This document shows, piece after piece, positions 1 through 64,000 of a stretch of DNA of 64,000 nucleotides. Source of the DNA: Terriglobia bacterium (GTDB taxonomy: Bacteria > Acidobacteriota > Terriglobia > JAJPHL01); the NCBI GenBank assembly GCA_021325275.1, contig JAJPHL010000028.1, positions 1-64,000 on the forward strand, read 5' to 3'. Numbering within the stretch: the stretch's first letter is position 1; each line of letters opens with the position of its first letter. A program made the translations under genes and the position numbers. Under the pieces are notes generated by a model, which ran no database searches, was not told the DNA's origin, and saw nothing but the letters and a program-made list of their open reading frames with translations.

Positions 1-53
1 AACGCAGATTAACGCAGATGGGGATGAGCCTTTATCTGCGTTCATCTGCGGTT
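1..53. repeat. Intergenic inverted repeat of the ATCTGCG type
   Basis: AACGCAGAT occurs at 1-9 and 11-19 and its complement ATCTGCGTT at 34-42, followed by ATCTGCGGTT at 44-53. The two halves can fold into one long imperfect stem of about 19 pairs with a loop near 20-33. Repeats of this wording are scattered between genes in acidobacterial genomes (general knowledge). The element may extend beyond the left window edge. Confidence 0.6.
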
Positions 54-77
54 CCAAAGGATTTTTAATCTCTAATT

Positions 78-93
78 TGGCTATCGCCGTGCT
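78..93 (+). promoter_or_regulatory. Candidate sigma-54 (-24/-12) promoter
   Basis: TGGC at 78-81 and TGCT at 90-93 put GG (79-80) and GC (91-92) at the spacing of the consensus TGGCACG-N4-TTGCA, although the CACG part is not conserved. Transcription would start near 104, two bases before the ATG at 106. This argues against the longer reading from TTG at 94. It is the weakest of the three sigma-54 sites in the window. Confidence 0.5.
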
Positions 94-105
94 TTGTCTG
101 AAGGC

Positions 106-1254
106 ATGGCGCAGAAGTTGCCCACAACCCGGCAAAAGAAACCTCGTCGCATAGCGGTAACGAGAAGGACAAAAGCAATCACGCGACGAGCCAAACCCAG
201 TGACCTGAACGAGGCTTTCGCCGCGTTCACACAAGTCGCCGGATCGTTGGAAACTTCTTATCATCGCCTCAGCGACGAATCGGCGCGGTTGCGCGCTGAA
301 CTTGCCGCTAAGAATCAGGAAAACGACCGGATGCGCGCCAGCATGGCCTGCATCCTGGAAAATTTGCCGTGCGGCGTGATCGCCCTCGACGCGGTGGGCG
401 ACGTGCGACTAGCAAATCCTGAAGCACGACGGCTTATCGAACTGAACGCCGACACGATCGCCGCCCTGCGACGCATCGAAGCGTCCTTAGGCGAACGCGA
501 ACTAACGGTCGGCGATCGCCGCCTCGCGATCGCCTGCGCGATGCGCGACGGTTTCGCCATCTTTTTGATACGCGAAGTCGCGCGGACCGCGTATGTTCTG
601 GCGAACGAACTGCACAACCCGCTCGCCAGCCTGGATCTTTTTGCCGGGCTCATCGCCGATTCCGTCGAGGAGCATCCGGAAACGCGCCAGTGGGTGGACC
701 ACATTCAGTCGGGACTGCGCCACGTCTCCTCGACGGTCGCGAACACGCTGCATTTCCAAAATCCGCCGAACCCGCGCCTTGACTCGACGAATCTCACGCG
801 GCTGCTCCGCGAAACCGTAGAGTTCCTGCGGCCGGTCGCGCGCCAGAAGCGCATGAAGATCGAACTGACGCTCGATTCCGGCGCCGTCTCGATTGCCGCG
901 GAGCCGCTGATGTTACAGCAAGCGTTCTTCAACCTGGCGCTGAACGCATTTCGCAGCATGACACCGGGCGGGGCGCTGCGCATCACTGCCGCGCGCGACG
1001 CTGAACAAGTCCGCGTGGCGTTTGCGGATTCCGGGTGCGGAATCGCATTGGAAAATTTGAATCGCGTCTTCGAGCCGGGATTCTCCGGCTCCGCGGCGCC
1101 CGGCCTGGGATTGCCGGTGGCGCGCAAGATTGTCGAGTTGCACGGCGGGGCGATCGCGGTGACCAGCACCACGGGTCAGGGATCGCGGTTCACCGTTAGT
1201 CTCCCTATGATCGAAGCCGCCGTAATCGAGAACACAGGAGCGAACGCCGAATGA
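106..1254 (+). CDS. PAS-type sensor histidine kinase, FlrB/FleS-like
   Basis: A soluble histidine kinase of 382 aa, probably the flagellar-regulation kinase. Residues 1-30 are very basic. A coiled stretch and a PAS-like segment (about 75-160) precede the H-box ANELHNPLASL, with His170 as the likely phospho-acceptor. The C-terminal HATPase has an N-box (NLALNAF), a G1 box (DSGCGI) and a G2 box (GLGLPVARKIVELHGG). No membrane segment is visible. ATG 106 was chosen over TTG 94 because of the sigma-54-type promoter at 78-93. The stop overlaps the next gene by four bases, as in flrB-flrC pairs. Unlike in those pairs, the next gene has no receiver domain to accept the phosphate. Confidence 0.8.
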   Translation: MAQKLPTTRQKKPRRIAVTRRTKAITRRAKPSDLNEAFAAFTQVAGSLETSYHRLSDESARLRAELAAKNQENDRMRASMACILENLPCGVIALDAVGDVRLANPEARRLIELNADTIAALRRIEASLGERELTVGDRRLAIACAMRDGFAIFLIREVARTAYVLANELHNPLASLDLFAGLIADSVEEHPETRQWVDHIQSGLRHVSSTVANTLHFQNPPNPRLDSTNLTRLLRETVEFLRPVARQKRMKIELTLDSGAVSIAAEPLMLQQAFFNLALNAFRSMTPGGALRITAARDAEQVRVAFADSGCGIALENLNRVFEPGFSGSAAPGLGLPVARKIVELHGGAIAVTSTTGQGSRFTVSLPMIEAAVIENTGANAE

Positions 1255-2138
1255 CTATGAAGACACACGCCACGGAAATGCTGGGCCGCTCAAGCGCCAT
1301 GCAGAATCTGCGCGAGCAGGCGTGGCAAGCCGCACGATCGGGCGCCGACATTTTAGTGGAAGGCGAGAGCGGCGCCGGCAAAGAGTTGTTGGCGCGGCTG
1401 ATCCATCGTCTGAGTCCACAGAACGAAGGTCCGTTCGTCACCGTCAGTTGCGCGGCACTCTCCGACGCCACGCTCGACTTCGAGTGGCTGGCGGCGGCGC
1501 GTGGCGGCTTCCTGTTACTGGATGAAATCGGCGAAATGCCGCTGACGCTTCAACCGCGCATCCTTCGCGCGTGGGAAGATCGCGAGACGTTTAACGCACG
1601 CGTGATCGCCACTACGTCGCGGGCCCTCGGGCCGCTGGTGGAAGCGGGACAATTTCGCTCCGACCTTTACTATCGGCTCAACGTGATCCCCCTGCGCATG
1701 CCCCCACTGCGCGAGCGGCGCGAAGACATTCCGGAACTGGTGCAACATTTCCTGCTCCGGCATGGTCCTCCGCGCGGCGCTTCAACCGAGGAAGCCTCCC
1801 CCCGGCTTCCTCATGAAGTTCTCGCGTCGCTGGCGAAGTACAACTGGCCGGGCAACGTTCGGGAGTTGGAAAACGTGATCCGCCGCGTGTTGGCGCTGGG
1901 CTTTGAGAAATGCGAATTGCCGGCGGCGCCGGAGAATCGCGTGCAACCGATTCGGGCTGGACGCTCGTTGCGCGACGTCGAAAAACAAATGTTGGAACTG
2001 ACGCTGCAAGCCACGAAAGGCAATCGTACGCACGCCGCGGCCATGCTGGGCGTCAGCCTGCGCACGGTGCGCAACAAAATTCGCGAATTCGGCTTGGCCA
2101 AGCGGACCGCCGAATCCGTCATGGAAGGAATCGCATGA
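1251..2138 (+). CDS. FlrC/NtrC-type AAA+ regulator lacking receiver and GAFTGA loop
   Basis: 295 aa with a central AAA+ domain and a C-terminal Fis-type helix-turn-helix. Walker A is GESGAGKE (38-45), Walker B LLLDEIGEM (88-96), the arginine-finger region is RSDLYYRLNVIPLRMPPLRERRED, and the HTH lies around 255-285 (NRTHAAAMLGVSLRTVRNK). Between GKE and the Walker B strand there are 42 residues, against about 60 in NtrC. The missing 18 are exactly loop 1, which carries GAFTGA, the part that contacts sigma-54. There is also no N-terminal receiver. An AGGAG at about 1236 precedes the ATG. Family members without GAFTGA (TyrR, Rhodobacter NtrC) act with other sigma factors. It overlaps flgB by four bases. 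Confidence 0.88.
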   Translation: MTMKTHATEMLGRSSAMQNLREQAWQAARSGADILVEGESGAGKELLARLIHRLSPQNEGPFVTVSCAALSDATLDFEWLAAARGGFLLLDEIGEMPLTLQPRILRAWEDRETFNARVIATTSRALGPLVEAGQFRSDLYYRLNVIPLRMPPLRERREDIPELVQHFLLRHGPPRGASTEEASPRLPHEVLASLAKYNWPGNVRELENVIRRVLALGFEKCELPAAPENRVQPIRAGRSLRDVEKQMLELTLQATKGNRTHAAAMLGVSLRTVRNKIREFGLAKRTAESVMEGIA

Positions 2139-2518
2139 GCAACCTAATCGACAACGACCAGACCAAGCTGCTGGCCAAGTATCTCGACCTGAATGTCTAT
2201 CGCCAGGGCTTGCTCTCGAGCAACATCGCCAACATCGATACGCCGGGCTATCACACCAAGGACATCGACTTCAAAGGCGAGCTGCAGCGCAGCATGAGTG
2301 GATTCTCAGACGGCGCCGATGGCTCGGCCTCGCCCTTCGGCCCCTCGATTAAAGAAGTTCCAGATTTGGACGAGCGCCCGGACGGAAACAACGTCTCCAT
2401 CGACCGCGAGTCGATGATGCTTTCGGCCACTCAATTGCAGTTCAAGTTAGGCGTGGAGCTTTTGAAGGACCAATTTAAGGGAATTTCGATGGCCATCAAC
2501 GACGGGAAGGCATCATGA
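2135..2518 (+). CDS. flgB: Flagellar basal-body rod protein FlgB
   Basis: 127 aa, the usual size for this proximal rod protein, which is exported through the flagellar type III system. The rod-family motif LLSSNIANIDTPGYHTKDIDF (about residues 26-46) and the C-terminal helix that packs into the rod are clear. The ATG at 2135 overlaps the TGA of the upstream regulator (ATGA), which implies translational coupling. A longer open frame upstream is the shadow of the regulator gene. The next gene, flgC, also overlaps by four bases. Confidence 0.95.
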   Translation: MSNLIDNDQTKLLAKYLDLNVYRQGLLSSNIANIDTPGYHTKDIDFKGELQRSMSGFSDGADGSASPFGPSIKEVPDLDERPDGNNVSIDRESMMLSATQLQFKLGVELLKDQFKGISMAINDGKAS

Positions 2519-2970
2519 ATCTCTTCGGCGTAATGCAAGTCAGCGGTAGCGCCATGCTGGCGGAACGCCAGCGGGCGGAAGTGGTCACCAGCAACTTGGC
2601 GAACGCGGAAACCACGCGCACGCCCGAGGGCGGACCGTATCAGCGCCAGCATGTGGTGTTCGCGCCGGCCTCGCAAGCATCGTTTGCGTCACAACTCGCG
2701 GCTTTCGGCGCCGCTTCGTCGATGCATGACGCGCGCAGTCAAGGCGTGAAGGTGCAGGCGATCGTCGCGGACAACGCGCCGCCGGTGCGCAAGTACGACC
2801 CATCGCATCCCGACGCCGACGCGCAAGGATTCGTCAACATGCCGGCGATCAATCCCGTGGAAGAAATGGCCGACCTGATGGGCGCGGCGCGCGCCTACGA
2901 GTTGAATGCGTCGGCGGTACAAGCCACGCGCGGAATGATCCAGAATTCGCTCGACCTGTTGAAGTCGTAA
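2515..2970 (+). CDS. flgC: Flagellar basal-body rod protein FlgC
   Basis: 151 aa. The N-terminal motif AERQRAEVVTSNLANAETTRT is the rod/hook-family motif. The C-terminal part GFVNMPAINPVEEMADLMGA and YELNASAVQATRGMIQNSLDLL is diagnostic of FlgC, which polymerises in the proximal rod. The start overlaps the flgB stop (ATGA at 2515). The length is close to that of E. coli FlgC (134 aa), with a slightly longer central loop. Confidence 0.95.
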   Translation: MNLFGVMQVSGSAMLAERQRAEVVTSNLANAETTRTPEGGPYQRQHVVFAPASQASFASQLAAFGAASSMHDARSQGVKVQAIVADNAPPVRKYDPSHPDADAQGFVNMPAINPVEEMADLMGAARAYELNASAVQATRGMIQNSLDLLKS

Positions 2971-2991
2971 AGGAAACGAAGGAAAAACACA

Positions 2992-3327
2992 ATGCTTCCC
3001 CCGATTCAAAGTTTTGGAAACATCGATCTCACGAAGTTCACGAGCGGCGCGGGCAGTCCCGCCGGCGCCGGCAACGCAATCGGTGGCTCGCTGGGAGCGG
3101 ACACATCGTCGCCGTTTCTCGACACGCTGAAGAGCGCCATCGGCACCGCCGACCAACTTGGCTCGAGCGCCGCCGATCAAGTCACCGGTGTGCTCACCGG
3201 AAACGGCGCCGACGTGCACAGTGCGATGATCGCCGTGGAGAAAGCCGACCTTTCGTTCCAAATGATGATGCAGGTTCGCAACAAGATCGTGCAGGCGTAT
3301 CAGGAAATCTCGAAGATGCCGTTCTAA
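2992..3327 (+). CDS. fliE: Flagellar hook-basal body protein FliE
   Basis: 111 aa, the adaptor between the MS ring and the rod. The C-terminal half has the FliE signature: [20 protein letters not shown] followed by [18 protein letters not shown]. The N-terminal half is glycine/alanine-rich. A purine-rich ribosome-binding region (AAGGAAACGAAGGAAA) precedes the ATG. It sits between flgC and fliF in the standard order. Confidence 0.95.
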
Positions 3328-3346
3328 CGGCTAGCGGAATCGGTTT

Positions 3347-5044
3347 ATGGACAAGTTTCTTCAACAAGCGCGCGAGTTCTGGGCCGGGCTAAAGCCTCGG
3401 CAACGGACCATTTTGCTGGGCGGCACGAGCGCCGCCCTCGTCGCGATCATCGCGCTTGTGGCCTTCGCGACCAAGCCCGATTTCAAGACTCTCTACTCAG
3501 GCCTGGCGCAAGAAGAAGCGCAGACCATCGCCAAGCGCCTGGCGGAAAAAGGCGTGTCCTACGAAGTGACTCCCGACGGCACGACCCTGAAAGTGGCGCC
3601 GGAAGATCTCGACAAAGCGCGCCTCGATCTGGCGTCGCAAGGATTGCCGCGCAGCGGCCGGTTGGGTTTTGAGATTTTCGACAAGCCGAATTGGGCGGGC
3701 AGCGATTTCGCCGAAAAAGTGAATTATCAGCGCGCTCTGGAAGGAGAACTCGAGCGCACCATTCAAACGATCCAAGCCGTGGAAGCGGTGCGCGTGCATT
3801 TGGTGATGCCGCGCGAGTCGCTGTTTACCGAACGCGAGCGTGAAGCGAAGGCCGCCGTCGTTCTGAAACTCCATGGCACGCGATTGGAAGAGGATTCGGT
3901 TCGCGCGATCACGTTTTTGGTCGCGAGTTCGGTCGACACGCTGAAGCCCGAGAACGTCACGGTGGTCGGCGCGGATGGCCGGCCGCTTTCGCAAGGCGGT
4001 CGCGGCGTGAGCATGGAGCAAGCGAAACTCGAAGCGCTCTTGGCGTCGCGATTGGAAGCGACGCTGGCCCCGGTGATCGGCGAGGGGCGCATGCGCGCGA
4101 CGGTCAACGTGGAGTACGACTCCAGTTCCACCGAAACGCAGCAGGAAACTTACGATCCGCAAAAAGCGGTGGTGGTCGCGTCGCAACAAAGCGAAGACCG
4201 CCAAGGCGCAGGCGCGGCATCGGGCGGAGTGCCCGGCACCACGTCGAATGTTCCGCAGGCTGCGGTCAACGCGCCGCCGGCCGCGGCGCTTACGCGGACC
4301 ACCGAAGACGGCCAGTATCAGAAGACGCAGAGCGAAACGTATGCGGTCAGCAAATCCATTCGTCATAACGTCCAGCCGGCCGGAGCGATCAAGCGCATCG
4401 CCACCGCCGTGCTCATCGACGATGCCGTCGACTACACGCAAGAAAACGGCAAGAACGTAGAGAAGCGCCGCAAGCGCACACCGGAAGAGCTGGCGCAACT
4501 GGAGAATCTGGCCAAAGCGGCGGTGGATTTCGACACCACGCGCGGCGATACGTTCGTACTGCAATCGCTTCCCTTCCAAATTGTTCCGATCGAGCCGCCC
4601 AAGCCGCAGAACTTCAAGGAAAAGGTCAACAACGTGGTCACCGAGTGGAAAAATTCGCTGCGCTACCTGGGAATGTTCGCCGCGCTCATCGCGATTTATC
4701 TGCTGATGATTCGTCCGATGCAGCGGTCGAGGGCCCTAGCCGCCAGCGCAGCCGCGGAGACGGAAGCCACGCCGGCGCGCCTCGCGCCCGCGCCCACAGA
4801 GATCGAAGAAGCGGCATTCCTCGCGGCGCCGCCCGCCGCCACGGCGCAGATCACGCAAGCCATGATCAAGGACGACGAAGCGTTCCTGGAGGGCGAACTA
4901 CACAAAGAATTGAGCTCCACCAGTTCCGATGTGAAGCGCGCCGTGATCCTGAAGCGACACTTGGTGGAAAAAGTGAAATCCGATCCGGCCGTGGCGTCGA
5001 GACTGTTGCAGAACTGGCTTCGTGCGAAAGGAGACCGACACTAA
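3347..5044 (+). CDS. fliF: Flagellar MS-ring protein FliF
   Basis: 565 aa. An N-terminal membrane helix (about residues 24-42), two ring-building domains containing LYSGLAQEEA and VEAVRVHLVMPRESLF, a low-complexity Ala/Gly/Pro region around 280-325, and a second membrane helix near 448-463 (LGMFAALIAIYLLMI). The C-terminal tail ending in VASRLLQNWLRAKG is the FliG-binding segment. FliF forms the inner-membrane ring that carries the C ring and export gate. It is close to the family length of about 550 aa. Confidence 0.96.
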   Translation: MDKFLQQAREFWAGLKPRQRTILLGGTSAALVAIIALVAFATKPDFKTLYSGLAQEEAQTIAKRLAEKGVSYEVTPDGTTLKVAPEDLDKARLDLASQGLPRSGRLGFEIFDKPNWAGSDFAEKVNYQRALEGELERTIQTIQAVEAVRVHLVMPRESLFTEREREAKAAVVLKLHGTRLEEDSVRAITFLVASSVDTLKPENVTVVGADGRPLSQGGRGVSMEQAKLEALLASRLEATLAPVIGEGRMRATVNVEYDSSSTETQQETYDPQKAVVVASQQSEDRQGAGAASGGVPGTTSNVPQAAVNAPPAAALTRTTEDGQYQKTQSETYAVSKSIRHNVQPAGAIKRIATAVLIDDAVDYTQENGKNVEKRRKRTPEELAQLENLAKAAVDFDTTRGDTFVLQSLPFQIVPIEPPKPQNFKEKVNNVVTEWKNSLRYLGMFAALIAIYLLMIRPMQRSRALAASAAAETEATPARLAPAPTEIEEAAFLAAPPAATAQITQAMIKDDEAFLEGELHKELSSTSSDVKRAVILKRHLVEKVKSDPAVASRLLQNWLRAKGDRH

Positions 5045-5045
5045 C

Positions 5046-6071
5046 ATGCCGGCCGCACTCACCACTCAATCCCTCACGGGCGCGCGCAAGGCCGCGATTC
5101 TCCTGGTGCTGTTGGGAGACGATGCCGCCGCGGAGATTTACAAGAACCTCTCGCAGGAAGAACTGCAAGAGCTGACGCAGGAGATCGCCGAACTCGACTA
5201 CGTATCGCCCGAGATCGCCGCGCACGTCTTGCAGGAATATCACCGCATGACGGTGACGCAGGAGTACGTTTCGCAAGGCGGTCCTTCGTACGCCGGACGC
5301 TTGTTGCAAAAAGCCTTGGGACCCGAGCAGGCGTCGAGCTTGCTGGCGCTCGTCAGCCAGGCGCAAGTGGCGTCTACGTTCAATCTCGACTCGCTGCAAA
5401 AGGCCGATCCGCAACAACTCGCGAAATTTGTGGAGGGCGAGCATCCGCAGACGATCGCCCTGGTGCTGGCGCACTTGGGATTGAAGCAAGCCTCCACGAT
5501 GCTGTTGCTGCTGCCCGAGAAAATCCGCGCGCAAGCCGTGGCGCGACTCGCAGAAATGCGCCAATTCTCTCCGGAAATCGTGCAGAAGATTTCCGTGGTG
5601 CTGCACAAGAAACTGCAAGCGCTCGGCGAACAGAATCGCCGCGCGTATGCCGGTGTGAAAGCCGTGGCCGACTTGTTGAATCACTTGGGAATGAACGACA
5701 GCAAGGTGATTCTCGATTCCATCGAGCAAGACAATCCGCACTTGGCCATTTCGGTCCGCAACCTGATGTTCACGTTCGAGGATCTCGTGGCGGTGCCGGA
5801 AAGCGGCATCCGCGAATTGCTGGCCGGCACGGACAAGAAGACGCTGGCGCTGGCCCTGAAGGGCGCATCGGAAGAATTGCGCAGTCACGTGTTCAAGGCG
5901 ATGTCGTCGCGCGCCGTGGAAATGCTGAAGGAAGACATGGAAGTGCTGGGGCCGGTGCGCGGACGCGAAGTGGCGACGGCGCAGCAGGAAACGATCACGC
6001 TGGCACGGAAACTGGAAGCCGAAGGCAAGTTGGTTTTGAAGACCGAACGGGACGAAGAATATGTTGTCTAA
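5046..6071 (+). CDS. fliG: Flagellar motor switch protein FliG
   Basis: 341 aa including the complete three-domain architecture. The N-terminal domain starts TGARKAAILLVLLGDDAAAE, the middle domain has the EHPQTIALVLAHL motif, and the C-terminal torque domain carries the charged helix NLMFTFEDLVAVPESGIREL. FliG links FliF to FliM and interacts with MotA. ATG 5046 was preferred over the in-frame GTG at 5022, which lies inside fliF. An AAGGAG lies upstream, though at long spacing. Confidence 0.95.
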   Translation: MPAALTTQSLTGARKAAILLVLLGDDAAAEIYKNLSQEELQELTQEIAELDYVSPEIAAHVLQEYHRMTVTQEYVSQGGPSYAGRLLQKALGPEQASSLLALVSQAQVASTFNLDSLQKADPQQLAKFVEGEHPQTIALVLAHLGLKQASTMLLLLPEKIRAQAVARLAEMRQFSPEIVQKISVVLHKKLQALGEQNRRAYAGVKAVADLLNHLGMNDSKVILDSIEQDNPHLAISVRNLMFTFEDLVAVPESGIRELLAGTDKKTLALALKGASEELRSHVFKAMSSRAVEMLKEDMEVLGPVRGREVATAQQETITLARKLEAEGKLVLKTERDEEYVV

Positions 6072-6741
6072 AGACTCGCACTCCACCTCGCTCATCGAGC
6101 CGTTCATCTACCGGCAAACCGCGTCGGACAAATCCGGCGGCGTCGAACTGACTTTCGAGACGGAACCGCCGCAGACCGCCGCACCCGCGGCCCCCAGCGT
6201 CGCGCAGGTTTCCGAGAACGAAGCCGCGCAGCGCGAGCGTCGCGCATACGAGCGGGGATCGCAGGAAGGCTCGGCGCAAGCCGAAGCGGCTTTCGCGCAG
6301 CGTCTGGTACAAGCGCAAGCGATTTCCGCGCAGATGGCCGCGGAGTTCGAACGCGAACGCACCGGATTCTTCCGCCGTGTGGAAGGTGAAGTCGTCAGGC
6401 TGTCGTTGGCCATTGCCAAAAAGATATTGCACCGCGAAGCGCAAATGGACGCTCTGCTGCTCGCAGGCGTGGCGCGCGTGGCGTTGGAACAGATCGCCGC
6501 GGGAACCGTGGTGCGCATCCGCGTTCACCCCTCGCAGATCGCGGCGTGGCGCGAGTTCTTCTCATCGCAAAGCGGGCTCAACCTGAAACTGGAATGGATG
6601 GGCGATGCGACGCTCGATCCCGCGCAGTGCCGCGTGGAAACGAGCGTAGGCTCCACCAACTTGAGCCTCGACGATCAGTTGGGCGAAATTGAACAAGGTT
6701 TCTTCGATTTGCTCGCGGAGAAACCGGCGCCCTCGGCATGA
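6061..6741 (+). CDS. fliH: Flagellar export regulator FliH
   Basis: 226 aa. FliH-type layout: a variable N-terminus, then an alanine/glutamate-rich coiled coil (about 50-110), then the conserved C-terminal domain with VVRLSLAIAKKILHREAQMD and VRIRVHPSQIAAWREFF. It is a peripheral stator of the FliI ATPase in the export apparatus. It overlaps the fliG end by 11 bases and fliI by four, so the three are probably translated in a coupled way. Confidence 0.92.
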   Translation: MLSKDSHSTSLIEPFIYRQTASDKSGGVELTFETEPPQTAAPAAPSVAQVSENEAAQRERRAYERGSQEGSAQAEAAFAQRLVQAQAISAQMAAEFERERTGFFRRVEGEVVRLSLAIAKKILHREAQMDALLLAGVARVALEQIAAGTVVRIRVHPSQIAAWREFFSSQSGLNLKLEWMGDATLDPAQCRVETSVGSTNLSLDDQLGEIEQGFFDLLAEKPAPSA

Positions 6742-8078
6742 CTTCCACGACACTTCAGCGCGACATGAGCGCGTCCTTCGAATTCGCGCCCTACTTCCGG
6801 CATCTCGAAGAGTGCTCGGCGTCGCGATGGAGCGGCATGGTGACGCACGCCAACGGAAATCTTGTGGAATCGGAAGGCCCGTTCTGCGCGGTCGGCGAGC
6901 TGTGCAAGATCGTGGACGGCCGCGGGCAAACCTACGAAGGGCAGATCGTTGGATTCTCGGGTACGAAAGTGCTCTCGATGGCGCTCGACCGCGTTAGCGG
7001 CGTGCGCTACGGCGATCGCGTTATCACGTGGGGCGCGCGCCCGATCCTGCGTGTGGGCGATACGATGCTCGGCCGCGTGCTGGACGGCGGCGGACGGCCG
7101 ATCGACGGCTTGCCCGATTATCCCGCGCGCGAGCGCCGGCCGCTCGATGGCACGGCGCCGTTGCCGCTGGACCGCATTCCCATCCGCCAGCCGCTTGGTT
7201 GCGGCATTCGCGCGATCGACGCGTTCATCACCTGCGGACGCGGACAACGGATCGGCATTTTCGGCGGCTCGGGCGTCGGCAAGTCCACGCTGTTGGGCAT
7301 GATGGCGCGCAACACCGCCGCCGATCTCACGGTGATGGGACTGGTCGGCGAGCGCGGACGCGAAGTGCGCGAGTTTTTGGAAGAAAGCTTGGGAGAAGAA
7401 GGGCGCCGGCGCTCGGTCGTCATTGCGTCCACATCCGACCAATCGCCGCTGCTGCGAATTCGCGCGGAGGAGACGGCGATCGCCGCCGCCGAATATTTTT
7501 GTTCGAGAGGAAAGCACGTGCTGCTGGTCCTTGATTCGCTGACGCGCGTGGCGATGGCGCAGCGCGAAATCGGATTGGCGGCCGGTGAGCCGCCTACGGC
7601 GAAAGGCTATACGCCGTCGTGCTTCAACTTGCTCGCGCGATTGATCGAGCGCGCGGGACAATACGGCAACGGAAGCATCACCGCTTTCTACACCGTATTG
7701 ATGGACGGCGACGATCAACTCGATCCGTTGGTGGACGCGGTGCGCTCGCTGCTCGACGGTCACGTGGTGCTCGACCGTAAACTCGCCGCGCGCAATCACT
7801 ATCCGCCGATCGCCGTGCTCGATAGCCTCAGCCGATTGATGAGCGCGGTGGCCACCGAGCCGCATCGCAACAAAGCGCGTAATTTGCGCAAACTGATGGC
7901 CGCCTACAATCGCTCGGAAGACTTGATCCGCGTGGGCGCGTATCAAAAAGGAAGCGATCCGGAACTCGATCGCGCTCTCGGGGCATTGCCCGCGCTCACC
8001 GCTTTTCTGCAACAAACTTCGAGCGACCGTGCGCCGCTCGATGAAACCGTAAAGAAACTTCTCACCCTACCGGAGTAA
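6738..8078 (+). CDS. fliI: Flagellum-specific export ATPase FliI
   Basis: 446 aa, the normal length. The F1-like ATPase domain has Walker A GGSGVGKST (176-184) and the family block VGERGREVREFLEE, then Walker B VLLVLDSLTRVAMAQREI and AAGEPPTAKGYTPSCF. It energises substrate delivery to the flagellar type III export gate, together with FliH and FliJ, which flank it. The ATGA at 6738 overlaps fliH. Confidence 0.97.
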   Translation: MTSTTLQRDMSASFEFAPYFRHLEECSASRWSGMVTHANGNLVESEGPFCAVGELCKIVDGRGQTYEGQIVGFSGTKVLSMALDRVSGVRYGDRVITWGARPILRVGDTMLGRVLDGGGRPIDGLPDYPARERRPLDGTAPLPLDRIPIRQPLGCGIRAIDAFITCGRGQRIGIFGGSGVGKSTLLGMMARNTAADLTVMGLVGERGREVREFLEESLGEEGRRRSVVIASTSDQSPLLRIRAEETAIAAAEYFCSRGKHVLLVLDSLTRVAMAQREIGLAAGEPPTAKGYTPSCFNLLARLIERAGQYGNGSITAFYTVLMDGDDQLDPLVDAVRSLLDGHVVLDRKLAARNHYPPIAVLDSLSRLMSAVATEPHRNKARNLRKLMAAYNRSEDLIRVGAYQKGSDPELDRALGALPALTAFLQQTSSDRAPLDETVKKLLTLPE

Positions 8079-8084
8079 ATCAAA

Positions 8085-8555
8085 ATGGCTTTTCAATTTT
8101 CGCTCGAATCGTTATTGCGCCTTCGTCACAGCCTGGAACGCAAAGAACGCCTGGCACTGGAAGAACTCGCGCGCCGCATCGCCGCCGTGCGCGTGGAGAT
8201 CGCCGACGTGCAACAGGAACGCCGTCAAGCGCTGGAGCTGCAAAGCACGGCGCTACGCGCTGGTTTGTCCGCCGCCGAAATGCATTTCGCGGAGACTTGC
8301 GACGCGACGCGTGAGGAGCGCCATCGCCGCCTGACGAACTTGCTCGTCGAATTGAGCAAGCTGCATCGCAAACAGCAGGCTCAATACATGGAAGCGCGGC
8401 AAGCCCGCGAGATTCTGGAGAACTTGCGCGAACGTCAGAGCGCCGAGTATCGCCGCGACGCCGATCGCAAAGAGCAGCAGCGTGTGGATGATCTCTTTCT
8501 TATGCGTTCCGGCAAAGATTGGCCGGCGCTTAGCGATTCAGCGGTACTGGTCTAG
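8085..8555 (+). CDS. fliJ: Flagellar export chaperone FliJ
   Basis: 156 aa, almost entirely charged alpha-helix, predicted to form an antiparallel coiled coil. It opens with FQFSLESLLRLRHSLERKER, which is typical of FliJ. FliJ fits into the FliI ring and contacts FlhA. The identification rests on position directly after fliI, size and coiled-coil character, because sequence conservation in this family is low. Confidence 0.88.
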   Translation: MAFQFSLESLLRLRHSLERKERLALEELARRIAAVRVEIADVQQERRQALELQSTALRAGLSAAEMHFAETCDATREERHRRLTNLLVELSKLHRKQQAQYMEARQAREILENLRERQSAEYRRDADRKEQQRVDDLFLMRSGKDWPALSDSAVLV

Positions 8556-8638
8556 CTGCTGCCGGGCGACTCGGCAATGTTTGCCGGGTTGGGCTGGCGC
8601 GTGCGGCCCTTTTGTACAGGGGCGAGACAGATTGAGTT

Positions 8639-8654
8639 TGGCACGCGCCTTGCA
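8639..8654 (+). promoter_or_regulatory. Sigma-54 promoter, full consensus match
   Basis: TGGCACG at 8639-8645, four bases, then TTGCA at 8650-8654. This agrees at every consensus position of a -24/-12 promoter. The predicted transcription start is near 8665, about five bases before the fliK ATG at 8670. It lies in the only gap of more than 100 bases inside the left part of the cluster, after fliJ. Confidence 0.85.
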
Positions 8655-8669
8655 ATAAACAATCACGCG

Positions 8670-10214
8670 ATGACAGCAATTCCTAACTCGATAGCTCCGG
8701 TGAACGTTCCCGTGAACAATCCAGCACACGGGTTAAGAGGGATTGCGTCGTCAGCGGGCAGCGGCGCGCATACGAACGCGCCGTCAGCCAGTTTCTTGCA
8801 CGTCATCGCACATTTTCATAAAGCCGCGCCAACGGCGGGAGCGTCGCAAAACGCTGCTGCCCCCGCGGCCACCGGAACGAACGCCTCGGGATCGGACAAG
8901 GGCGACGCGAAGAACGCCAAGGCTCCGGCGCCGAACGCGCAGGATGCCACGGCGAACGCGCAAACAACAGCTCCTGTCCAGCCGCAACCGCAACCCCCCG
9001 TGCAGTTGCCGGCAAGCCTCGCGCCTGCTCCCCCCAAGCAAGGCGCGGATTCCAACGGCGATCAAGGCACGAGCGATTCCGATTCGAGCAAGCAAGATAA
9101 TTCGCAGCAGAGTACAGTCGATACGACGGCTCCCGCCGCGCCGTCACAAACCAGTTCCCCCCAAGTTGTAATTCCCGCGATTGTGCCTGTGGCCGCGCCC
9201 CCAGCGGCCACGACGCAAGCGCCCGCCGCGACCGCTGCCCCTGCGCCGCGCGTCGCCCGCGTTATGCAAAACACACCGGCCGCGAGCACTACGATGACGC
9301 CGGTGAAGAAAGCACCCGGCAAGGAATCAGCCGAACCCGTCGATTTGCCCACAGACATTCCCCCCTCGACGGCCCCGGCGCAAGCTTCGCCCGACGCGAA
9401 GTCCGGTTCGCGAGACGACAACGCGCCGTCGCAGGAGACTTTCACATTGAAACCTGCGACCGCGCCGACCGCGCCGGCGGCCAACGCCGGCGACAACCCA
9501 GCGCTACCGGTCGCACCGGTGACGCCCAGCGTCAACGCGATTCCACACGTATCGGCGAATCAAACAACGAATCCCCCCATCGATTTCACCGCCGCGACCG
9601 CGCAACCGCAAGTTTCCGCGCCGCAATCCACCGCGACGCTTCAGCAAAATTTCCAGCAAGCGTTTCCCGTGACCACAACGGCGCCCGAGACACCGCGAGT
9701 GATGCAGAGCTCCACCAACACTCCGGTTCAGGCCGCCGCCACACCGGAATCCACGGCGACGCCGATGATCGAGAATGCGCGATTCATCCAAACGCCGGAT
9801 CGCTCGGAAATGCACGTCGGCATCAAGACCGATGGTCTTGGAACTGTCGACGTTCACGCCGTCATGCGCACCGACGCCGGCGGCACCGCGTCGGTGGGCG
9901 CGAGCATCACGGTACAGAGTCATGAAGCGCAAGCGGCACTCGCGAAGGAATTGCCCGCGCTGCAAGGACACCTGGAGCAGCACAACGTTCACGTCGGAGA
10001 AATCTCCGTGATCCCGGAATCGCTCTCGGCGGGCAGCGGAATGATGCAAGATCAGCACGCGCAACAGCAACAACAACCGCAATCGTATTCGCGACAGACG
10101 CAAAGCAACGCGTACTTGGCGGATTCATCCGCCAATTCCGCCAGCAATGCCGCGCCGGAAACATCCGCGCCCGTCTGGACCGTCGCGGATGGACGTTTGA
10201 GCGTCATGGCATAA
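8670..10214 (+). CDS. fliK: Flagellar hook-length control protein FliK
   Basis: About 514 aa. Roughly the first 370 residues are low-complexity Ala/Pro/Thr/Gln/Ser, as expected for the disordered ruler part. The C-terminal domain (about 385-470) matches the Flg_hook fold: SEMHVGIKTDGLGTVDVHAV, then AALAKELPALQGHLEQHNVHV. It measures the hook and switches export specificity by acting on FlhB. The open frame begins at 8577, but the sigma-54 promoter at 8639-8654 supports ATG 8670. No Shine-Dalgarno is visible, so the exact start stays uncertain. A Q-rich stretch lies near the end. Confidence 0.85.
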   Translation: MTAIPNSIAPVNVPVNNPAHGLRGIASSAGSGAHTNAPSASFLHVIAHFHKAAPTAGASQNAAAPAATGTNASGSDKGDAKNAKAPAPNAQDATANAQTTAPVQPQPQPPVQLPASLAPAPPKQGADSNGDQGTSDSDSSKQDNSQQSTVDTTAPAAPSQTSSPQVVIPAIVPVAAPPAATTQAPAATAAPAPRVARVMQNTPAASTTMTPVKKAPGKESAEPVDLPTDIPPSTAPAQASPDAKSGSRDDNAPSQETFTLKPATAPTAPAANAGDNPALPVAPVTPSVNAIPHVSANQTTNPPIDFTAATAQPQVSAPQSTATLQQNFQQAFPVTTTAPETPRVMQSSTNTPVQAAATPESTATPMIENARFIQTPDRSEMHVGIKTDGLGTVDVHAVMRTDAGGTASVGASITVQSHEAQAALAKELPALQGHLEQHNVHVGEISVIPESLSAGSGMMQDQHAQQQQQPQSYSRQTQSNAYLADSSANSASNAAPETSAPVWTVADGRLSVMA

Positions 10215-10225
10215 GGAGAAAATTT

Positions 10226-10543
10226 ATGGTCATCCCCCCCATCACAGCGAACACATCGTCGAGCAGCACGACGCCGCCGGCGAACTCGACTTCAACCACG
10301 AGCAACAATCTGCTGAGTCCCACCGACTTCATGACGCTGCTCGTCTCCCAGCTTAAGAATCAGGACCCGACGCAGCCAATGGATCCGAATCAATTCATGG
10401 ATCAGCTCGTCGGCTTCAATTCGCTCGAAACGCAGCTGGGCATGAAGCAGGATCTCGACTCGCTGGTGACGAGCTTGAATTCGGGCACGGGCAACACCGG
10501 CTCCAACAATTCGACCAACAACAGCACAACAGGCTTGCCGTAA
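10226..10543 (+). CDS. flgD: Short flagellar hook-cap protein FlgD
   Basis: 105 aa containing only the conserved N-terminal FlgD segment (LSPTDFMTLLVSQLKNQDPT, QPMDPNQFMDQLVGFNSLET). Typical FlgD has about 220 aa with a tudor/FnIII-like C-terminal part. Here the protein ends in a Gly/Asn/Thr-rich tail with no room for that part and no frameshift scar. An AAGGAG lies just before the ATG. Upstream is fliK and downstream is flgE, the standard hook-assembly trio. Confidence 0.9.
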   Translation: MVIPPITANTSSSSTTPPANSTSTTSNNLLSPTDFMTLLVSQLKNQDPTQPMDPNQFMDQLVGFNSLETQLGMKQDLDSLVTSLNSGTGNTGSNNSTNNSTTGLP

Positions 10544-10597
10544 GAGCCTGCAGGAAATGGACAGGCCAAGATGCCGGTCCCACTAAGGAGAAAATAA

Positions 10598-11830
10598 ATG
10601 TCGCTTTCCACTTCACTGTCCGGATTGAGCGCTGCTTCGCAGGAGCTCTCGGTCATCGGCAACAACCTGGCCAACCTGAACACGGTGGCTTTCAAGGATC
10701 AGACCACGAACTTTTCGGATCTGTTCTACCAAACGCTCGGTTCCACCGGCTCGGGCAATCCCATCCAGGTCGGCGTGGGCGTCAAAGTCGGCTCGATTTC
10801 CTCCGAGATGACGCAGGGCAGCCTGCAAACCACGGGTGTCCCGAGCGACGTGGCGTTGCAAGGCAACGGATACTTCGTGCTGCAAGGCGCTAACGGTCCG
10901 GAGTACACGCGCGCCGGCAATTTCACGGTGAATTCCTCGGGCCAACTGACGGCCACCGACGGCTCGCTCGTACTCGGCTATCCCGCGGCAAACGGCGTTG
11001 TGAACACCAACGCGGCGCCGGCCGGCATCACGGTTTCCGGCGGAACGATCAGCCCGCCCAGCGCCACGAGCAACGTTCAGCTCGCGATGAACTTGAACTC
11101 CTCGACGGCCACCAACGGCAGCTACACCACGTCGATCCAGGTGTACGATTCGCTCGGCAACGCGCACACGTTGACGTACAACTTCACGAATCAAGGCAAC
11201 AATTCGTGGAATTATTCGGTCACGATTCCCGCCAGTGACGTGGGACAAACCGGCAACCCCGTGCAAGTGACCAAAGGTACCCTGACGTTCGACGGCAATG
11301 GCAACCTCAAGACGCCCGCCGCCAACGTCACGGCGATCAACATCGCAAGCTTTGCCGACGGCGCGTCGGCCATGAACTTCAACTGGAATCTGTACTCGAA
11401 CGGCGCGTCGGTTGTGACGCAGGTCGCGGCGGCTTCCGCCACTTCAGCCACCAGCCAAGATGGATATGCGAGCGGCGCGCTGAACAGCTTCAGCGTGCTG
11501 TCCAACGGTACGATCGAAGGATTGTTCTCGAACGGCCAGAGCCAGGCGCTCGGACAAATCGCCGTCGCCGATTTCGCGAACGACCAGGGATTGCAGCGCG
11601 GCGGCACGGGCAACTACGTGGCGACGCTGTCCTCGGGCGCGGCCAACGTCGGTGTGGCAGGCACGGCGGGACGCGGCACGATCGCCGGTGGTTCGCTCGA
11701 ATTGTCGAACGTGGACATCGCCACCGAGTTTTCCAACTTGATCCTGGCCGAGCGCGGATACGACGCGGACGCCAAGGCGATCACCACGGATCAGCAGATC
11801 GGTCAGCAAACGCTCCAGATGCTCCAGTAA
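10598..11830 (+). CDS. flgE: Flagellar hook protein FlgE
   Basis: 410 aa. The N-terminal rod/hook motif LSVIGNNLANLNTVAFKDQT (about 19-38) and the C-terminal coiled segment ELSNVDIATEFSNLILAERG followed by ITTDQQIGQQTLQML define FlgE. The central variable domain (about 140-340) is Ser/Thr/Asn/Gly-rich, as in hook proteins. ACTAAGGAG precedes the start. An intrinsic-terminator-like hairpin follows at 11873-11948. Confidence 0.95.
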   Translation: MSLSTSLSGLSAASQELSVIGNNLANLNTVAFKDQTTNFSDLFYQTLGSTGSGNPIQVGVGVKVGSISSEMTQGSLQTTGVPSDVALQGNGYFVLQGANGPEYTRAGNFTVNSSGQLTATDGSLVLGYPAANGVVNTNAAPAGITVSGGTISPPSATSNVQLAMNLNSSTATNGSYTTSIQVYDSLGNAHTLTYNFTNQGNNSWNYSVTIPASDVGQTGNPVQVTKGTLTFDGNGNLKTPAANVTAINIASFADGASAMNFNWNLYSNGASVVTQVAAASATSATSQDGYASGALNSFSVLSNGTIEGLFSNGQSQALGQIAVADFANDQGLQRGGTGNYVATLSSGAANVGVAGTAGRGTIAGGSLELSNVDIATEFSNLILAERGYDADAKAITTDQQIGQQTLQMLQ

Positions 11831-11872
11831 ATCTGAGTAAGTTCTAAGGTTTCAGGCCCGAGTTCCGAGGTT

Positions 11873-11948
11873 CGAGGCCCGAGTCGGAGGCGCCCTACGT
11901 GACGCCGCCACTCGGGCCTCGGGCCTCGGCCCTCGGGTCTCTTTTTTA
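11873..11948 (+). terminator. Hairpin plus T-run after flgE
   Basis: CGAGGCCCGAGT at 11873-11884 pairs perfectly with ACTCGGGCCTCG at 11910-11921. Further CTCGGGCCT-type units (11916-11940) give alternative pairings. The block ends in CTTTTTTATT at 11941-11950. It sits between flgE and the fliL promoter and would separate the two transcription units. The repeated GAGGCCCGAG wording looks like an intergenic repeat that was reused as a terminator. Confidence 0.6.
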
Positions 11949-11969
11949 TTAGAACCTGCCAAACGCCCG

Positions 11970-11985
11970 CGGCACTCCAGTTGCA
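11970..11985 (+). promoter_or_regulatory. Sigma-54 promoter of the fliL operon
   Basis: CGGCAC at 11970-11975, five bases, TTGCA at 11981-11985. GG and GC have the exact -24/-12 spacing and only the first base differs from TGGCAC. The start of transcription would be near 11996, three bases before the fliL ATG at 11999. Confidence 0.75.
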
Positions 11986-11998
11986 TTCCTATGGGCGT

Positions 11999-12532
11999 AT
12001 GTCGGACACCAACACAAAAACCGCTGAAGTTAAGAAAAAATCTAACCCGATCGTTCTGATCCTGATCGTCGCCGTGCTGGGTGGCGGCGGGTTTGGGGCG
12101 TGGAAGTTCCTCTGGCACCCCGCCACATCCGCCGAAGCCAAGGAAAACGGGAAGGAAAATAGCAAGTCCTCGGACGACGGGGCGGATCGCAAGAAATCCA
12201 AGAAGAAACAAGTAAAGTCGGTGGTGCACCTCGAGAGCTTCGTGGTGAACCTCACCGGCGAAGGCGAAACCGGATACCTGCGCGTGGGCATCGATCTTGG
12301 CACCGGCACCGAAGAGAGTTCCGGCGAAGGCGAGAAGAAGAAAAACGACGGCGCCACGGCGATGATCCGCGACACCGTGCTGACCGTTCTGGGAAAAACA
12401 AAATCCGCCGAGCTACTCTTGCCCGAGGGCAAGGAAAAACTGAAGAAGGATCTTGTCGAAGCGCTCGACGAGCGTGTGCCGGATCTCGGCGTACTGGAGA
12501 TCTATTTCACTGAATTCATCGTGCAGAGGTAA
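11999..12532 (+). CDS. fliL: Flagellar basal-body-associated protein FliL
   Basis: 177 aa. A short lysine-rich N-terminus, one membrane helix (about 18-37, PIVLILIVAVLGGGGFGAWK), a charged linker, then the periplasmic FliL domain with LESFVVNLTGEGETGYLRVG and the C-terminal DERVPDLGVLEIYFTEFIVQ. FliL surrounds the stator units and supports torque. ATG 11999 is fixed by the sigma-54 promoter at 11970-11985 and the position of the membrane helix. It heads the operon that runs to 21632. Confidence 0.88.
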   Translation: MSDTNTKTAEVKKKSNPIVLILIVAVLGGGGFGAWKFLWHPATSAEAKENGKENSKSSDDGADRKKSKKKQVKSVVHLESFVVNLTGEGETGYLRVGIDLGTGTEESSGEGEKKKNDGATAMIRDTVLTVLGKTKSAELLLPEGKEKLKKDLVEALDERVPDLGVLEIYFTEFIVQR

Positions 12533-12537
12533 CTACC

Positions 12538-12834
12538 ATGCCCGAGACCACTCTCAACCCGACGATCGTGCAAGCCGTTCGCCCCCCAATGCCCGGCGCG
12601 GAGAGCGAAATTTGGGCCGAATGCGTATGGCTTCCCGTCCGCTTCAGCGTGGAGCTGAACGTTCCGCAATTCACCATCGGCGATTTGCTGCGGTTACAGC
12701 CGAACAATCTGCTCGACGCGCAATGGAAACAGAGCGCCGACGTGCCGTTGCGCATCAACGGATTACTCTTCGGATACGCGGAGTTCGAACTGCTGGGTGA
12801 AAAAGCGGCGGTTCGCGTCACGGAGTTGCTATGA
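12538..12834 (+). CDS. fliN: Flagellar switch protein FliN (short form)
   Basis: 98 aa, essentially one SpoA domain: LPVRFSVELNVPQFTIGDLL, then LRLQPNNLLDAQWKQSADVP and the closing GYAEFELLGEKAAVRVTELL. FliN forms the base of the C ring and docks FliH at the export gate. The position before fliOPQR matches the E. coli order fliL-M-N-O-P-Q-R with fliM moved downstream (18879). A second FliN-type protein is encoded at 19885. Confidence 0.82.
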   Translation: MPETTLNPTIVQAVRPPMPGAESEIWAECVWLPVRFSVELNVPQFTIGDLLRLQPNNLLDAQWKQSADVPLRINGLLFGYAEFELLGEKAAVRVTELL

Positions 12835-13085
12835 CCGCGCCCGCACCTCTTTCGGTACGCGCCGCCGCATTGTGGTCGAGCGTGAAGAATGGCGTGAACG
12901 CGCGACTCAAAGCCGCGGCGTCGCGACAGAAGTCGCTGGTGTTGCGCGAATCGCTGAGTCTCGGTGAGCGCCGCTACGTCGCGATCGTCGAATGCGACGG
13001 CCGGCGGTATCTGGTCGGTGGCGGCCGCGATTCGGTTCAGTTGATCGCCGATTTTGATCCTCGAAGCGTGGAGGGCCGCCCGTAA
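12831..13085 (+). CDS. fliO: FliO-like flagellar biosynthesis protein without membrane helix
   Basis: 84 aa. The conserved cytoplasmic FliO core is present: LRESLSLGERRYVAIVECDG, RRYLVGGGRDSVQLIADF. FliO normally has an N-terminal membrane helix and helps assemble the FliP ring. The first 35 residues here are basic and amphipathic, with no hydrophobic run long enough to cross a membrane. It overlaps fliN by four bases and shares TAATG with fliP. The assignment is by core motif and position. Confidence 0.75.
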   Translation: MTAPAPLSVRAAALWSSVKNGVNARLKAAASRQKSLVLRESLSLGERRYVAIVECDGRRYLVGGGRDSVQLIADFDPRSVEGRP

Positions 13086-13762
13086 TGTTGTTCTTATTCG
13101 CCACCGTGCCCGCGGGCCTGCCCAGTTCCCTCACCGTGAAGGGCGACAACATCTGGACCATCGTGGTCTTGATGCTGGTGCTCACGATGTTGCCGATCGT
13201 GCTGTGCATGACGCCGTTTGTCCGCCTGCTGGTGGTGTTTCACTTCCTGCGTCAGGCGCTCGGCACGCAGAGCACGCCGTCGAACCAAACGCTGATCGGC
13301 TTAGCGTTGTTTCTCACGTTTTTCATCATGCAGCCGGCGCTGGTGACCGTTCAGCAAAACGCCGTCGAGCCGCTGCAAGCCGGCAAAATCGACGTCTGGA
13401 AAGCGCTCGACCAAGCGCAACCCCCGCTGCGCGACTTCATGTTGAAGTACGCGCGCGAAAAAGATCTGGCGCTCTTCGTGGAGGTGTCGAAGACACCGCG
13501 CCCGCGCACGCCTCAGGACTTGCCGTTGCGCGTGGTCGCACCCGCGTATCTATTGAGCGAGTTGAAGGCCGGTTTTCAAATCGGCGCCGTTCTGTTTCTT
13601 CCCTTTCTCGTGATTGACATGGTGGTCGCTTCGATCACCACATCCATGGGCATGATGCAGCTTCCGCCCGTGGTGATTTCCACTCCGCTGAAGATTCTGC
13701 TGTTCGTGCTCGTCGACGGTTGGAATTTGGTCATCGGATCGCTGCTCAAGAGTTTCCAGTAG
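13085..13762 (+). CDS. fliP: Flagellar export gate protein FliP
   Basis: 225 aa with four hydrophobic segments. Family motifs: LTMLPIVLCMTPFVRLLVVF, FHFLRQALGTQSTPSNQTLI, YLLSELKAGFQIGAVLFLPF and the SITTSMGMMQLPPVVISTPL block. FliP builds the core of the type III export gate with FliQ and FliR. The start codon overlaps the fliO stop (TAATG). The cleavable leader known in some FliP proteins is reduced to a short hydrophobic N-terminus. Confidence 0.96.
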   Translation: MLFLFATVPAGLPSSLTVKGDNIWTIVVLMLVLTMLPIVLCMTPFVRLLVVFHFLRQALGTQSTPSNQTLIGLALFLTFFIMQPALVTVQQNAVEPLQAGKIDVWKALDQAQPPLRDFMLKYAREKDLALFVEVSKTPRPRTPQDLPLRVVAPAYLLSELKAGFQIGAVLFLPFLVIDMVVASITTSMGMMQLPPVVISTPLKILLFVLVDGWNLVIGSLLKSFQ

Positions 13763-13778
13763 GTAACCAATCAACGCC

Positions 13779-14048
13779 ATGTCTACCGATATCGCCGTCG
13801 ACCTCGCCCGTCACACGTTGCAAGCAGCTCTGTGGTGCGCGGCTCCCCTGCTGATCGCCGCCACCGTCACGGGGCTCACGATCAGCATCGTGCAAACGCT
13901 CACTTCGATTCAGGATCACACCATCACCACCGTTCCACGACTCGCGGTGATGGCCATCGCCGGCATGCTGCTACTGCCGTGGATGATGCGGCGTCTGGAA
14001 GAATTCACGATCCACTTGTTTTCGGATTTCCACCCCTACATTCGATAA
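13779..14048 (+). CDS. fliQ: Flagellar export gate protein FliQ
   Basis: 89 aa with two membrane helices, the standard FliQ size. Motifs: AAPLLIAATVTGLTISIVQT, LTSIQDHTITTVPRLAVMAI. It surrounds the FliP/FliR core of the export gate. It lies 16 bases after fliP and six before fliR. Confidence 0.95.
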   Translation: MSTDIAVDLARHTLQAALWCAAPLLIAATVTGLTISIVQTLTSIQDHTITTVPRLAVMAIAGMLLLPWMMRRLEEFTIHLFSDFHPYIR

Positions 14049-14054
14049 AAGGAC

Positions 14055-14831
14055 ATGACCGCTGACCTCAATCTCGCGGGATACTTTGCACCGGCCTTGT
14101 GCGTCGGCGCGCGCGTTTCCGGATGGCTGACCTTTACGCCGTTCCTGGGGCACGCCGCGCTGCCCCCGCCGGTGAAAGCGATTCTCACTCTGGGATTGAC
14201 GATTCTTCTCTACCCTGTGGTCGGCGCGAGCGCCGGCGCGACGATCCCGCCCGGCACCTACCCGGGACCTCTCGTGATTGTCGGCGAACTCGCCGTGGGA
14301 ATGATCATGGGCCTTTGCGTACAGCTTGTGTTCGAAGGAATCGAGCTCGGCGGCACAATCATCGGCACCCAGCTTGGCTTTTCGATGGCCAACCTGATCG
14401 ATCCAATGAGTCAAGTGGAGACCACGGTGGTCGCGGTGTTCCATCAAACGATTGCGTTACTGATGTTCCTTCAGATGGACGTGCATCACACTTTAGTGCA
14501 AGCGCTGGCGCGCAGCTATCGCTATCTTCCGGCCGGGACCGCTTTCACTCTGAAAACGCCGGCGCCGCAACTCTTGCACGCCGCTGCGGGAATGTGGCTG
14601 GTGGCACTGGAGATCGCCGCGCCCGTGATGCTGGCCACGATGCTCACCGACGTGACTCTCGCGTTCGTCAGCCGGACGTCCCCGCAGCTTGTTGTGATGC
14701 TGATGGCATTTTCCATAAAAGCGCTCTTAGGATTCACCGTTCTCGGCGCGACTGTCGTGTTCTGGCCGTGGATGCTCGAGCGCCACTTTCTCTCTGCGTT
14801 CAGTTTGGCCGAACGAATGCTTCTGAAGTAG
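14055..14831 (+). CDS. fliR: Flagellar export gate protein FliR
   Basis: 258 aa and about six hydrophobic segments. Typical FliR stretches are SGWLTFTPFLGHAALPPPVK, ELAVGMIMGLCVQLVFEGIE and GTQLGFSMANLIDPMSQVET. FliR completes the FliPQR pore. The order fliP-Q-R-flhB-flhA is the canonical export-gate order. Confidence 0.95.
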   Translation: MTADLNLAGYFAPALCVGARVSGWLTFTPFLGHAALPPPVKAILTLGLTILLYPVVGASAGATIPPGTYPGPLVIVGELAVGMIMGLCVQLVFEGIELGGTIIGTQLGFSMANLIDPMSQVETTVVAVFHQTIALLMFLQMDVHHTLVQALARSYRYLPAGTAFTLKTPAPQLLHAAAGMWLVALEIAAPVMLATMLTDVTLAFVSRTSPQLVVMLMAFSIKALLGFTVLGATVVFWPWMLERHFLSAFSLAERMLLK

Positions 14832-14850
14832 CCGGGAGCGCGTAACATTA

Positions 14851-15945
14851 ATGGCCAGTGAGAATAAGAGTGAGAAAGGAACAGCACTACGCCGGCAAAA
14901 GGCGCAGGAACAAGGTCAAGTACCGCGCAGCCGCGAACTTTCGTCGGCCGTCACGCTGTTTGTCGTCACTATCGCGATCAGCGCAATCGCGGCGAGTTGG
15001 CTCGGTCCCTGGCAGCGATTCTTCAATCTTGCTCTTGAAGCCGGACAGCCCGGCACCGATCTCTCGTATCCCATCCTCGTAAAAACCGGCGCCATCGTCT
15101 CGCTCGGCGTCGCACCGATCGCGTTACTGGCCTTCGTCATTTCCACCGGAATGTTTTTGGCGCAAGGCGGACTGGTTTTTGCGCCGCAAGCGCTGGGATT
15201 CAAACCGGAGCGCTTGAATCCCGTCAACAATCTCAAGCGGATTTTCTCACTGCGGGGCATGGTGCCGCTGGTGCGCTCGCTGATTCCGGCCGGATACATT
15301 TTGTGGCTGGCGTTTTCGATGCTGCGCCGCGACTGGCCGGCGATCCTGCATGGATCGCAGCTCAACACCTCTGCGTTCCTGCATCAACTGATGGGCGTCG
15401 CCTTCGAAATCGCGTGGAAATCGTGCCTGGTGATGCTGATTTGGTCGGGCGTCGACTACGCCGTCCAGCAGCACGACTTCGAACAGTCGCTGAAGATGAG
15501 CAAGCAAGAAGTGAAAGAAGAAATGAAGGACACGCTGGGCAATCCCACGATCAAAGGACGCGTTCGCAGCATGCAGCGCCAGATGCGCCGCAAGTTCATG
15601 CTGGCCGCCGTGAAGAAAGCGACGGTGGTGATCACCAACCCCACGCACTACGCGATCGCGCTTGAATATCGCGAAGACATGGACGCGCCCACGGTGATCG
15701 CCAAGGGACGCAACCTGATCGCCGAGCAGATCAAGAAAGTCGCGCGCTGGGAGGGAATCCCGATGGTGGAGAACCGGCCGCTCGCGCAATCCCTTTACAA
15801 GACCGTGGAAGTGGGCCAGTCGATTCCGCCGCAGTTGTATACCGCGGTTGCGGAAATCCTGGCGTTCATCTATCGCGCGCAAGCCATGGCCGCGGCTGCT
15901 GCCGCCGCGCGCGCCGCCAATAATCGCAACGGAGGACGTCGTTAA
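14851..15945 (+). CDS. flhB: Flagellar export switch protein FlhB
   Basis: 364 aa. An N-terminal basic segment (EKGTALRRQKAQEQGQVPRS), four membrane helices, and a cytoplasmic domain with the autocleavage motif NPTHYAIALEY, where cleavage between N and P allows the switch from hook to filament export under FliK. MSKQEVKEEMKDTLGNPTIK precedes it. The tail is alanine-rich. TAATG joins it to flhA. Confidence 0.96.
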   Translation: MASENKSEKGTALRRQKAQEQGQVPRSRELSSAVTLFVVTIAISAIAASWLGPWQRFFNLALEAGQPGTDLSYPILVKTGAIVSLGVAPIALLAFVISTGMFLAQGGLVFAPQALGFKPERLNPVNNLKRIFSLRGMVPLVRSLIPAGYILWLAFSMLRRDWPAILHGSQLNTSAFLHQLMGVAFEIAWKSCLVMLIWSGVDYAVQQHDFEQSLKMSKQEVKEEMKDTLGNPTIKGRVRSMQRQMRRKFMLAAVKKATVVITNPTHYAIALEYREDMDAPTVIAKGRNLIAEQIKKVARWEGIPMVENRPLAQSLYKTVEVGQSIPPQLYTAVAEILAFIYRAQAMAAAAAAARAANNRNGGRR

Positions 15946-18071
15946 TGAGTGCCGCAAATCTGCCCGCAGTAAAGAATGCAGTCGCCACGCGCAAGCCGGC
16001 CAGCGGAAAAGCCGGCAGCGAGACCAAAAAGTCTTCGGGGGCGTTCGACTGGGTGGTCCCCGCCGTCGGCGTCGCCATGGTCTTCGTGATGATGGTGCCG
16101 CTGCCCGCGCTGCTGCTCGATATTCTGCTGGCGATCAGCATCATCATGGGCGTGCTCGTGCTCCTCTCCGCGTTGCACATCCTGAAACCCGTACAGTTTT
16201 CGATCTTCCCCACCCTGCTCCTGATGCTCACGCTGTTCCGCTTGTCGCTGAACATTGCGTCGAGCCGCCGGATCCTCCTGAACGGCAGTGAAGGAACCGC
16301 CGCCGCCGGAAAAGTGATTGAAGCTTTTGGACAATTTGTCGTGGGCGGCAATTACGTCGTCGGATTCGTGATTTTCCTCTTGTTGATCGCGATTCAGTTC
16401 ATCGTGATCAGCCACGGCGCGGTCCGCACGGCGGAAGTAACGGCGCGCTTCACCTTGGACGCGATGCCCGGCAAGCAGATGGCCATCGACGCCGACATGA
16501 ACGCCGGCAACATCACCGAACAACAAGCGCGCGAGCGGCGAGCGTTGGTCGCGCGCGAAGCCGAGTTCTATGGCGCGATGGACGGCGCGACGCGCTTTGG
16601 CAATCGCGACGCCGTCGCGACCATCTTGATCACCGCGATCAACATCGTCGCGGGATTCCTGATCGGCGTCTTCCAAAAGGACATGCAGTTGGTCGACGCA
16701 TTGAGAACTTACACCTCGCTGACCGTCGGCGACGGACTTGTCACGATGATCCCGGCGCTGCTGATCTCGGTAGCGGGCGGTCTGGTGGTGACGCGCGCGT
16801 CGTCGGAAGCGCCACTCGGCGAGGATTTCCAAACGCAATTGTTCTCGCGCTCCAGAGTGTTGGGAATGGCCGCCGGCGTCATGTTCCTTCTCGCCGCGAT
16901 CCCGGGACTGCCGAAGTTCGCGTTCATCGTAGTCGGCGCCGCGGTGGGATTCGTGGCCTACCGGCTAAAAGGTCGACCGAGCCCCGCCGATGCTCCCGCG
17001 GGCGGCGCCGCGAGCCCGGCAAAAACTGCCGCGCAAGAGCCGATCGAAAGCCTCATCAAGATGGACGAGATGAGCCTGGAAGTCGGAATCTCGCTCATCC
17101 CGCTCGTCGACGAGAAACAAGGCGGGCAACTTTTGAACCGCATTCGCGCGCTGCGCCGGCACCTGGCGACGCAGCTCGGTTTCATCGTGCCGTCGATCCA
17201 CATTACCGACAACTTGCGCCTCAAACCGCGCGAATACGTTGTGTCGCTGCGCGGCGTGGAGATCGCACGTTGGGAATTATTTAACGATTGCATGCTGGCG
17301 ATCAGCTCCGAGCCTGCACCGCCGCCGCTCGACGGCGTCCCGACCAAGGAACCGGCGTTCGACGTGGCCGCAAAATGGATTGCCCCTGCCAAACAAGAAC
17401 AGGCACTGGCCGCGGGATACGCGGTCGTCGATCAAACGTCGGTGATCGCGACGCATCTCTCAGAACTTATTAAGCAGAACGTCCACGAACTGCTGACGCG
17501 CCAGGAAGTGCGCCGTTTGATGGACTCCCTTAATGAAACCCAACCCAAATTGGTGGAAGAACTGGTCCCCAAATTGCTCTCTTTCGGTGAGGTGCAGAAA
17601 GTGTTACAGCAACTTCTTCGCGAGCAGGTTTCGATTCGGGATCTTACAACGATCCTTGAAACCCTCGTCGACACCGCGTCGATCAACAAGAATCCGATCG
17701 TGCTGGTGGAACAGTGCCGCCAGGCGATGGGCCGGTCTCTGGTGCGCCCGCTGTTGAGCGAAGACGGAAAACTGCGCTTGGCCACGATCGATCCGGGCTT
17801 GGAAGCCGAGATGATCCGGGCCTTCGACCCGCAAGCGTCAATGACGCAGAGCGCGGGATTACAAAGTTCTTTTTCAAGCCGCATGTTGAAAGGATTGCAG
17901 CGGCTGTTCGGTGATCAAGGCAGCGCGGCTTCGCCCGTGCTGTTGTGTGCGACTCCGGCGCGCTTCCATTTGCGTCGCCTGCTGGAGCCGATTTTGCCGC
18001 GCGTGGTGGTGCTGTCTCCCGCCGAGATTCCCGCCCCCGTGCAAGTTCAATCTTTGGGAATGGTGAGCTAA
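15945..18071 (+). CDS. flhA: Flagellar export gate protein FlhA
   Basis: 708 aa. The N-terminal membrane half (about eight helices) contains ALHILKPVQFSIFPTLLLML, LFRLSLNIASSRRILL and the FHIPEP-type loop ARFTLDAMPGKQMAIDADMN. The C-terminal cytoplasmic half forms the ring that receives chaperone-substrate complexes. About 30 basic and polar residues precede the first helix. Normally flhF and flhG follow. Here fliA comes directly, 16 bases later. Confidence 0.97.
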   Translation: MSAANLPAVKNAVATRKPASGKAGSETKKSSGAFDWVVPAVGVAMVFVMMVPLPALLLDILLAISIIMGVLVLLSALHILKPVQFSIFPTLLLMLTLFRLSLNIASSRRILLNGSEGTAAAGKVIEAFGQFVVGGNYVVGFVIFLLLIAIQFIVISHGAVRTAEVTARFTLDAMPGKQMAIDADMNAGNITEQQARERRALVAREAEFYGAMDGATRFGNRDAVATILITAINIVAGFLIGVFQKDMQLVDALRTYTSLTVGDGLVTMIPALLISVAGGLVVTRASSEAPLGEDFQTQLFSRSRVLGMAAGVMFLLAAIPGLPKFAFIVVGAAVGFVAYRLKGRPSPADAPAGGAASPAKTAAQEPIESLIKMDEMSLEVGISLIPLVDEKQGGQLLNRIRALRRHLATQLGFIVPSIHITDNLRLKPREYVVSLRGVEIARWELFNDCMLAISSEPAPPPLDGVPTKEPAFDVAAKWIAPAKQEQALAAGYAVVDQTSVIATHLSELIKQNVHELLTRQEVRRLMDSLNETQPKLVEELVPKLLSFGEVQKVLQQLLREQVSIRDLTTILETLVDTASINKNPIVLVEQCRQAMGRSLVRPLLSEDGKLRLATIDPGLEAEMIRAFDPQASMTQSAGLQSSFSSRMLKGLQRLFGDQGSAASPVLLCATPARFHLRRLLEPILPRVVVLSPAEIPAPVQVQSLGMVS

Positions 18072-18087
18072 AAGGACTAACAATCAA

Positions 18088-18876
18088 ATGAACGCTGCCA
18101 AAAAAGCCTACGAAACTGTTTGCCACATCGACGAAGAAGAGCGCAACCGGCTGCTGTTGGAACAGCTCCCGCAAGTGCGCTACATCGCGCGCCGCATTCA
18201 CGACCGCCTGCCGCAGAGTGTGTGCCTGGAAGACTTGGTTCACGCCGGCGTCCTGGGACTGATCGACGCGCTGGCGAAATACGATCCCGCCAAGAACGTG
18301 CAGTTGAAGTCGTACGCGAAGTTCCGTATTCGCGGCGCGATTCTCGATAGCCTTCGCGGCCTTGATTGGTCCCCGCGCGACCTGCGGCGCAAAGCGCGCC
18401 AGATGGAGACGGTCCACAGCCAGTTGAAGGCGACACTCGGCCGCGCAGCCAGCGAGCCCGAACTCGCCGAAGCGATGGAGATGGAACTCGACGAGTTCTA
18501 CGCTTTCCTGCGCGACTTGCGCGGACTCGATCTCGGCAGCTTGAATGCGGAAACCAACGAAGACGGCTATACCATGGAACCCGCCGCCATCGCCGCCACC
18601 GATCCCGAGGACGATCCCTTTCACCTTTGCCTGAAGGGCGAGATGAAAGAACTGCTCACCGACGCGATCTCCGACTTGCCGGAGAAAGAACGCCAGGTGC
18701 TGGCGCTCTACTACTACGAGGAACTGACGATGAAAGAAATCGGCCAGGTGCTCGGCGTCGGCGAATCGCGCGTGTCGCAGATTCATTCCGCGGCGGTGGT
18801 TCGCCTGCGCGCCGCGATCCGGCCGGCCATCGAGAGAAAGAAACCAGCCAAGAAAGCGCAGACCGTGAGCTTGTAG
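18088..18876 (+). CDS. fliA: RNA polymerase sigma factor FliA (sigma-28)
   Basis: 262 aa with sigma-70 regions 2, 3 and 4. Region 2: CLEDLVHAGVLGLIDALAKY and KSYAKFRIRGAILDSLRGLD (the FliA-type SLR-LDW motif). Region 4: LPEKERQVLALYYYEELTMK, EIGQVLGVGESRVSQIHSAA. It directs late flagellar genes. No flgM anti-sigma gene and no clear sigma-28 promoter were seen in the window. Confidence 0.94.
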   Translation: MNAAKKAYETVCHIDEEERNRLLLEQLPQVRYIARRIHDRLPQSVCLEDLVHAGVLGLIDALAKYDPAKNVQLKSYAKFRIRGAILDSLRGLDWSPRDLRRKARQMETVHSQLKATLGRAASEPELAEAMEMELDEFYAFLRDLRGLDLGSLNAETNEDGYTMEPAAIAATDPEDDPFHLCLKGEMKELLTDAISDLPEKERQVLALYYYEELTMKEIGQVLGVGESRVSQIHSAAVVRLRAAIRPAIERKKPAKKAQTVSL

Positions 18877-18878
18877 TC

Positions 18879-19871
18879 ATGGAAAAAATCCTCAACCAGG
18901 ACGAGATCGACGCGCTGTTTCTGAAGGCGCAAGGCTTGGCGGCCGCGCCGGAACCGGTGCATCGCCAGGAAGCGCCCACGCGCCACGTAACGGTCCGCGA
19001 TATTCGCCAGGCCGGTCAATTGGGCAAGGAACACGTTCGCGCGGTCAGCATGCTGCACGACAGTTTTGCGCGCAATTTGACGCATAACCTCGGCGCATAT
19101 TTGCGCGGCGTCTTCGAAGTGAACCTGGTTTCGGTGGAACAACTCTCCTACGCGGAGTTTTTGCAGCGCATTCCGGAAATCACCTACTTCGCGTCGATCA
19201 ACGTGCAACCCGCCGACGTTTTGGCCGCGATGCAAGTCGATTTGCCGCTGGCCTGCCCGATCATCGACCTGATGCTGGGCGGTCAGGGAAAATCGGAACG
19301 CGGCATTCGCGAAATCACCGAGATTGAGGAAGGAATTCTGGAAGGCGTGGTGCGCATTATCTGCCGCGACATGCAAGTTTCGTGGCTGCCGCTGTTGGAG
19401 TTGGAATTCAACTTCGACCAGCGCCAGCAGCAGGCGCAGATTCTGCAATTGATGCCGCCCAGTGAAAAAGTTTTGGCGCTCAGCTTCGAGATTCGCATGC
19501 CCGATGTGCGCGGCATGCTCAACTTCGCGTTTCCCGCGGTGATCTCGAACGCCCTGCTGCGCCGCTTGTCGAAACAGTGGTCGTATCGCCGGCGCCGCAA
19601 CATGGACCAAACGGTGTCGCAGGTGAAACAGTTGTTGATGGATTGCCCCCTGCAAGCGCAACTGGAGTTGCCGCCCACGCCGGTCCCGGTGCGCGACCTG
19701 TTGCAGTTGCAGCCCGGTTCGGTGTTGATGCTGCGCCATCGCGCACAGGCTCCCGCCACCCTGCGGGTGGCCGGAAAAGAATTGTTCCTCGCGTATCCCG
19801 TGCGCAGCGGTGCAACCCGCGGCGCGCAAGTGGAAGCGCGCATGTCGATCGCAGGCGTGACACGCAGATAA
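18879..19871 (+). CDS. fliM: Flagellar motor switch protein FliM
   Basis: 330 aa. The N-terminal CheY-binding motif is ILNQDEIDALF (residues 4-14). The CheC-like middle domain contains DLMLGGQGKSERGIREITEI, where GGxG contacts FliG. The C-terminal SpoA domain (about 255-325) has VPVRDLLQLQPGSVLMLRHR. CheY-P binding here reverses rotation. ATG 18879, two bases after the fliA stop, gives the conserved N-terminus. The longer upstream frame is a shadow of fliA. Confidence 0.94.
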   Translation: MEKILNQDEIDALFLKAQGLAAAPEPVHRQEAPTRHVTVRDIRQAGQLGKEHVRAVSMLHDSFARNLTHNLGAYLRGVFEVNLVSVEQLSYAEFLQRIPEITYFASINVQPADVLAAMQVDLPLACPIIDLMLGGQGKSERGIREITEIEEGILEGVVRIICRDMQVSWLPLLELEFNFDQRQQQAQILQLMPPSEKVLALSFEIRMPDVRGMLNFAFPAVISNALLRRLSKQWSYRRRRNMDQTVSQVKQLLMDCPLQAQLELPPTPVPVRDLLQLQPGSVLMLRHRAQAPATLRVAGKELFLAYPVRSGATRGAQVEARMSIAGVTRR

Positions 19872-19884
19872 ATGGAGATCTGGT

Positions 19885-20802
19885 ATGACTTCGCCGTTTG
19901 ACAACTACTTGGGCGCTTGGCTACAAAATATCTCGGGCGTGCTGCAACAATTGGCGACTGAAACGCTGATCGTGGAACAAAGCGGCGCCGACCCCGGGGC
20001 CATGTTCGCGAGCCTGGAAAATCGCGGCGTATGGTTGCGCTTCTCGCTCGGCAAGCGGCTGCGCGGCCAACAAGCATTCTTGGTTTCGGAATCCGACGGC
20101 GTGCGTCTGGGACGCATGTTGATGGGCGAACAAGGCGGCGAAGCCGAAACGCTCACGGCCGATTATCGCGACGCGCTTGAAGAAGTTTTTCGCCAGTTCG
20201 CCGGGCCCACCGCGGCGGCGCTGACGAAGGCCGATGGCGACACCAGCATTTCCTGGGAAGGCGTAGGATGCCCGCCGTGGAAAGCCGCGAAGCAAGTTCT
20301 CGTTCGCGTGTCGGCAAGTGCCGGCCCACCGATCATGATCGGCATGGCAATGGATGAAACGCTTGCTACCGTGCTCATCCCCAAAGCGAAGCCGGGCCCG
20401 GCGTTTTCCACCGGCGATGAAGATGAAAACGCGCCAACCGCGCCGTCCGCCGGCGATGGCGCGCGCGTCGACGCAGTGGCCCAGCGCCAACATGCCCCGC
20501 GCCTTAGCAGCACGATTGAAACGCTGCTCTCGGGCCCCGGCGAACGCAATCTCGACCTGCTGCTCGAAGTGCCGCTGCAAGTCACGCTACGCTTCGGCGA
20601 GCGCCAACTCCTGCTGCGCGACGTCTTGGACTTGAGTCCCGGCTCGGTGGTGGAATTGGATCGCCAAGTGAAAGAGCCGGCCGAATTGCTGGTGACAGGA
20701 CGAGTTGTCGCGCGCGGCGAAGTGGTGATCGTCGACGGAAACTATGGCTTGCGGATCACCGAAGTCGCGCCGCCCGCCGTGCGCGCGGAGATCTTGCAGT
20801 GA
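19885..20802 (+). CDS. FliY/FliN-type switch protein with CheC-like N-domain
   Basis: 305 aa. The C-terminal SpoA domain (about 232-302) has LLEVPLQVTLRFGERQLLLR, DVLDLSPGSVVELDRQVKEP and VVIVDGNYGLRITEV, a strong FliN match. Residues 1-160 resemble a CheC/FliY domain, but the helix TADYRDALEEVFRQFAGPTA lacks the ExxN pair needed for CheY-P phosphatase activity. A Pro/Asp-rich linker joins the halves. It is likely a second C-ring subunit next to FliM. It overlaps the following gene by four bases. Confidence 0.82.
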   Translation: MTSPFDNYLGAWLQNISGVLQQLATETLIVEQSGADPGAMFASLENRGVWLRFSLGKRLRGQQAFLVSESDGVRLGRMLMGEQGGEAETLTADYRDALEEVFRQFAGPTAAALTKADGDTSISWEGVGCPPWKAAKQVLVRVSASAGPPIMIGMAMDETLATVLIPKAKPGPAFSTGDEDENAPTAPSAGDGARVDAVAQRQHAPRLSSTIETLLSGPGERNLDLLLEVPLQVTLRFGERQLLLRDVLDLSPGSVVELDRQVKEPAELLVTGRVVARGEVVIVDGNYGLRITEVAPPAVRAEILQ

Positions 20803-21632
20803 GAGCGTTAGCCCGTTGGCGCGAAGATTTTCCGGTGTGCGAGTCCGCGGCGTGCCGCAAGCGCCCCAGTCCTTGGCGTGTATTGGCCGGCGAAAAGCCG
20901 GGCGTCCACTTGCAAGGACATTATTACTGCGGTCCCGAGTGCTTCCAAAAGGCCGCTCAAGAGATTTTTTCGCAACTTCTTCCCGCGGTGACCCGCCGTC
21001 AATCCAAGCGTCATCGAATTCCCCTGGGATTGGTCCTGTTTTCCATGGGACACATCTCGCAGCCGGATCTGCAAGGGGCTTTGCAGGCCCAAAAGGACTC
21101 GGGCGCCGGTCGAATCGGCGAACACTTGCGGCAAACCGGCGTGGTGAGCGAGCAACAAATCGCCACGGCGCTGGCGATGCAATGGTCGTGCCCTGTGTAT
21201 CCGCTGGACAGCCATCGCCGTTTTCTCGACTGCGCGCGACTGATCCCGATTCCCTTGCTCGAGACGGCGCGCATGGTTCCCGTGCATTACCTGCCGTCGA
21301 GCAATTTCTTGTACGTAGCCTTCGCGGAGTCGATCGATTACACGACGCTCTACGGCGTGGAGCAAATGCTCGATTGCCGCACCGAGCCGTGCGTGGCGAC
21401 GGAATCGTCGCTCGAACAAGCGCTGGAAGAATTGCGCCAGCAACCGCGGCCGGCGGAAGTGGTGTTCGACAGCGTCACCGACGCCTGCGAAATGGCCGCG
21501 ACCGCGCGCAACTACGCGCTGCAACTCGGCGTGACCAATGTGCGCATTGTTTGTTGCGGTGAGTATATCTGGACGCGTCTGGAGTCACCGGCGCAAACGA
21601 ACAATCTCTTGTTTCAGATTCCGCTTCGGTAG
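20799..21632 (+). CDS. Zinc-finger plus MshEN/GspE-N-like domain protein at the end of the flagellar operon
   Basis: 277 aa, no ATPase domain. Residues 14-48 hold Cys14, Cys19, Cys44 and Cys48 (last pair in YYCGPECF), like a treble-clef/TRASH-type zinc finger. Residues 76-128 contain two tandem copies of the MshEN pattern: PLGLVLFSMGHISQPDLQGA and RIGEHLRQTGVVSEQQIATA. The rest (130-225) looks like the second half of the GspE/PilB N-terminal domain. MshEN domains bind c-di-GMP in type II secretion and type IV pilus ATPases; binding here is inferred. In the first copy the conserved Arg is Pro. The four-base overlap with the upstream switch gene suggests a motility role. Confidence 0.72.
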   Translation: MRALARWREDFPVCESAACRKRPSPWRVLAGEKPGVHLQGHYYCGPECFQKAAQEIFSQLLPAVTRRQSKRHRIPLGLVLFSMGHISQPDLQGALQAQKDSGAGRIGEHLRQTGVVSEQQIATALAMQWSCPVYPLDSHRRFLDCARLIPIPLLETARMVPVHYLPSSNFLYVAFAESIDYTTLYGVEQMLDCRTEPCVATESSLEQALEELRQQPRPAEVVFDSVTDACEMAATARNYALQLGVTNVRIVCCGEYIWTRLESPAQTNNLLFQIPLR

Positions 21633-21675
21633 CACCTTCTAGTTCCGAGTTCCGAGTTCCAAGTGAGGCGTCCAG

Positions 21676-21738
21676 CCTTTTGCCTTTTGCCTTTCGCCTT
21701 TTGCCTTTTGCCTTTTGCCTTTTGATTTTTGATTTTTG
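21676..21738. repeat. Heptameric tandem repeat between convergent genes
   Basis: Seven units of CCTTTTG (one is CCTTTCG) at 21676-21724 followed by two units of ATTTTTG up to 21738. They are preceded by a tandem AGTTCCG/AGTTCCA at about 21641-21662. The block fills the 108-base convergent gap between the MshEN-like gene and the dioxygenase gene, and touches the latter's stop codon. It may also act as a bidirectional termination region. Confidence 0.85.
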
Positions 21739-21740
21739 AT

Positions 21741-22580
21741 TTACCCACGATAAAACGGCCGATCGCCCTTCACCGTCACGCGATTTCCCTTGCGCTCGTG
21801 AGGCCAATAATCCCAAATCGCCATGTGCTGCGTGCAGCGATTGTCCCACATCGCCACGTCGTTCTGGCGCCACTGGAAACGCGTTTGATACCACGGCCGC
21901 TCCGCGTGCGTACAGAGAAAATCGAGAATCGCGCGGCTTTCTTCCTCCGGCAGTCCATCGATTCGCGTGGTAAACGTGCGATTCACGAAGAGCGCCGGGC
22001 GTCCGGTCTCCGGGTGCGTACGAATCACCGGATGAATCGCCGTTGGATATTCTTTTCCCGCGTCATCGACACCGCGATCGGAGTAGCGCCCGCGATAAAT
22101 GTGCTCCGACTCATGTACGGCATTCAGGCCGGCAAGATACGTCTTCATCCGTGGCGACAAATCGTCGTACGCCGCGTACATGCTGGCAAAAAGCGTGTCG
22201 CCGCCGGCGGGTGGCAGCAGGTGAATCTGCAGGATCGATCCGAGCGGCGGCTCCTGGTCGCAGGAAACGTCGGAGTGCCAGAATTCTCCGTTGGCGATCT
22301 TGGAATCTTTGTGCGCGTGAATGACAAACACTTCCGGATGACCGTCCATGCCGGGCGCGGCCGGATGAATGTGCAAAGGACCGAAGCGCTTGCCGAAAGC
22401 GACCTGACGTTCCGGCGGCATGGGCTTTTGGTCGCGGAAAAAAATCACGGAGTGCTCGAGGAATGCCGAATGAATCTCATTCCACTGCGCGTCGCCGAGG
22501 GACTGCGACAAGTCCACGCCGCGGATTTCCGCGCCGATCACCGGCGTGACCGGTTTTACTTCAATGGTTCGGTAGTCCAC
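21741..22580 (-). CDS. TauD/TfdA-family Fe(II)/2-oxoglutarate dioxygenase
   Basis: 279 aa. The N-terminus VKPVTPVIGAEIRGVDLSQS and the metal motif in FWHSDVS (HxD) are typical, with the distal His likely in RCTQHMAIWDYWP and the oxoglutarate-binding Arg in the HERKGNRVTVKGDRP tail. Relatives hydroxylate taurine, alkyl sulfates, 2,4-D or other small acids; the substrate cannot be told from sequence. It overlaps the 3' end of the CDP-alcohol transferase gene by 20 bases. Confidence 0.88.
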   Translation of the reverse strand: MDYRTIEVKPVTPVIGAEIRGVDLSQSLGDAQWNEIHSAFLEHSVIFFRDQKPMPPERQVAFGKRFGPLHIHPAAPGMDGHPEVFVIHAHKDSKIANGEFWHSDVSCDQEPPLGSILQIHLLPPAGGDTLFASMYAAYDDLSPRMKTYLAGLNAVHESEHIYRGRYSDRGVDDAGKEYPTAIHPVIRTHPETGRPALFVNRTFTTRIDGLPEEESRAILDFLCTHAERPWYQTRFQWRQNDVAMWDNRCTQHMAIWDYWPHERKGNRVTVKGDRPFYRG

Positions 22581-23277
22581 GGGCTTCCTCTAGTTCACGC
22601 GCGCGCAGCACCGACCGCGTGTACAGGATGCGATGAACCACGCTGATGTTGCTGATCACCGCGATCACCCACAGTACCGGCGCCATGTGGTCGAACAGCG
22701 CGCCGATGATCAGCAGCACGATCCGCTCGGGGCGCTCCATGAATCCTACTTTGCATTGATCGATCAGCGACTCGGCGCGGGCGCGCACGTAGCTGACCAT
22801 CACCGATCCGGTCATGGCCAGCGCCACGAGAACGACGTAGAAGAAACGGTTCACGCGCGCGTAATAGACGAGCAATCCGAAGTACAGCGCGAGGTCGGAG
22901 TAGCGATCAATGACGGAATCGAAAAATCCGCCGAAAACCGACACGGTGTTGGTGACCCGCGCCACGCGTCCATCGGTCATGTCGAAAATGCCGGCCAGGA
23001 AAATGATCACGCCGGCGAGGAAGAATTTTCCGTAGCCGAACGCGACGGCCGCCGCCGAGTTCACCATCAGGCCGATAAACGTCAAATGGTTCGGCGGAAT
23101 CTTGGTGATGGCGAGACCGCGCACGATGGCGTGCAGCAGCACGCCGCAGGTGCGCCCGATCCATTCGGTGATTGTCGATTTGCCGGGCGCTCCCGAAACT
23201 TGCGCTGATTCCGGCGAAGAAGTGGTTACCGCCACAGTGGGGTGTCCTTCGGCCTCGGGAGAAATTATGGCAAGCAT
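22561..23277 (-). CDS. CDP-alcohol phosphatidyltransferase family protein
   Basis: About 238 aa, a membrane enzyme that joins a CDP-linked lipid to an alcohol. The catalytic motif DG-x2-AR-x8-G-x3-D-x3-D is complete at residues 102-124 (DGRVARVTN then GGFFDSVIDR). About five or six hydrophobic segments follow the hydrophilic N-terminus. The product lipid (phosphatidylglycerol-phosphate, phosphatidylinositol type or other) cannot be assigned. The start is ambiguous between ATG 23277 and TTG 23292. Confidence 0.85.
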   Translation of the reverse strand: MLAIISPEAEGHPTVAVTTSSPESAQVSGAPGKSTITEWIGRTCGVLLHAIVRGLAITKIPPNHLTFIGLMVNSAAAVAFGYGKFFLAGVIIFLAGIFDMTDGRVARVTNTVSVFGGFFDSVIDRYSDLALYFGLLVYYARVNRFFYVVLVALAMTGSVMVSYVRARAESLIDQCKVGFMERPERIVLLIIGALFDHMAPVLWVIAVISNISVVHRILYTRSVLRARELEEARGLPNH

Positions 23278-23307
23278 TCCCTTGCGAAGCAAGGTAGAAG
23301 TGCGGCG

Positions 23308-23781
23308 CTAGATCGGCTGATCGTACATCGTCACGAGCTTGATGATTTCCAATTCCTTGCGTCCGGCCGGCGTCTGGATCTCCGCGACGTCGCCTTCCTT
23401 CTTGCCCATCAAGCCGCGGCCGATGGGAGACGTGGTGGAAATCAGGCCCTTCGCGGAATCGGATTCCTCGCTGGTGACGAGTTTGTATTCGATCTTGGCT
23501 TTCTTCTGAGAGTCATAGACGGTGACTGTGGAACCGAAGCCGACCGAGTCGTGCGGAACTTTGGAGAGATCCACCATGGCCAGTTCCGACAGGCGCTTCT
23601 TCATTTTTTCCAGTTGCGCGCGCAGGATTTCCTGGCGTGCCTTGGCCGAGTGATACTCCGCGTTCTCGCTGAGATCGCCCAAAGCGATGGCCTTCTTGAG
23701 CTCCTTCGGGAGATCATTGTGCAATTCGTATTCCACGCGCTGGATTTCGGCTTCCAGCTTCTTCTTTACGATGTCAGTCAT
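23308..23781 (-). CDS. greA: Transcription elongation factor GreA
   Basis: 157 aa. The N-terminal coiled coil contains AIALGDLSENAEYHSAKARQ, with the acidic tip residues D and E that stimulate RNA cleavage by stalled RNA polymerase. The C-terminal domain holds ISTTSPIGRGLMGKKEGDVA. ATG 23781 (MTDIVKKKLEAEI) was chosen because the 20 residues before it do not look like GreA. A TATAAT element is on the same strand at 23844-23849. Confidence 0.95.
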   Translation of the reverse strand: MTDIVKKKLEAEIQRVEYELHNDLPKELKKAIALGDLSENAEYHSAKARQEILRAQLEKMKKRLSELAMVDLSKVPHDSVGFGSTVTVYDSQKKAKIEYKLVTSEESDSAKGLISTTSPIGRGLMGKKEGDVAEIQTPAGRKELEIIKLVTMYDQPI

Positions 23782-23843
23782 GATGGTCCTGGGTTTGACC
23801 AGGTTGTCTAACCCAGGGGGGTTCAATCCCAGGGGATTCAATC

Positions 23844-23849
23844 ATTATA
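23844..23849 (-). promoter_or_regulatory. -10 element for greA
   Basis: The minus strand reads TATAAT here, a perfect -10 hexamer, 62 bases before the greA ATG. No convincing -35 is seen at 17 +/- 2 bases. The leader between it and greA contains a repeated CCCCTGGGATT/CCCCTGGGTTA wording that could fold. Confidence 0.5.
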
Positions 23850-23855
23850 GCGTAA

Positions 23856-24521
23856 TTACTCCTCGGCGGGCGACGATCCCAGCGGCAGGTAGTACTGCGT
23901 GCCCTTCACCGGCTGGCTGAGGCGCGCCAGCAATTCTTCGAGATCCGCGGGACGCTCCACGAAATCGATCTCCGTGGTGTTCACGACCAGCAAGTGCGAC
24001 GCTTTATAGTGAAAGAAAAAATGCTCGTAAGCGCGCGCGACTTCTTCGAGATAGCGCTGCGAAATCGTGGTTTCCACTTGCGATCCCATCTGGCGGGCTT
24101 TGCGGGCGATGCGTTCCTTCAGCACGTTGGGCGTGGCTTGCAGATAGATCACCAGATCGGGCGTGGCCAGCTGCTGGCGCAAGAGTTCGTAGTAACCGTC
24201 ATAGATCTTCAGTTCGTCGTCGGAAAGATTGATGTAGGCGAAGAGCTTGTCTTTCTCGAACAGATAGTCGCAGACCACCGGCGCGCGCAAGGTGCGCGGG
24301 TCGATGTCGCGAAGCTGTCGAAACCGCTCCAGCAGAAAATACATCTGGGTGCGCAGCGCCGCGCCCGGCGTTTCATCGTAAAAATCGCGGAGGAAGGGAT
24401 TCGTCTCGGTGTCGTGAATCAAGCGTCCGCGCAGACGCTCCGCCAACAAACGCGCCAGCGAACTTTTGCCCACGCGGATGGGACCTTCAATCGCTATGTA
24501 GCGTGGAGGATGATAATTCAT
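23856..24521 (-). CDS. Deoxynucleoside kinase (dGK/dAK-type)
   Basis: 221 aa. The P-loop is IAIEGPIRVGKSSLA (about 8-22). Further family motifs are VVCDYLFEKDKLFA (about 86-99) and the lid LKERIARKARQMG. It phosphorylates deoxyadenosine or deoxyguanosine in nucleotide salvage; which one is not clear. ATG 24521 (MNYHPPRYIAIEG) was preferred because the 37 residues upstream are a shadow of folK. It follows folK by 16 bases, probably in the same transcript. Confidence 0.88.
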   Translation of the reverse strand: MNYHPPRYIAIEGPIRVGKSSLARLLAERLRGRLIHDTETNPFLRDFYDETPGAALRTQMYFLLERFRQLRDIDPRTLRAPVVCDYLFEKDKLFAYINLSDDELKIYDGYYELLRQQLATPDLVIYLQATPNVLKERIARKARQMGSQVETTISQRYLEEVARAYEHFFFHYKASHLLVVNTTEIDFVERPADLEELLARLSQPVKGTQYYLPLGSSPAEE

Positions 24522-24537
24522 AACGCGTCTCTCTCGA

Positions 24538-24993
24538 TCAAAGCTGCAACAACCGGACTTGGTAATCCTCGGGCAACGCCGCCAGCATTCCGCGAAACTC
24601 CGGCGCGATTTCCACGAGCGGCTCGAGCACAAAACGCCGCGACTGCATTCGCGGATGCGGCACGGTCAACTCCGGCGTGTCGATCCTCGCTTCGTCGTAC
24701 GTCAAAATGTCCAGGTCGATCGTGCGCGGGGCCTGTTCAACGCCGTCACGCACCCGGCCCAACGACTTCTCGATGGCCTGCAACTCGTGCAGCAAATCAA
24801 GCGGCGCGAGAGTCGTACGAATCTCCGCCGCGCAATTCACAAACCACGGGTGATTCACCACGCCCACGGGCTCCGTTTCGTACCAACGCGAAACTTTCAC
24901 GACCTCGATTCCCCGCTCCTGCATCGCGCGAATCGCGCGACGCAAGTTTTCAACGCGATCGCCCAAATTCGATCCGAGCGATAGAAGCACCAT
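24538..24993 (-). CDS. folK: 6-hydroxymethyl-7,8-dihydropterin pyrophosphokinase
   Basis: 151 aa, normal length for HPPK. Motifs: LSLGSNLGDRVENLRRAI near the N-terminus, WYETEPVG (about 37-44), and RTIDLDILTYDEARIDTPEL with VPHPRMQSRRFVLEPL, which contain the Mg2+-binding Asp pair and pterin site. It makes the folate precursor pyrophosphate. It shares a border base with ruvB upstream. Confidence 0.96.
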   Translation of the reverse strand: MVLLSLGSNLGDRVENLRRAIRAMQERGIEVVKVSRWYETEPVGVVNHPWFVNCAAEIRTTLAPLDLLHELQAIEKSLGRVRDGVEQAPRTIDLDILTYDEARIDTPELTVPHPRMQSRRFVLEPLVEIAPEFRGMLAALPEDYQVRLLQL

Positions 24994-26036
24994 CAGAACA
25001 ATCCCGGCTGCTGACCCGCGCGCCGCTTCTTCCCCAAATGCTCGTACGCCAGCGCCGTCGCCATGCGTCCGCGCGGCGTGCGATTCAAAAATCCCGCTTG
25101 AATCAAAAACGGCTCGTAGATTTCCTCGATCGCATCCACTTCCTCGCTCAGCGACGCCGCGATCGTGCCGACGCCGACCGGCCCGCCGTCATACTTGTCG
25201 ATGATCGTCTCCAGAAGCTTCCGGTCGATCTCATCGAAGCCGTAGCGATCCACTTGCAACAACTCGAGCGCCTGTTTCGCGACATCGCCGGTGATTTTTC
25301 CGCCGGCGCGCACTTCCGCGTAGTCGCGCACGCGGCGCAGCAGGCGATTGGCGATGCGCGGAGTGCCGCGGCTGCGTCCGGCGATTTCAGCGGCGCCCGC
25401 ATCGTCGAGCGGTACGTTGAGGATGTCTGCCGATCGCCGCACGATGATCTCAAGATCCTCGCGATTATAAAAATCCATGCGCAGCACGATGCCGAAGCGT
25501 GTGCGCAGCGGTCCGCTGATCAATCCGGCGCGCGTGGTGGCGCCGACGAATGTGAACGGCTGAAGACCGAGCGTGTGCGTGCGCGCGCCGGGTCCTTGGC
25601 CGATCAAAATGTCCATCTTGAAATCTTCCAAGGCCGAGTAGAGGATCTCTTCGACCTCCGGCAGCAGACGATGAATCTCGTCGACGAACAGCACCGACCG
25701 CGCTTCTAACGTCGTGAGAATCCCCGTGAGATCGCCCTTGATGGAGATGAGCGGCCCGGCCGTTTGGCGAATCGGCACGCCCATTTCGTTGGCGATGATC
25801 GTGGCCAGCGTCGTTTTCCCCAAGCCTGGCGGACCATAGAGCAGCACGTGATCGAGATGCTCGCCGCGCGTGCGCGCCGCTTCCACCGCGATGCTCAGCA
25901 CTTCGCGCACGTGTTTCTGCCCGATGAATTCGGCGAGGCGCTTCGGCCGCAAACTTTGTTCGATCTTGCGGTCTTCCTCGAGCGCTTCGCCGGCAATTAC
26001 GCGGCGCGGTTCGTTGTTCGGCAACGGCGGCGTCAT
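24993..26036 (-). CDS. ruvB: Holliday junction branch-migration ATPase RuvB
   Basis: 347 aa. AAA+ domain with Walker [12 protein letters not shown], Walker [10 protein letters not shown], sensor 1 [15 protein letters not shown] and arginine finger region [13 protein letters not shown]. The C-terminal winged helix contains [18 protein letters not shown]. It drives branch migration with RuvA, whose gene overlaps it by four bases. The gene for the resolvase RuvC is not adjacent in this window. Confidence 0.97.
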
Positions 26037-26623
26037 TTACTCACCAGTGACTGAAGACTCTTCTTCAGCATCGCGTCGAACGCCATTCCCTCTCGATCGG
26101 TGAGCGTTTTCAGCGCACGCTCGGCGATGGCGCGTTGATAACCAAGATTCGTCAGCGCCGAGAGCACGTCTTCCTCCGGCTGCGAAAATCCCGACGACGC
26201 CGGCTCCGTGGAAATATCAGGGCCCGATAGCTTGTCGCGCAACTCCAGCACCATGCGCTCGGCCGTTTTCTTGCCCACGCCGGGGATTCGCGTGAGCCGC
26301 GCCAAATCGTTTTGCCGGATCGCCGGTATCAACTCGCCGGCTTCCAGTCCCGAGAGCACGGTGATCGCCAATTTCGGTCCAATGCCTGACACTGAGATCA
26401 GTTTCTCGAAAACTTGCTTTTCGCGCGCCGTGCGGAAGCCGTAAAGCGCGATGGCATCCTCGCGAACGTGCGTGTGAATCGCCAAGTCGGCGTCGCCGGG
26501 CGGATCGGGAAGCTGATAAAACGTCGAGAGCGGAATTGTGACGTCGTAACCGACGCCTTGCACGTCCACGACGGCTTGATTGGGCGATTTTTCGAGCAAC
26601 CGTCCGCGCAAACGTGCGATCAT
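26033..26623 (-). CDS. ruvA: Holliday junction DNA helicase subunit RuvA
   Basis: 196 aa. N-terminal OB domain ([20 protein letters not shown]), helix-hairpin-helix pair ([20 protein letters not shown] and [20 protein letters not shown]) and the C-terminal RuvB-binding domain. RuvA tetramers bind four-way junctions. On its strand the start is preceded by TACTCT, six bases, ATG, a possible leaderless promoter arrangement. Confidence 0.96.
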
Positions 26624-26939
26624 TCCGCCAGAGTACCACGGCGGCGCGGCCGTCGATAAAACATTTCTGTGCTAAAATGTCGCCGAGAGAGGAAGGTGGC
26701 GCGTCCTGGCCGTTTCCCCTGTGGAAATTTTTGTGGACGCGCCGTGAGATGTGCCCGCAACTGTTGCAGCCAAGAAACTTGCGCGCGTTTTTTTCCAAGC
26801 GCCGGGGTCTGTGGAAAAATCGGAAAACTTTGCGATTCAACTACTGGTTTGTTCTCAGCGCTTTGGCGCAGCGTCTCGAATTCCGTTGCCATCTCTTAAC
26901 CACAACCTAATACTCAAACATTCCGTTTGCGAGAATTGA
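26624..26939. other. Divergent ruvA-dnaB intergenic region
   Basis: 316 bases without a credible gene. The plus strand holds an extended -10 (TGC-TAAAAT, 26670-26678), which would give dnaB a leader of about 255 bases. In that leader GGCGCGTCC (26698-26706) pairs with GGACGCGCC (26735-26743). An inner TTTCC/GGAAA pair (near 26713-26726) could nest inside. Three TGTGGA words occur at about 26720, 26733 and 26811. Small frames here have no recognisable product. Confidence 0.5.
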
Positions 26940-28328
26940 ATGGCCGCCGATCCGCTCATCGAACGAGGACTGCCCGCGAACGCCGACGCTGAAAAAGCCG
27001 TGCTCGGCGCGATCCTGCTCGACAACGGCGCGTACAACGCCGCCGCGGCGATCATTGTCTCCGACGATTTCTACGTCGACTCGCATCGCCGCATCTATCA
27101 AAAAATGATCGGCCTGCGCGAAGGCGTGCCTCCCCGCCCCATCGACTTCACCACGCTCACCGAGGAGTTGATGCTCTCCAAGGAGCTCGACGCGGTGGGC
27201 GGCGTCAGCTATCTTTCGACTTTAACGGATGGGCTTCCGCGTGCCGTCAACACGGAACACTACGCGAAAATCGTAAAAGACAAAAGCGTGTTGCGCCGCC
27301 TGATCCACACGGCGCACTCGATCGTGCAGGAAGGGCTCGACGGCGGATACAGCGCCGGTGACAACGGCGGCTCGAGCGCCGGCGGCATAGCGGAATTTCT
27401 CGATCGCGCGGAAAGCTCGATCCTGCGCGTGGGCGAAGAGCGCATCCGCACGGGACTGACGCCGCTGTCGGAAATCGCCAAGGAAGCTTACAAAAACATC
27501 GAAGACTTGCGCGGGCAGCGCATCACGGGACTGGAAACCGGCTTCCACCGCTTCGACGAAATGACGCGCGGCCTGCACGCCGGTGAATTCATCATCGTGG
27601 CAGCGCGACCCAGCATGGGCAAAACCGCGTGGGCCATGAACGTGGCGCAAAACGCCGCATTGCGCGGGTCGACGGTAGCGGTGTTCAGCTTGGAAATGAC
27701 CAAGGAGTCGTTGCTGTTGCGCATGTTGTGCTCGGAAGCGCGCGTCGATTCGCACAAGTATCGCAGCGGCTTCCTTTCCAAAGAAGATTTGCGCAACATG
27801 GCCGACGCGATGGGCCGATTGTCGCAGGCGCCGCTGTTCATCGACGACACGGCGGGCATCAACTTGTACGAATTGCGCGCCAAGGCGCGGCGGTTAAAGG
27901 CGGAACGCGGATTGGCGATGATCGTGGTCGATTACTTGCAGTTGATGGGCGTGTCCGAAGGCGAGAGCCGAAATCAAGAGGTCAGCACGTTGTCGCGCGG
28001 GATGAAGAGCTTAGCAAAGGAACTTCAAGTGCCGGTTGTAGCGCTGTCGCAGTTGAGCCGCGCCCCGGAAACGCGCGGCAACGGCAATCGCCCGCAACTT
28101 TCCGACTTGCGCGATTCCGGCAGCTTGGAGCAAGACGCCGACGTGGTGGCGTTTCTCTATCGCGAAGAATATTACTTGCGCATGATGGGCCGCGAGATTC
28201 CGGAAGACGTAAAAGGTCGCGCGGACATTATTGTCGCGAAACAGCGCAATGGTCCCACGGGGAATGTCCCGCTCGCGTTTATGGACAAGTACGCGAGTTT
28301 CGGCGATATCGCGGAGGGGTTTGTGTAG
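26940..28328 (+). CDS. dnaB: Replicative DNA helicase DnaB
   Basis: 462 aa. The N-terminal domain (NADAEKAVLGAILLDNGAYN) is followed by a linker and the RecA-type helicase domain with Walker A ARPSMGKTAWA, Walker B MIVVDYLQLM, and VVALSQLSRAPETR, then LRDSGSLEQDADVVAFLYRE. It unwinds DNA at the replication fork. The linker has a Gly/Ser-rich insert (about 137-148). The length and motifs are normal. Confidence 0.97.
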   Translation: MAADPLIERGLPANADAEKAVLGAILLDNGAYNAAAAIIVSDDFYVDSHRRIYQKMIGLREGVPPRPIDFTTLTEELMLSKELDAVGGVSYLSTLTDGLPRAVNTEHYAKIVKDKSVLRRLIHTAHSIVQEGLDGGYSAGDNGGSSAGGIAEFLDRAESSILRVGEERIRTGLTPLSEIAKEAYKNIEDLRGQRITGLETGFHRFDEMTRGLHAGEFIIVAARPSMGKTAWAMNVAQNAALRGSTVAVFSLEMTKESLLLRMLCSEARVDSHKYRSGFLSKEDLRNMADAMGRLSQAPLFIDDTAGINLYELRAKARRLKAERGLAMIVVDYLQLMGVSEGESRNQEVSTLSRGMKSLAKELQVPVVALSQLSRAPETRGNGNRPQLSDLRDSGSLEQDADVVAFLYREEYYLRMMGREIPEDVKGRADIIVAKQRNGPTGNVPLAFMDKYASFGDIAEGFV

Positions 28329-28407
28329 GGTAACCGTTGCCGTCTGGGAACTCGGTCACCACACAAAACAAGAATCGGCCAAACGAGGTCCCTCCGCTAG
28401 CTCTCAC

Positions 28408-28851
28408 TCAACCGGATCGTTTATCGAGCAAAGCGAGAAGTTCCAGGTCGCTCATGATCTTGATTCCGCTGCCGGTCGCGAACGTACGTACGGCTTCGTC
28501 GTAAAAATCTAGATCGTTGGTGCAAAGGACGTCCGCCTTGCCCGCCAAGGCCGTTCCGAGGACCGGTTCATCGGTCGGATCGCGCAACACCGCTGCGGGT
28601 ACTGGAGCAGGAGTGACGATTTCAGCTTGCTGAACAACTTCCCAGAGAAACGTATCGATTTCGTCGGGAGTAAGGCCCGAGCGTCTTAGCATTCGCGGGT
28701 AAAGCAGCACTCGCTCCAGTTCCTGGAACAGCGGATCGGAGATGATCAGGACATGCCCGTCGAGCCAAATGTTTTGTAGAAGCCTCCGGGCCGGTCCGAG
28801 AGCCTTGGGATGCGCGCGCGCCAAGACATTGATGTCGACAACAAGCCTCAT
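28408..28851 (-). CDS. PIN-domain toxin-like ribonuclease
   Basis: 147 aa, PIN fold of the type called putative toxin, PIN family. Acidic active-site positions are D6 in RLVVDINVL, E44/E46 in FQELERVL and the Asp residues in ADVLCTNDLDF. Such proteins cleave RNA and are held inactive by the antitoxin encoded just upstream. The upstream gene overlaps by four bases. The target RNA is unknown. Confidence 0.82.
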   Translation of the reverse strand: MRLVVDINVLARAHPKALGPARRLLQNIWLDGHVLIISDPLFQELERVLLYPRMLRRSGLTPDEIDTFLWEVVQQAEIVTPAPVPAAVLRDPTDEPVLGTALAGKADVLCTNDLDFYDEAVRTFATGSGIKIMSDLELLALLDKRSG

Positions 28852-29135
28852 CGTGCCGGCCGATAGCCAGGACGAACGCTGCGAATCGCTTCGAGAAGGA
28901 TTTCCTCGTACTCGTCAACCGGGATGTCCTCGAGGCGACTCTCGACCACCCGCAGCGACTGATCGAGCCGCCGCCAAGCGTCCCGCCGCTCTGCTTCCGT
29001 CATTTGAGTTGACGGAATGCGCGCCATGATCCTCACTTCCTCATCGTCTCGCAGTGCGCGGCCGAGTTCCGCTTCCAGCGCCGCACGGGTCTGCGGACGG
29101 AGGTTCTCAGCGCGAGGAACCAACAAGCCGTTCAT
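28848..29135 (-). CDS. Candidate antitoxin partner of the PIN protein
   Basis: 95 aa, highly charged and mostly helical, no known DNA-binding motif that I can name. Its stop overlaps the PIN gene start (ATGA), the usual antitoxin-toxin order. The N-terminus (MNGLLVPRAENLRPQTRAAL) and the acidic C-terminus (DEYEEILLEAIRSVRPGYR) fit a binding helix that could wrap the toxin. The assignment is from context. Confidence 0.6.
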   Translation of the reverse strand: MNGLLVPRAENLRPQTRAALEAELGRALRDDEEVRIMARIPSTQMTEAERRDAWRRLDQSLRVVESRLEDIPVDEYEEILLEAIRSVRPGYRPAR

Positions 29136-29194
29136 GGATCAACGATAGCATAATGTCGGCCTCGCGAGGCCGCGCGGACCTCGCATTTATGCCA

Positions 29195-29200
29195 TACTAT
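29195..29200 (+). promoter_or_regulatory. Possible leaderless -10 element
   Basis: TACTAT at 29195-29200 ends eight bases before ATG 29209, so transcription would begin within a few bases of the start codon. No clear -35 is visible, and no Shine-Dalgarno precedes the ATG. Confidence 0.35.
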
Positions 29201-29208
29201 TGCCGCTT

Positions 29209-29916
29209 ATGACGCCCGAACAACTCGTCCTCGGGATGATTCGCTACGTGGTCTTCCTATTTTCCACCACGTGCCATGAGGCCGCGCACGCGCTGGCCGC
29301 CAAGATCGGCGGCGACGAGACGGCGTCGCTCGGGGGACAAGTCACACTCAACCCCGTGCCGCACATTCGCCGCGAGCCCTTCGGCATGGTGGTCGTACCG
29401 ATCGCGGGACTCCTGCTCGGCGGCATGCTGATGGGTTGGGCGTCCGCGCCATATGATCCCGATTGGCAGCGGCGCCATCCCAGGCGCGCCGGTTGGATGT
29501 CGCTGGCCGGGCCGGCGGCGAATTTTACGCTGATGCTGCTGGCGGCCGGATTGATCCACTTAGGAATCGCGCTCGGCGTTTTTCAACCGCCCCAGAGCAT
29601 CAACTTTTCGAACTTTGTCGACGCCGCGCAGCCGGGAGCATGGGAAGGCGTCGCGCGCGTCGTCAGCGTTTTCTTTGGACTCAACATGCTGCTCGGCACG
29701 TTCAACCTGCTGCCGATCCCGCCGCTCGACGGCTATAGCGCGCTGGCGCTCATCGTGCCCGAAGAAACAGCGCACAAACTCGAGGAGTGGCGGCATTCAA
29801 TCGGACAGTATGCGTTTCTCGCGCTGCTCGTCGGCTGGAAATTGTTCGACTATCTCTTCGACCCGATTTTTTCGCTGGCCATCCGGCTGCTGTATCCGGG
29901 TCTGCGCTACGGTTAG
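29209..29916 (+). CDS. M50-type (site-2-like) membrane zinc metalloprotease
   Basis: About 235 aa. The zinc motif HEAAH lies in the first membrane helix (FSTTCHEAAHALAAKIGG), and the third ligand motif NLLPIPPLDGYSAL is near residue 170. About five hydrophobic helices. Family members cleave membrane proteins or act in stress signalling; the substrate is unknown. It lacks a PDZ domain. ATG 29209 was preferred over TTG 29200 on codon grounds. Confidence 0.85.
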   Translation: MTPEQLVLGMIRYVVFLFSTTCHEAAHALAAKIGGDETASLGGQVTLNPVPHIRREPFGMVVVPIAGLLLGGMLMGWASAPYDPDWQRRHPRRAGWMSLAGPAANFTLMLLAAGLIHLGIALGVFQPPQSINFSNFVDAAQPGAWEGVARVVSVFFGLNMLLGTFNLLPIPPLDGYSALALIVPEETAHKLEEWRHSIGQYAFLALLVGWKLFDYLFDPIFSLAIRLLYPGLRYG

Positions 29917-29921
29917 CGCGC

Positions 29922-29950
29922 TTGCGAAAAAAGGCCGGCCGTCATACAAT
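29922..29950 (+). promoter_or_regulatory. Promoter of tRNA-Gly
   Basis: TTGCGA at 29922-29927, 17 bases, TACAAT at 29945-29950. The start would be near 29957, nine bases before the mature tRNA 5' end. Confidence 0.6.
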
Positions 29951-29965
29951 ATTCTCACTTGGTAA

Positions 29966-30042
<77 letters not shown>

Positions 30043-30123
30043 GCCCTGTTTTCAGCCATTTCCAAACCGTCCGCAACGCTGAATGGGCGTTCGAGTTCGA
30101 CCGCGCAAAAGTAGAGGTTGAAG

Positions 30124-30336
30124 ATGGCAGTGCATCAACCCCGCAAGCAGGCCGCAAAATGGACAACCCGCCTCGTCAAAGGCGGATTCCCCGACCGTAC
30201 CTTCGACATTGAATTCTGGCAGCAACAAGGTGACGACGCGATCTTCAGCGCCGCCTGGGAACTCGTCGAACTGGCCGAAGAGACGAAACATGGTCGAAAG
30301 CCCAGACTACAAAGAACTGTTACACGCCTTCAATGA
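30124..30336 (+). CDS. Small partner protein upstream of a nucleotidyltransferase
   Basis: 70 aa. An N-terminal basic part (RKQAAKWTTRLVKGG) precedes FDIEFWQQQGDDAIFSAAWE and a closing PRLQRTVTRLQ. I recall small proteins of this shape (FD-EFW...AAWE...LRLQRSV) directly before this type of nucleotidyltransferase in many bacteria, but know no function. It overlaps the next gene by 47 bases in another frame and lies inside the 824-bp tRNA-bounded cassette. Confidence 0.65.
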   Translation: MAVHQPRKQAAKWTTRLVKGGFPDRTFDIEFWQQQGDDAIFSAAWELVELAEETKHGRKPRLQRTVTRLQ

Positions 30337-30766
30337 GCAGGGTGTTCGCTACCTGATCGTCGGCGGCTACGCCGTGATGAAGTACACCGAGCCGCGCTAC
30401 ACGAAGGATCTCGATGTGTGGGTCGGCAATTCCCCCCGCAATGCCAAACGGGTTTTCGATGCGCTTGTCAAGTTTGGGGCTCCTCTTGGCCGTGACGAAG
30501 TCACCCCCGCGACGTTTCGCAATTCGCACGTCGTGTATCAGATCGGCGTCGCGCCCGTTCGAATCGATATATCCACACACATTGATGGAGTCGGGTTCGC
30601 CGCAGCCTGGAAGAAACGGGTCAAAGGCAGAATCTTCGGAGCCAACGTACACTTCATCTCCTTGGACGATTTGACGAAAAACAAACGAGCCGTTGGCAGA
30701 CGGGCCGATGAGGACGATTTGGAACGGCTAAAGCCTGCCAGGCGGAAAAAACATTTGCCGCGCTAA
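30290..30766 (+). CDS. Nucleotidyltransferase-fold protein (AbiEii/MNT-like)
   Basis: 158 aa. The nucleotidyltransferase signature is present: GGYAV (25-29), then KDLDVW with Asp40 and Asp42 as probable metal ligands. VAPVRIDIS near residue 90 may supply the third acidic residue (Asp94). Related proteins are toxins or antitoxins that modify tRNA or protein partners (AbiE, MNT/HEPN); the partner here is not HEPN-like. ATG 30290 was chosen because the residues upstream are the shadow of the small gene. It is the main cargo of the tRNA-bounded cassette. Confidence 0.72.
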   Translation: MVESPDYKELLHAFNEQGVRYLIVGGYAVMKYTEPRYTKDLDVWVGNSPRNAKRVFDALVKFGAPLGRDEVTPATFRNSHVVYQIGVAPVRIDISTHIDGVGFAAAWKKRVKGRIFGANVHFISLDDLTKNKRAVGRRADEDDLERLKPARRKKHLPR

Positions 30767-30821
30767 AATGCGACCGTGCAAAAGCCGATGTTGAGCCGGG
30801 CCTGATTAGAAACGTCACTTC

Positions 30822-30866
<45 letters not shown>

Positions 30867-30871
30867 TTTTT

Positions 30872-30890
30872 TGTGTCCGGTCCGGACACA
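30872..30890. repeat. Perfect 19-bp dyad beside the distal tRNA repeat
   Basis: TGTGTCCGG-T-CCGGACACA: nine-base arms around one central base. It starts six bases after the distal 45-bp repeat. It may be a protein-binding or recombination-accessory site, or part of a terminator. The rest of 30891-31049 shows no gene or other recognisable signal. Confidence 0.6.
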
Positions 30891-31049
30891 CAGGTAACAC
30901 AACGTCCCGGATACTTCGCGCGCGGCCACCGCCGAGAAACACGGATTGGATTTGGGAATTGTAGATAACCGGGCTCGATTCCGTTCCATGCCGCCGCTGC
31001 AACGCCGTCAAGTCGATCGCGTCACGCGTTTCGTAGAGGTAGTAAAATC

Positions 31050-31073
31050 GCGCAACGCCGGACAGCGTTGCGC
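31050..31073 (-). terminator. Hairpin downstream of the small basic protein gene
   Basis: GCGCAACGC (31050-31058) pairs with GCGTTGCGC (31065-31073) across a six-base loop. Read on the minus strand it follows the stop of the gene ending at 31084 and is followed by GATTTTAC. The T-run is short, so termination may be partial. Confidence 0.5.
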
Positions 31074-31083
31074 TACGCATTTG

Positions 31084-31230
31084 TTAGCCGCGGCGTTTGA
31101 AGTACTGCACTTGCCGCTCGTGCTTCTCGGCCGCTTCTCTCGTGTCGAATGTGCCCAGATTCTTGCGCTTACCTTGCGCATTTTTCTTGCGCGAATACAG
31201 GCGATACTTCCCGCCGACTTGTTTGATCAT
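31084..31230 (-). CDS. Small lysine/arginine-rich protein
   Basis: 48 aa, strongly basic: KYRLYSRKKNAQGKRKNLGT followed by FDTREAAEKHERQVQYFKRR. The shape (a beta hairpin, then a helix with the KHERQVQYFK end) recalls short proteins of the 'GKxLGTFxTKxxAEKHxRQVQYFK' type that are common in phage and bacterial genomes and whose function I do not know. A full AAAGGAGG ribosome-binding site lies just before ATG 31230, which decides the start over longer frames. Confidence 0.7.
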   Translation of the reverse strand: MIKQVGGKYRLYSRKKNAQGKRKNLGTFDTREAAEKHERQVQYFKRRG

Positions 31231-31284
31231 TTTCCTCCTTTGTAACGATGCCATTCGTGGACCGCGTGAAACGCTGGCGGACAC

Positions 31285-34200
31285 TTACGGCGTGCATTTG
31301 TGCGCAACCTGCGAGCCGCCCGACAGAGGCGTCTGCGGCACCGTGACGATCACGTTGCCGTTCTCGGTGATGGAGAATCCCCATACCGCTGGAGTGGAGC
31401 CGCTCGTTCCCTGGCTGTCGCCGGCGGTGAGCAGGAAACTGATGTTCGCCGTCGTCTTGACTCCGTTCAACCGTAGCGTGCCCGTCCCGGTGGCTTGCAG
31501 CGTGTTGAACCCCGCCATGGCGTCGGAACCGTTGGCCGGTGGCAGCGACGCATTCTCAGTGCACGACACCGAAGTCATGCTGTCCAGTTTGAACTGATTG
31601 CCGTCGAAGTTGATTTCCAGGTTGTTCGGATTCTGGCTCGTGTCGCAATGCAGTTCGAAACCGTGCGAGAACGTTTCTCCGGCCGACATCACCGTGCCGC
31701 CGCCGGTCATGCGTCCGCACACACCACCCGTTGGAACCGGCGGCTGCGGCGGAGGCGTCACCGGGCTGGTGCTGCTCCCCGGAGGAGTGGGTGTCGCAGA
31801 ACCGGCCACCGACACCGTCGCCGTGTTGGTGATCGACGCGGTGCAAACGCCCGGAGGAACCATGATTTGCTTGACCATGAATGGCGTCGAACTGGCGACG
31901 AACGTCGAGAGCGTCGCGCCGTTGGAAAGGTTCATGTGCGCCACCGAGGAGTCGCACCAGTTGCTGGCCCAGAACGTGGCGCCGTCGGGATCGAGCGCCG
32001 CGCCCAGCCAGCACTGCGATCCGGCGGGGGTGAACACGCTGGTCAATCCTCCGTTCGCGTCGAGGCGCGCGATGTTGTTCGTGTTGGCGACCAACAGTCC
32101 GCCATCGGGCATGATGGCGAACTCCTGCGCGCCGGCGGCGCCCGGCAGCGCCGCCGTGTTGAAGTCGGCGAGTTGTGTGTTCGTGCAAACGTTGTAGCGC
32201 TTCACGTTCGGACCTTCCGACGTGTACATCAGAGTGCATCCGTCGGAAGCGAGCGCGATGTGGCTCGATCCGCGATTTTCGACGGCCACCGGGAAACTCG
32301 CCAGCAAGTTGCCGGTGGAATCGAATTTCATGACCTGCGCTCCGCAGTCGGCTTGACCGACAAAAACGTTGCCGCTGGCGTCGAGGGCCAACGACGACGG
32401 GTTGCAACTGTATCCGTAACCGAACAGGCCGATCATGTTACCGGCTGGATCGTAAACGGAAACGTTGTTGCCGCTATTTCCCGCGCCGATCCAGTGTGTC
32501 ACCAGCAAATCGCCGCTCGCGTTCAATGCCATGCCCTTGGCTTGCGCGGCCGCAACTCCGGTGAGCGTACGAATCAACGTTCCATCGGACGCGCGCCATT
32601 GCACCGATCCGTCGGCCATGCTGAGAAACACGTTGCCCGGTTTAAACGCGGTGTCGCCATTGGACAGGTCGCAGGCCGGCGCGTTAGGACTTACGTCCAC
32701 CGTCACGATGATCGGCGGATAGCTCGCGCCGGCCGCCAGCGAATCACTGCGAGTGCAACCTAACGGAGCAAACGGAGACGGCATGGTGCACGCCCATCCG
32801 CTGCCGCTGATCGCCGCAGCCGTCAAGAGCGCGGGCAGTTGGTCCGTCACGGTGACCATGCCGCTCGACGCCGTCTCGCCGTTGTTCGACACGATGATCG
32901 TGTAGGTGGCCGGCGCTCCCGGCGTCAACGTTCCGGACAGCGTCTTCTCAATCGTGAGATTCGACGGACTCGCCGAAGCGATGACGATCGCGCCGCAATT
33001 CGCTACGGCCGTTGTGGCCGTGGCGCCCGTGGAATCGGTCACTTGGATGGTCGCATTGAACGAACCGGCCGTCGTCGGGATGCCGCTGATGGTCCCGTTG
33101 GAATTCAGTATCCATCCGGCCGGCAGTGCGCCCGAGCCGACACTAAACGTATACGGCGCGGTTCCACCGGTTACGTTCAAGGTAGCGGAGTACGACACAC
33201 CCACTTGCCCGGTCGCCGTTGGACACGAGATCGAGAGAGGCTGTGGTGCGACCGTGTTCGGAGAGATGGTGATCACGCCGCAACTGGTGGTGACCGTGGC
33301 TCCCGTGGAGTCGGTCACTTGAATCGTGACGTTAAAGGTTCCGGCCGCGGTCGGTACACCGCTGATGGTTCCGTTGGAATTCAACTTCAATCCACTCGGC
33401 AACGCTCCCGACGTGATGGTAAACGTAAACGGTCCCGTGCCGCCGGTTACCGTGAGCATAGAGGAAAATGCCACGCCGACTTGTCCGCTCGAGGCAGGAC
33501 ACGATACCGACAGCGGAGACGGCAGAATCGCGGCGGGGGAAATCGTGATTGTGCATTGTCCCACGGTGAAACTCTCGGCGCCGAGCGTGACATTTCCGGA
33601 GGAGGCTTGCACGCTTATGTATCGGAAATTCGGAAAACCAGGCATAGCGAATGAAACGGCATCCGAAGTCCCGCTCAACAGTAGAGTGCCTCGCGTGCCC
33701 AGCGTGTTCGAACCGTAGATGTTGTAACCTTCGCCGGATTGAACACCGCCCACCGCCATGGTTGCATTGTTGGCGCCGGCAGCGATGGCAGCGCTTAGGT
33801 CCAACTGAATAAATGTCGTCGTGCTAATCTCGCTTTCCGGCAGACCCGCTAGACCGAGACCGACTTCGTCGCCCCCATCGTTCTTGCTGAACAACTGCAT
33901 GGGATTTCCGGCATTGTTAAAGCCGTAAGCCGTGATGGTAATACCGTTCTGCGTATACGCCTGGACCGTACCGAGCGCTCCGAGCGGCGAGGTGAAATCC
34001 AGAATCGCCGAATTGTTCAGACACGCGGTCGTGCAGTTGGACGTCGCGGTATCACCGACAGCGTCAGTCGCTTTGATATTGAAACTGAACGTTCCCGTGG
34101 CGGTCGGCGTGCCGGTGATCGTTCCGTTGCCGTTCAACGTCAAGCCGGTTGGCAACGATCCTGAGCCTAAGGAGAACGTGTACGGGGCCGTGCCGCCGCT

Positions 34201-35766
34201 GGCACTCAAAGCAGCGAAGTATGCGACGCCAACTTGTCCCGATGCAGGCGGACACGATACCGACAACGGTGTGATTCCACCGTTCGGCAACGCCGGGACG
34301 ATTGCAGTGACGTCAATCGCCGCGTTCGTCGTGCCGCCCACGGAGACAGTCGCCGTATTCGCGACCGATGGCGCCGCGTTGGCGGCCACGTTGACGGTCA
34401 CGGTGATGGGGGAGAAGCTCGAGCCGGCCGCCAGCGCGTCGGTGCGCGTGCACACTAGCGTTCCAAGCACGCACGTCCAGCCGGAACCGGAGATCGCCGT
34501 GGCCGTCAGGCCGGGGGGCAGCGTGTCGCTGACGGTCACCATGCCGCTTGTGGCGGCCGTTCCTACATTGCTCACAATCAGTGTGTACGTCTTGCCTGTG
34601 TCACCTTCACGGAACACGCCGGTGTGGTTCTTGTGAATCACCACGTTCGGAGTTGGCGTGTTTGTTGCCGGCGAGATGGTGATCGCTCCACAACTCGAGC
34701 TGGTCGTGGCCGACGCGCCCAAGGAGTCCGTCACATTGATCGTGGCGTTGAATGTTCCTGCGGCGGTCGGCGTACCCGTGATGGTCCCATTGGAATTCAG
34801 TGTCAGGCCGCTCGGAAGCGATCCGGAAACGACCGTCAAGGTGAATGGTCCCGTTCCACCGCTCACATCCAAGTCGGCGAAGTAGGCCATTCCAACTTGA
34901 CCTGTGACGGCGGGACACGACAGTGACAGGAAAACAGAAGGTTGGCCCGTCGAGAAAAAGGGCTGAAAGTTGACTCGGCCGGCGGACGTAATTGAAATCT
35001 GAAACTGACTAGAGGAATTGCCGAAGCCCGCAATAATGGCGCCGTTCAGCGTCTTGTCGTGAAACGACACATTCCGCGAGGGCGCCAAGAGCGTGCCAGA
35101 GATGGAACTCGCCGTGCTTCCCGCGACGGAAACATCGGAACCGGGTCCGGTGATGTTGAACAGGATGTGCGCGGGCGTCACTCCACCCGCGGTCTGAATG
35201 CTGGCGCCATCGTTGATGGAAAATTGGCCGGACACATTGACGATGAACGTATCGTTGGGTCCGCCGTTGAATGTCAGGTCGCCGCTGTTGAGAATGACGT
35301 CCTGGAGGCTCAGGACGGTCGGTCCTCCCGGCACATTCGAATTCACGGTAAGGCTTTGCGACGCATTGGTGCTCACGATGGTGTTGCCCGCAACGCTCGT
35401 GGTGGGCGGCAGGGCCGCTGCATTCGCCGACGCATTGATGGCGGCCAGAGCAGCCGATGTCAGATCGGCGTGAACGAAACCTCCCGCGGGAACCACACCG
35501 GAGTTCGGTCCGCCTACGCCGACATCCTCGAACGCGGTTCCTGCGACTGTCGCGGGGCCGGCCCAATTGATTTGGCCGTTTGCGCCAATCGCGATGTTGC
35601 CGGCGACGGCGCTCGGGCCATTGAGGCTGAACTTGGCGTCTGCGCCCGCGAAGACCGCGTAACTGCCCGCTGGTCCCAGATTCACGCTTTGAGCGTTGAT
35701 GACTGGCGCGGAGACTGTGGCTATGGCGAACAATGAAATCAAAACCACCGTGCGCGTGACGCACAT
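31285..35766 (-). CDS. Giant secreted multidomain protein (choice-of-anchor A, putative-Ig, DUF11, beta-propeller)
   Basis: 1493 aa with a signal peptide (MCVTRTVVLISLFAIATVSA, cleavage near NAQS). Order: choice-of-anchor-A domain (about 25-270), putative-Ig repeat 1, DUF11 repeat 1, Ig repeat 2 interrupted by a 161-aa domain (33553-34035), Ig repeats 3 and 4, DUF11 repeat 2 interrupted by a 277-aa NHL-like propeller (31843-32673), a Pro/Ser/Thr linker, and a C-terminal MTGGG-type post-COAP domain. Both inserts begin and end at a cysteine. It is likely a cell-surface or matrix adhesin. No C-terminal sorting helix or LPXTG is seen. GAAGGTGAGG precedes the ATG. Confidence 0.85.
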   Translation of the reverse strand: MCVTRTVVLISLFAIATVSAPVINAQSVNLGPAGSYAVFAGADAKFSLNGPSAVAGNIAIGANGQINWAGPATVAGTAFEDVGVGGPNSGVVPAGGFVHADLTSAALAAINASANAAALPPTTSVAGNTIVSTNASQSLTVNSNVPGGPTVLSLQDVILNSGDLTFNGGPNDTFIVNVSGQFSINDGASIQTAGGVTPAHILFNITGPGSDVSVAGSTASSISGTLLAPSRNVSFHDKTLNGAIIAGFGNSSSQFQISITSAGRVNFQPFFSTGQPSVFLSLSCPAVTGQVGMAYFADLDVSGGTGPFTLTVVSGSLPSGLTLNSNGTITGTPTAAGTFNATINVTDSLGASATTSSSCGAITISPATNTPTPNVVIHKNHTGVFREGDTGKTYTLIVSNVGTAATSGMVTVSDTLPPGLTATAISGSGWTCVLGTLVCTRTDALAAGSSFSPITVTVNVAANAAPSVANTATVSVGGTTNAAIDVTAIVPALPNGGITPLSVSCPPASGQVGVAYFAALSASGGTAPYTFSLGSGSLPTGLTLNGNGTITGTPTATGTFSFNIKATDAVGDTATSNCTTACLNNSAILDFTSPLGALGTVQAYTQNGITITAYGFNNAGNPMQLFSKNDGGDEVGLGLAGLPESEISTTTFIQLDLSAAIAAGANNATMAVGGVQSGEGYNIYGSNTLGTRGTLLLSGTSDAVSFAMPGFPNFRYISVQASSGNVTLGAESFTVGQCTITISPAAILPSPLSVSCPASSGQVGVAFSSMLTVTGGTGPFTFTITSGALPSGLKLNSNGTISGVPTAAGTFNVTIQVTDSTGATVTTSCGVITISPNTVAPQPLSISCPTATGQVGVSYSATLNVTGGTAPYTFSVGSGALPAGWILNSNGTISGIPTTAGSFNATIQVTDSTGATATTAVANCGAIVIASASPSNLTIEKTLSGTLTPGAPATYTIIVSNNGETASSGMVTVTDQLPALLTAAAISGSGWACTMPSPFAPLGCTRSDSLAAGASYPPIIVTVDVSPNAPACDLSNGDTAFKPGNVFLSMADGSVQWRASDGTLIRTLTGVAAAQAKGMALNASGDLLVTHWIGAGNSGNNVSVYDPAGNMIGLFGYGYSCNPSSLALDASGNVFVGQADCGAQVMKFDSTGNLLASFPVAVENRGSSHIALASDGCTLMYTSEGPNVKRYNVCTNTQLADFNTAALPGAAGAQEFAIMPDGGLLVANTNNIARLDANGGLTSVFTPAGSQCWLGAALDPDGATFWASNWCDSSVAHMNLSNGATLSTFVASSTPFMVKQIMVPPGVCTASITNTATVSVAGSATPTPPGSSTSPVTPPPQPPVPTGGVCGRMTGGGTVMSAGETFSHGFELHCDTSQNPNNLEINFDGNQFKLDSMTSVSCTENASLPPANGSDAMAGFNTLQATGTGTLRLNGVKTTANISFLLTAGDSQGTSGSTPAVWGFSITENGNVIVTVPQTPLSGGSQVAHKCTP

Positions 35767-36279
35767 AAGTTTGTCCTCACCTTCGATCACTGAAGTGTGG
35801 ATCCCCAAACCCGATCCTCTTCGACAATAAAACGCCGCGCGCGCAGAGTGCTGATCACTCGAATACGAAGTGGTGTGCGATGTTGAGAAAAAACGACATG
35901 GAAGCCGCGTAAGACCGTGCTATATCGCGCAACGACATAGAGATGCAGTGTGTAACAAATCATTACCGATCCGTTTTTGCGGAGAACTACGGCGGCAGTC
36001 ACGCCACGCCTGGCATAGTCCGCGCACGCGTCGTGCATGGATGCAAATGCATGGAGGAGGATGACAATTGGGGGAAACACCGGGCGCACGGCGTAAATAC
36101 ACCAGTCGCGGCACAGGCTGCGTCCTATTGCGCCCATCGGGCGTTACCTGAATTGTTTCTGGTAATCGAAATCCACTCCGAAATCCCGTACTCGTCGCGC
36201 GTGGCGACGGCGGAGAGTTCGCGCGACTGCACGTTTTGCAAGCGGGCAGGCCCAACACCAAGGGACATTGGGGCGGACT
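35767..36279. other. Gene-free region upstream of the giant secreted protein
   Basis: About 510 bases. I find no frame with a recognisable product on either strand. The part next to the secreted-protein gene carries two AGTGATC words in its leader (near 35782 and 35852, minus strand) and a GAGTGATCAGCACTC dyad. No convincing -35/-10 pair could be fixed. The distal end adjoins a transposase remnant. Confidence 0.4.
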
Positions 36280-36407
36280 TCAATGTCCGAACTGGAGCCG
36301 CAAGCCGCGTTGAAAGTAGCGTTCGACGGTGGCCGCGCCGATTCCTTGCTGGCGTCCCAGACGGCGGCGATTGATGCCGCTCAGATGCAAATCGAGTTCC
36401 CAAGTGA
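36280..36407 (-). pseudogene. Remnant of an ISL3-like transposase
   Basis: On the minus strand one frame reads WELDLHLSGINRRRLGRQQG then IGAATVERYFQRGL before a stop at 36280-36282. This resembles the internal helix-turn-helix part of ISL3-family transposases (GINRRRLG...IGAATVERW) as I remember them. No start, catalytic part or terminal inverted repeats remain. It lies directly beyond the 3' end of the PilX-like gene and implies past insertion activity. Confidence 0.5.
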
Positions 36408-36427
36408 AACGTTACGACGTTTCTTAT

Positions 36428-37876
36428 CTATTGCGGCACTTCGCGGAAGGACAATACCTTCAACGGCTGATTTCCGCCGAGGCTGGCGGCCTTGCTAATC
36501 CAGCACGTGTCGTAGACAATTCCGTTGCCGCCGCCGCCGGACCAATCGACGTTTGGCGATCCAAGGGTGGGAAGAAGATTTCCGTTGGCGTCGCGTGTCT
36601 TGGCGACGAGCATCGCGCCGTTGTAAGAATTGCTGCCGCCGCCGCTGTTGGAAATCGTGCCCTGGCCAATCACTAGAATCACGCCGTTCCATCCGACGTT
36701 TCCGCCGAAGTTCAACGAGCCGGTGACGACCAGAATGCCGTATCCGGTATTGCTGCCGCTGCACGTCAAGTTGCCGTTCTGCTGTCCGGTGATCACGGTG
36801 ATCGTGGGATTCGCGAGCGTGCCCCATGCGGCCGCGGGCATGCAACCGGAAGGTCCGGCGATCACATTATTGGCGTTGGCCTGAATGGTGGAAACCAAGT
36901 TATCGAGACCCGTCACAGTTTGAAATACCGTCGCGAGCGTCGTCGAAATATTCGAGGTGCTGGGAGAGGCGCCCGCACCCGTGTAGTTGCCGGAGCGGTT
37001 GTTGCCGCCGTTGCCGTATTGAAACGTGTTGCCGGCGTTGGTGACGTCGCCGATCGCCGGCACCGCCGGCTGATTCGCCGTTCCGCAAGCGCCGGAAGAA
37101 GTGGCGGCGTGATCGTCGCCGTCGATCGCGAAAACGCTCGAGCTCGGCCCGTTGTAGTTCGCGCCGGGACCATCGAGTGTGAGTGCCGACGGAAAGTTCA
37201 GCGGCAAAAGACTCACGCCGGCCACTTCGTACAGCAGCAATCGCTTCGCCCCGCTCGGCAGGACAGCCAAAGACGTCAGCCGGTAAACGGGCATGCCGGT
37301 GGAAGTGAGATTCTGATTCGAACCGTCGTAGTAGAGCGGCGTGGTGGAGTCGAGCGTGCCATCGCCGTTGACATCGATGCCGCTGGCTTTTTCGGTGTTT
37401 GCAGTGATCCGCACCCATTTGTAGAGCGGTCCGGGAAGCGAAGGAGAACAGGATGTACATCCCGAAACCGACGTGACCGTTTTCAAGTTGGCGCTCGCCA
37501 CGGCGGAGGCATCGCTTCCGAACTCGGCTTTGTACCACTTGTCGTAATACGCGTTGGTGGAATCGGCCGGCGCGACGGTCTCGCCGCTGGCGGGATTCAG
37601 AATGTAGCGTAATTGCGTGGCTGGCAGCGCGCCGGACACAAACGTTGAGGCAAAAACGTTTGGATTGTCCGAACAAAGCCGGCCGCGCGCTTCTTCCAGT
37701 CCCGAAATCGACGCGTAGAACGCTTGCGTCGAGTTGCGGTAGTTGGCGGAGAGCGTGCGCTCGGTGCCCGTAGACGTAATCAGCCCCAAGGCGATGCCGC
37801 TCAACAAGAGTAGGCAGAACAGCGCGATCAGAAGTGCCGCGCCGCGCTGGGATGTTTTTCGTTCGTGGGTCATCAT
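36428..37876 (-). CDS. PilX-like type IV pilus assembly protein
   Basis: 482 aa. The N-terminus QRGAALLIALFCLLLLSGIA then LGLITSTGTERTLSANYRNS is the PilX_N signature: a membrane helix followed by a minor-pilin-like stalk. The remaining part is Ser/Gly/Asn-rich with two CxxC-like pairs (SGCTSC near 150). It is probably a minor pilus or surface-display protein. ATG 37876 follows GGAAAAG; the frame upstream does not belong. No other pilin genes are adjacent. Confidence 0.75.
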   Translation of the reverse strand: MMTHERKTSQRGAALLIALFCLLLLSGIALGLITSTGTERTLSANYRNSTQAFYASISGLEEARGRLCSDNPNVFASTFVSGALPATQLRYILNPASGETVAPADSTNAYYDKWYKAEFGSDASAVASANLKTVTSVSGCTSCSPSLPGPLYKWVRITANTEKASGIDVNGDGTLDSTTPLYYDGSNQNLTSTGMPVYRLTSLAVLPSGAKRLLLYEVAGVSLLPLNFPSALTLDGPGANYNGPSSSVFAIDGDDHAATSSGACGTANQPAVPAIGDVTNAGNTFQYGNGGNNRSGNYTGAGASPSTSNISTTLATVFQTVTGLDNLVSTIQANANNVIAGPSGCMPAAAWGTLANPTITVITGQQNGNLTCSGSNTGYGILVVTGSLNFGGNVGWNGVILVIGQGTISNSGGGSNSYNGAMLVAKTRDANGNLLPTLGSPNVDWSGGGGNGIVYDTCWISKAASLGGNQPLKVLSFREVPQ

Positions 37877-37961
37877 AATCTTTTCCTTGATGGGATTCTC
37901 GCGGCGCGCGTGTCCAGGCTCACGCCGCTGCGCGTCTTTCGTGACGATGACGTTTCGATTT

Positions 37962-38741
37962 TCATAGGCACACCAGAATCTCCGGCTCACACAGTTGGGC
38001 GTCGCCCAGTTCCTTCTTCCGGAGAGCCGCGAGACACTCTCGATAACTGGTCAGGTGAATTCCTTTCAAACAAAGCAGCGCTCGGATTTCCGGAGCGATC
38101 AGCGCTTTCAGATGACGCTCGCGCCCGTCTTTCAAGCGCACCGGCAGACGCGACAGCGCCGCATCGTATTTGCCGGGATGCACGATCAACTCGGTGAGTC
38201 CCGGGCGCAGTTTTTCGATTTCCCCGGCGAGCCAGAAGCGCGACATGCCAGGTCCCAGCAATAATCCAGTAATACGATCGGTGCGCAAGACACCCGCGCC
38301 GCTCGACCACCAATGAATCAGCGGGCGGCGGACCCAGCGAATACCGGCGCGCCGCGCGACGGTCTCGAGCGCGAGCAAAACGTGCGGCAACGTGTGGATG
38401 TGTCCGAACGTGGTCACGTGCGTCGGACTAATTCCGGCGGCGCTGACCTTGTCGAGTTGCCGTTCGAAAATGCCTTCGATTTTCTCCACGCTCTGGCCCG
38501 CGGCGTGACGCCACATCGTCAGTCGGCGGCGCGGGATTCCCGGCTTATTCCACAAAACAAATTGCGCGCCGACATCCAACGTGCGAGCCTGCCGGGCCAT
38601 TCGTACCGCGTGTTGGAATTCCGGGCCGGTGGCGATCAACGAAGTGGAAGTGACGATGCCATGTTCGTGCGCCGCCACGATGCCTCGGTTGATTCCTTGG
38701 GTCAAGCCAAACCCGTTCGCACTGACGATCAACTGCGTCAT
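37962..38741 (-). CDS. YdjC/ChbG-family protein with degenerate metal site
   Basis: 259 aa. The YdjC fold is recognisable (QLIVSANGFGLTQGINRGIV, AAHEHGIVTSTSLIATGPEF and VTTFGHIHTLPHVLLAL). Active members are carbohydrate deacetylases with an Asp-Asp near the N-terminus and two His ligands. Here the Asp pair is Asn9-Gly10 and the first His is Gln60 (VGAQFVL); only the GHIH motif (His114/116) remains. It is probably inactive as a classical deacetylase. It lies 70 bases after cheB on the same strand. ATG 38741 is chosen by homology. Confidence 0.75.
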   Translation of the reverse strand: MTQLIVSANGFGLTQGINRGIVAAHEHGIVTSTSLIATGPEFQHAVRMARQARTLDVGAQFVLWNKPGIPRRRLTMWRHAAGQSVEKIEGIFERQLDKVSAAGISPTHVTTFGHIHTLPHVLLALETVARRAGIRWVRRPLIHWWSSGAGVLRTDRITGLLLGPGMSRFWLAGEIEKLRPGLTELIVHPGKYDAALSRLPVRLKDGRERHLKALIAPEIRALLCLKGIHLTSYRECLAALRKKELGDAQLCEPEILVCL

Positions 38742-38811
38742 GCCTACAGCGACCGCCAACCGTCGGGGATCATTTGCCAAGCTGCGGCTTGCGCGAATCC
38801 GCGTTGCTTGT

Positions 38812-40312
<1,501 letters not shown>

Positions 40313-40316
<4 letters not shown>

Positions 40317-40696
40317 CGCATCACTCCCAAGACTCGTTGGATTTCGTTGCGCAATGTTTCCGGCATGAACGGCTTTCGTACGTAGCCGCGGGCCCCGATC
40401 TTCATCATTTGTTGAACGCGGCCCTCGGTCTTATCGGTGGAGACTACGATGACCGGGATGGCCTGCAGCGATTCGTCAGTCTCGAGGTTGCGAAGCAGCT
40501 CCTCGCCGTCCATCACCGGCATGTTGATGTCGGTAAGGATCAGGTCGACGCGCGCGCTGCGCGCAAAATCGAGCGCCGCTTGACCATTCTCAGCTTCTTG
40601 GCAGTTAAATCCGTGGGCGTGCACACTCTCCAGCATGCGGCGCACAATTGACCGCATGACCGGTGAATCGTCCACGATCAGAATATTGAACGTCAC
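40313..40696 (-). CDS. cheY: Chemotaxis response regulator CheY
   Basis: 127 aa, a single receiver domain. ILIVDDSPVMRSIVRRML, phospho-acceptor Asp in LILTDINMPVMDG, Thr/Ser switch in IVVSTDKTEG and Lys in GARGYVRKPFMP. It would bind FliM when phosphorylated by CheA. The GTG start at 40696 is supported by AGGAGG about ten bases upstream, which overlaps the cheD 3' end. Confidence 0.92.
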
Positions 40697-40700
40697 TTGT

Positions 40701-41219
40701 TTAATTCCTCCTGTCTGCGCCGGCTTTGGCAGCGACCAATTCGTGGGACGGCGTTCCGGCCCCGCGAAGGGATACTTTGCCGCTGGCGATATCGAAATGT
40801 ACGGTTCGTGAGTTAACGCCGCCGACGTCCTCGGCTTGCACCAAGACGCCGGCCTTCCAAAGAATTTTGCGCACCGCCAAATAATTCCGCTTCCCGATGT
40901 TGAAGACGCCGGCCTCATCCATCATTTGCGCACCGCCGGCAATGGACACCGCTAGGCGGCTGCGGTTCGCGCCTTTGGCGTACGCGCCTTGAAACAGAAG
41001 CGGAATCCCGGTGTCGGCGAACATGAACGGCTTCTCCTGCGCTTTGTCGCGATTGGTGCCGGAGTCCGGCAGCATCAGATGAAGCAATCCGCCGACCTGA
41101 ACGAGCGGATCGTGGATCATGATCGCGATGCAGGAACCGAGCGCGTAGGTCACCAGAACGCTGTCCGGATCGCGGCTAATCTTGCAATCTCCAATGCCAA
41201 CCACTATCGGGTTTGTCAT
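40701..41219 (-). CDS. cheD: Chemoreceptor glutamine deamidase CheD
   Basis: 172 aa. The catalytic Cys is in VTYALGSCIAIMIHDPLVQV, followed by the His in GGLLHLMLPDS; AVSIAGGAQMM and KRNYLAVRKIL are further family blocks. It deamidates receptors and often partners CheC/CheX proteins. It lies between cheR and cheY. Confidence 0.95.
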   Translation of the reverse strand: MTNPIVVGIGDCKISRDPDSVLVTYALGSCIAIMIHDPLVQVGGLLHLMLPDSGTNRDKAQEKPFMFADTGIPLLFQGAYAKGANRSRLAVSIAGGAQMMDEAGVFNIGKRNYLAVRKILWKAGVLVQAEDVGGVNSRTVHFDIASGKVSLRGAGTPSHELVAAKAGADRRN

Positions 41220-41224
41220 CTCGT

Positions 41225-42115
41225 TTAACTTCGGTCGTGTTTAACTTCGGTCGTGTTTACTTCAGGCGAATCGGCGCGCGGTTTCTGATACACCGCCGGG
41301 CAGACGTATCGCAGAGGATGTTTGATGCCGTTCAAACTCTCCGAGTGTCCAATGAACAGATAGCCGCCCGGCTCGAGACAAACGGCCATCCGATTGACCA
41401 AATCCTCTTGGGTTTCGCGATCGAAATAGATCATCACGTTGCGGCAAAAGATCAATGGAAACGGTCCGAGGTGCGCGATGCTCTCCATCAGATTCACGCG
41501 GCTGAACTCGACGCTCTCCCGGACCGCGGGCTTCACGCGATAGCAGCCGGCGAATCGGCCGGAGCCTTGCAGCAAGAACCGGCGCGAGCGTTGCGCGGGA
41601 ATCCCGTCGAAGCGCGACGAGGGATACACTCCTTGTTGCGCCTTGGCGAGGACCTTCGTGCAAATGTCGGTGGCCAGAATCCGCGTCTTGGCGAGCACGC
41701 GTTCGCCCAGTTCCTCCAGCAGGCAGAAGGCGATGGAATACGGTTCCTCGCCGGAGGAACACGCCGCACTCCAGATCGAGATGCGCTCTTGCATCGCGAG
41801 CCGCGGCAGAATCGTCTTGCGCAAAAAGTCGAAGTGCGCCGGCTCGCGAAAGAAACTGGTGTGATTCGTGGTCAGCGCGTCGATCAACGCGGTTAACGCG
41901 TCTCCCGAGCGATCTTCCACGACGTGGCGCTGGTATTCCTGAAACGAGGAGAAATTCAGCTCGCGAATTTTCTTCCCCAGACGCGCCGAGACCAGCGTTT
42001 CTTTGCCGTCGCGAAGACTGAGGCCGAATTTTTCGTAGGCCAGTTGACGGATCCACTCGAACTCGCGCGACGTCAGAGGAAGAAGGTCCGCACCGGACGC
42101 GCCGATTTTACTCAT
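41225..42115 (-). CDS. cheR: Chemotaxis protein methyltransferase CheR
   Basis: 296 aa. N-terminal helical domain (VSARLGKKIRELNFSSFQEY), SAM-binding WSAACSSGEEPYSIA, and the catalytic-fold CRNVMIYFDRETQEDLVNRM followed by GGYLFIGHSESL. It methylates receptor glutamates with SAM. Its 3' end carries a tandem TTAACTTCGGTCGTG duplication (about 41224-41254). It overlaps cheA by eight bases. Confidence 0.95.
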   Translation of the reverse strand: MSKIGASGADLLPLTSREFEWIRQLAYEKFGLSLRDGKETLVSARLGKKIRELNFSSFQEYQRHVVEDRSGDALTALIDALTTNHTSFFREPAHFDFLRKTILPRLAMQERISIWSAACSSGEEPYSIAFCLLEELGERVLAKTRILATDICTKVLAKAQQGVYPSSRFDGIPAQRSRRFLLQGSGRFAGCYRVKPAVRESVEFSRVNLMESIAHLGPFPLIFCRNVMIYFDRETQEDLVNRMAVCLEPGGYLFIGHSESLNGIKHPLRYVCPAVYQKPRADSPEVNTTEVKHDRS

Positions 42116-44126
42116 GGGTTGTCCCTTGCAGTACGCCGTCCATATCCAGAATCAAACCGACGCGGCCATCGCCCAGAATCGCGCCGCCCGCCACTCCCGC
42201 TACGTTCTTCAAACTCTCGCCCAAACTCTTGATCACCACTTCTTGCTTGCCGGCGAGTTCGTCCACGAACAGGCAGAATTGCCTTCCCTGACATTCCGCG
42301 ACGACGAGAAGTCCCGCGCACAGCTTCTCGGATCGGGGCTGGACGTCGAAGCGGCGATGCAAGCGGACGATCGGCAACAAACTTCCGCGCACCAGCGCCA
42401 TTTCATCGCGTCCACAAATCGTCGAGAGAGCTTCCGGTGTGGGGCGGAACATCTCTTTCACGGCGAAGATCGGAACGATATACCGGTTCGCTCCCACCAG
42501 CACCACGAGACCTTCGATGATCGCCAGTGTGAGCGGAAGTTTCAGATAAAACGTGGTGCCTTCGCCGGGCTTCGATTGAATCTCGATGCGACCGCGAAGT
42601 TTTTGCACATGTCCCCGCACTACGTCCATCCCCACGCCGCGGCCCGAGATGTCGGTGACTTTCTCAGCGGTCGAGAAGCCGGGCTCGAAGATCAATTGGA
42701 ATATTTCGTTTTCCGATAGTTGCGCGCCCTCTTGGATCAGGCCGTTCTGCAATGCCTTCGCCAAGATCTTTTCGCGATTCAACCCGCGGCCGTCATCGGC
42801 GATTTCCACGACGATTTGCCCGCCTTGGTGATACGCCGCCAAGCGAACGCGCGCCGTGGGATTCTTTCCGGCTGCCACGCGATCGTCGGGACGTTCAATG
42901 CCATGGTCGAGAGCGTTGCGGACCATGTGCATCAACGGATCGGCCAACTGCTCGGCAATGGTCTTATCGAGCTCGGTTTCTTCGCCGCTCGTTTCCAACT
43001 CGACTTGCTTGCCGGCCCGGCGCGACAAATCGCGGACCAGTCTGGCGGTCCTCTGAAAGAGCTGGCCGATGGGCAGCATGCGCATGCTCATCGTGGTTCG
43101 CTGGACTTCATTGGTGATGCGCGCCAACTGCGATAAGTCGCGCTGCAGGCGGGCGTCTTGCGCCGCCGTCAAAGTTTGATTGTGGCGAATCAACGATTGC
43201 GCGATGACCATTTCGCCCACCATGTCCATCAGGTGATCGAGTTTGCCGGTGTCGACGCGGACGGAAAAAGAGTCCCCTGCTTTGGGCTTGGATTCCTTGG
43301 CCGACGCGGCAGTGGCTGGTTCAATCGCTGCCGAAATATCCGGCGCGGCGGTCGCTGCTTCAGCCGGACTTTGCGTCATGGCCGCGCGAACGCGCGATAA
43401 CAACGTTCGATTGGCGCCGAACACCGCGGACGTTTTCTGGGCCAGCGCCTCTTCGACGCAATTCAACGATTGCTTCAAGTAGTCGGCGCTTTCGAGCACC
43501 ACGTCGACAATCGCCGGCGTGATCGCCAACTTGGAGTCGCGCGCCAGATCGAGCAGCGTCTCCACTTCGTGAGCCACAGCCTGGATTTCCGCAAACTCCA
43601 GGAATCCCGCCAGGCCCTTGATGGTATGGAATCCGCGAAAGACCGGGTGGATCGCCGAAGTATCCGCGGCGTTCTGTTCGAGCACCAGCATCTGGCTCTC
43701 GATCGACGCCAGATGCTCGCGCGATTCCAAGATGAAATCGCCTACGAGTTGCGGATCTTGCATCAAGGAGAACGTCGCAGCCGGCTTGGCTTGCTCCGGC
43801 TTGGTTTGCTCCTGCTTGGTTTGCTTCTGCAACTCCGGCTCGCGCGGCGCTGCGGACTCATTCGACAACGACGCTTGCAGTCTGCTGAACTCCCGAACGA
43901 TGCCGGCGTCGACTTCCGATCCTGGCGGCACGTCGTTCATCGCTTCGATCAACTCGGCAGCGATGCCCACCGTGTCGGCGAATCCACTTTCCCGCGCTTG
44001 CTCGCTGAAGCGGCCCATGTCGGCCACCAGTTCGCTCGTTACGCCCGTCAGGATCAGCCGGGTGGCGAACTCGTCGACCATTTCGCGCAACTCGATCACT
44101 CCGATTTCACCACCCGCAACTGGCAT
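42108..44126 (-). CDS. cheA: Chemotaxis histidine kinase CheA
   Basis: 672 aa. An N-terminal helical extension (1-90), a lysine/glutamine repeat linker (about 100-115), an Hpt domain with His167 in FRGFHTIKGLAGFLEF, no visible CheY-binding P2 domain, then the dimerisation domain, HATPase (MVRNALDHGIE, DDGRGLNREKI, GRGVGMDVVR) and a CheW-like regulatory domain (about 540-665). It phosphorylates CheY and CheB. Transcribed from cheW and the MCP on the same strand. Confidence 0.95.
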   Translation of the reverse strand: MPVAGGEIGVIELREMVDEFATRLILTGVTSELVADMGRFSEQARESGFADTVGIAAELIEAMNDVPPGSEVDAGIVREFSRLQASLSNESAAPREPELQKQTKQEQTKPEQAKPAATFSLMQDPQLVGDFILESREHLASIESQMLVLEQNAADTSAIHPVFRGFHTIKGLAGFLEFAEIQAVAHEVETLLDLARDSKLAITPAIVDVVLESADYLKQSLNCVEEALAQKTSAVFGANRTLLSRVRAAMTQSPAEAATAAPDISAAIEPATAASAKESKPKAGDSFSVRVDTGKLDHLMDMVGEMVIAQSLIRHNQTLTAAQDARLQRDLSQLARITNEVQRTTMSMRMLPIGQLFQRTARLVRDLSRRAGKQVELETSGEETELDKTIAEQLADPLMHMVRNALDHGIERPDDRVAAGKNPTARVRLAAYHQGGQIVVEIADDGRGLNREKILAKALQNGLIQEGAQLSENEIFQLIFEPGFSTAEKVTDISGRGVGMDVVRGHVQKLRGRIEIQSKPGEGTTFYLKLPLTLAIIEGLVVLVGANRYIVPIFAVKEMFRPTPEALSTICGRDEMALVRGSLLPIVRLHRRFDVQPRSEKLCAGLLVVAECQGRQFCLFVDELAGKQEVVIKSLGESLKNVAGVAGGAILGDGRVGLILDMDGVLQGTTHE

Positions 44127-44170
44127 ACGTTTTCTCCCTTGAAAGATGGGCTACGGCGAGATCCGGCGGA

Positions 44171-45781
44171 CTAGAACTCCTTGAACTCTTCTTCCATCGG
44201 GAAGGGAGTCTTGGCACCTTTGTCCGCCGCCGGCTCGCGGATCTCTTTTCCGATCGACGAGTTCGGCACGGTGTAGCCCCACGAGGATTGCTTCTGCCGG
44301 CGAGTTTCCGCCGATGCGCCGAGCACCGAGCCGCGGCGCGGCGCGGCGATAGTCGACTGCGCGCCGACCAACGCGGCCAAGCGGCTGACAACTTCCTTCA
44401 GAGTTTCCGACTGCGCCGTCAACTCCTCGGCGGCCGAAGCGCTCTCCTCGGAATTCGCCGCGGTCTTTTGCGTCACCTGTTCCATTTGCGTGATTGCCTT
44501 GACGATTTGATCGATGCCGCGCGCCTGCTCCTGGCTGCCCAGGCTCACTTCGTCCACCAGCGTCTTGATGGTCGAGGCTTCCGTGGTCAACGCCTGGATG
44601 GCCGAGGCCACTTGGTCGACTTTGGTTTTGCCGTCGTCCGACTTGGCGATCGATTCTTCGATCAGCGCGGAAGTGTCTTTCGCCGCCTGGGCGCAACGCT
44701 GCGCCAGGTTGCGGACTTCATCCGCCACCACCGCGAATCCCATGCCGGCCTCACCGGCGCGCGCCGCTTCCACCGCGGCGTTCAACGCCAGGATGTTGGT
44801 CTGGAACGCGATCTCATCGATGGTCTTGATGATTTTGGAAATCTTGCCGCTCTGCGCGTTGATTTCGCCCATCGCCAGCACCGTCTGCTCGAGCGCGTGA
44901 TTGGTCTCAGTGAATTTGCGCTGCGAAGACGCCACCAGATCGGCGGCCGAGCGGCTGTTCTCGGTGTTCTTGCGCGCCATCGAGTTGATTTCTTCGCTCG
45001 ACGCGGACGTTTCTTCGAGAGATGCGGCCTGCTCGGACGATCCTTGCGCCAACGATTGGCTCGACGCCGAAACCTGGCCGGCCGCGGCGGCGACCTGTTC
45101 GCTGCCTTCAGAGAGCTCCGTGATGGCGCGAGTCAAAACGGTGTTCACGCTGCGGGTGATGATGAACGCCAAGAGCGTGCCGATGACAATGCTGCTGGCG
45201 AGCAGCGTCCAGGCCCACAGGCGCGAGCGCGTCACGGTGCCACTCGCCACTTCCGCGTTCTTGTCGCCCGTGGTTTTATTCCATTCGACGAGACCTTTGA
45301 CCGAAGCTTCCAACGGCAGGAAGACAGGGTCCGACTGGCCAAAGTACTTGGCTGCCGCTTCTTGGCGCTTGCCGGCGCGGCTGAGTTCCGCCACCGGGGC
45401 CCAGCTCGCAAACCACTGCTCGAAGCCCGGTTTGATCTTGTCGTACTGTTGGCGATCTTCCGCGGTGGTGATGGTCTTCTCGTACTCCGTCAGAGAGCTG
45501 AGAACCTGGCTCTTCAACGCTTCGATTTTCTGCTCGCATTGCGCCTTGACGGCAGGATCGTCGTTGGCCACATGCTTCCAGAAGTTGCCGCGTATCTGGT
45601 ACATCGTTGCTTCGACTGCCGAGATGCGATACACGCCGGGCAACGAATCCGTCACCACAGCCTGCAAATTGGTGTTGATGCTGCTGATGCTGTACGCGAA
45701 GACGCCGCCGAGCACGACGACCAACAACACCAGGACCGCACAAGCGAAACTGAATTTCTTTCCGATCGTTAAGTTTTTCAT
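44171..45781 (-). CDS. Methyl-accepting chemotaxis protein
   Basis: 536 aa. Two membrane helices (about 10-32 and 189-210) enclose a 4HB-type periplasmic domain. The HAMP domain is reduced to a short first helix. The signalling tip [20 protein letters not shown] and [17 protein letters not shown] are conserved, with Gln/Glu methylation regions on both sides. The C-terminus ends EFKEF, which fits the pentapeptide pattern x-[FYWH]-x2-[FYWH] that tethers CheR/CheB. GGGAGAACAAACA precedes the ATG. Confidence 0.94.
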
Positions 45782-45800
45782 TGTTTGTTCTCCCGTTTTT

Positions 45801-46325
45801 TTATTGCAGAATTCCGTTCAGTCCTTGCAGGTCTTGAGTTGCCAGCACTTCGTCGATATCCAGCAGGATCTTGACCTTGCCTTTCACTTTCGCCATACCC
45901 AGCAGGTAGGGCGTCTCGGCGCCTTTGCCGAAGTTGGGGGTATTCTCGATGTCGCCGGCGGTGAGGTTCAACACTTCGGCGACGCCGTCCACGACGATGC
46001 CCATCAGGATCGCTCCCGATTCTTTGGCCACTTGGACGACAATGATGCAGGTGCGGGCCCTGTATTCCGCTTCCGGCAAACTGAACTTCAAGCGGAGATC
46101 GATCACCGGAATCACTTTGCCGCGCAGGTTGATCACGCCCTTCACGAACGACGGCGTCTGCGGCACGGCCGTGATGTCTTGGATGCCCATAATCTCGCGG
46201 ACTTTCAGCACGCGAATGCCAAACTCTTCCTGACCGAGATGGAACACCAAGTATTTGCCCGGCCGGCTGTCGCCGGCCACAAGCGCCGAACTGTTCTCCG
46301 CGATTGCGTGATGCGTCGATTGCAT
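45801..46325 (-). CDS. cheW: Chemotaxis coupling protein CheW
   Basis: 174 aa. The CheW fold: [20 protein letters not shown], then [20 protein letters not shown] and [21 protein letters not shown]. It couples the MCP to CheA. The last residues of the upstream gene overlap a GGGAGA ribosome-binding site. About 25 extra N-terminal residues are polar. Confidence 0.95.
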
Positions 46326-46328
46326 TTC

Positions 46329-47129
46329 TTATCTCCCTTGTGTGTGTTGGTAAACGTTCGCCAATGAATAGGTGACGCCCGCAAAAATGGAACGCCCCGG
46401 GGACGCCGCGCCCGGCGACAACGCTACGTACGCGCCGGAATCGATCACAATTCGCCGGCCCACATTGTAGGTCAGCGCCCAGGTGGAATTCGTATACGAC
46501 GGCGAGGACTGATTCAGTCGAGAATCGAAGTAGACTTCGGCGATCGCGCCGAGTTGTCCGCGCAAGGTGTGCGACACCGCCACGGACCATTCGCCTTTTC
46601 CGTCGTGGCCGCCATCCAGCCGGCCGATCGCGAAGAAACTGGTGTTGGCCGCGAGCGCGAATCCGTGGATGGTTTTGTTGGCCATCAACGTGACACTTTC
46701 GTCGCGGCGTCCTGAACCCAATGCATCGCCGGCGGTCGGTTCCTTGACCGTGAATCCCGCGGCGAGCGCGGGAACGCGCTTCGATTCGCGCACGAAGCGA
46801 TACTGTCCACCGATGAGCGCGTCGCCGAATCCGCCGAGCGTCACCGGCGACGTGATTCGCACTTCGACGTTGCACCAAGGTCCAAAGCGCAGCATCGGCG
46901 ATTGCGTGTCGAGTTGCGATCCGCCCGCCCAGGTGTGACTCCATCCCGATTCAATCTGCAACACGCCTACTTGAATCGGATCGGCGGCATACGTTTCGAC
47001 GGGACGCGCGGGGATCGCAGTGGGTCCGCCGGCCTCCGGGAAATCCGCGTTCTTGCATTGCGCGGCGAGGCACGTTGCCAGGGCCAGCGTCATCGAACAA
47101 GCAATCGTCGAAATTGCTCGAGGCATCAT
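46329..47129 (-). CDS. Putative outer-membrane beta-barrel protein
   Basis: 266 aa with a signal peptide (MMPRAISTIACSMTLALATC, cleavage probably near LAAQ). The rest is a run of alternating beta-strand segments with aromatic girdle residues (QVGVLQIESGWSHTWAGGSQ, IGGQYRFVRESKRVPALAAG, STWALTYNVGRRIVIDSGAY), like the Phenol_MetA_deg/transporter barrel family. Its function is unknown. It lies in line with cheW (three bases apart), suggesting cotranscription. AAGGAAATCC precedes ATG 47129. Confidence 0.6.
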   Translation of the reverse strand: MMPRAISTIACSMTLALATCLAAQCKNADFPEAGGPTAIPARPVETYAADPIQVGVLQIESGWSHTWAGGSQLDTQSPMLRFGPWCNVEVRITSPVTLGGFGDALIGGQYRFVRESKRVPALAAGFTVKEPTAGDALGSGRRDESVTLMANKTIHGFALAANTSFFAIGRLDGGHDGKGEWSVAVSHTLRGQLGAIAEVYFDSRLNQSSPSYTNSTWALTYNVGRRIVIDSGAYVALSPGAASPGRSIFAGVTYSLANVYQHTQGR

Positions 47130-47199
47130 GGTTTGGATTTCCTTTTCAACGTTGATATCGGTCTGAAACCGATTGACCAACGCATCTGTAACCGCTAAC

Positions 47200-49293
47200 T
47201 CACCGCTTCGTCGCGGGAGAATCGAGCACTTCGCGAACTTTCAGCGCAAGATGATGGGGGGAAAATGGTTTTTGCAAGAAGGCCGTCTCCGCTTCCAACA
47301 CGCCGTTGCGCACGGCGGCGTCGTCGGTGTAGCCGGACAAAAAGAGGAACTTCATTTCCGGCCGCAAGATCCGCAACGACGCGGCGGCGCGAACTCCGGT
47401 CATTTCCGGCATCACGATGTCGCTCACCAGAATGTGGATCGCACCTTCGTATTCGCTGGCCGTCTGGATCGCTTGGAGTCCGTTGGACGCTTCCAGCACC
47501 TGGAATCCGCTGGCTTCCAAGACGCGGCGGGTCAGTCTTCGCACCGGCTCTTCGTCTTCGGCGAGAAGAATCGTTTCGTGTCCCGCGATTTTGGAATTTG
47601 CCGGCAGGTCAAGGTCGCTTGACGCCGGCTCTTCGTCGGCGACGATCGGCAGATAAAGCTTAAACGTGGTGCCGATCCCGGCTTGACTGTAGACGTCGAT
47701 GTACCCGCCGCTTTGCTTGACGAATCCATAGACCATCGCCAGCCCCAAGCCCGTTCCCTTGCCGACTTCTTTGGTCGTGAAGAACGGCTCGAAGATTCGT
47801 TCCCGCGTGCTTGGATCCATCCCACATCCGTTGTCGTTGACCGCAATCAGCGCGTAGCGTCCCGGACGAGCCCCGGAGTGACTCCCGATGAACATCGAGT
47901 CGATCTCGATCTCTTGCGTTTCCAAGACGAGACTTCCGCCGTTCGGCATCGCGTCGCGTGCGTTGACCGCCATGTTGACGATGGCCTGCTCGAGCAACCG
48001 CGGGTCGGCCTTCACGCGCGTCGATGGGGATTTCAAGCAAGTGTCCAGTTGGATCTGCTCGCCGATCACGCGGCGCAAGAGTTTTTGCAAGCTGACAATC
48101 AGCGCGTTGACTTCGAAAACTTGCGGCTCCAGCACGGTCTTACGGCTGAAAGCCAAAAGTTGTTGCGTGAGCGACGCGGCACGGTCGCCGGCGCTCTTGA
48201 TTTCCCGGACCATCGGCAGCGCGGGATCGCTCTCGTGCATCTGGTCGAGCAGCATGTCGCTGTAACCGTTGATCACCGTCAATAGATTGTTGAAGTCGTG
48301 CGAAATTCCTCCGGCGAGATGTCCGACCGCTTCCATTTTTTGCGCTTGGCGCAATTGCGCCGACAAACGATTGCGGTCGGTGATGTCTTCGACAATCGCC
48401 AAGCCGTAGGGCGTTTCTCCCGGCACCACCGATGTCAGCGACGCCGTGAGACGTCCCCAAACAATCGTTCCATCTTTGCGAAGGAAGCGTTTTTCCACTT
48501 GGTACGACTCGCGAAGGCCGGCGGCCAACTCTTCATAGAAGTGGTGATCCAATTCGCGATCTTCGAAATGAGTTGTCGCGCCGAAGGGCAAACGCTGCAG
48601 CTCGTCGGCGGTGTAGCCGAGCATGCTTTCAAACGCGGGGTTCGCCGATAGGATGTGCCGCGATCCGTCGACCACCACGATTCCCACGGCCGCTCGCTCG
48701 AAAACCGCGCGGAACTCGCCCTCGCGGCGGCGCAGTTCACCGAAAGCGCGTTGCAGACGGGCGTGAAGAAATTGCTGGAGCCCGATCATCACAAAGAGCC
48801 ACAACGTGATCGCCGCCCAGCGTGCCAGCGGGAAAGGCATCACCGCGGGCCGATGCAAGAATCCGAAAATCTCCGCGAGCGCCATCAACAAACCCGCCAG
48901 AGCGCACGCCCCGCCCGCCACTAGAGTTTCCCGGCGAGTGAGAAGAGCTCCGGCGACAACCACCAGCGGGAAATAGGCAATCACCGTCGGCGCCGTGACT
49001 CCTCCGCGTGTCCATGCCACGATGGTAAAGAACACCACCATCGCACCAACGAAGATGCGGCTGGCGATCGCGGAGTGACCGCGACGATTGAGGGCGATCA
49101 CACCGAGACCAATGCTGTTCACCGACAACCCGATCCAGAACCAGCGCGCGATGCTCTGCGGCTCGATAATCGAAGCAATCAGCAAGAGCGCCGTGATCCC
49201 GGCCAGCATCACCGACACCAGATCGTGCACCGCGGGTGCGCCGCCGGAACGCGTGCGATCGGAGGATGCCGGCGGACGGAGCAACGAAAACAT
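47200..49293 (-). CDS. Membrane hybrid histidine kinase with C-terminal receiver
   Basis: 697 aa. About six hydrophobic segments (residues 30-180), a PAS domain (about 200-320), His kinase domain with [15 protein letters not shown], HATPase ([27 protein letters not shown]) and a C-terminal receiver (about 570-690) with [14 protein letters not shown]. It is probably cotranscribed with the upstream cheX/cheY pair. ATG 49293 follows the cheX stop by eight bases. Confidence 0.92.
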
Positions 49294-49301
49294 GCGGCCG
49301 C

Positions 49302-49862
49302 CTATTCGTGAAGATCGAGCGTGATCCAAAACGGCAGGCCGTCGAAACTGAACGACACCGCAAAGTGCACCACACCGGCGAGCGAATGCAGGCGATAGTC
49401 GGCGCCCGTGAGCACGGTCGGCACCGAGAGACTACAGCCCTTCTCGAGTCCGGGGACGCGCGCCTTGAAGCTGCCGGCCACCATGTTGCAGACCTCGCCG
49501 AGAGCGTCGCGAACACAGTCGTCGATTTCCGGCGGTTCTTCGCCGAGCATTCTTCCAGCCACCGCGCACGCCGCTGGTTTATCGCAGCACACCGCCATCA
49601 TGCCGACCAATTCGCCGGCCAAACCGACCATCGCGCTCAGGTCGGACTTCTCCAGTGGCGCGGCGTCCCGGTCGACCACTTCGCAGCCCAGCATCTTTTC
49701 GAAAACTTCCTGCACTGCGCTGCGAATCAAGGGGATCCATTCGGCGCTGCGATGCGCGGCGGGCGGCGGCACGGGGTGCGACACGGCGTGCGACACCGGA
49801 TTCAACAAAGTCTTACACTGGGGACACGTGATCGGTTCAACAGAGATTGTTTGGGTGCTCAT
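49302..49862 (-). CDS. Second CheX-type phosphatase with CxxC N-terminus
   Basis: 186 aa. The N-terminus has CPQCK (Cys13, Cys16), a half zinc-ribbon with no second pair seen. A Pro/His-rich linker leads to the CheX/CheC domain with the ExxN pair in DALGEVCNMVAGSFKARV. It would dephosphorylate a CheY. ATG 49862 follows the CheY-like stop after two bases. The longer open frame upstream is a shadow. Confidence 0.78.
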   Translation of the reverse strand: MSTQTISVEPITCPQCKTLLNPVSHAVSHPVPPPAAHRSAEWIPLIRSAVQEVFEKMLGCEVVDRDAAPLEKSDLSAMVGLAGELVGMMAVCCDKPAACAVAGRMLGEEPPEIDDCVRDALGEVCNMVAGSFKARVPGLEKGCSLSVPTVLTGADYRLHSLAGVVHFAVSFSFDGLPFWITLDLHE

Positions 49863-49864
49863 GG

Positions 49865-50248
49865 TTAGTTCGTGGCCTCGAAAATACGCTTCAGTTGCGC
49901 TTCGATTTGGTCGGGCGTGAACGGCTTGCGGATGTAGCCGTTCGCGCCGTGCGAAATTGCTTCCAGCACGCCGCCTTCGCCGCCTTCGGTGGTGATCATC
50001 ACGATGGGCACTTTCGGTCCTTCGCCCGCCCGCAGATGCTTGACGAACTCCAGGCCGTTCATCTTCGGCATGTTGATGTCGCTGAGAACCAGATCGATCG
50101 AGTTGTCGCGCATCACGGTGAGCCCGGCCTCGCCGTCGCCGGCTTCGAATACTTTGTTGATCGCAACTCCCGCGCCTCGCAGAGTTCGCTCGACGATCTT
50201 CCGCATCACCGCGGAATCGTCGACAATTAACACCCGGAGTGGTTTCAT
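49865..50248 (-). CDS. CheY-like response regulator (second copy)
   Basis: 127 aa. A single receiver: LIVDDSAVMRKIVERTL, Asp in LVLSDINMPKMNG, Thr in VMITTEGGEGG, Lys in ANGYIRKPFTPDQIEA. GGGGAG precedes ATG 50248. It heads a cluster with a CheX phosphatase and a hybrid kinase. It may be a phosphate sink or a separate output of the chemotaxis system. Confidence 0.9.
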   Translation of the reverse strand: MKPLRVLIVDDSAVMRKIVERTLRGAGVAINKVFEAGDGEAGLTVMRDNSIDLVLSDINMPKMNGLEFVKHLRAGEGPKVPIVMITTEGGEGGVLEAISHGANGYIRKPFTPDQIEAQLKRIFEATN

Positions 50249-50359
50249 CGGTTCGTCTCCCCTTCCACAAAACTTGGTTTCAGTTGATACAAGCAATACA
50301 ACGGCAATGTGCGGTGTGAAGATCACGGTCAGCGAGGTGAGCTAACCGCTAAGGCGTGA

Positions 50360-51253
50360 TCAGTGCATGAGCGCGCCTTCGAGTCCATTGATGCGCTCGA
50401 CGAGCCAGGGAATCAAAGTTTCGGGATTCAGCCGCTCGGCGCTGGAGCGCGGAAGATGTTCCTGAAGATCGTCGAGATTCCACGGCGGCGCGTCGCCCCA
50501 GGCGGGAAAACCCGCCATGTCCGCCAGGCGGCAGGCCATTTGTACGATCAACACCGGCGCTCGTGCGTCGGATCCATAGGGATCGTGGTGATGCGCCATC
50601 GCGCTGCCCAGCCCCGGCGGCAAACGCCACTGGTCCGCGAGACATTCGGCGAGTTGACAGTGGTCCACGCCGAAGAGTTCGTTCTCCATTGTCAGCATTT
50701 GCCGGGCGTCGGGCGCGCCCACTTGCAGCAGACGGTTGTAGGCCACGGGATTCGCCGTCAACAACGCCAATCGTCCGGAGTCGTGCAACAATCCGAGCGT
50801 GTAGCCGCGGTCCCACTCCATCAAACTATCCGCGGCCAAATCTCCCGCGAGCAAAGCGCACGCCAAATTGTGACGCCAGCATTCGCGAAAGCAAGGCGCG
50901 CCCGCGGCGGAGAGCGAGAAATTTCGCAGAGCCACGGTCAGTGCGAGACCGCGAACCGCTTCGAGTCCTAGAAACGCCAACGCTCGAAGGATTCCCGTGA
51001 TCGGCGGACGATGCGCGTAGAGAGGCGAGTTGGCCAGCCGTAAAATATCGGCGGCCAACGCCGGCTCGCTTTCGATGAGTTGGCTAAACTCCTTGAAGGA
51101 GGCTCGCTCGTCACAAGCCATCGAAAGCAAGCGCGACGCAACGGGTGAAAAGACCGGCAGCGCCTGAATGAATCTGGGAAGTTGTGTATTCGCGCGCGTT
51201 TCGGTCACAGGAAGAGAATCGGCATCCTGGACCGGATGGTGCGCGTTTGTCAA
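50360..51253 (-). CDS. HDOD-domain signalling protein
   Basis: About 297 aa. The HDOD domain is visible: LPVFSPVASRLLSMACDERA, FKEFSQLIESEPALAADILR, LANSPLYAHRPPI and LGLLHDSGRLALL. HDOD proteins are catalytically inactive relatives of HD phosphohydrolases and take part in signalling and motility. The start is uncertain: TTG 51253 lacks a clear ribosome-binding site; GTG 51208 is an alternative. Confidence 0.82.
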   Translation of the reverse strand: MTNAHHPVQDADSLPVTETRANTQLPRFIQALPVFSPVASRLLSMACDERASFKEFSQLIESEPALAADILRLANSPLYAHRPPITGILRALAFLGLEAVRGLALTVALRNFSLSAAGAPCFRECWRHNLACALLAGDLAADSLMEWDRGYTLGLLHDSGRLALLTANPVAYNRLLQVGAPDARQMLTMENELFGVDHCQLAECLADQWRLPPGLGSAMAHHHDPYGSDARAPVLIVQMACRLADMAGFPAWGDAPPWNLDDLQEHLPRSSAERLNPETLIPWLVERINGLEGALMH

Positions 51254-51315
51254 ACCGGCATGTTACTTGTTTTCAACAACCGTAACCGTGAGCTAACTCC
51301 GAAGTTTTCGAAGCA

Positions 51316-52014
51316 TTACGCCGCGGTCGTTTGGGCCGGCTCATTGGGCACGCACAATTGATAGCCCATGCCACGAACGGTGCGAATCAGCCGTTGCTCG
51401 AATCCGTAGTCGACTTTGTGCCGCAGATAATTGATGTAGACATCGACGACGTTAGTCCCGGAATCGAACGCCAAGTTCCACACTTGATCGATGATCGCCG
51501 CGCGAGTCAAAGTTCGACCGGCGTTGAGCATCAGCAATTCGAGCAGCCCGAATTCCTTGACCGTGAGTTCAATGCGGCGGCCGCCGCGACTCACCGTGCG
51601 AGCCACGCGATCCAGTTCCATATCGGCGACCTTGAGGGTCGCCGTGACGGCCGTTCCTCTGCGTCGCAGCAACGTTCTTACGCGGGCGCTGAGTTCCAGC
51701 ATCGAAAAGGGCTTGGTGAGATAGTCGTCCGCGCCGCCATCGAGCGTCGCGACGCGATCGGCGGTTTGCGAGCGGCCGGAGAGAACCAAGATCCGCATAT
51801 CCGGCTTGATCGCGCGCAGGCGCCGCACCACTTCACTGCCGTCCATACCGGGCATGGACATGTCGAGGATCACAAGGTCGTAGTCGACGGTCAAAGCCAT
51901 TTGCAGAGCTTCCGCGCCGTCGTAACTCTGGTCCACAGCGTAGGATTCGGCGGTAAGACCGCGGCTGATAAACAACGAAACGGGCCGATCATCGTCGGCA
52001 ATCAGGATTTTCAT
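51316..52014 (-). CDS. OmpR/PhoB-type response regulator
   Basis: 232 aa. Receiver: ILIADDDRPVSLFISRGLTA, Asp in LVILDMSMPGMDG, Lys in GADDYLTKPFSMLEL. The C-terminal winged helix (about 128-222) has RRIELTVKEFGLLELLMLNA and VVDVYINYLRHKVDYG. It regulates transcription. A cognate kinase is not adjacent; several kinases in the right half of the window are candidates. AAGG precedes the ATG. Confidence 0.9.
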   Translation of the reverse strand: MKILIADDDRPVSLFISRGLTAESYAVDQSYDGAEALQMALTVDYDLVILDMSMPGMDGSEVVRRLRAIKPDMRILVLSGRSQTADRVATLDGGADDYLTKPFSMLELSARVRTLLRRRGTAVTATLKVADMELDRVARTVSRGGRRIELTVKEFGLLELLMLNAGRTLTRAAIIDQVWNLAFDSGTNVVDVYINYLRHKVDYGFEQRLIRTVRGMGYQLCVPNEPAQTTAA

Positions 52015-52066
52015 GGGGGGTACCTTTTTTCCTTTTAGAGAGTATTTAAATTTTCTAGCGTTGACT

Positions 52067-52600
52067 TCAGGCCGCCGTCGCTTCGCTTCGCCGGTTGAAA
52101 ACCGGGGCGTAGTGGCCGGGGCGATAGAGGATCGTGACCGGGTCGAAAGCTCCTGCGTGCCGGTAGTAAGCCTCCAGTTTCAGCCGCAAACGTCGCGCTT
52201 CCACGCGAACGATGGAATCGTGACGCTGATCGTAATGTTCGCCGCGATCGAATACGTCGCGGCCAATGGTGTATTCCTTGAGTGCGTCCGCTTCCCCCGC
52301 CAGCGTGCGATCCACCGTATACGTCAGGAATCGGCACAAACGAACGGAGTGGATGAACTCGTTGCTGGCCAGAATCTTGGTGAGTTGATCGCGGATTTCT
52401 GCGACCGAGGGCTCCGAGACCGTGCCAGCCGATGCATCGTCGTGCGACGCCGCGGGTGCGAGGTTCGAGGATAGCGACGCAACTAAGTTCGTCGCACGGG
52501 CCAATTGCGCGGACACTTCCTGGATCAATCCTTGGCAGCGTGCCAACTCATGGCGCGCGTGTTGAAGCGATTGGGTATCACTGCTCGTCGCCAGACTCAT
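52067..52600 (-). CDS. LKEY-IG-VF domain protein
   Basis: 177 aa. An N-terminal helical part (1-60), then a domain SVRLCRFLTYTVDRTLAGEA, LKEYTIGRDVFDRGEHYDQR and DSIVRVEARRLRLKLEAYYR. I know this domain as the N-terminal part of many acidobacterial winged-helix, TolB-like or cyclase proteins, but not its function. Here it stands alone, without a membrane helix or effector. Its ATG 52600 overlaps the stop of the following receiver gene (ATGA), so the two likely form a pair. Confidence 0.7.
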   Translation of the reverse strand: MSLATSSDTQSLQHARHELARCQGLIQEVSAQLARATNLVASLSSNLAPAASHDDASAGTVSEPSVAEIRDQLTKILASNEFIHSVRLCRFLTYTVDRTLAGEADALKEYTIGRDVFDRGEHYDQRHDSIVRVEARRLRLKLEAYYRHAGAFDPVTILYRPGHYAPVFNRRSEATAA

Positions 52601-53061
52601 TGGGTGTCCTGGTTGGATAACGTTGCCGCGCAGCGCACCGATTGCCACGCCGCCTCGATGGCTTGCGTCAGATCGGCGCGGGAAATCGGTTTGTGGAGCG
52701 CCGCCCGCGCGCCCAGTTTTCGCGCCATGTGACCGTAGGTTGCCACCTGGCCGGAAATCACAATCACCGCGAGACCCGGCCGGTTCTTGCGAACCCACAG
52801 CAGCGTCTCGATACCTTCTTGGTCGGGCATGATCAAGTCCAGCAGCAGAATATCGGCATCGCGCTTTTGCAGCGCCGCGACGGCTTGCTTGCCGTTCTCC
52901 GCGACGAAGACGTCAGCCGCGATCGGCTGGATCATCGTGCGCAGCAGATTCCGAACCTGATGGTCGTCGTCCGCGATGATCACCCGCGGTTTCGGTGTGG
53001 ATGAAAGCGTATGCGACGCCACGGATGCGTCTGACGTGTCTGATAGTGCTAATGTGTTCAC
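52597..53061 (-). CDS. Single-domain response regulator partner of the LKEY protein
   Basis: 154 aa. Receiver: RVIIADDDHQVRNLLRTMIQ, Asp in ILLLDLIMPDQEG, Ser in AVIVISGQVATYG, Lys in AALHKPISRADL. It has no DNA-binding part. GTG start at 53061 with AGAAAAGG upstream. It is transcribed before and overlaps the LKEY-domain gene by four bases, so it may control that protein. The divergent gene at 53230 starts about 170 bases away. Confidence 0.85.
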   Translation of the reverse strand: MNTLALSDTSDASVASHTLSSTPKPRVIIADDDHQVRNLLRTMIQPIAADVFVAENGKQAVAALQKRDADILLLDLIMPDQEGIETLLWVRKNRPGLAVIVISGQVATYGHMARKLGARAALHKPISRADLTQAIEAAWQSVRCAATLSNQDTQ

Positions 53062-53161
53062 GCCTTTTCTAATGCATTCTTTATTCCAAATCGGCTCGCC
53101 GGTGAAGTCATTGTTTATCAGCGGCTTAGAACAACATTACGAGACGAAGCTGCGTCCGAGA

Positions 53162-53213
53162 TTCTGGAATCCGTCCGGCTTTCCAGAATTCATTCCAGAA
53201 TTCGCTCCAGAAA
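53162..53213. promoter_or_regulatory. Period-12 operator-like repeat upstream of the sigma-54 activator gene
   Basis: TTCCAGAATTC occurs at 53181-53191 and 53193-53203, and a degenerate third CTCCAGAAAAC begins at 53205, so the unit repeats every 12 bases. An inverted TTCTGGAAT lies at 53162-53170. The block is next to the gene at 53230, and its last copies overlap the -35 region. Helical-turn spacing suggests binding of an oligomeric regulator, perhaps the gene product itself. Confidence 0.6.
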
Positions 53214-53217
53214 ACCC

Positions 53218-53223
53218 TATACT
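53218..53223 (+). promoter_or_regulatory. -10 element, probably leaderless
   Basis: TATACT ends six bases before ATG 53230, so transcription should begin at or within a base of the start codon. No good -35 is present; the repeat block at 53162-53213 occupies that place, suggesting activator control. Confidence 0.55.
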
Positions 53224-53229
53224 GGCGGA

Positions 53230-54645
53230 ATGGCTCAGGAGCCGGCAGACTCAACCGCGCTCGTGTTGGTTGTTGAGGACGAAGAAAAAACTCGCAGAAT
53301 GTGCGTGGAGGTTTTGCAGACGGCGGGCTTTCGCGTCCGCGAAGCCGAAGCTGTTCCGCAAGCCATCAGTGTGCTCGAAGAAGGCGGCGTAGATATCGTG
53401 CTCAGCGATGTCTCGATGCCGGGAATCGACGGTATGAAGCTTTTGGAAATGACCAAAGCATACTATCCGGCCACCAATGTCGTGATGATGACCGGTTTCG
53501 CCACCGTCGCCAGCGCCGTGGAAGCGATGCGGATGGGCGCCGCCGATTATGTGACGAAACCGTTCGTTCCCGAGGACCTGACTTGCCGGCTGTCGCGGTT
53601 GGTCGAACGCCGCGGCATGGAAATCGAGAACCGCGCGATGCGCGCGCAACTGGGGAATCTCACCGGCGCGGGCAAAATGATCGGCGTGTCGCCCGCGATG
53701 CGGGAGGTGTTCAAGTTCGTGATGCGCGTGGCGCCGGTGCGCATGCCGGTTTTGATCCTCGGCGAAAGCGGGACCGGCAAGGAGCTGGTGGCGCGCGCGA
53801 TTCACGATAGCAGTCCCGCCAAAGAGAAACCTTTTGTCGCGGTGGATTGCGGAGCGCTGCCGGAAAACTTGATCGAACGCGAATTGTTCGGTCACGTGCG
53901 AGGCGCTTTCACCGATGCACGGCAAGATCAGCCGGGATTGTTGGCCGGCGCGGGCGACGGCACGCTCTTCTTCGATGAAATCGGCGAGTTGCCGATCGCG
54001 TTGCAAGCGAAGTTGCTGCGCGCACTTCAGGAAAAGGAATTTCGGCCGCTCGGCAGCACCTACGTGGTGCCGCTAGGAGCGCGCGTGATCGCCGCCACCA
54101 ACCGCGATCTGAAGGAAGCGATCGCCCAAGGTGGATTCCGCGCCGATCTGTACTATCGCCTGAACGTCGTATCGATCACGCTTCCTCCTTTACGTGAACG
54201 AACGGTGGACATTCCCATGCTGGCGCAGCATTTTCTGAATCGCCTGACGGAGTCGGGACAAGTCGCCGGGGGTATTTCCCGCCAGGCGCTGACCGCGCTA
54301 TCGCAATATCGCTGGCCGGGAAATGTTCGCGAACTGGAGAACGCGATTCAGTCGGCGGCCCTCTTGGCCGGCAGCTCGACGATCGCGGTCGCGGATCTGC
54401 CGATCGAACTGCGTACGTCCCAGGAAAAACTTGAGGCCGCCGCGCCGGCCCCAGCCAAGAGCAAGCTTTCCTACTTGCAGGAGATCGAGCGCCGGGCGAT
54501 TCTCGACGTTCTCTCCGCGGCGCACGGAAATCGCATTGAAGCGGCGCGCCGCTTGGGAATCAGCAAGAGCACCATCTACGCCAAGATCAAGGAATACGGA
54601 ATTGTCGAGCGCAGCAACGTGTCGTTCGAAGCCGAAATGGGCTGA
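53230..54645 (+). CDS. NtrC-family sigma-54 activator with GAFTDA
   Basis: 471 aa. Receiver with VVEDEEKTRRMCVEVL and Asp in IVLSDVSMPGIDG, AAA+ domain with GESGTGKELVARAIH and Walker B LFFDEIGELP, C-terminal Fis-type HTH (NRIEAARRLGISKSTIYAKI). The loop motif reads GAFTDA (HVRGAFTDARQ): Gly5 is Asp. Variants with changed loop residues are known in the family, so function is not excluded. It sits directly before a histidine kinase and may be the activator for the sigma-54 promoters in the flagellar cluster. Confidence 0.93.
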   Translation: MAQEPADSTALVLVVEDEEKTRRMCVEVLQTAGFRVREAEAVPQAISVLEEGGVDIVLSDVSMPGIDGMKLLEMTKAYYPATNVVMMTGFATVASAVEAMRMGAADYVTKPFVPEDLTCRLSRLVERRGMEIENRAMRAQLGNLTGAGKMIGVSPAMREVFKFVMRVAPVRMPVLILGESGTGKELVARAIHDSSPAKEKPFVAVDCGALPENLIERELFGHVRGAFTDARQDQPGLLAGAGDGTLFFDEIGELPIALQAKLLRALQEKEFRPLGSTYVVPLGARVIAATNRDLKEAIAQGGFRADLYYRLNVVSITLPPLRERTVDIPMLAQHFLNRLTESGQVAGGISRQALTALSQYRWPGNVRELENAIQSAALLAGSSTIAVADLPIELRTSQEKLEAAAPAPAKSKLSYLQEIERRAILDVLSAAHGNRIEAARRLGISKSTIYAKIKEYGIVERSNVSFEAEMG

Positions 54646-54648
54646 CGT

Positions 54649-56067
54649 ATGGAAATCCGTTCAGGCCTCCGATGGCTGATTCTTACGGGCTTCGTTGGCC
54701 TGGCGGGTTTTGCCGGCGCGGCTTTTTTCATCCTGTCGCGGATCGAAGTCAATGGACTGATCTATCGCCGCATCTCACTCAGTAAAGACGTCGTCGCGGA
54801 TCTGGTTCCGCCGTCGCAGAATCTCCTGGAGATTGCGCTGCTCTGCAGTTTGATCGACGGCGCCGAAGATGCGGCCGGCCGGCAGCGCCACATCGACCGT
54901 TTCAACGCGGCGCGCGATGAATTCCAGCGCGATCATCGCGATTACATGCAGCGGATGCCGGAAGGTCCGCTGAAGGAACAGATGAAGGGCCGCGCTTACG
55001 CGACGGCACAACTGTACATTGCGATCGCGCAGCGGGACTTTCTTCCGCTGGTTTTGGCCGGACGCCGGGAAGAGGCGCATCGGGTCCTGACGTCGCAGTT
55101 GTTGCCGATTTTCGACGAGCACTCCCACGCCATCGATGAAACCGTGAAGCTCGCCAACAACGAGGCCGCGCAAGGAGAGGCGGAAGCGGCGCGCCTGGTG
55201 GGGATTTACGAGGGCGTCATGGCGGGAGCCGGATTGCTGGTGCTGGCGGTGGGAGGATTTTTCTTTACGATGATTGCTCGCCAGATTTCCCGGCAAGCCG
55301 AAGACCTGGTGGCGCGCGTCGAGGAACGGACCGCGGAATTACGCATCGCCAAAGAACGAGCGGAGTCGGCGGACCACATGAAGTCCGCGTTTCTCGCCAC
55401 CATGTCGCACGAATTGCGAACACCGCTGAATTCCATCATCGGATTCACGGGACTGGCCGTGAAGGAAATGGCGGGACCATTGAATGCCGAGCAAAAGAAG
55501 CAACTCGGCATGGTCCAAAGCAGCGCTCGCCATCTGCTCGCCCTGATCAATGACGTATTAGATATCTCCAAAATCGAGGCTGGACAGTTCGATTTGAAGC
55601 GTGAGTCCTTTGACTTGCGACAGTCTCTGGAGAAGGTTGTTGAATCGGTCCGCCCATTGGCGGAAAAACGGGGATTGAGTCTGTCGACGGAGATTTCGCC
55701 GAATGTGGGGACCATCGTGGGTGACCGACAGCGTGTGGAGCAAGTGTTTTTGAACCTCTTGAGCAATGCAATCAAATTCACCGAGCGCGGAGGAGTGCTG
55801 GTAAGATGCATCGGGGACCGCGACTGCGCGATTGTTTCCGTTCGCGATTCCGGGATCGGCATTGAGCCACGCGATCTAGATCGCCTGTTCCAACCTTTTT
55901 CTCAACTGGACACAGGGCTGGCGCGGAAACGGGAAGGGACCGGGCTGGGTTTGTCGATCTGCAAGAAGTTGACTGAGATGATGGGCGGTTCCATTTCGGT
56001 GGAAAGCCGTCCGGGCGAGGGCAGTACGTTTAGTTGTCGCATTCCTTTGGAGAAAAACACAGCGTGA
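54649..56067 (+). CDS. Membrane histidine kinase, cotranscribed with regulator
   Basis: 472 aa. Two membrane helices (about 8-28 and 188-208) enclose a helical periplasmic sensor domain. A coiled linker is followed by the H-box FLATMSHELRTPLNSIIGFT and HATPase (LLSNAIKFTERG, RDSGIG, GTGLGLSICKKLTEMMGG). It starts three bases after the stop of the sigma-54 activator and is likely its kinase, though the following receiver may compete. The stop overlaps that gene (GTGA). Confidence 0.9.
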   Translation: MEIRSGLRWLILTGFVGLAGFAGAAFFILSRIEVNGLIYRRISLSKDVVADLVPPSQNLLEIALLCSLIDGAEDAAGRQRHIDRFNAARDEFQRDHRDYMQRMPEGPLKEQMKGRAYATAQLYIAIAQRDFLPLVLAGRREEAHRVLTSQLLPIFDEHSHAIDETVKLANNEAAQGEAEAARLVGIYEGVMAGAGLLVLAVGGFFFTMIARQISRQAEDLVARVEERTAELRIAKERAESADHMKSAFLATMSHELRTPLNSIIGFTGLAVKEMAGPLNAEQKKQLGMVQSSARHLLALINDVLDISKIEAGQFDLKRESFDLRQSLEKVVESVRPLAEKRGLSLSTEISPNVGTIVGDRQRVEQVFLNLLSNAIKFTERGGVLVRCIGDRDCAIVSVRDSGIGIEPRDLDRLFQPFSQLDTGLARKREGTGLGLSICKKLTEMMGGSISVESRPGEGSTFSCRIPLEKNTA

Positions 56068-56429
56068 AGCAAACGATTTTGGTGATTGAAGACAACGAGC
56101 AGAACCTTTATCTGATGCGCTTTCTCTTGCAACAACACGGATTCGAAGTGCTGGAAGCAACCGATGGCAAACAGGGCATCGAAATCGCGCGAGACAGCAA
56201 GCCGGACTGCATTCTGCTGGACATCCAGCTTCCCGGCATGGACGGCTACGCAGTCGCGGCGACGATTCGCGACAATCCCGAGTTGAAAATGACACCTATT
56301 GTCGCGGTGACGTCGTACGCGATGATGGGCGATCGCGAACGCGCGCTCGCCGCCGGCGCCACCGACTACATCGAGAAGCCCATCAATCCGGATACGTTTG
56401 TGGATCAAGTGCGGCAACACATGCCATAG
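56064..56429 (+). CDS. Single-domain response regulator
   Basis: 121 aa: ILVIEDNEQNLYLMRFLLQQ, Asp in CILLDIQLPGMDG, Ser/Thr in VAVTSYAMMGDRERALAAGA and Lys in YIEKPINPDTF. This is the DivK-type receiver frequent after histidine kinases. GTG start at 56064 overlaps the kinase stop; the longer open frame belongs to the kinase end. Confidence 0.88.
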   Translation: MKQTILVIEDNEQNLYLMRFLLQQHGFEVLEATDGKQGIEIARDSKPDCILLDIQLPGMDGYAVAATIRDNPELKMTPIVAVTSYAMMGDRERALAAGATDYIEKPINPDTFVDQVRQHMP

Positions 56430-56461
56430 TTTGGGCCGCCTTTTCGCGTGCGGGGTGACAC

Positions 56462-58468
56462 GTGGCCAGAGCGTTGATCGTCGATGATGCGGAAGAAAAC
56501 CTTTACTATCTCGCGGCGCTGCTCAAGAGCAACGGCTACGACGTAGACACGGCCCGCAACGGAAAAGAAGCGCTGGCGCTGGCTCGCGCGAATCCTCCGG
56601 CGCTGATCGTTTCCGATATCCTGATGCCGGAAATGGACGGTTTTTCGCTTTGCCGTCACTGGCGGAGCGACGAATTGTTGGCCGGAGTTCCGTTCGTCTT
56701 TTACACGGCCACCTACACCGACGATCAAGATGCAAAACTGGCTCTGGATCTCGGCGCTGATCTTTTCTTGCTGAAACCGTTGGAGCCCGACGCTCTGCTG
56801 CAATCGATTCAAAAACTAATCGAACAACCGGCCACCGGCGCTCGGCCACAATCGGAACAGCCGGAGATTGTGCTTCAGGAATATAACGGCGCGTTGGTCC
56901 GCAAGCTCGAATCCAAGGTTTCGGAGCTAGAGTCATCCAAACGTCAGTTGCAAAGGACGGCGGACTTCCTGCAGTCCATGATGGACTCGCTGCTTCTGCA
57001 AGTGGTCGCGCTCAGCGCGGAGGGCCAGGTTGTCGCGGCCAATGAACCAGCCAATCTCACCGGCTCGCCCACACCGCAGTGGATGCGGCAATTGCGAATC
57101 GGTTCGGATTTCATCGCCGCCTGCCGCGAGGCGTTAGAAGACGATGAGACGTTCTTCGCGGAAGTAGCCAAACTCCTTCGAGGAGATATTCCCGCTCTCA
57201 CGCGTGAGGTCGTGTCCGGCCGTCATGTCGGCGCCCGCCGGTATTCCATGCGCGGGCGGCCGCTGAAAGAGGGCATCGAGCGCGCGCTTCTAACGATAGC
57301 CGACATTACCGAGGTCCGGCAGGCCGAGGAACAGCAGGCACTCAGCGAGCGACAGTTGCAGCAAGCCTTAAAACTGGAAACGGTGGGCCGATTGGCAGGA
57401 GGCGTGGCTCACGATTTCAATAATCTCCTGACCATTCTGGACGGCTATGGCGGCATTCTTCTCGCGCGGCTCGGCCCGGACGATCCGTCGCGCCCCATGA
57501 TCGAGGAGATGAAGCGAGCCAGCGAAGCGGCCTCCGAACTGACGCGCAAGTTGACAGCTTTCAGTCAGCAAACAATCCTCGATCCGAGAGTCTTGGACCT
57601 GAGCGAGGTCGTCGCCGGTCTGGAGCGTTCGATTCGCGCCCTGCTGGGCGGCAAAGTCCGCCTGAAAACCCAGTTGGGACGCGATGTGGGCCGAGTCCGG
57701 GCCGACCGCGGGACCCTCGAACAAGCGATTATCCACATTGCCGCAAATTCTTGCGACGCCATGCCGCAAGGCGGCGAGCTCTCCATCGTGACGCAGGAAT
57801 CCTCTCGCGGCGAACATCGCTATGCTTCGCTGTCGTTGAGCGATACGGGTCACGGGATGGATGAGAACGTTCGCGCCCGCATCTTCGAGCCTTTCTTCAG
57901 CACCAAGCCGCAGAGTCAAGGAACGGGTTTGGGGATGGCCATGGTCTTTGGCTTTGTGAAGCAAAGCGGAGGAGAGATCGAAGTCGATAGCCAGACCGGT
58001 TGTGGGACAACGATCAGGATCTACCTGCCGGTGGTGGAAAGCGAAGAGGTTGATTCGTCCGCCAAACCGCCGGCGGCGGCCGAGAGCCGGCGCGGCGGCG
58101 GAAAAGAAACCATACTTCTCGTGGAGGATGAAGATAGCGTCCGCAAATTTACGAAGCTGATTCTCGCGGGCAGCGGGTATCAGGTGCTGGAAGCTTCCGA
58201 CGGCGCGGCCGCGATCGCGATGGCGCGCGAGTACGCGGGGGCCATCGATCTGTTGATCACCGATGGATTGATGCCGGGCGCGAGCGGCGCGGAAGTCGCG
58301 GCAACTTTGCAGCCGCTGTTTCCCCGCATGGGCGTTCTGTTTCTCTCCGGTTTCACCGACGATCCGGCGATCCGCGAAGGCGTGCTGAAAGCGCGCGCGG
58401 CGTTTCTGCAAAAGCCGTTTTCGCCCGAAAATTTGCTGCGTAAAGTACGCGAGACTTTTAAGACCTGA
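56462..58468 (+). CDS. REC-PAS-kinase-REC hybrid histidine kinase
   Basis: 668 aa, soluble. An N-terminal receiver (Asp in LIVSDILMPEMDG), a coiled linker and PAS-like domain (about 165-290), kinase with [20 protein letters not shown], HATPase (HIAANSCDAMP, DTGHGMDE, GLGMAMVFGF) and a C-terminal receiver (about 545-660) with LLITDGLMPGASG. A GTG start follows a GGGGTG-like site. It ends six bases before the convergent kinase gene. Confidence 0.9.
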   Translation: MARALIVDDAEENLYYLAALLKSNGYDVDTARNGKEALALARANPPALIVSDILMPEMDGFSLCRHWRSDELLAGVPFVFYTATYTDDQDAKLALDLGADLFLLKPLEPDALLQSIQKLIEQPATGARPQSEQPEIVLQEYNGALVRKLESKVSELESSKRQLQRTADFLQSMMDSLLLQVVALSAEGQVVAANEPANLTGSPTPQWMRQLRIGSDFIAACREALEDDETFFAEVAKLLRGDIPALTREVVSGRHVGARRYSMRGRPLKEGIERALLTIADITEVRQAEEQQALSERQLQQALKLETVGRLAGGVAHDFNNLLTILDGYGGILLARLGPDDPSRPMIEEMKRASEAASELTRKLTAFSQQTILDPRVLDLSEVVAGLERSIRALLGGKVRLKTQLGRDVGRVRADRGTLEQAIIHIAANSCDAMPQGGELSIVTQESSRGEHRYASLSLSDTGHGMDENVRARIFEPFFSTKPQSQGTGLGMAMVFGFVKQSGGEIEVDSQTGCGTTIRIYLPVVESEEVDSSAKPPAAAESRRGGGKETILLVEDEDSVRKFTKLILAGSGYQVLEASDGAAAIAMAREYAGAIDLLITDGLMPGASGAEVAATLQPLFPRMGVLFLSGFTDDPAIREGVLKARAAFLQKPFSPENLLRKVRETFKT

Positions 58469-58474
58469 AGTGTA

Positions 58475-60568
58475 CTAGCTCGCGACGCTCAAGGCTTCGC
58501 CGTCGAGAACTTTGCGAACGGTCGCGGTGAGAGTTTCCGGATCGTAGGGCTTGGCGAGCACGTGGATTCCGGCCGGCAAGTTTTTCGAGGCCAAGAGATC
58601 GTAGGAATATCCTGAAACGTAAATCGCTTTGACGCCCGGCTGAACTTCGAGAACACGCTCCACCAATTCGCGTCCGTTCATCCGCGGCATGACCACGTCG
58701 GTGAGCACCAAGTCAATCCGTTCGTTGCCCAATTGCACCAACTTGAGCGCTTCTTCGCCGTCGGCCGCGGTCAGCACGCGGTAGCCGCTGGCGCGTAGAA
58801 TCGCGGTTGTGAGACGCCGCACCGCTTCTTGATCTTCGGCGACCAGCAACGTTTCTTTCCCCGGCAACTGCCGGGCGGGCGCTTTCTTCGCGGCCACCGG
58901 CACTTCGCTCGCGGCCCGCGGCAGGCAGGCCGTAAATCTACTTCCCTGCCCCAGTTGACTTTCCACCTTGATGAAGCCTTTGCTTTGTTGCACGATGCCG
59001 TAGATCGTCGCCAAACCGAGACCCGTTCCGCGTCCGACTTCCTTCGTCGTAAAGAACGGCTCAAAAATCCTTCGCTGTACTTCTTCCGTCATTCCAGTGC
59101 CGGTGTCCGACACCGCGATCGCCGCGTATTCACCGGGGACCGCTTCGCCGGAATCTTGCTCGCCGCCTTCGAGTCGCAGCGTCGCCGTGGAGATTGTCAG
59201 CTTGCCGCCGCTGGGCATGGCATCCCGCGCATTGACCGCGAGATTCACCAGCACTTGATGCATTTGCACGGGATCGGCCAACACCACCACCGGACGACGC
59301 TCGTGTTCCACCAGAACTTCGATGTCCTCGCCCAGCAATCGCCGCAACATAATGAGCGACGAATCGACAAGCTCCGCCAGATCGACCGGCTGCGGGCGAG
59401 GGTCCTGCTTGCGGCTGAAGGTGAGAAGTTGTTGCGTGAGCCCGGCGGCATTGCGTGCCGCGTTGTGGATTTCGCGGATCGCTTCGAGCGCGCGGTCTTT
59501 AGGATCCATTCTCTCCAGCAACAATCCGCTGTAGCCGTTGATCACGGTTAACAGGTTGTTGAAATCGTGCGCCACACCGCCGGCCAATCGTCCGACGCTT
59601 TCCATCTTCTGCATTTGACGGATGCGCGCTTCGGTCCGGCGACGCTCGGTAATATCCCGGCAAATGATCTGAACCACGCCCGAGGGCATGGTGTTCCAAT
59701 GCAGTTCCACGCCGATTCGCGAGTCGTTCGGGCGCAACACCTCGGTTTCGGCCGTATCGCCGTTGGTGTTGTCGTCCGCCAGGACAAATTGGTTCCCACA
59801 ACTAAAAACTTCCGCGATGTTCACCGAAAGCAGTTCTTGTTTTGATCGGCCGGTGAGCGTACAAGCTCGTTGATTGACGTCCAGAATCACGCCGCCGCGG
59901 CCGGTAATGAAAATCGCGTCGACCGCCAGATCGACCAAGGTACGGAATCGCTCTTCCGATTCCCGCAATTCCTTCACGGCTTGATCGAGTTGTTCAACGG
60001 TGTGACGCGTGCGAACTAAACTCGCGCGCAAGTTCCGTCCCAACAAACCGACTCCCGCCGCCACGACAGCGAGAATGCAATCGATTTGGATGACGGTCCG
60101 ATAAGTTGTGGCGCTGCGCGTCATCACCTGGCCGTGCGCAACCGCCGTCATTTCCCGCAGGCCGATTCCGGTGACGATGATCACCGTGGTCACCGCTAAG
60201 CCCAAATACCAGGCGGGATCGAGCAGCAACGCCGCGACAACAAGCACGCCGGGAAAGATTAAAATCGCGATACTTCGAACACCATCGGAAGCGGAAATGG
60301 CGAGGGCTGACGAAAAATACAACATGGTGGCAATGCTGATCCGAACGGCAAGTTTCCTGTGGCCTCGCAAGCTGTAAACGAGAGCGATGACGATTCCGGC
60401 GAATGCGATTCCGATCCGCCAGCGATCCGCGCTTTGCCTACTGGTGAGAAAACCAATTCCCAAGCCCATGAGAATCAACGCCAGAAGATGCTGAAGCGTG
60501 CGAGCCAGTGAGATTGCCTCACGGACAGTGCCGGGAATTACGCGCGATGAGCCCCTACTGCTAAACAT
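58475..60568 (-). CDS. Six-helix membrane hybrid histidine kinase
   Basis: 697 aa. About six hydrophobic segments in residues 20-190 with no recognisable sensor domain, then a PAS (about 210-330), kinase with [20 protein letters not shown], HATPase ([31 protein letters not shown]) and a receiver (about 570-690) with [20 protein letters not shown] 60568. It ends tail to tail with the plus-strand hybrid kinase at 58468. Confidence 0.9.
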
Positions 60569-60687
60569 CAGTCCCTACCAAAGAGTTATGACACTGTATC
60601 ACGCCGAATTCAGCGGGTTTGTAAAGATGATTGAACTTCGCGGTCTGCATAAGTGACTCTCGTCAAACGCCCAGGGTGAATCGAAGA

Positions 60688-63600
60688 TTAATCCAAGACC
60701 TCGCGAACCTTGCGGGCTAAGTCCTCCGCACTGAATGGCTTTTGCAGGAAGCGCACGTTCTCCTCGAGGATTCCATGTTGCACGATGACATCGTCGGTAT
60801 ATCCCGACATGTACAAGACCCGGATGCCCCGCCGTTTCTGCGTAAGCTGCGCGACCAATTCCCTGCCGCTGGCGCCCGGCATCACGACATCCGTCAGGAC
60901 CAAATGAATCGGCTCGTGATGTTGCTCGCAAACTTCCAGCGCTTGCGCCGGACCCGATGCTTGAATCACGCGGTATCCGCAGTTTCTCAACGCGAGCGCC
61001 GTAAAATTGCGAACGTCGTCCTGATCCTCGGTCACCAGAATCGTTTCAGTTCCCACCAGCGAAACGCGCGCGGGCGGTTTTTCGACCGCCGGCGTGGCGT
61101 GGTCCAACAGCGGCAAGTAGATTTTGAACGTCGTGCCATGATCCAGCTCGCTGTAGACGTAAATATGTCCGCCGCTTTGACTCACAATGCCTTGCACCAT
61201 CGCCAATCCCAGTCCCGTGCCTTTGCCGGCTCCCTTGGTGGTAAAGAATGGCTCGAAGATCTGGCGTTGTGTCGCCGCGTCCATTCCGATTCCCGTGTCG
61301 GTGACCGCGAACATCGCATATCGTCCGGCTTGCGCGCCGGAATGCGCCGCGGCGTAAACTTCGTCGTGCTCCACGACGCTGGTCTCCAGCAGAAGGCGTC
61401 CGCCGTTGGGCATGGCGTCGCGAGCGTTCACCGTGAGATTCATGATCACCTGCTCCAACTGATGGCGATCCGCGTGGACCATCGGGTTCTCCGCGTTCAG
61501 CGCCAAGCCGACGGCGATGTCCTCGCCCACCAAGCGGCGCACCAGCGACTGCATATTCGCCAACACGTGGTTCACATTGAGGGTCTGCGGCTGCAGGATT
61601 TGCTTGCGGCTGAAAGCCAGCAATTGCTGGGTCAATGCGGCGGCGCGCTCGCCCGCCTTCACGATCTCTTCCAGATCGCCGCGGGTGGGATTGTCCTTCG
61701 CCATCGGACCCAAAAGCAATTTGCTATAGCCGTTGATGACGGTGAGTAAATTGTTGAAGTCGTGCGCGACGCCGCCGGCGAGGCGGCCGATCGATTCCAT
61801 CTTCTGCGCTTGCGCCAGCTGGGCTTGCAGTTCCTTCTCGCGCTCCTGAGTCCGCACGCGCTCGGTGACGTCAACCAGACTGGTCAACAAATAGCGCATG
61901 CCGCCTTGCTCGAACGAGCTGACGCTCAACTCCGCAAAAAACTTGGCGCCGTTAAGCCGCTGGACGGTCGTGAGAAAGCCGTCGATCCGGCCGTGCGCGC
62001 GCACCGTCTGAAGCATTCCCGCGCGAACTTCCGCGTCGATCAGTCCGATCTCGACAGAAGTCCGTCCCACGACTTGCTCGGCCGACGAGGCGTCGATCAT
62101 CTGCAAAAGCGTGTCGTTCACTTCGTCGATTCGCCCGGTTTCCAGTTCGCTGACCAGCATCGCCACAGGGCTGGCGTGAAAAATTGTGCTCAAACGCTGC
62201 TGGGAAACGCGCAGCGCTGCTTCGGCGCGGTCGCGCTCGGTGATGTCCAACACGGAAACCACGGCGTGGCGGCGGTCGTCGATGAGAATGGTTTCGAGCG
62301 AAAGCAACCCCGTGCCGATCTCTCCATTCTTCCGGGCAAAGCGATGCAAAACGTGAGCAACCCGGCCCTGCGTTTGGACGCGTTTCGCCACTTCCTCGCG
62401 CGCGGCCGCGTCGACCGGTAGTCCGACCTCCCCAGGCGTCTTGCCCAATACTTCCCGGCGCGTGTAGCCGGTCACGCGCTCGAATGCGGCGTTGACATCG
62501 ACGAAGCGATTATCGTTTTCGAGATCCTGCAGGCTCATCGCGGTGGGGCTGGAGCGAAACACGTTGGAGAAGACTTCCCGCGACGATCGCAAGGCATCCT
62601 CCGCGCGATTTCGCGCGGTCACGTCCAGCGTGTTGGTCACCATGCACGCCTTGCCGTCGATGTCGATCGGCTGCGCCGAAATCACCGCGTCGCGAATTTC
62701 TCCGTCTTTGCGGCGAAAGGAAAACTCCAGGTTTTCGGCGCGTCCTTCTTGGCGGACCAGTTCCACCAAGCGCGCACGGTCTCGCGGATCGATCCAGAAA
62801 CCTTGCTCCGCATAGGTCCGCCCGATCAGTTCGTCGCGGCGATATCCGGTGACCCGTTCGCCAGCTTCGTTGACGTCGATCACCCGCCCGGTTTCCAATT
62901 CCGCCAGCGCAATCCCCGCGGGACTCGATCGAAAGAGCGCGGCAAATTTCTCCTCCGACTTCCGCAGCGTAGCTTCCGCTTGTTTACGCGCGGTGATATC
63001 GACCAGCGAGAACAACACGGTGGACCAGGATTGATCGCACCCGGGAGCGGGCGTCGTTTCCATGTCGCCCACGAGCGGCTTGCCTTGCAAGGTTCGAAGC
63101 GGAATCTCGTGCCGCGCCAGCGGCTTCCCGGCATAAAGCGCCAGCAATCCTTGGCACAGGACCGGAAGAGATTCCGAGGTGAGCATGCTCCTCCAGTTCT
63201 CCAGCAGATCCGCTTTGTCCCGGGCCTCGGCCAGTTTCAGTGCGTCGCGGTTGAAGTCCAACATCGTCGCGCGATTCAAACACGCCGCGAGGTCGTGGGG
63301 ATGACTGAGGAGATATTGGCGCAAGTCGCCTACGCCGGACTTGGCCAGCTCATCCAGGCAGAGGCGAACACCCGAAAAATCCGCTTGCCATAACGGCACG
63401 GGAGCGCTTTCAAAGAGGAGACGGAACCGGTTCTCGCTGTCGAGCAGTTTTTGCTCAGCCAATTTGCGGGCGCTGATATCGCGCACGGTGCTGATGATGC
63501 CCATGATCTCCCCGGACTCGTTCAGCAGCGGACCGCTCACGTGGGAGGTCCATCCGGCGCCTAATGGCGTTGAGAATGGAAACTCGGTCGTCTCTACTTT

Positions 63601-64000
63601 CTTACCGGCGAGAATGCGCTCCAGTTTTTCGATGACTCCGACCTCTTCCAGGAACGGAAACACCTCCGCCGGATGGCGCCCCAATACTTGTTCCGCGGGA
63701 ACTCCGCTGAGTTCCTCCATGAACTTGTTCCAAACCAGATAACGCATGTCGCGGCCGCAAACCGCCACACCCTCGCAAGCGCTCTCGATAATCTGGCGGC
63801 TGAATTGGTAGGCCGTCCGTAGTCTCCGCTCGATCTCGCGAAGATCTTCCTCGTTCTGTTTTCGGGCGCTGATGTCCTCGACGAATCCTTCGTGCCAGAG
63901 ATTCTCTCCATCCGGCCCGCGGGCGATGCGCGCGCTCATCGAGACCCAAATCGGCATCCCCTCCTTGCGTTTTAGCCGGCACTCGAAGCCCCGCACCGCG
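60688..64000 (-). CDS. Multi-PAS hybrid histidine kinase (5' end outside window)
   Basis: At least 1104 codons, cut by the window edge. At least five PAS/PAC-like segments, each ending in ...DITxR or DISARK, then a kinase with [20 protein letters not shown], HATPase ([31 protein letters not shown]) and a C-terminal receiver with [20 protein letters not shown]. No membrane helix is seen in this part. The H-box and receiver are close to those of the kinases at 47200, 56462 and 58475, so they are paralogues. Confidence 0.92.

Follow-up and report, generated by a model that had tools for sequence, protein, structure and literature searches.

What is the front of a pilus-type ATPase doing at the end of a flagellar operon? 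The question is raised by gene X, which closes a run of flagellar genes on one strand (fliP-fliQ-fliR-flhB-flhA-fliA-fliM-fliN) in the window analyzed here (a 64,000-nt stretch of DNA, to which the positions in Table 1 refer). The GTG start of X overlaps the TGA stop of the fliN-type gene by 4 bases (GTGA at 20799-20802), which bears out the first-pass annotation on both the overlap with a FliN/FliY-type gene and the position at the end of an export-gate operon, and the gene order upstream is confirmed. The FliN-type protein itself carries ~220 residues N-terminal to its FliN domain that have no Pfam match and are possibly a decayed CheC/FliY-like part. Directly 3' of X, at 21641-21742, lie arrays of heptamers (AGTTCCG x3.4, GCCTTTT x7.1, and TTTTGAT x3.3), and GCCTTTT-type heptamers, in frame-translated form, adjoin other genes of the same genome (e.g., near a PilZ gene, L174).

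Table 1. Genes of the flagellar run and parts of protein X, with positions in the 64,000-nt window.
Feature	Position	Strand	Description and evidence
fliP, fliQ, fliR, flhB, flhA export-gate genes	13085..18071	+	sequences; order matched in related loci
fliA-type sigma factor gene	18088..18876	+	sequence; same order matched in related loci
fliM	18885..19871	+	PF02154 E=5.7e-40; exact start uncertain, 18885 or 18888
fliN-type switch gene	19885..20802	+	305 aa; FliMN_C at 225-294, PF01052 E=3e-22
gene X	20799..21632	+	277 aa, GTG start; Cys4 finger, MshEN, N2-like tail
Cys4 finger, residues 14-48	20838..20942	+	C-x4-C-x24-C-x3-C; Cys14, 19, 44, 48; probable Zn site
MshEN motif I, residues 75-98	21021..21092	+	P75 replaces Arg; L76, G77, L91, L95, Q98 kept
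MshEN motif II, residues 105-128	21111..21182	+	R105, I106, G107, I121, L125, Q128
MshEN C-terminal subdomain (MshEN_C), residues 133-217	21195..21449	+	PF05157; hhalign to PilB
tail like N2 start of T2SSE, residues 228-265	21480..21593	+	hhalign, collinear with PilB N2

The identity of the central domain was addressed with profile, sequence, and structure comparisons. The NCBIfam model NF053729 (c-di-GMP_motif, MshE-related) matches X at residues 75-128 over all 53 model positions (E=3.3e-13), with a score of 49.2 bits against a curated cut-off of 38. The Pfam MshEN model (PF05157) matches residues 133-217 only, at 20.2 bits and thus below its 23.1 cut-off, and is above cut-off in relatives of X (L096, 6e-13; L100; L102, 1.2e-10; L105; L110). 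With X as the query, phmmer against the PDB returned T. thermophilus PilF (2.5e-11) and V. cholerae MshE (5htl, 1.5e-7), a profile search gave PilF at 4e-34 and MshE at 3.5e-15, and PilB was also among the matches of the PDB searches. Alignment by hhalign to PilB proteins from the same class reached 99% probability over residues 74-217. An AlphaFold model from the single sequence of X was poor (pLDDT 39 at full length, 47 for residues 70-217), and the Foldseek search made with it, in which 17 of the 17 best matches were MshEN/GSPII/PilB N-terminal domains, adds mild support only, since none reached E 0.001 and residue identities are also used. Domain-model scans of X found no RecA-like ATPase (no T2SSE or AAA match), and the protein stops after its N2-like start. 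The make-up that the first-pass annotation had read from the sequence, a four-Cys finger joined to two tandem MshEN motifs without an ATPase, therefore stands, and the profile and structure comparisons that it had suggested do return MshEN proteins.

Because 28 homologues were found within the window's class and 16 outside it, the X family is not a chance product, and these 44 sequences were aligned. The cysteines of the finger are nearly invariant (C19, C44, and C48 in 44/44, C14 in 43/44), and the finger is a probable Zn site. Naming it to a known zinc-finger family was rejected, the best matches having E-values of 0.1 or worse. So constant a finger, encoded in the same run as fliA, could instead bind nucleic acid or a transcription protein (e.g., FliA) and make X a regulator of flagellar gene expression, through which c-di-GMP would set late flagellar transcription; the fliN-flgF slot of relatives also holds other putative regulators (HDOD, CheY-like, and DUF2802-like). 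However, X has no known DNA-binding domain, and the best matches of its finger (methionine aminopeptidase, PHD, and Rtr1 fingers) are weak and not significant. We consider a role in gene expression very unlikely.

Two parts of the protein that were overlooked at first reading, the MshEN_C subdomain (residues 133-217) and the N2-like tail, bear on its origin. The former makes the MshEN domain of X complete. The last ~60 residues of X are collinear with the opening helix and strands of T2SSE N2 ('GASDIHIEP...RVRYRIDG'), and in the homologue alignment W258 of the tail is invariant and residue 260 is Arg or Lys. In hhalign the tail profile scored 21.4, and 200 column shuffles averaged 10.9 and peaked at 19.3, with 0/200 as high; taken by itself the tail has an hhalign probability of just 8%, and the likeness to N2 rests on the shuffle control and on collinearity. 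Together, the MshEN_C subdomain and the tail suggest that X descends from an assembly ATPase. Judging from sequence, X is probably the front half (MshEN plus the N2 start) of a PilB/GspE-type ATPase that has lost its motor and gained a Cys4 finger.

In the X family, the positions equivalent to the c-di-GMP contacts of MshE are selectively conserved. They average 0.54 bits of entropy across the 44 homologues, as opposed to 2.12 bits at other motif positions, and 0 of 20000 random draws were as low. G77, G107, and Q128 are invariant (44/44), Q98 and L125 are present in 43/44, and L76, L91, and L95 are Leu or another aliphatic residue in nearly all homologues. In MshE, the G11I substitution (at the equivalent of X G77) abolishes binding, and L58A (equivalent to X L125) costs about tenfold (Wang et al., 2016; PMC5013675). 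The guanine-stacking Arg that opens both motifs is present in motif II of X, where the homologues have R105 or Lys, and absent from motif I, where Pro75 aligns with MshE Arg9. This Pro occurs in 28/28 class members; outside the class the position is Arg in 7 homologues, Lys in 6, Leu in 2, and Thr in 1.

The fixation of Pro75 throughout the class could mean that X is a scaffold that no longer binds c-di-GMP. There is precedent in the GSPII-A domain of T. thermophilus PilF, a degenerate MshEN whose fold persists without c-di-GMP binding; when the native Ser was reinstated as the opening residue of motif II in a restored variant of this domain, binding was abolished (PMC12002112). Yet the selective keeping of two Gly, two Gln, and Leu contacts would be hard to explain without a ligand, and the GSPII-C domain of the same protein, whose motif II opens with Pro335, is reported to bind c-di-GMP with an affinity close to that of MshE (PMC11731258). 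A ligand-free X is, in our judgment, unlikely. The default assumption that Pro75 kills binding was rejected given this Pro-bearing domain that binds. Lys and Leu are also accepted at the first motif position, where hydrophobic residues correlate with higher affinity (PMC11731258), and thus the initial Arg is not an absolute feature. The first-pass annotation had rightly noticed that one MshEN Arg is Pro; the weak binding that it considered possible on this account need not follow. Since the contacts are conserved, and since GSPII-C binds whereas GSPII-A does not, we predict that c-di-GMP binding by X is likely, but not assured.

The occurrence of X follows that of the flagellum. The class sample comprised 121 genomes (the window plus relatives in the class), 59 with fliM and 62 without, and yielded 28 full-length homologues, window included, in 28/59 fliM genomes and 0/62 of those lacking fliM. 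In the phylum sample of 297 genomes, X was found in 39 of the 70 with fliM and in none of the 227 without; the 39 were hand-picked from the match table as ORFs that lack an ATPase and whose match reaches the Cys4 region, together with one that is cut by a contig start. The Fisher p for co-occurrence of X and fliM, of order 1e-29, overstates the significance because the genomes are related. X was not detected in 31/70 fliM genomes of the phylum sample, among them whole fliM-bearing families, and in three genomes (G011, G119, and G082) the flagellar run passes from fliN to rod genes without X. Given these missing copies, some of them clean absences from the run, X is dispensable to the flagellum. 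Viral contigs and plasmids yielded no relatives of X, and three matches from the genome-contig search (L001-L003), among them one to a pyruvate carboxylase-like ORF, were rejected as arising by chance. Genomes of family f32 (e.g., G145:C1:2293371 and G209:C1:1021448) have another MshEN ORF far from fliM, which lacks the Cys4 part and, at ~302-314 aa, is not long enough for an ATPase. Within the class, FliM scores form two groups, ~185-210 bits and ~58-160 bits, and X goes with the low-scoring group; the split suggests two flagellar lineages in the class.

A survey of the position of the gene, as the first-pass annotation had advised, shows the flagellar linkage to be conserved, with a flagellar setting in 36/37 loci outside the window. 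In the class, X directly follows fliN in 20 of the 20 loci fetched, at spacings from a 13-base overlap to a 107-base gap (some start codons having been chosen by the analyst), and in a further class locus (L111) fliN and flhA adjoin X. Outside the class, 14 of 16 loci have fliN upstream, sometimes with HDOD and DUF2802-like genes in between, and one locus cut by a contig end has a rod gene downstream of X. The one homologue away from a flagellar locus (L110, 9746-10570) comes from a genome that has fliM. Its neighbors are secF/secD/yajC-like genes, with an HD-GYP-like gene ~2.4 kb off, and its motif I has the canonical RLG. The slot between fliN and flgF in relatives (L096:8359-9732, L100:10063-11411, L142:7578-9129, and L144:8277-9164) holds genes for HDOD proteins, a DUF2802/DUF6115-like membrane protein, and a CheY-like receiver (L142); in L142 and L144, which lack X, an HDOD gene occupies it.

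This distribution also bears on the possibility that X coordinates pili with flagella. If X retains the surface by which PilB/GspE docks (MshEN plus the N2 start), it could compete with or insert into the assembly of the pilus ATPase or its cofactors and, being expressed together with flagellar genes, so restrain pili or tie them to flagellation. X does resemble PilB over MshEN and, collinearly, over the N2 start, several T2SSE ATPases are encoded in its own genome, and N-terminal domains of PilB bind partners such as PilZ (7lko). However, X tracks fliM, with no copy in the 227 fliM-less genomes, whereas T2SSE is present in 40/40 phylum genomes sampled, and no pilus gene was seen beside X. We therefore hold a pilus-directed role to be improbable.

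The genome to which the window belongs has 12 GGDEF matches, so c-di-GMP is probably made in the cell, and 11 PilZ matches. Seven of the PilZ proteins were scanned and consist of PilZ alone or PilZ with a receiver domain, with a YcgR-type N-domain in 0/7. The genome yielded no YcgR-type brake, the search for PilZN giving nothing above cut-off and that for PilZNR nothing at all, and a domain scan of X found no PilZ, PilZN, or PilZNR. PilZNR is present in 13 genomes of the phylum sample, all of them outside the window's class, and 5 of the 39 X genomes also have it.

From its domain content, the conservation of its contact residues, its co-occurrence with fliM, and its place ending the fliA-fliM-fliN run, we hypothesize, with moderate confidence and in line with the first-pass annotation, that X is a soluble protein through which c-di-GMP acts on the flagellum. 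X would bind one c-di-GMP across both MshEN motifs, and binding would reshape the protein, making or breaking a contact through its finger or tail. The partner would be another product of this operon, with the FliM/FliN C ring as the likeliest candidate and the FlhA/FlhB export gate as the alternative; the C ring is favored because X is coupled to fliN and because there is a C-ring precedent in CleD, which acts on FliM. High c-di-GMP would then change rotation, switching, or export. Against such a role stand Pro75 and the non-binding GSPII-A, the fliM genomes in which X was not detected, and the homologue away from a flagellar locus (L110); in addition, the contact with a partner is proposed from operon neighborhood only, and the 11 PilZ matches of the genome could serve motility. 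More tentatively, and with somewhat less than even confidence, we propose that X represents a phylum-wide flagellar effector derived from a motor-less pilus/T2SS ATPase and composed of a zinc finger, MshEN, and an N2 remnant, with the C ring or export gate as its target in cells that have no YcgR-type brake. The effector hypothesis directly predicts c-di-GMP binding and control of motility. If true, X would be the first MshEN-class effector dedicated to the flagellum, as far as the open-access literature searched shows, a part of the pilus machine would have been reused in the flagellum, and the coupling of c-di-GMP to swimming in bacteria without a YcgR-type brake would be explained.

X has the two 24-residue motifs that mark the MshEN/GSPII domain (PF05157, NF053729) of MshE, PilB, and T. 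thermophilus PilF, and it shares with them the Gly, Leu, and Gln contacts as well as the C-terminal subdomain. Unlike these proteins, X lacks a RecA-like ATPase, has an extra Cys4 finger, and lies in a flagellar operon, and in the window's class Pro opens motif I. The first-pass annotation had placed MshEN on secretion and pilus ATPases, but the domain is not confined there: REC, HD-GYP, CheA, CheX, cyclase, and kinase domains are also listed among its partners (Wang et al., 2016; PMC5013675). The notion that MshEN occurs only on ATPases is accordingly rejected, and its occurrence outside them, a trait that X has in common with those proteins, is not new. Among the partner domains named in that study there is no Cys4 finger, nor does the text consulted describe linkage to C-ring genes (PMC5013675). 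The Cys4-MshEN-N2 architecture with a fixed place beside fliN was not found in the open-access literature searched, and this architecture and its flagellar linkage appear to be new.

To our knowledge, the effectors by which c-di-GMP is known to act on flagellar motors carry PilZ (YcgR, MotI, and FlgZ) or CheY-like (Cle) modules. X is like the PilZ brakes YcgR and MotI in the role proposed for it, relaying c-di-GMP to the flagellar motor, but it contains no PilZ, PilZN, or PilZNR domain, has an unrelated fold, and is encoded inside the fli operon. It is likewise comparable in proposed role to Caulobacter CleD, a CheY homologue that binds c-di-GMP through an arginine-rich region and acts on FliM in the C ring (PMC7534056), but X has no REC domain. 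In place of the PilZ or CheY-like module of YcgR and Cle proteins, X would thus bring the domain of a pilus ATPase to the flagellum.
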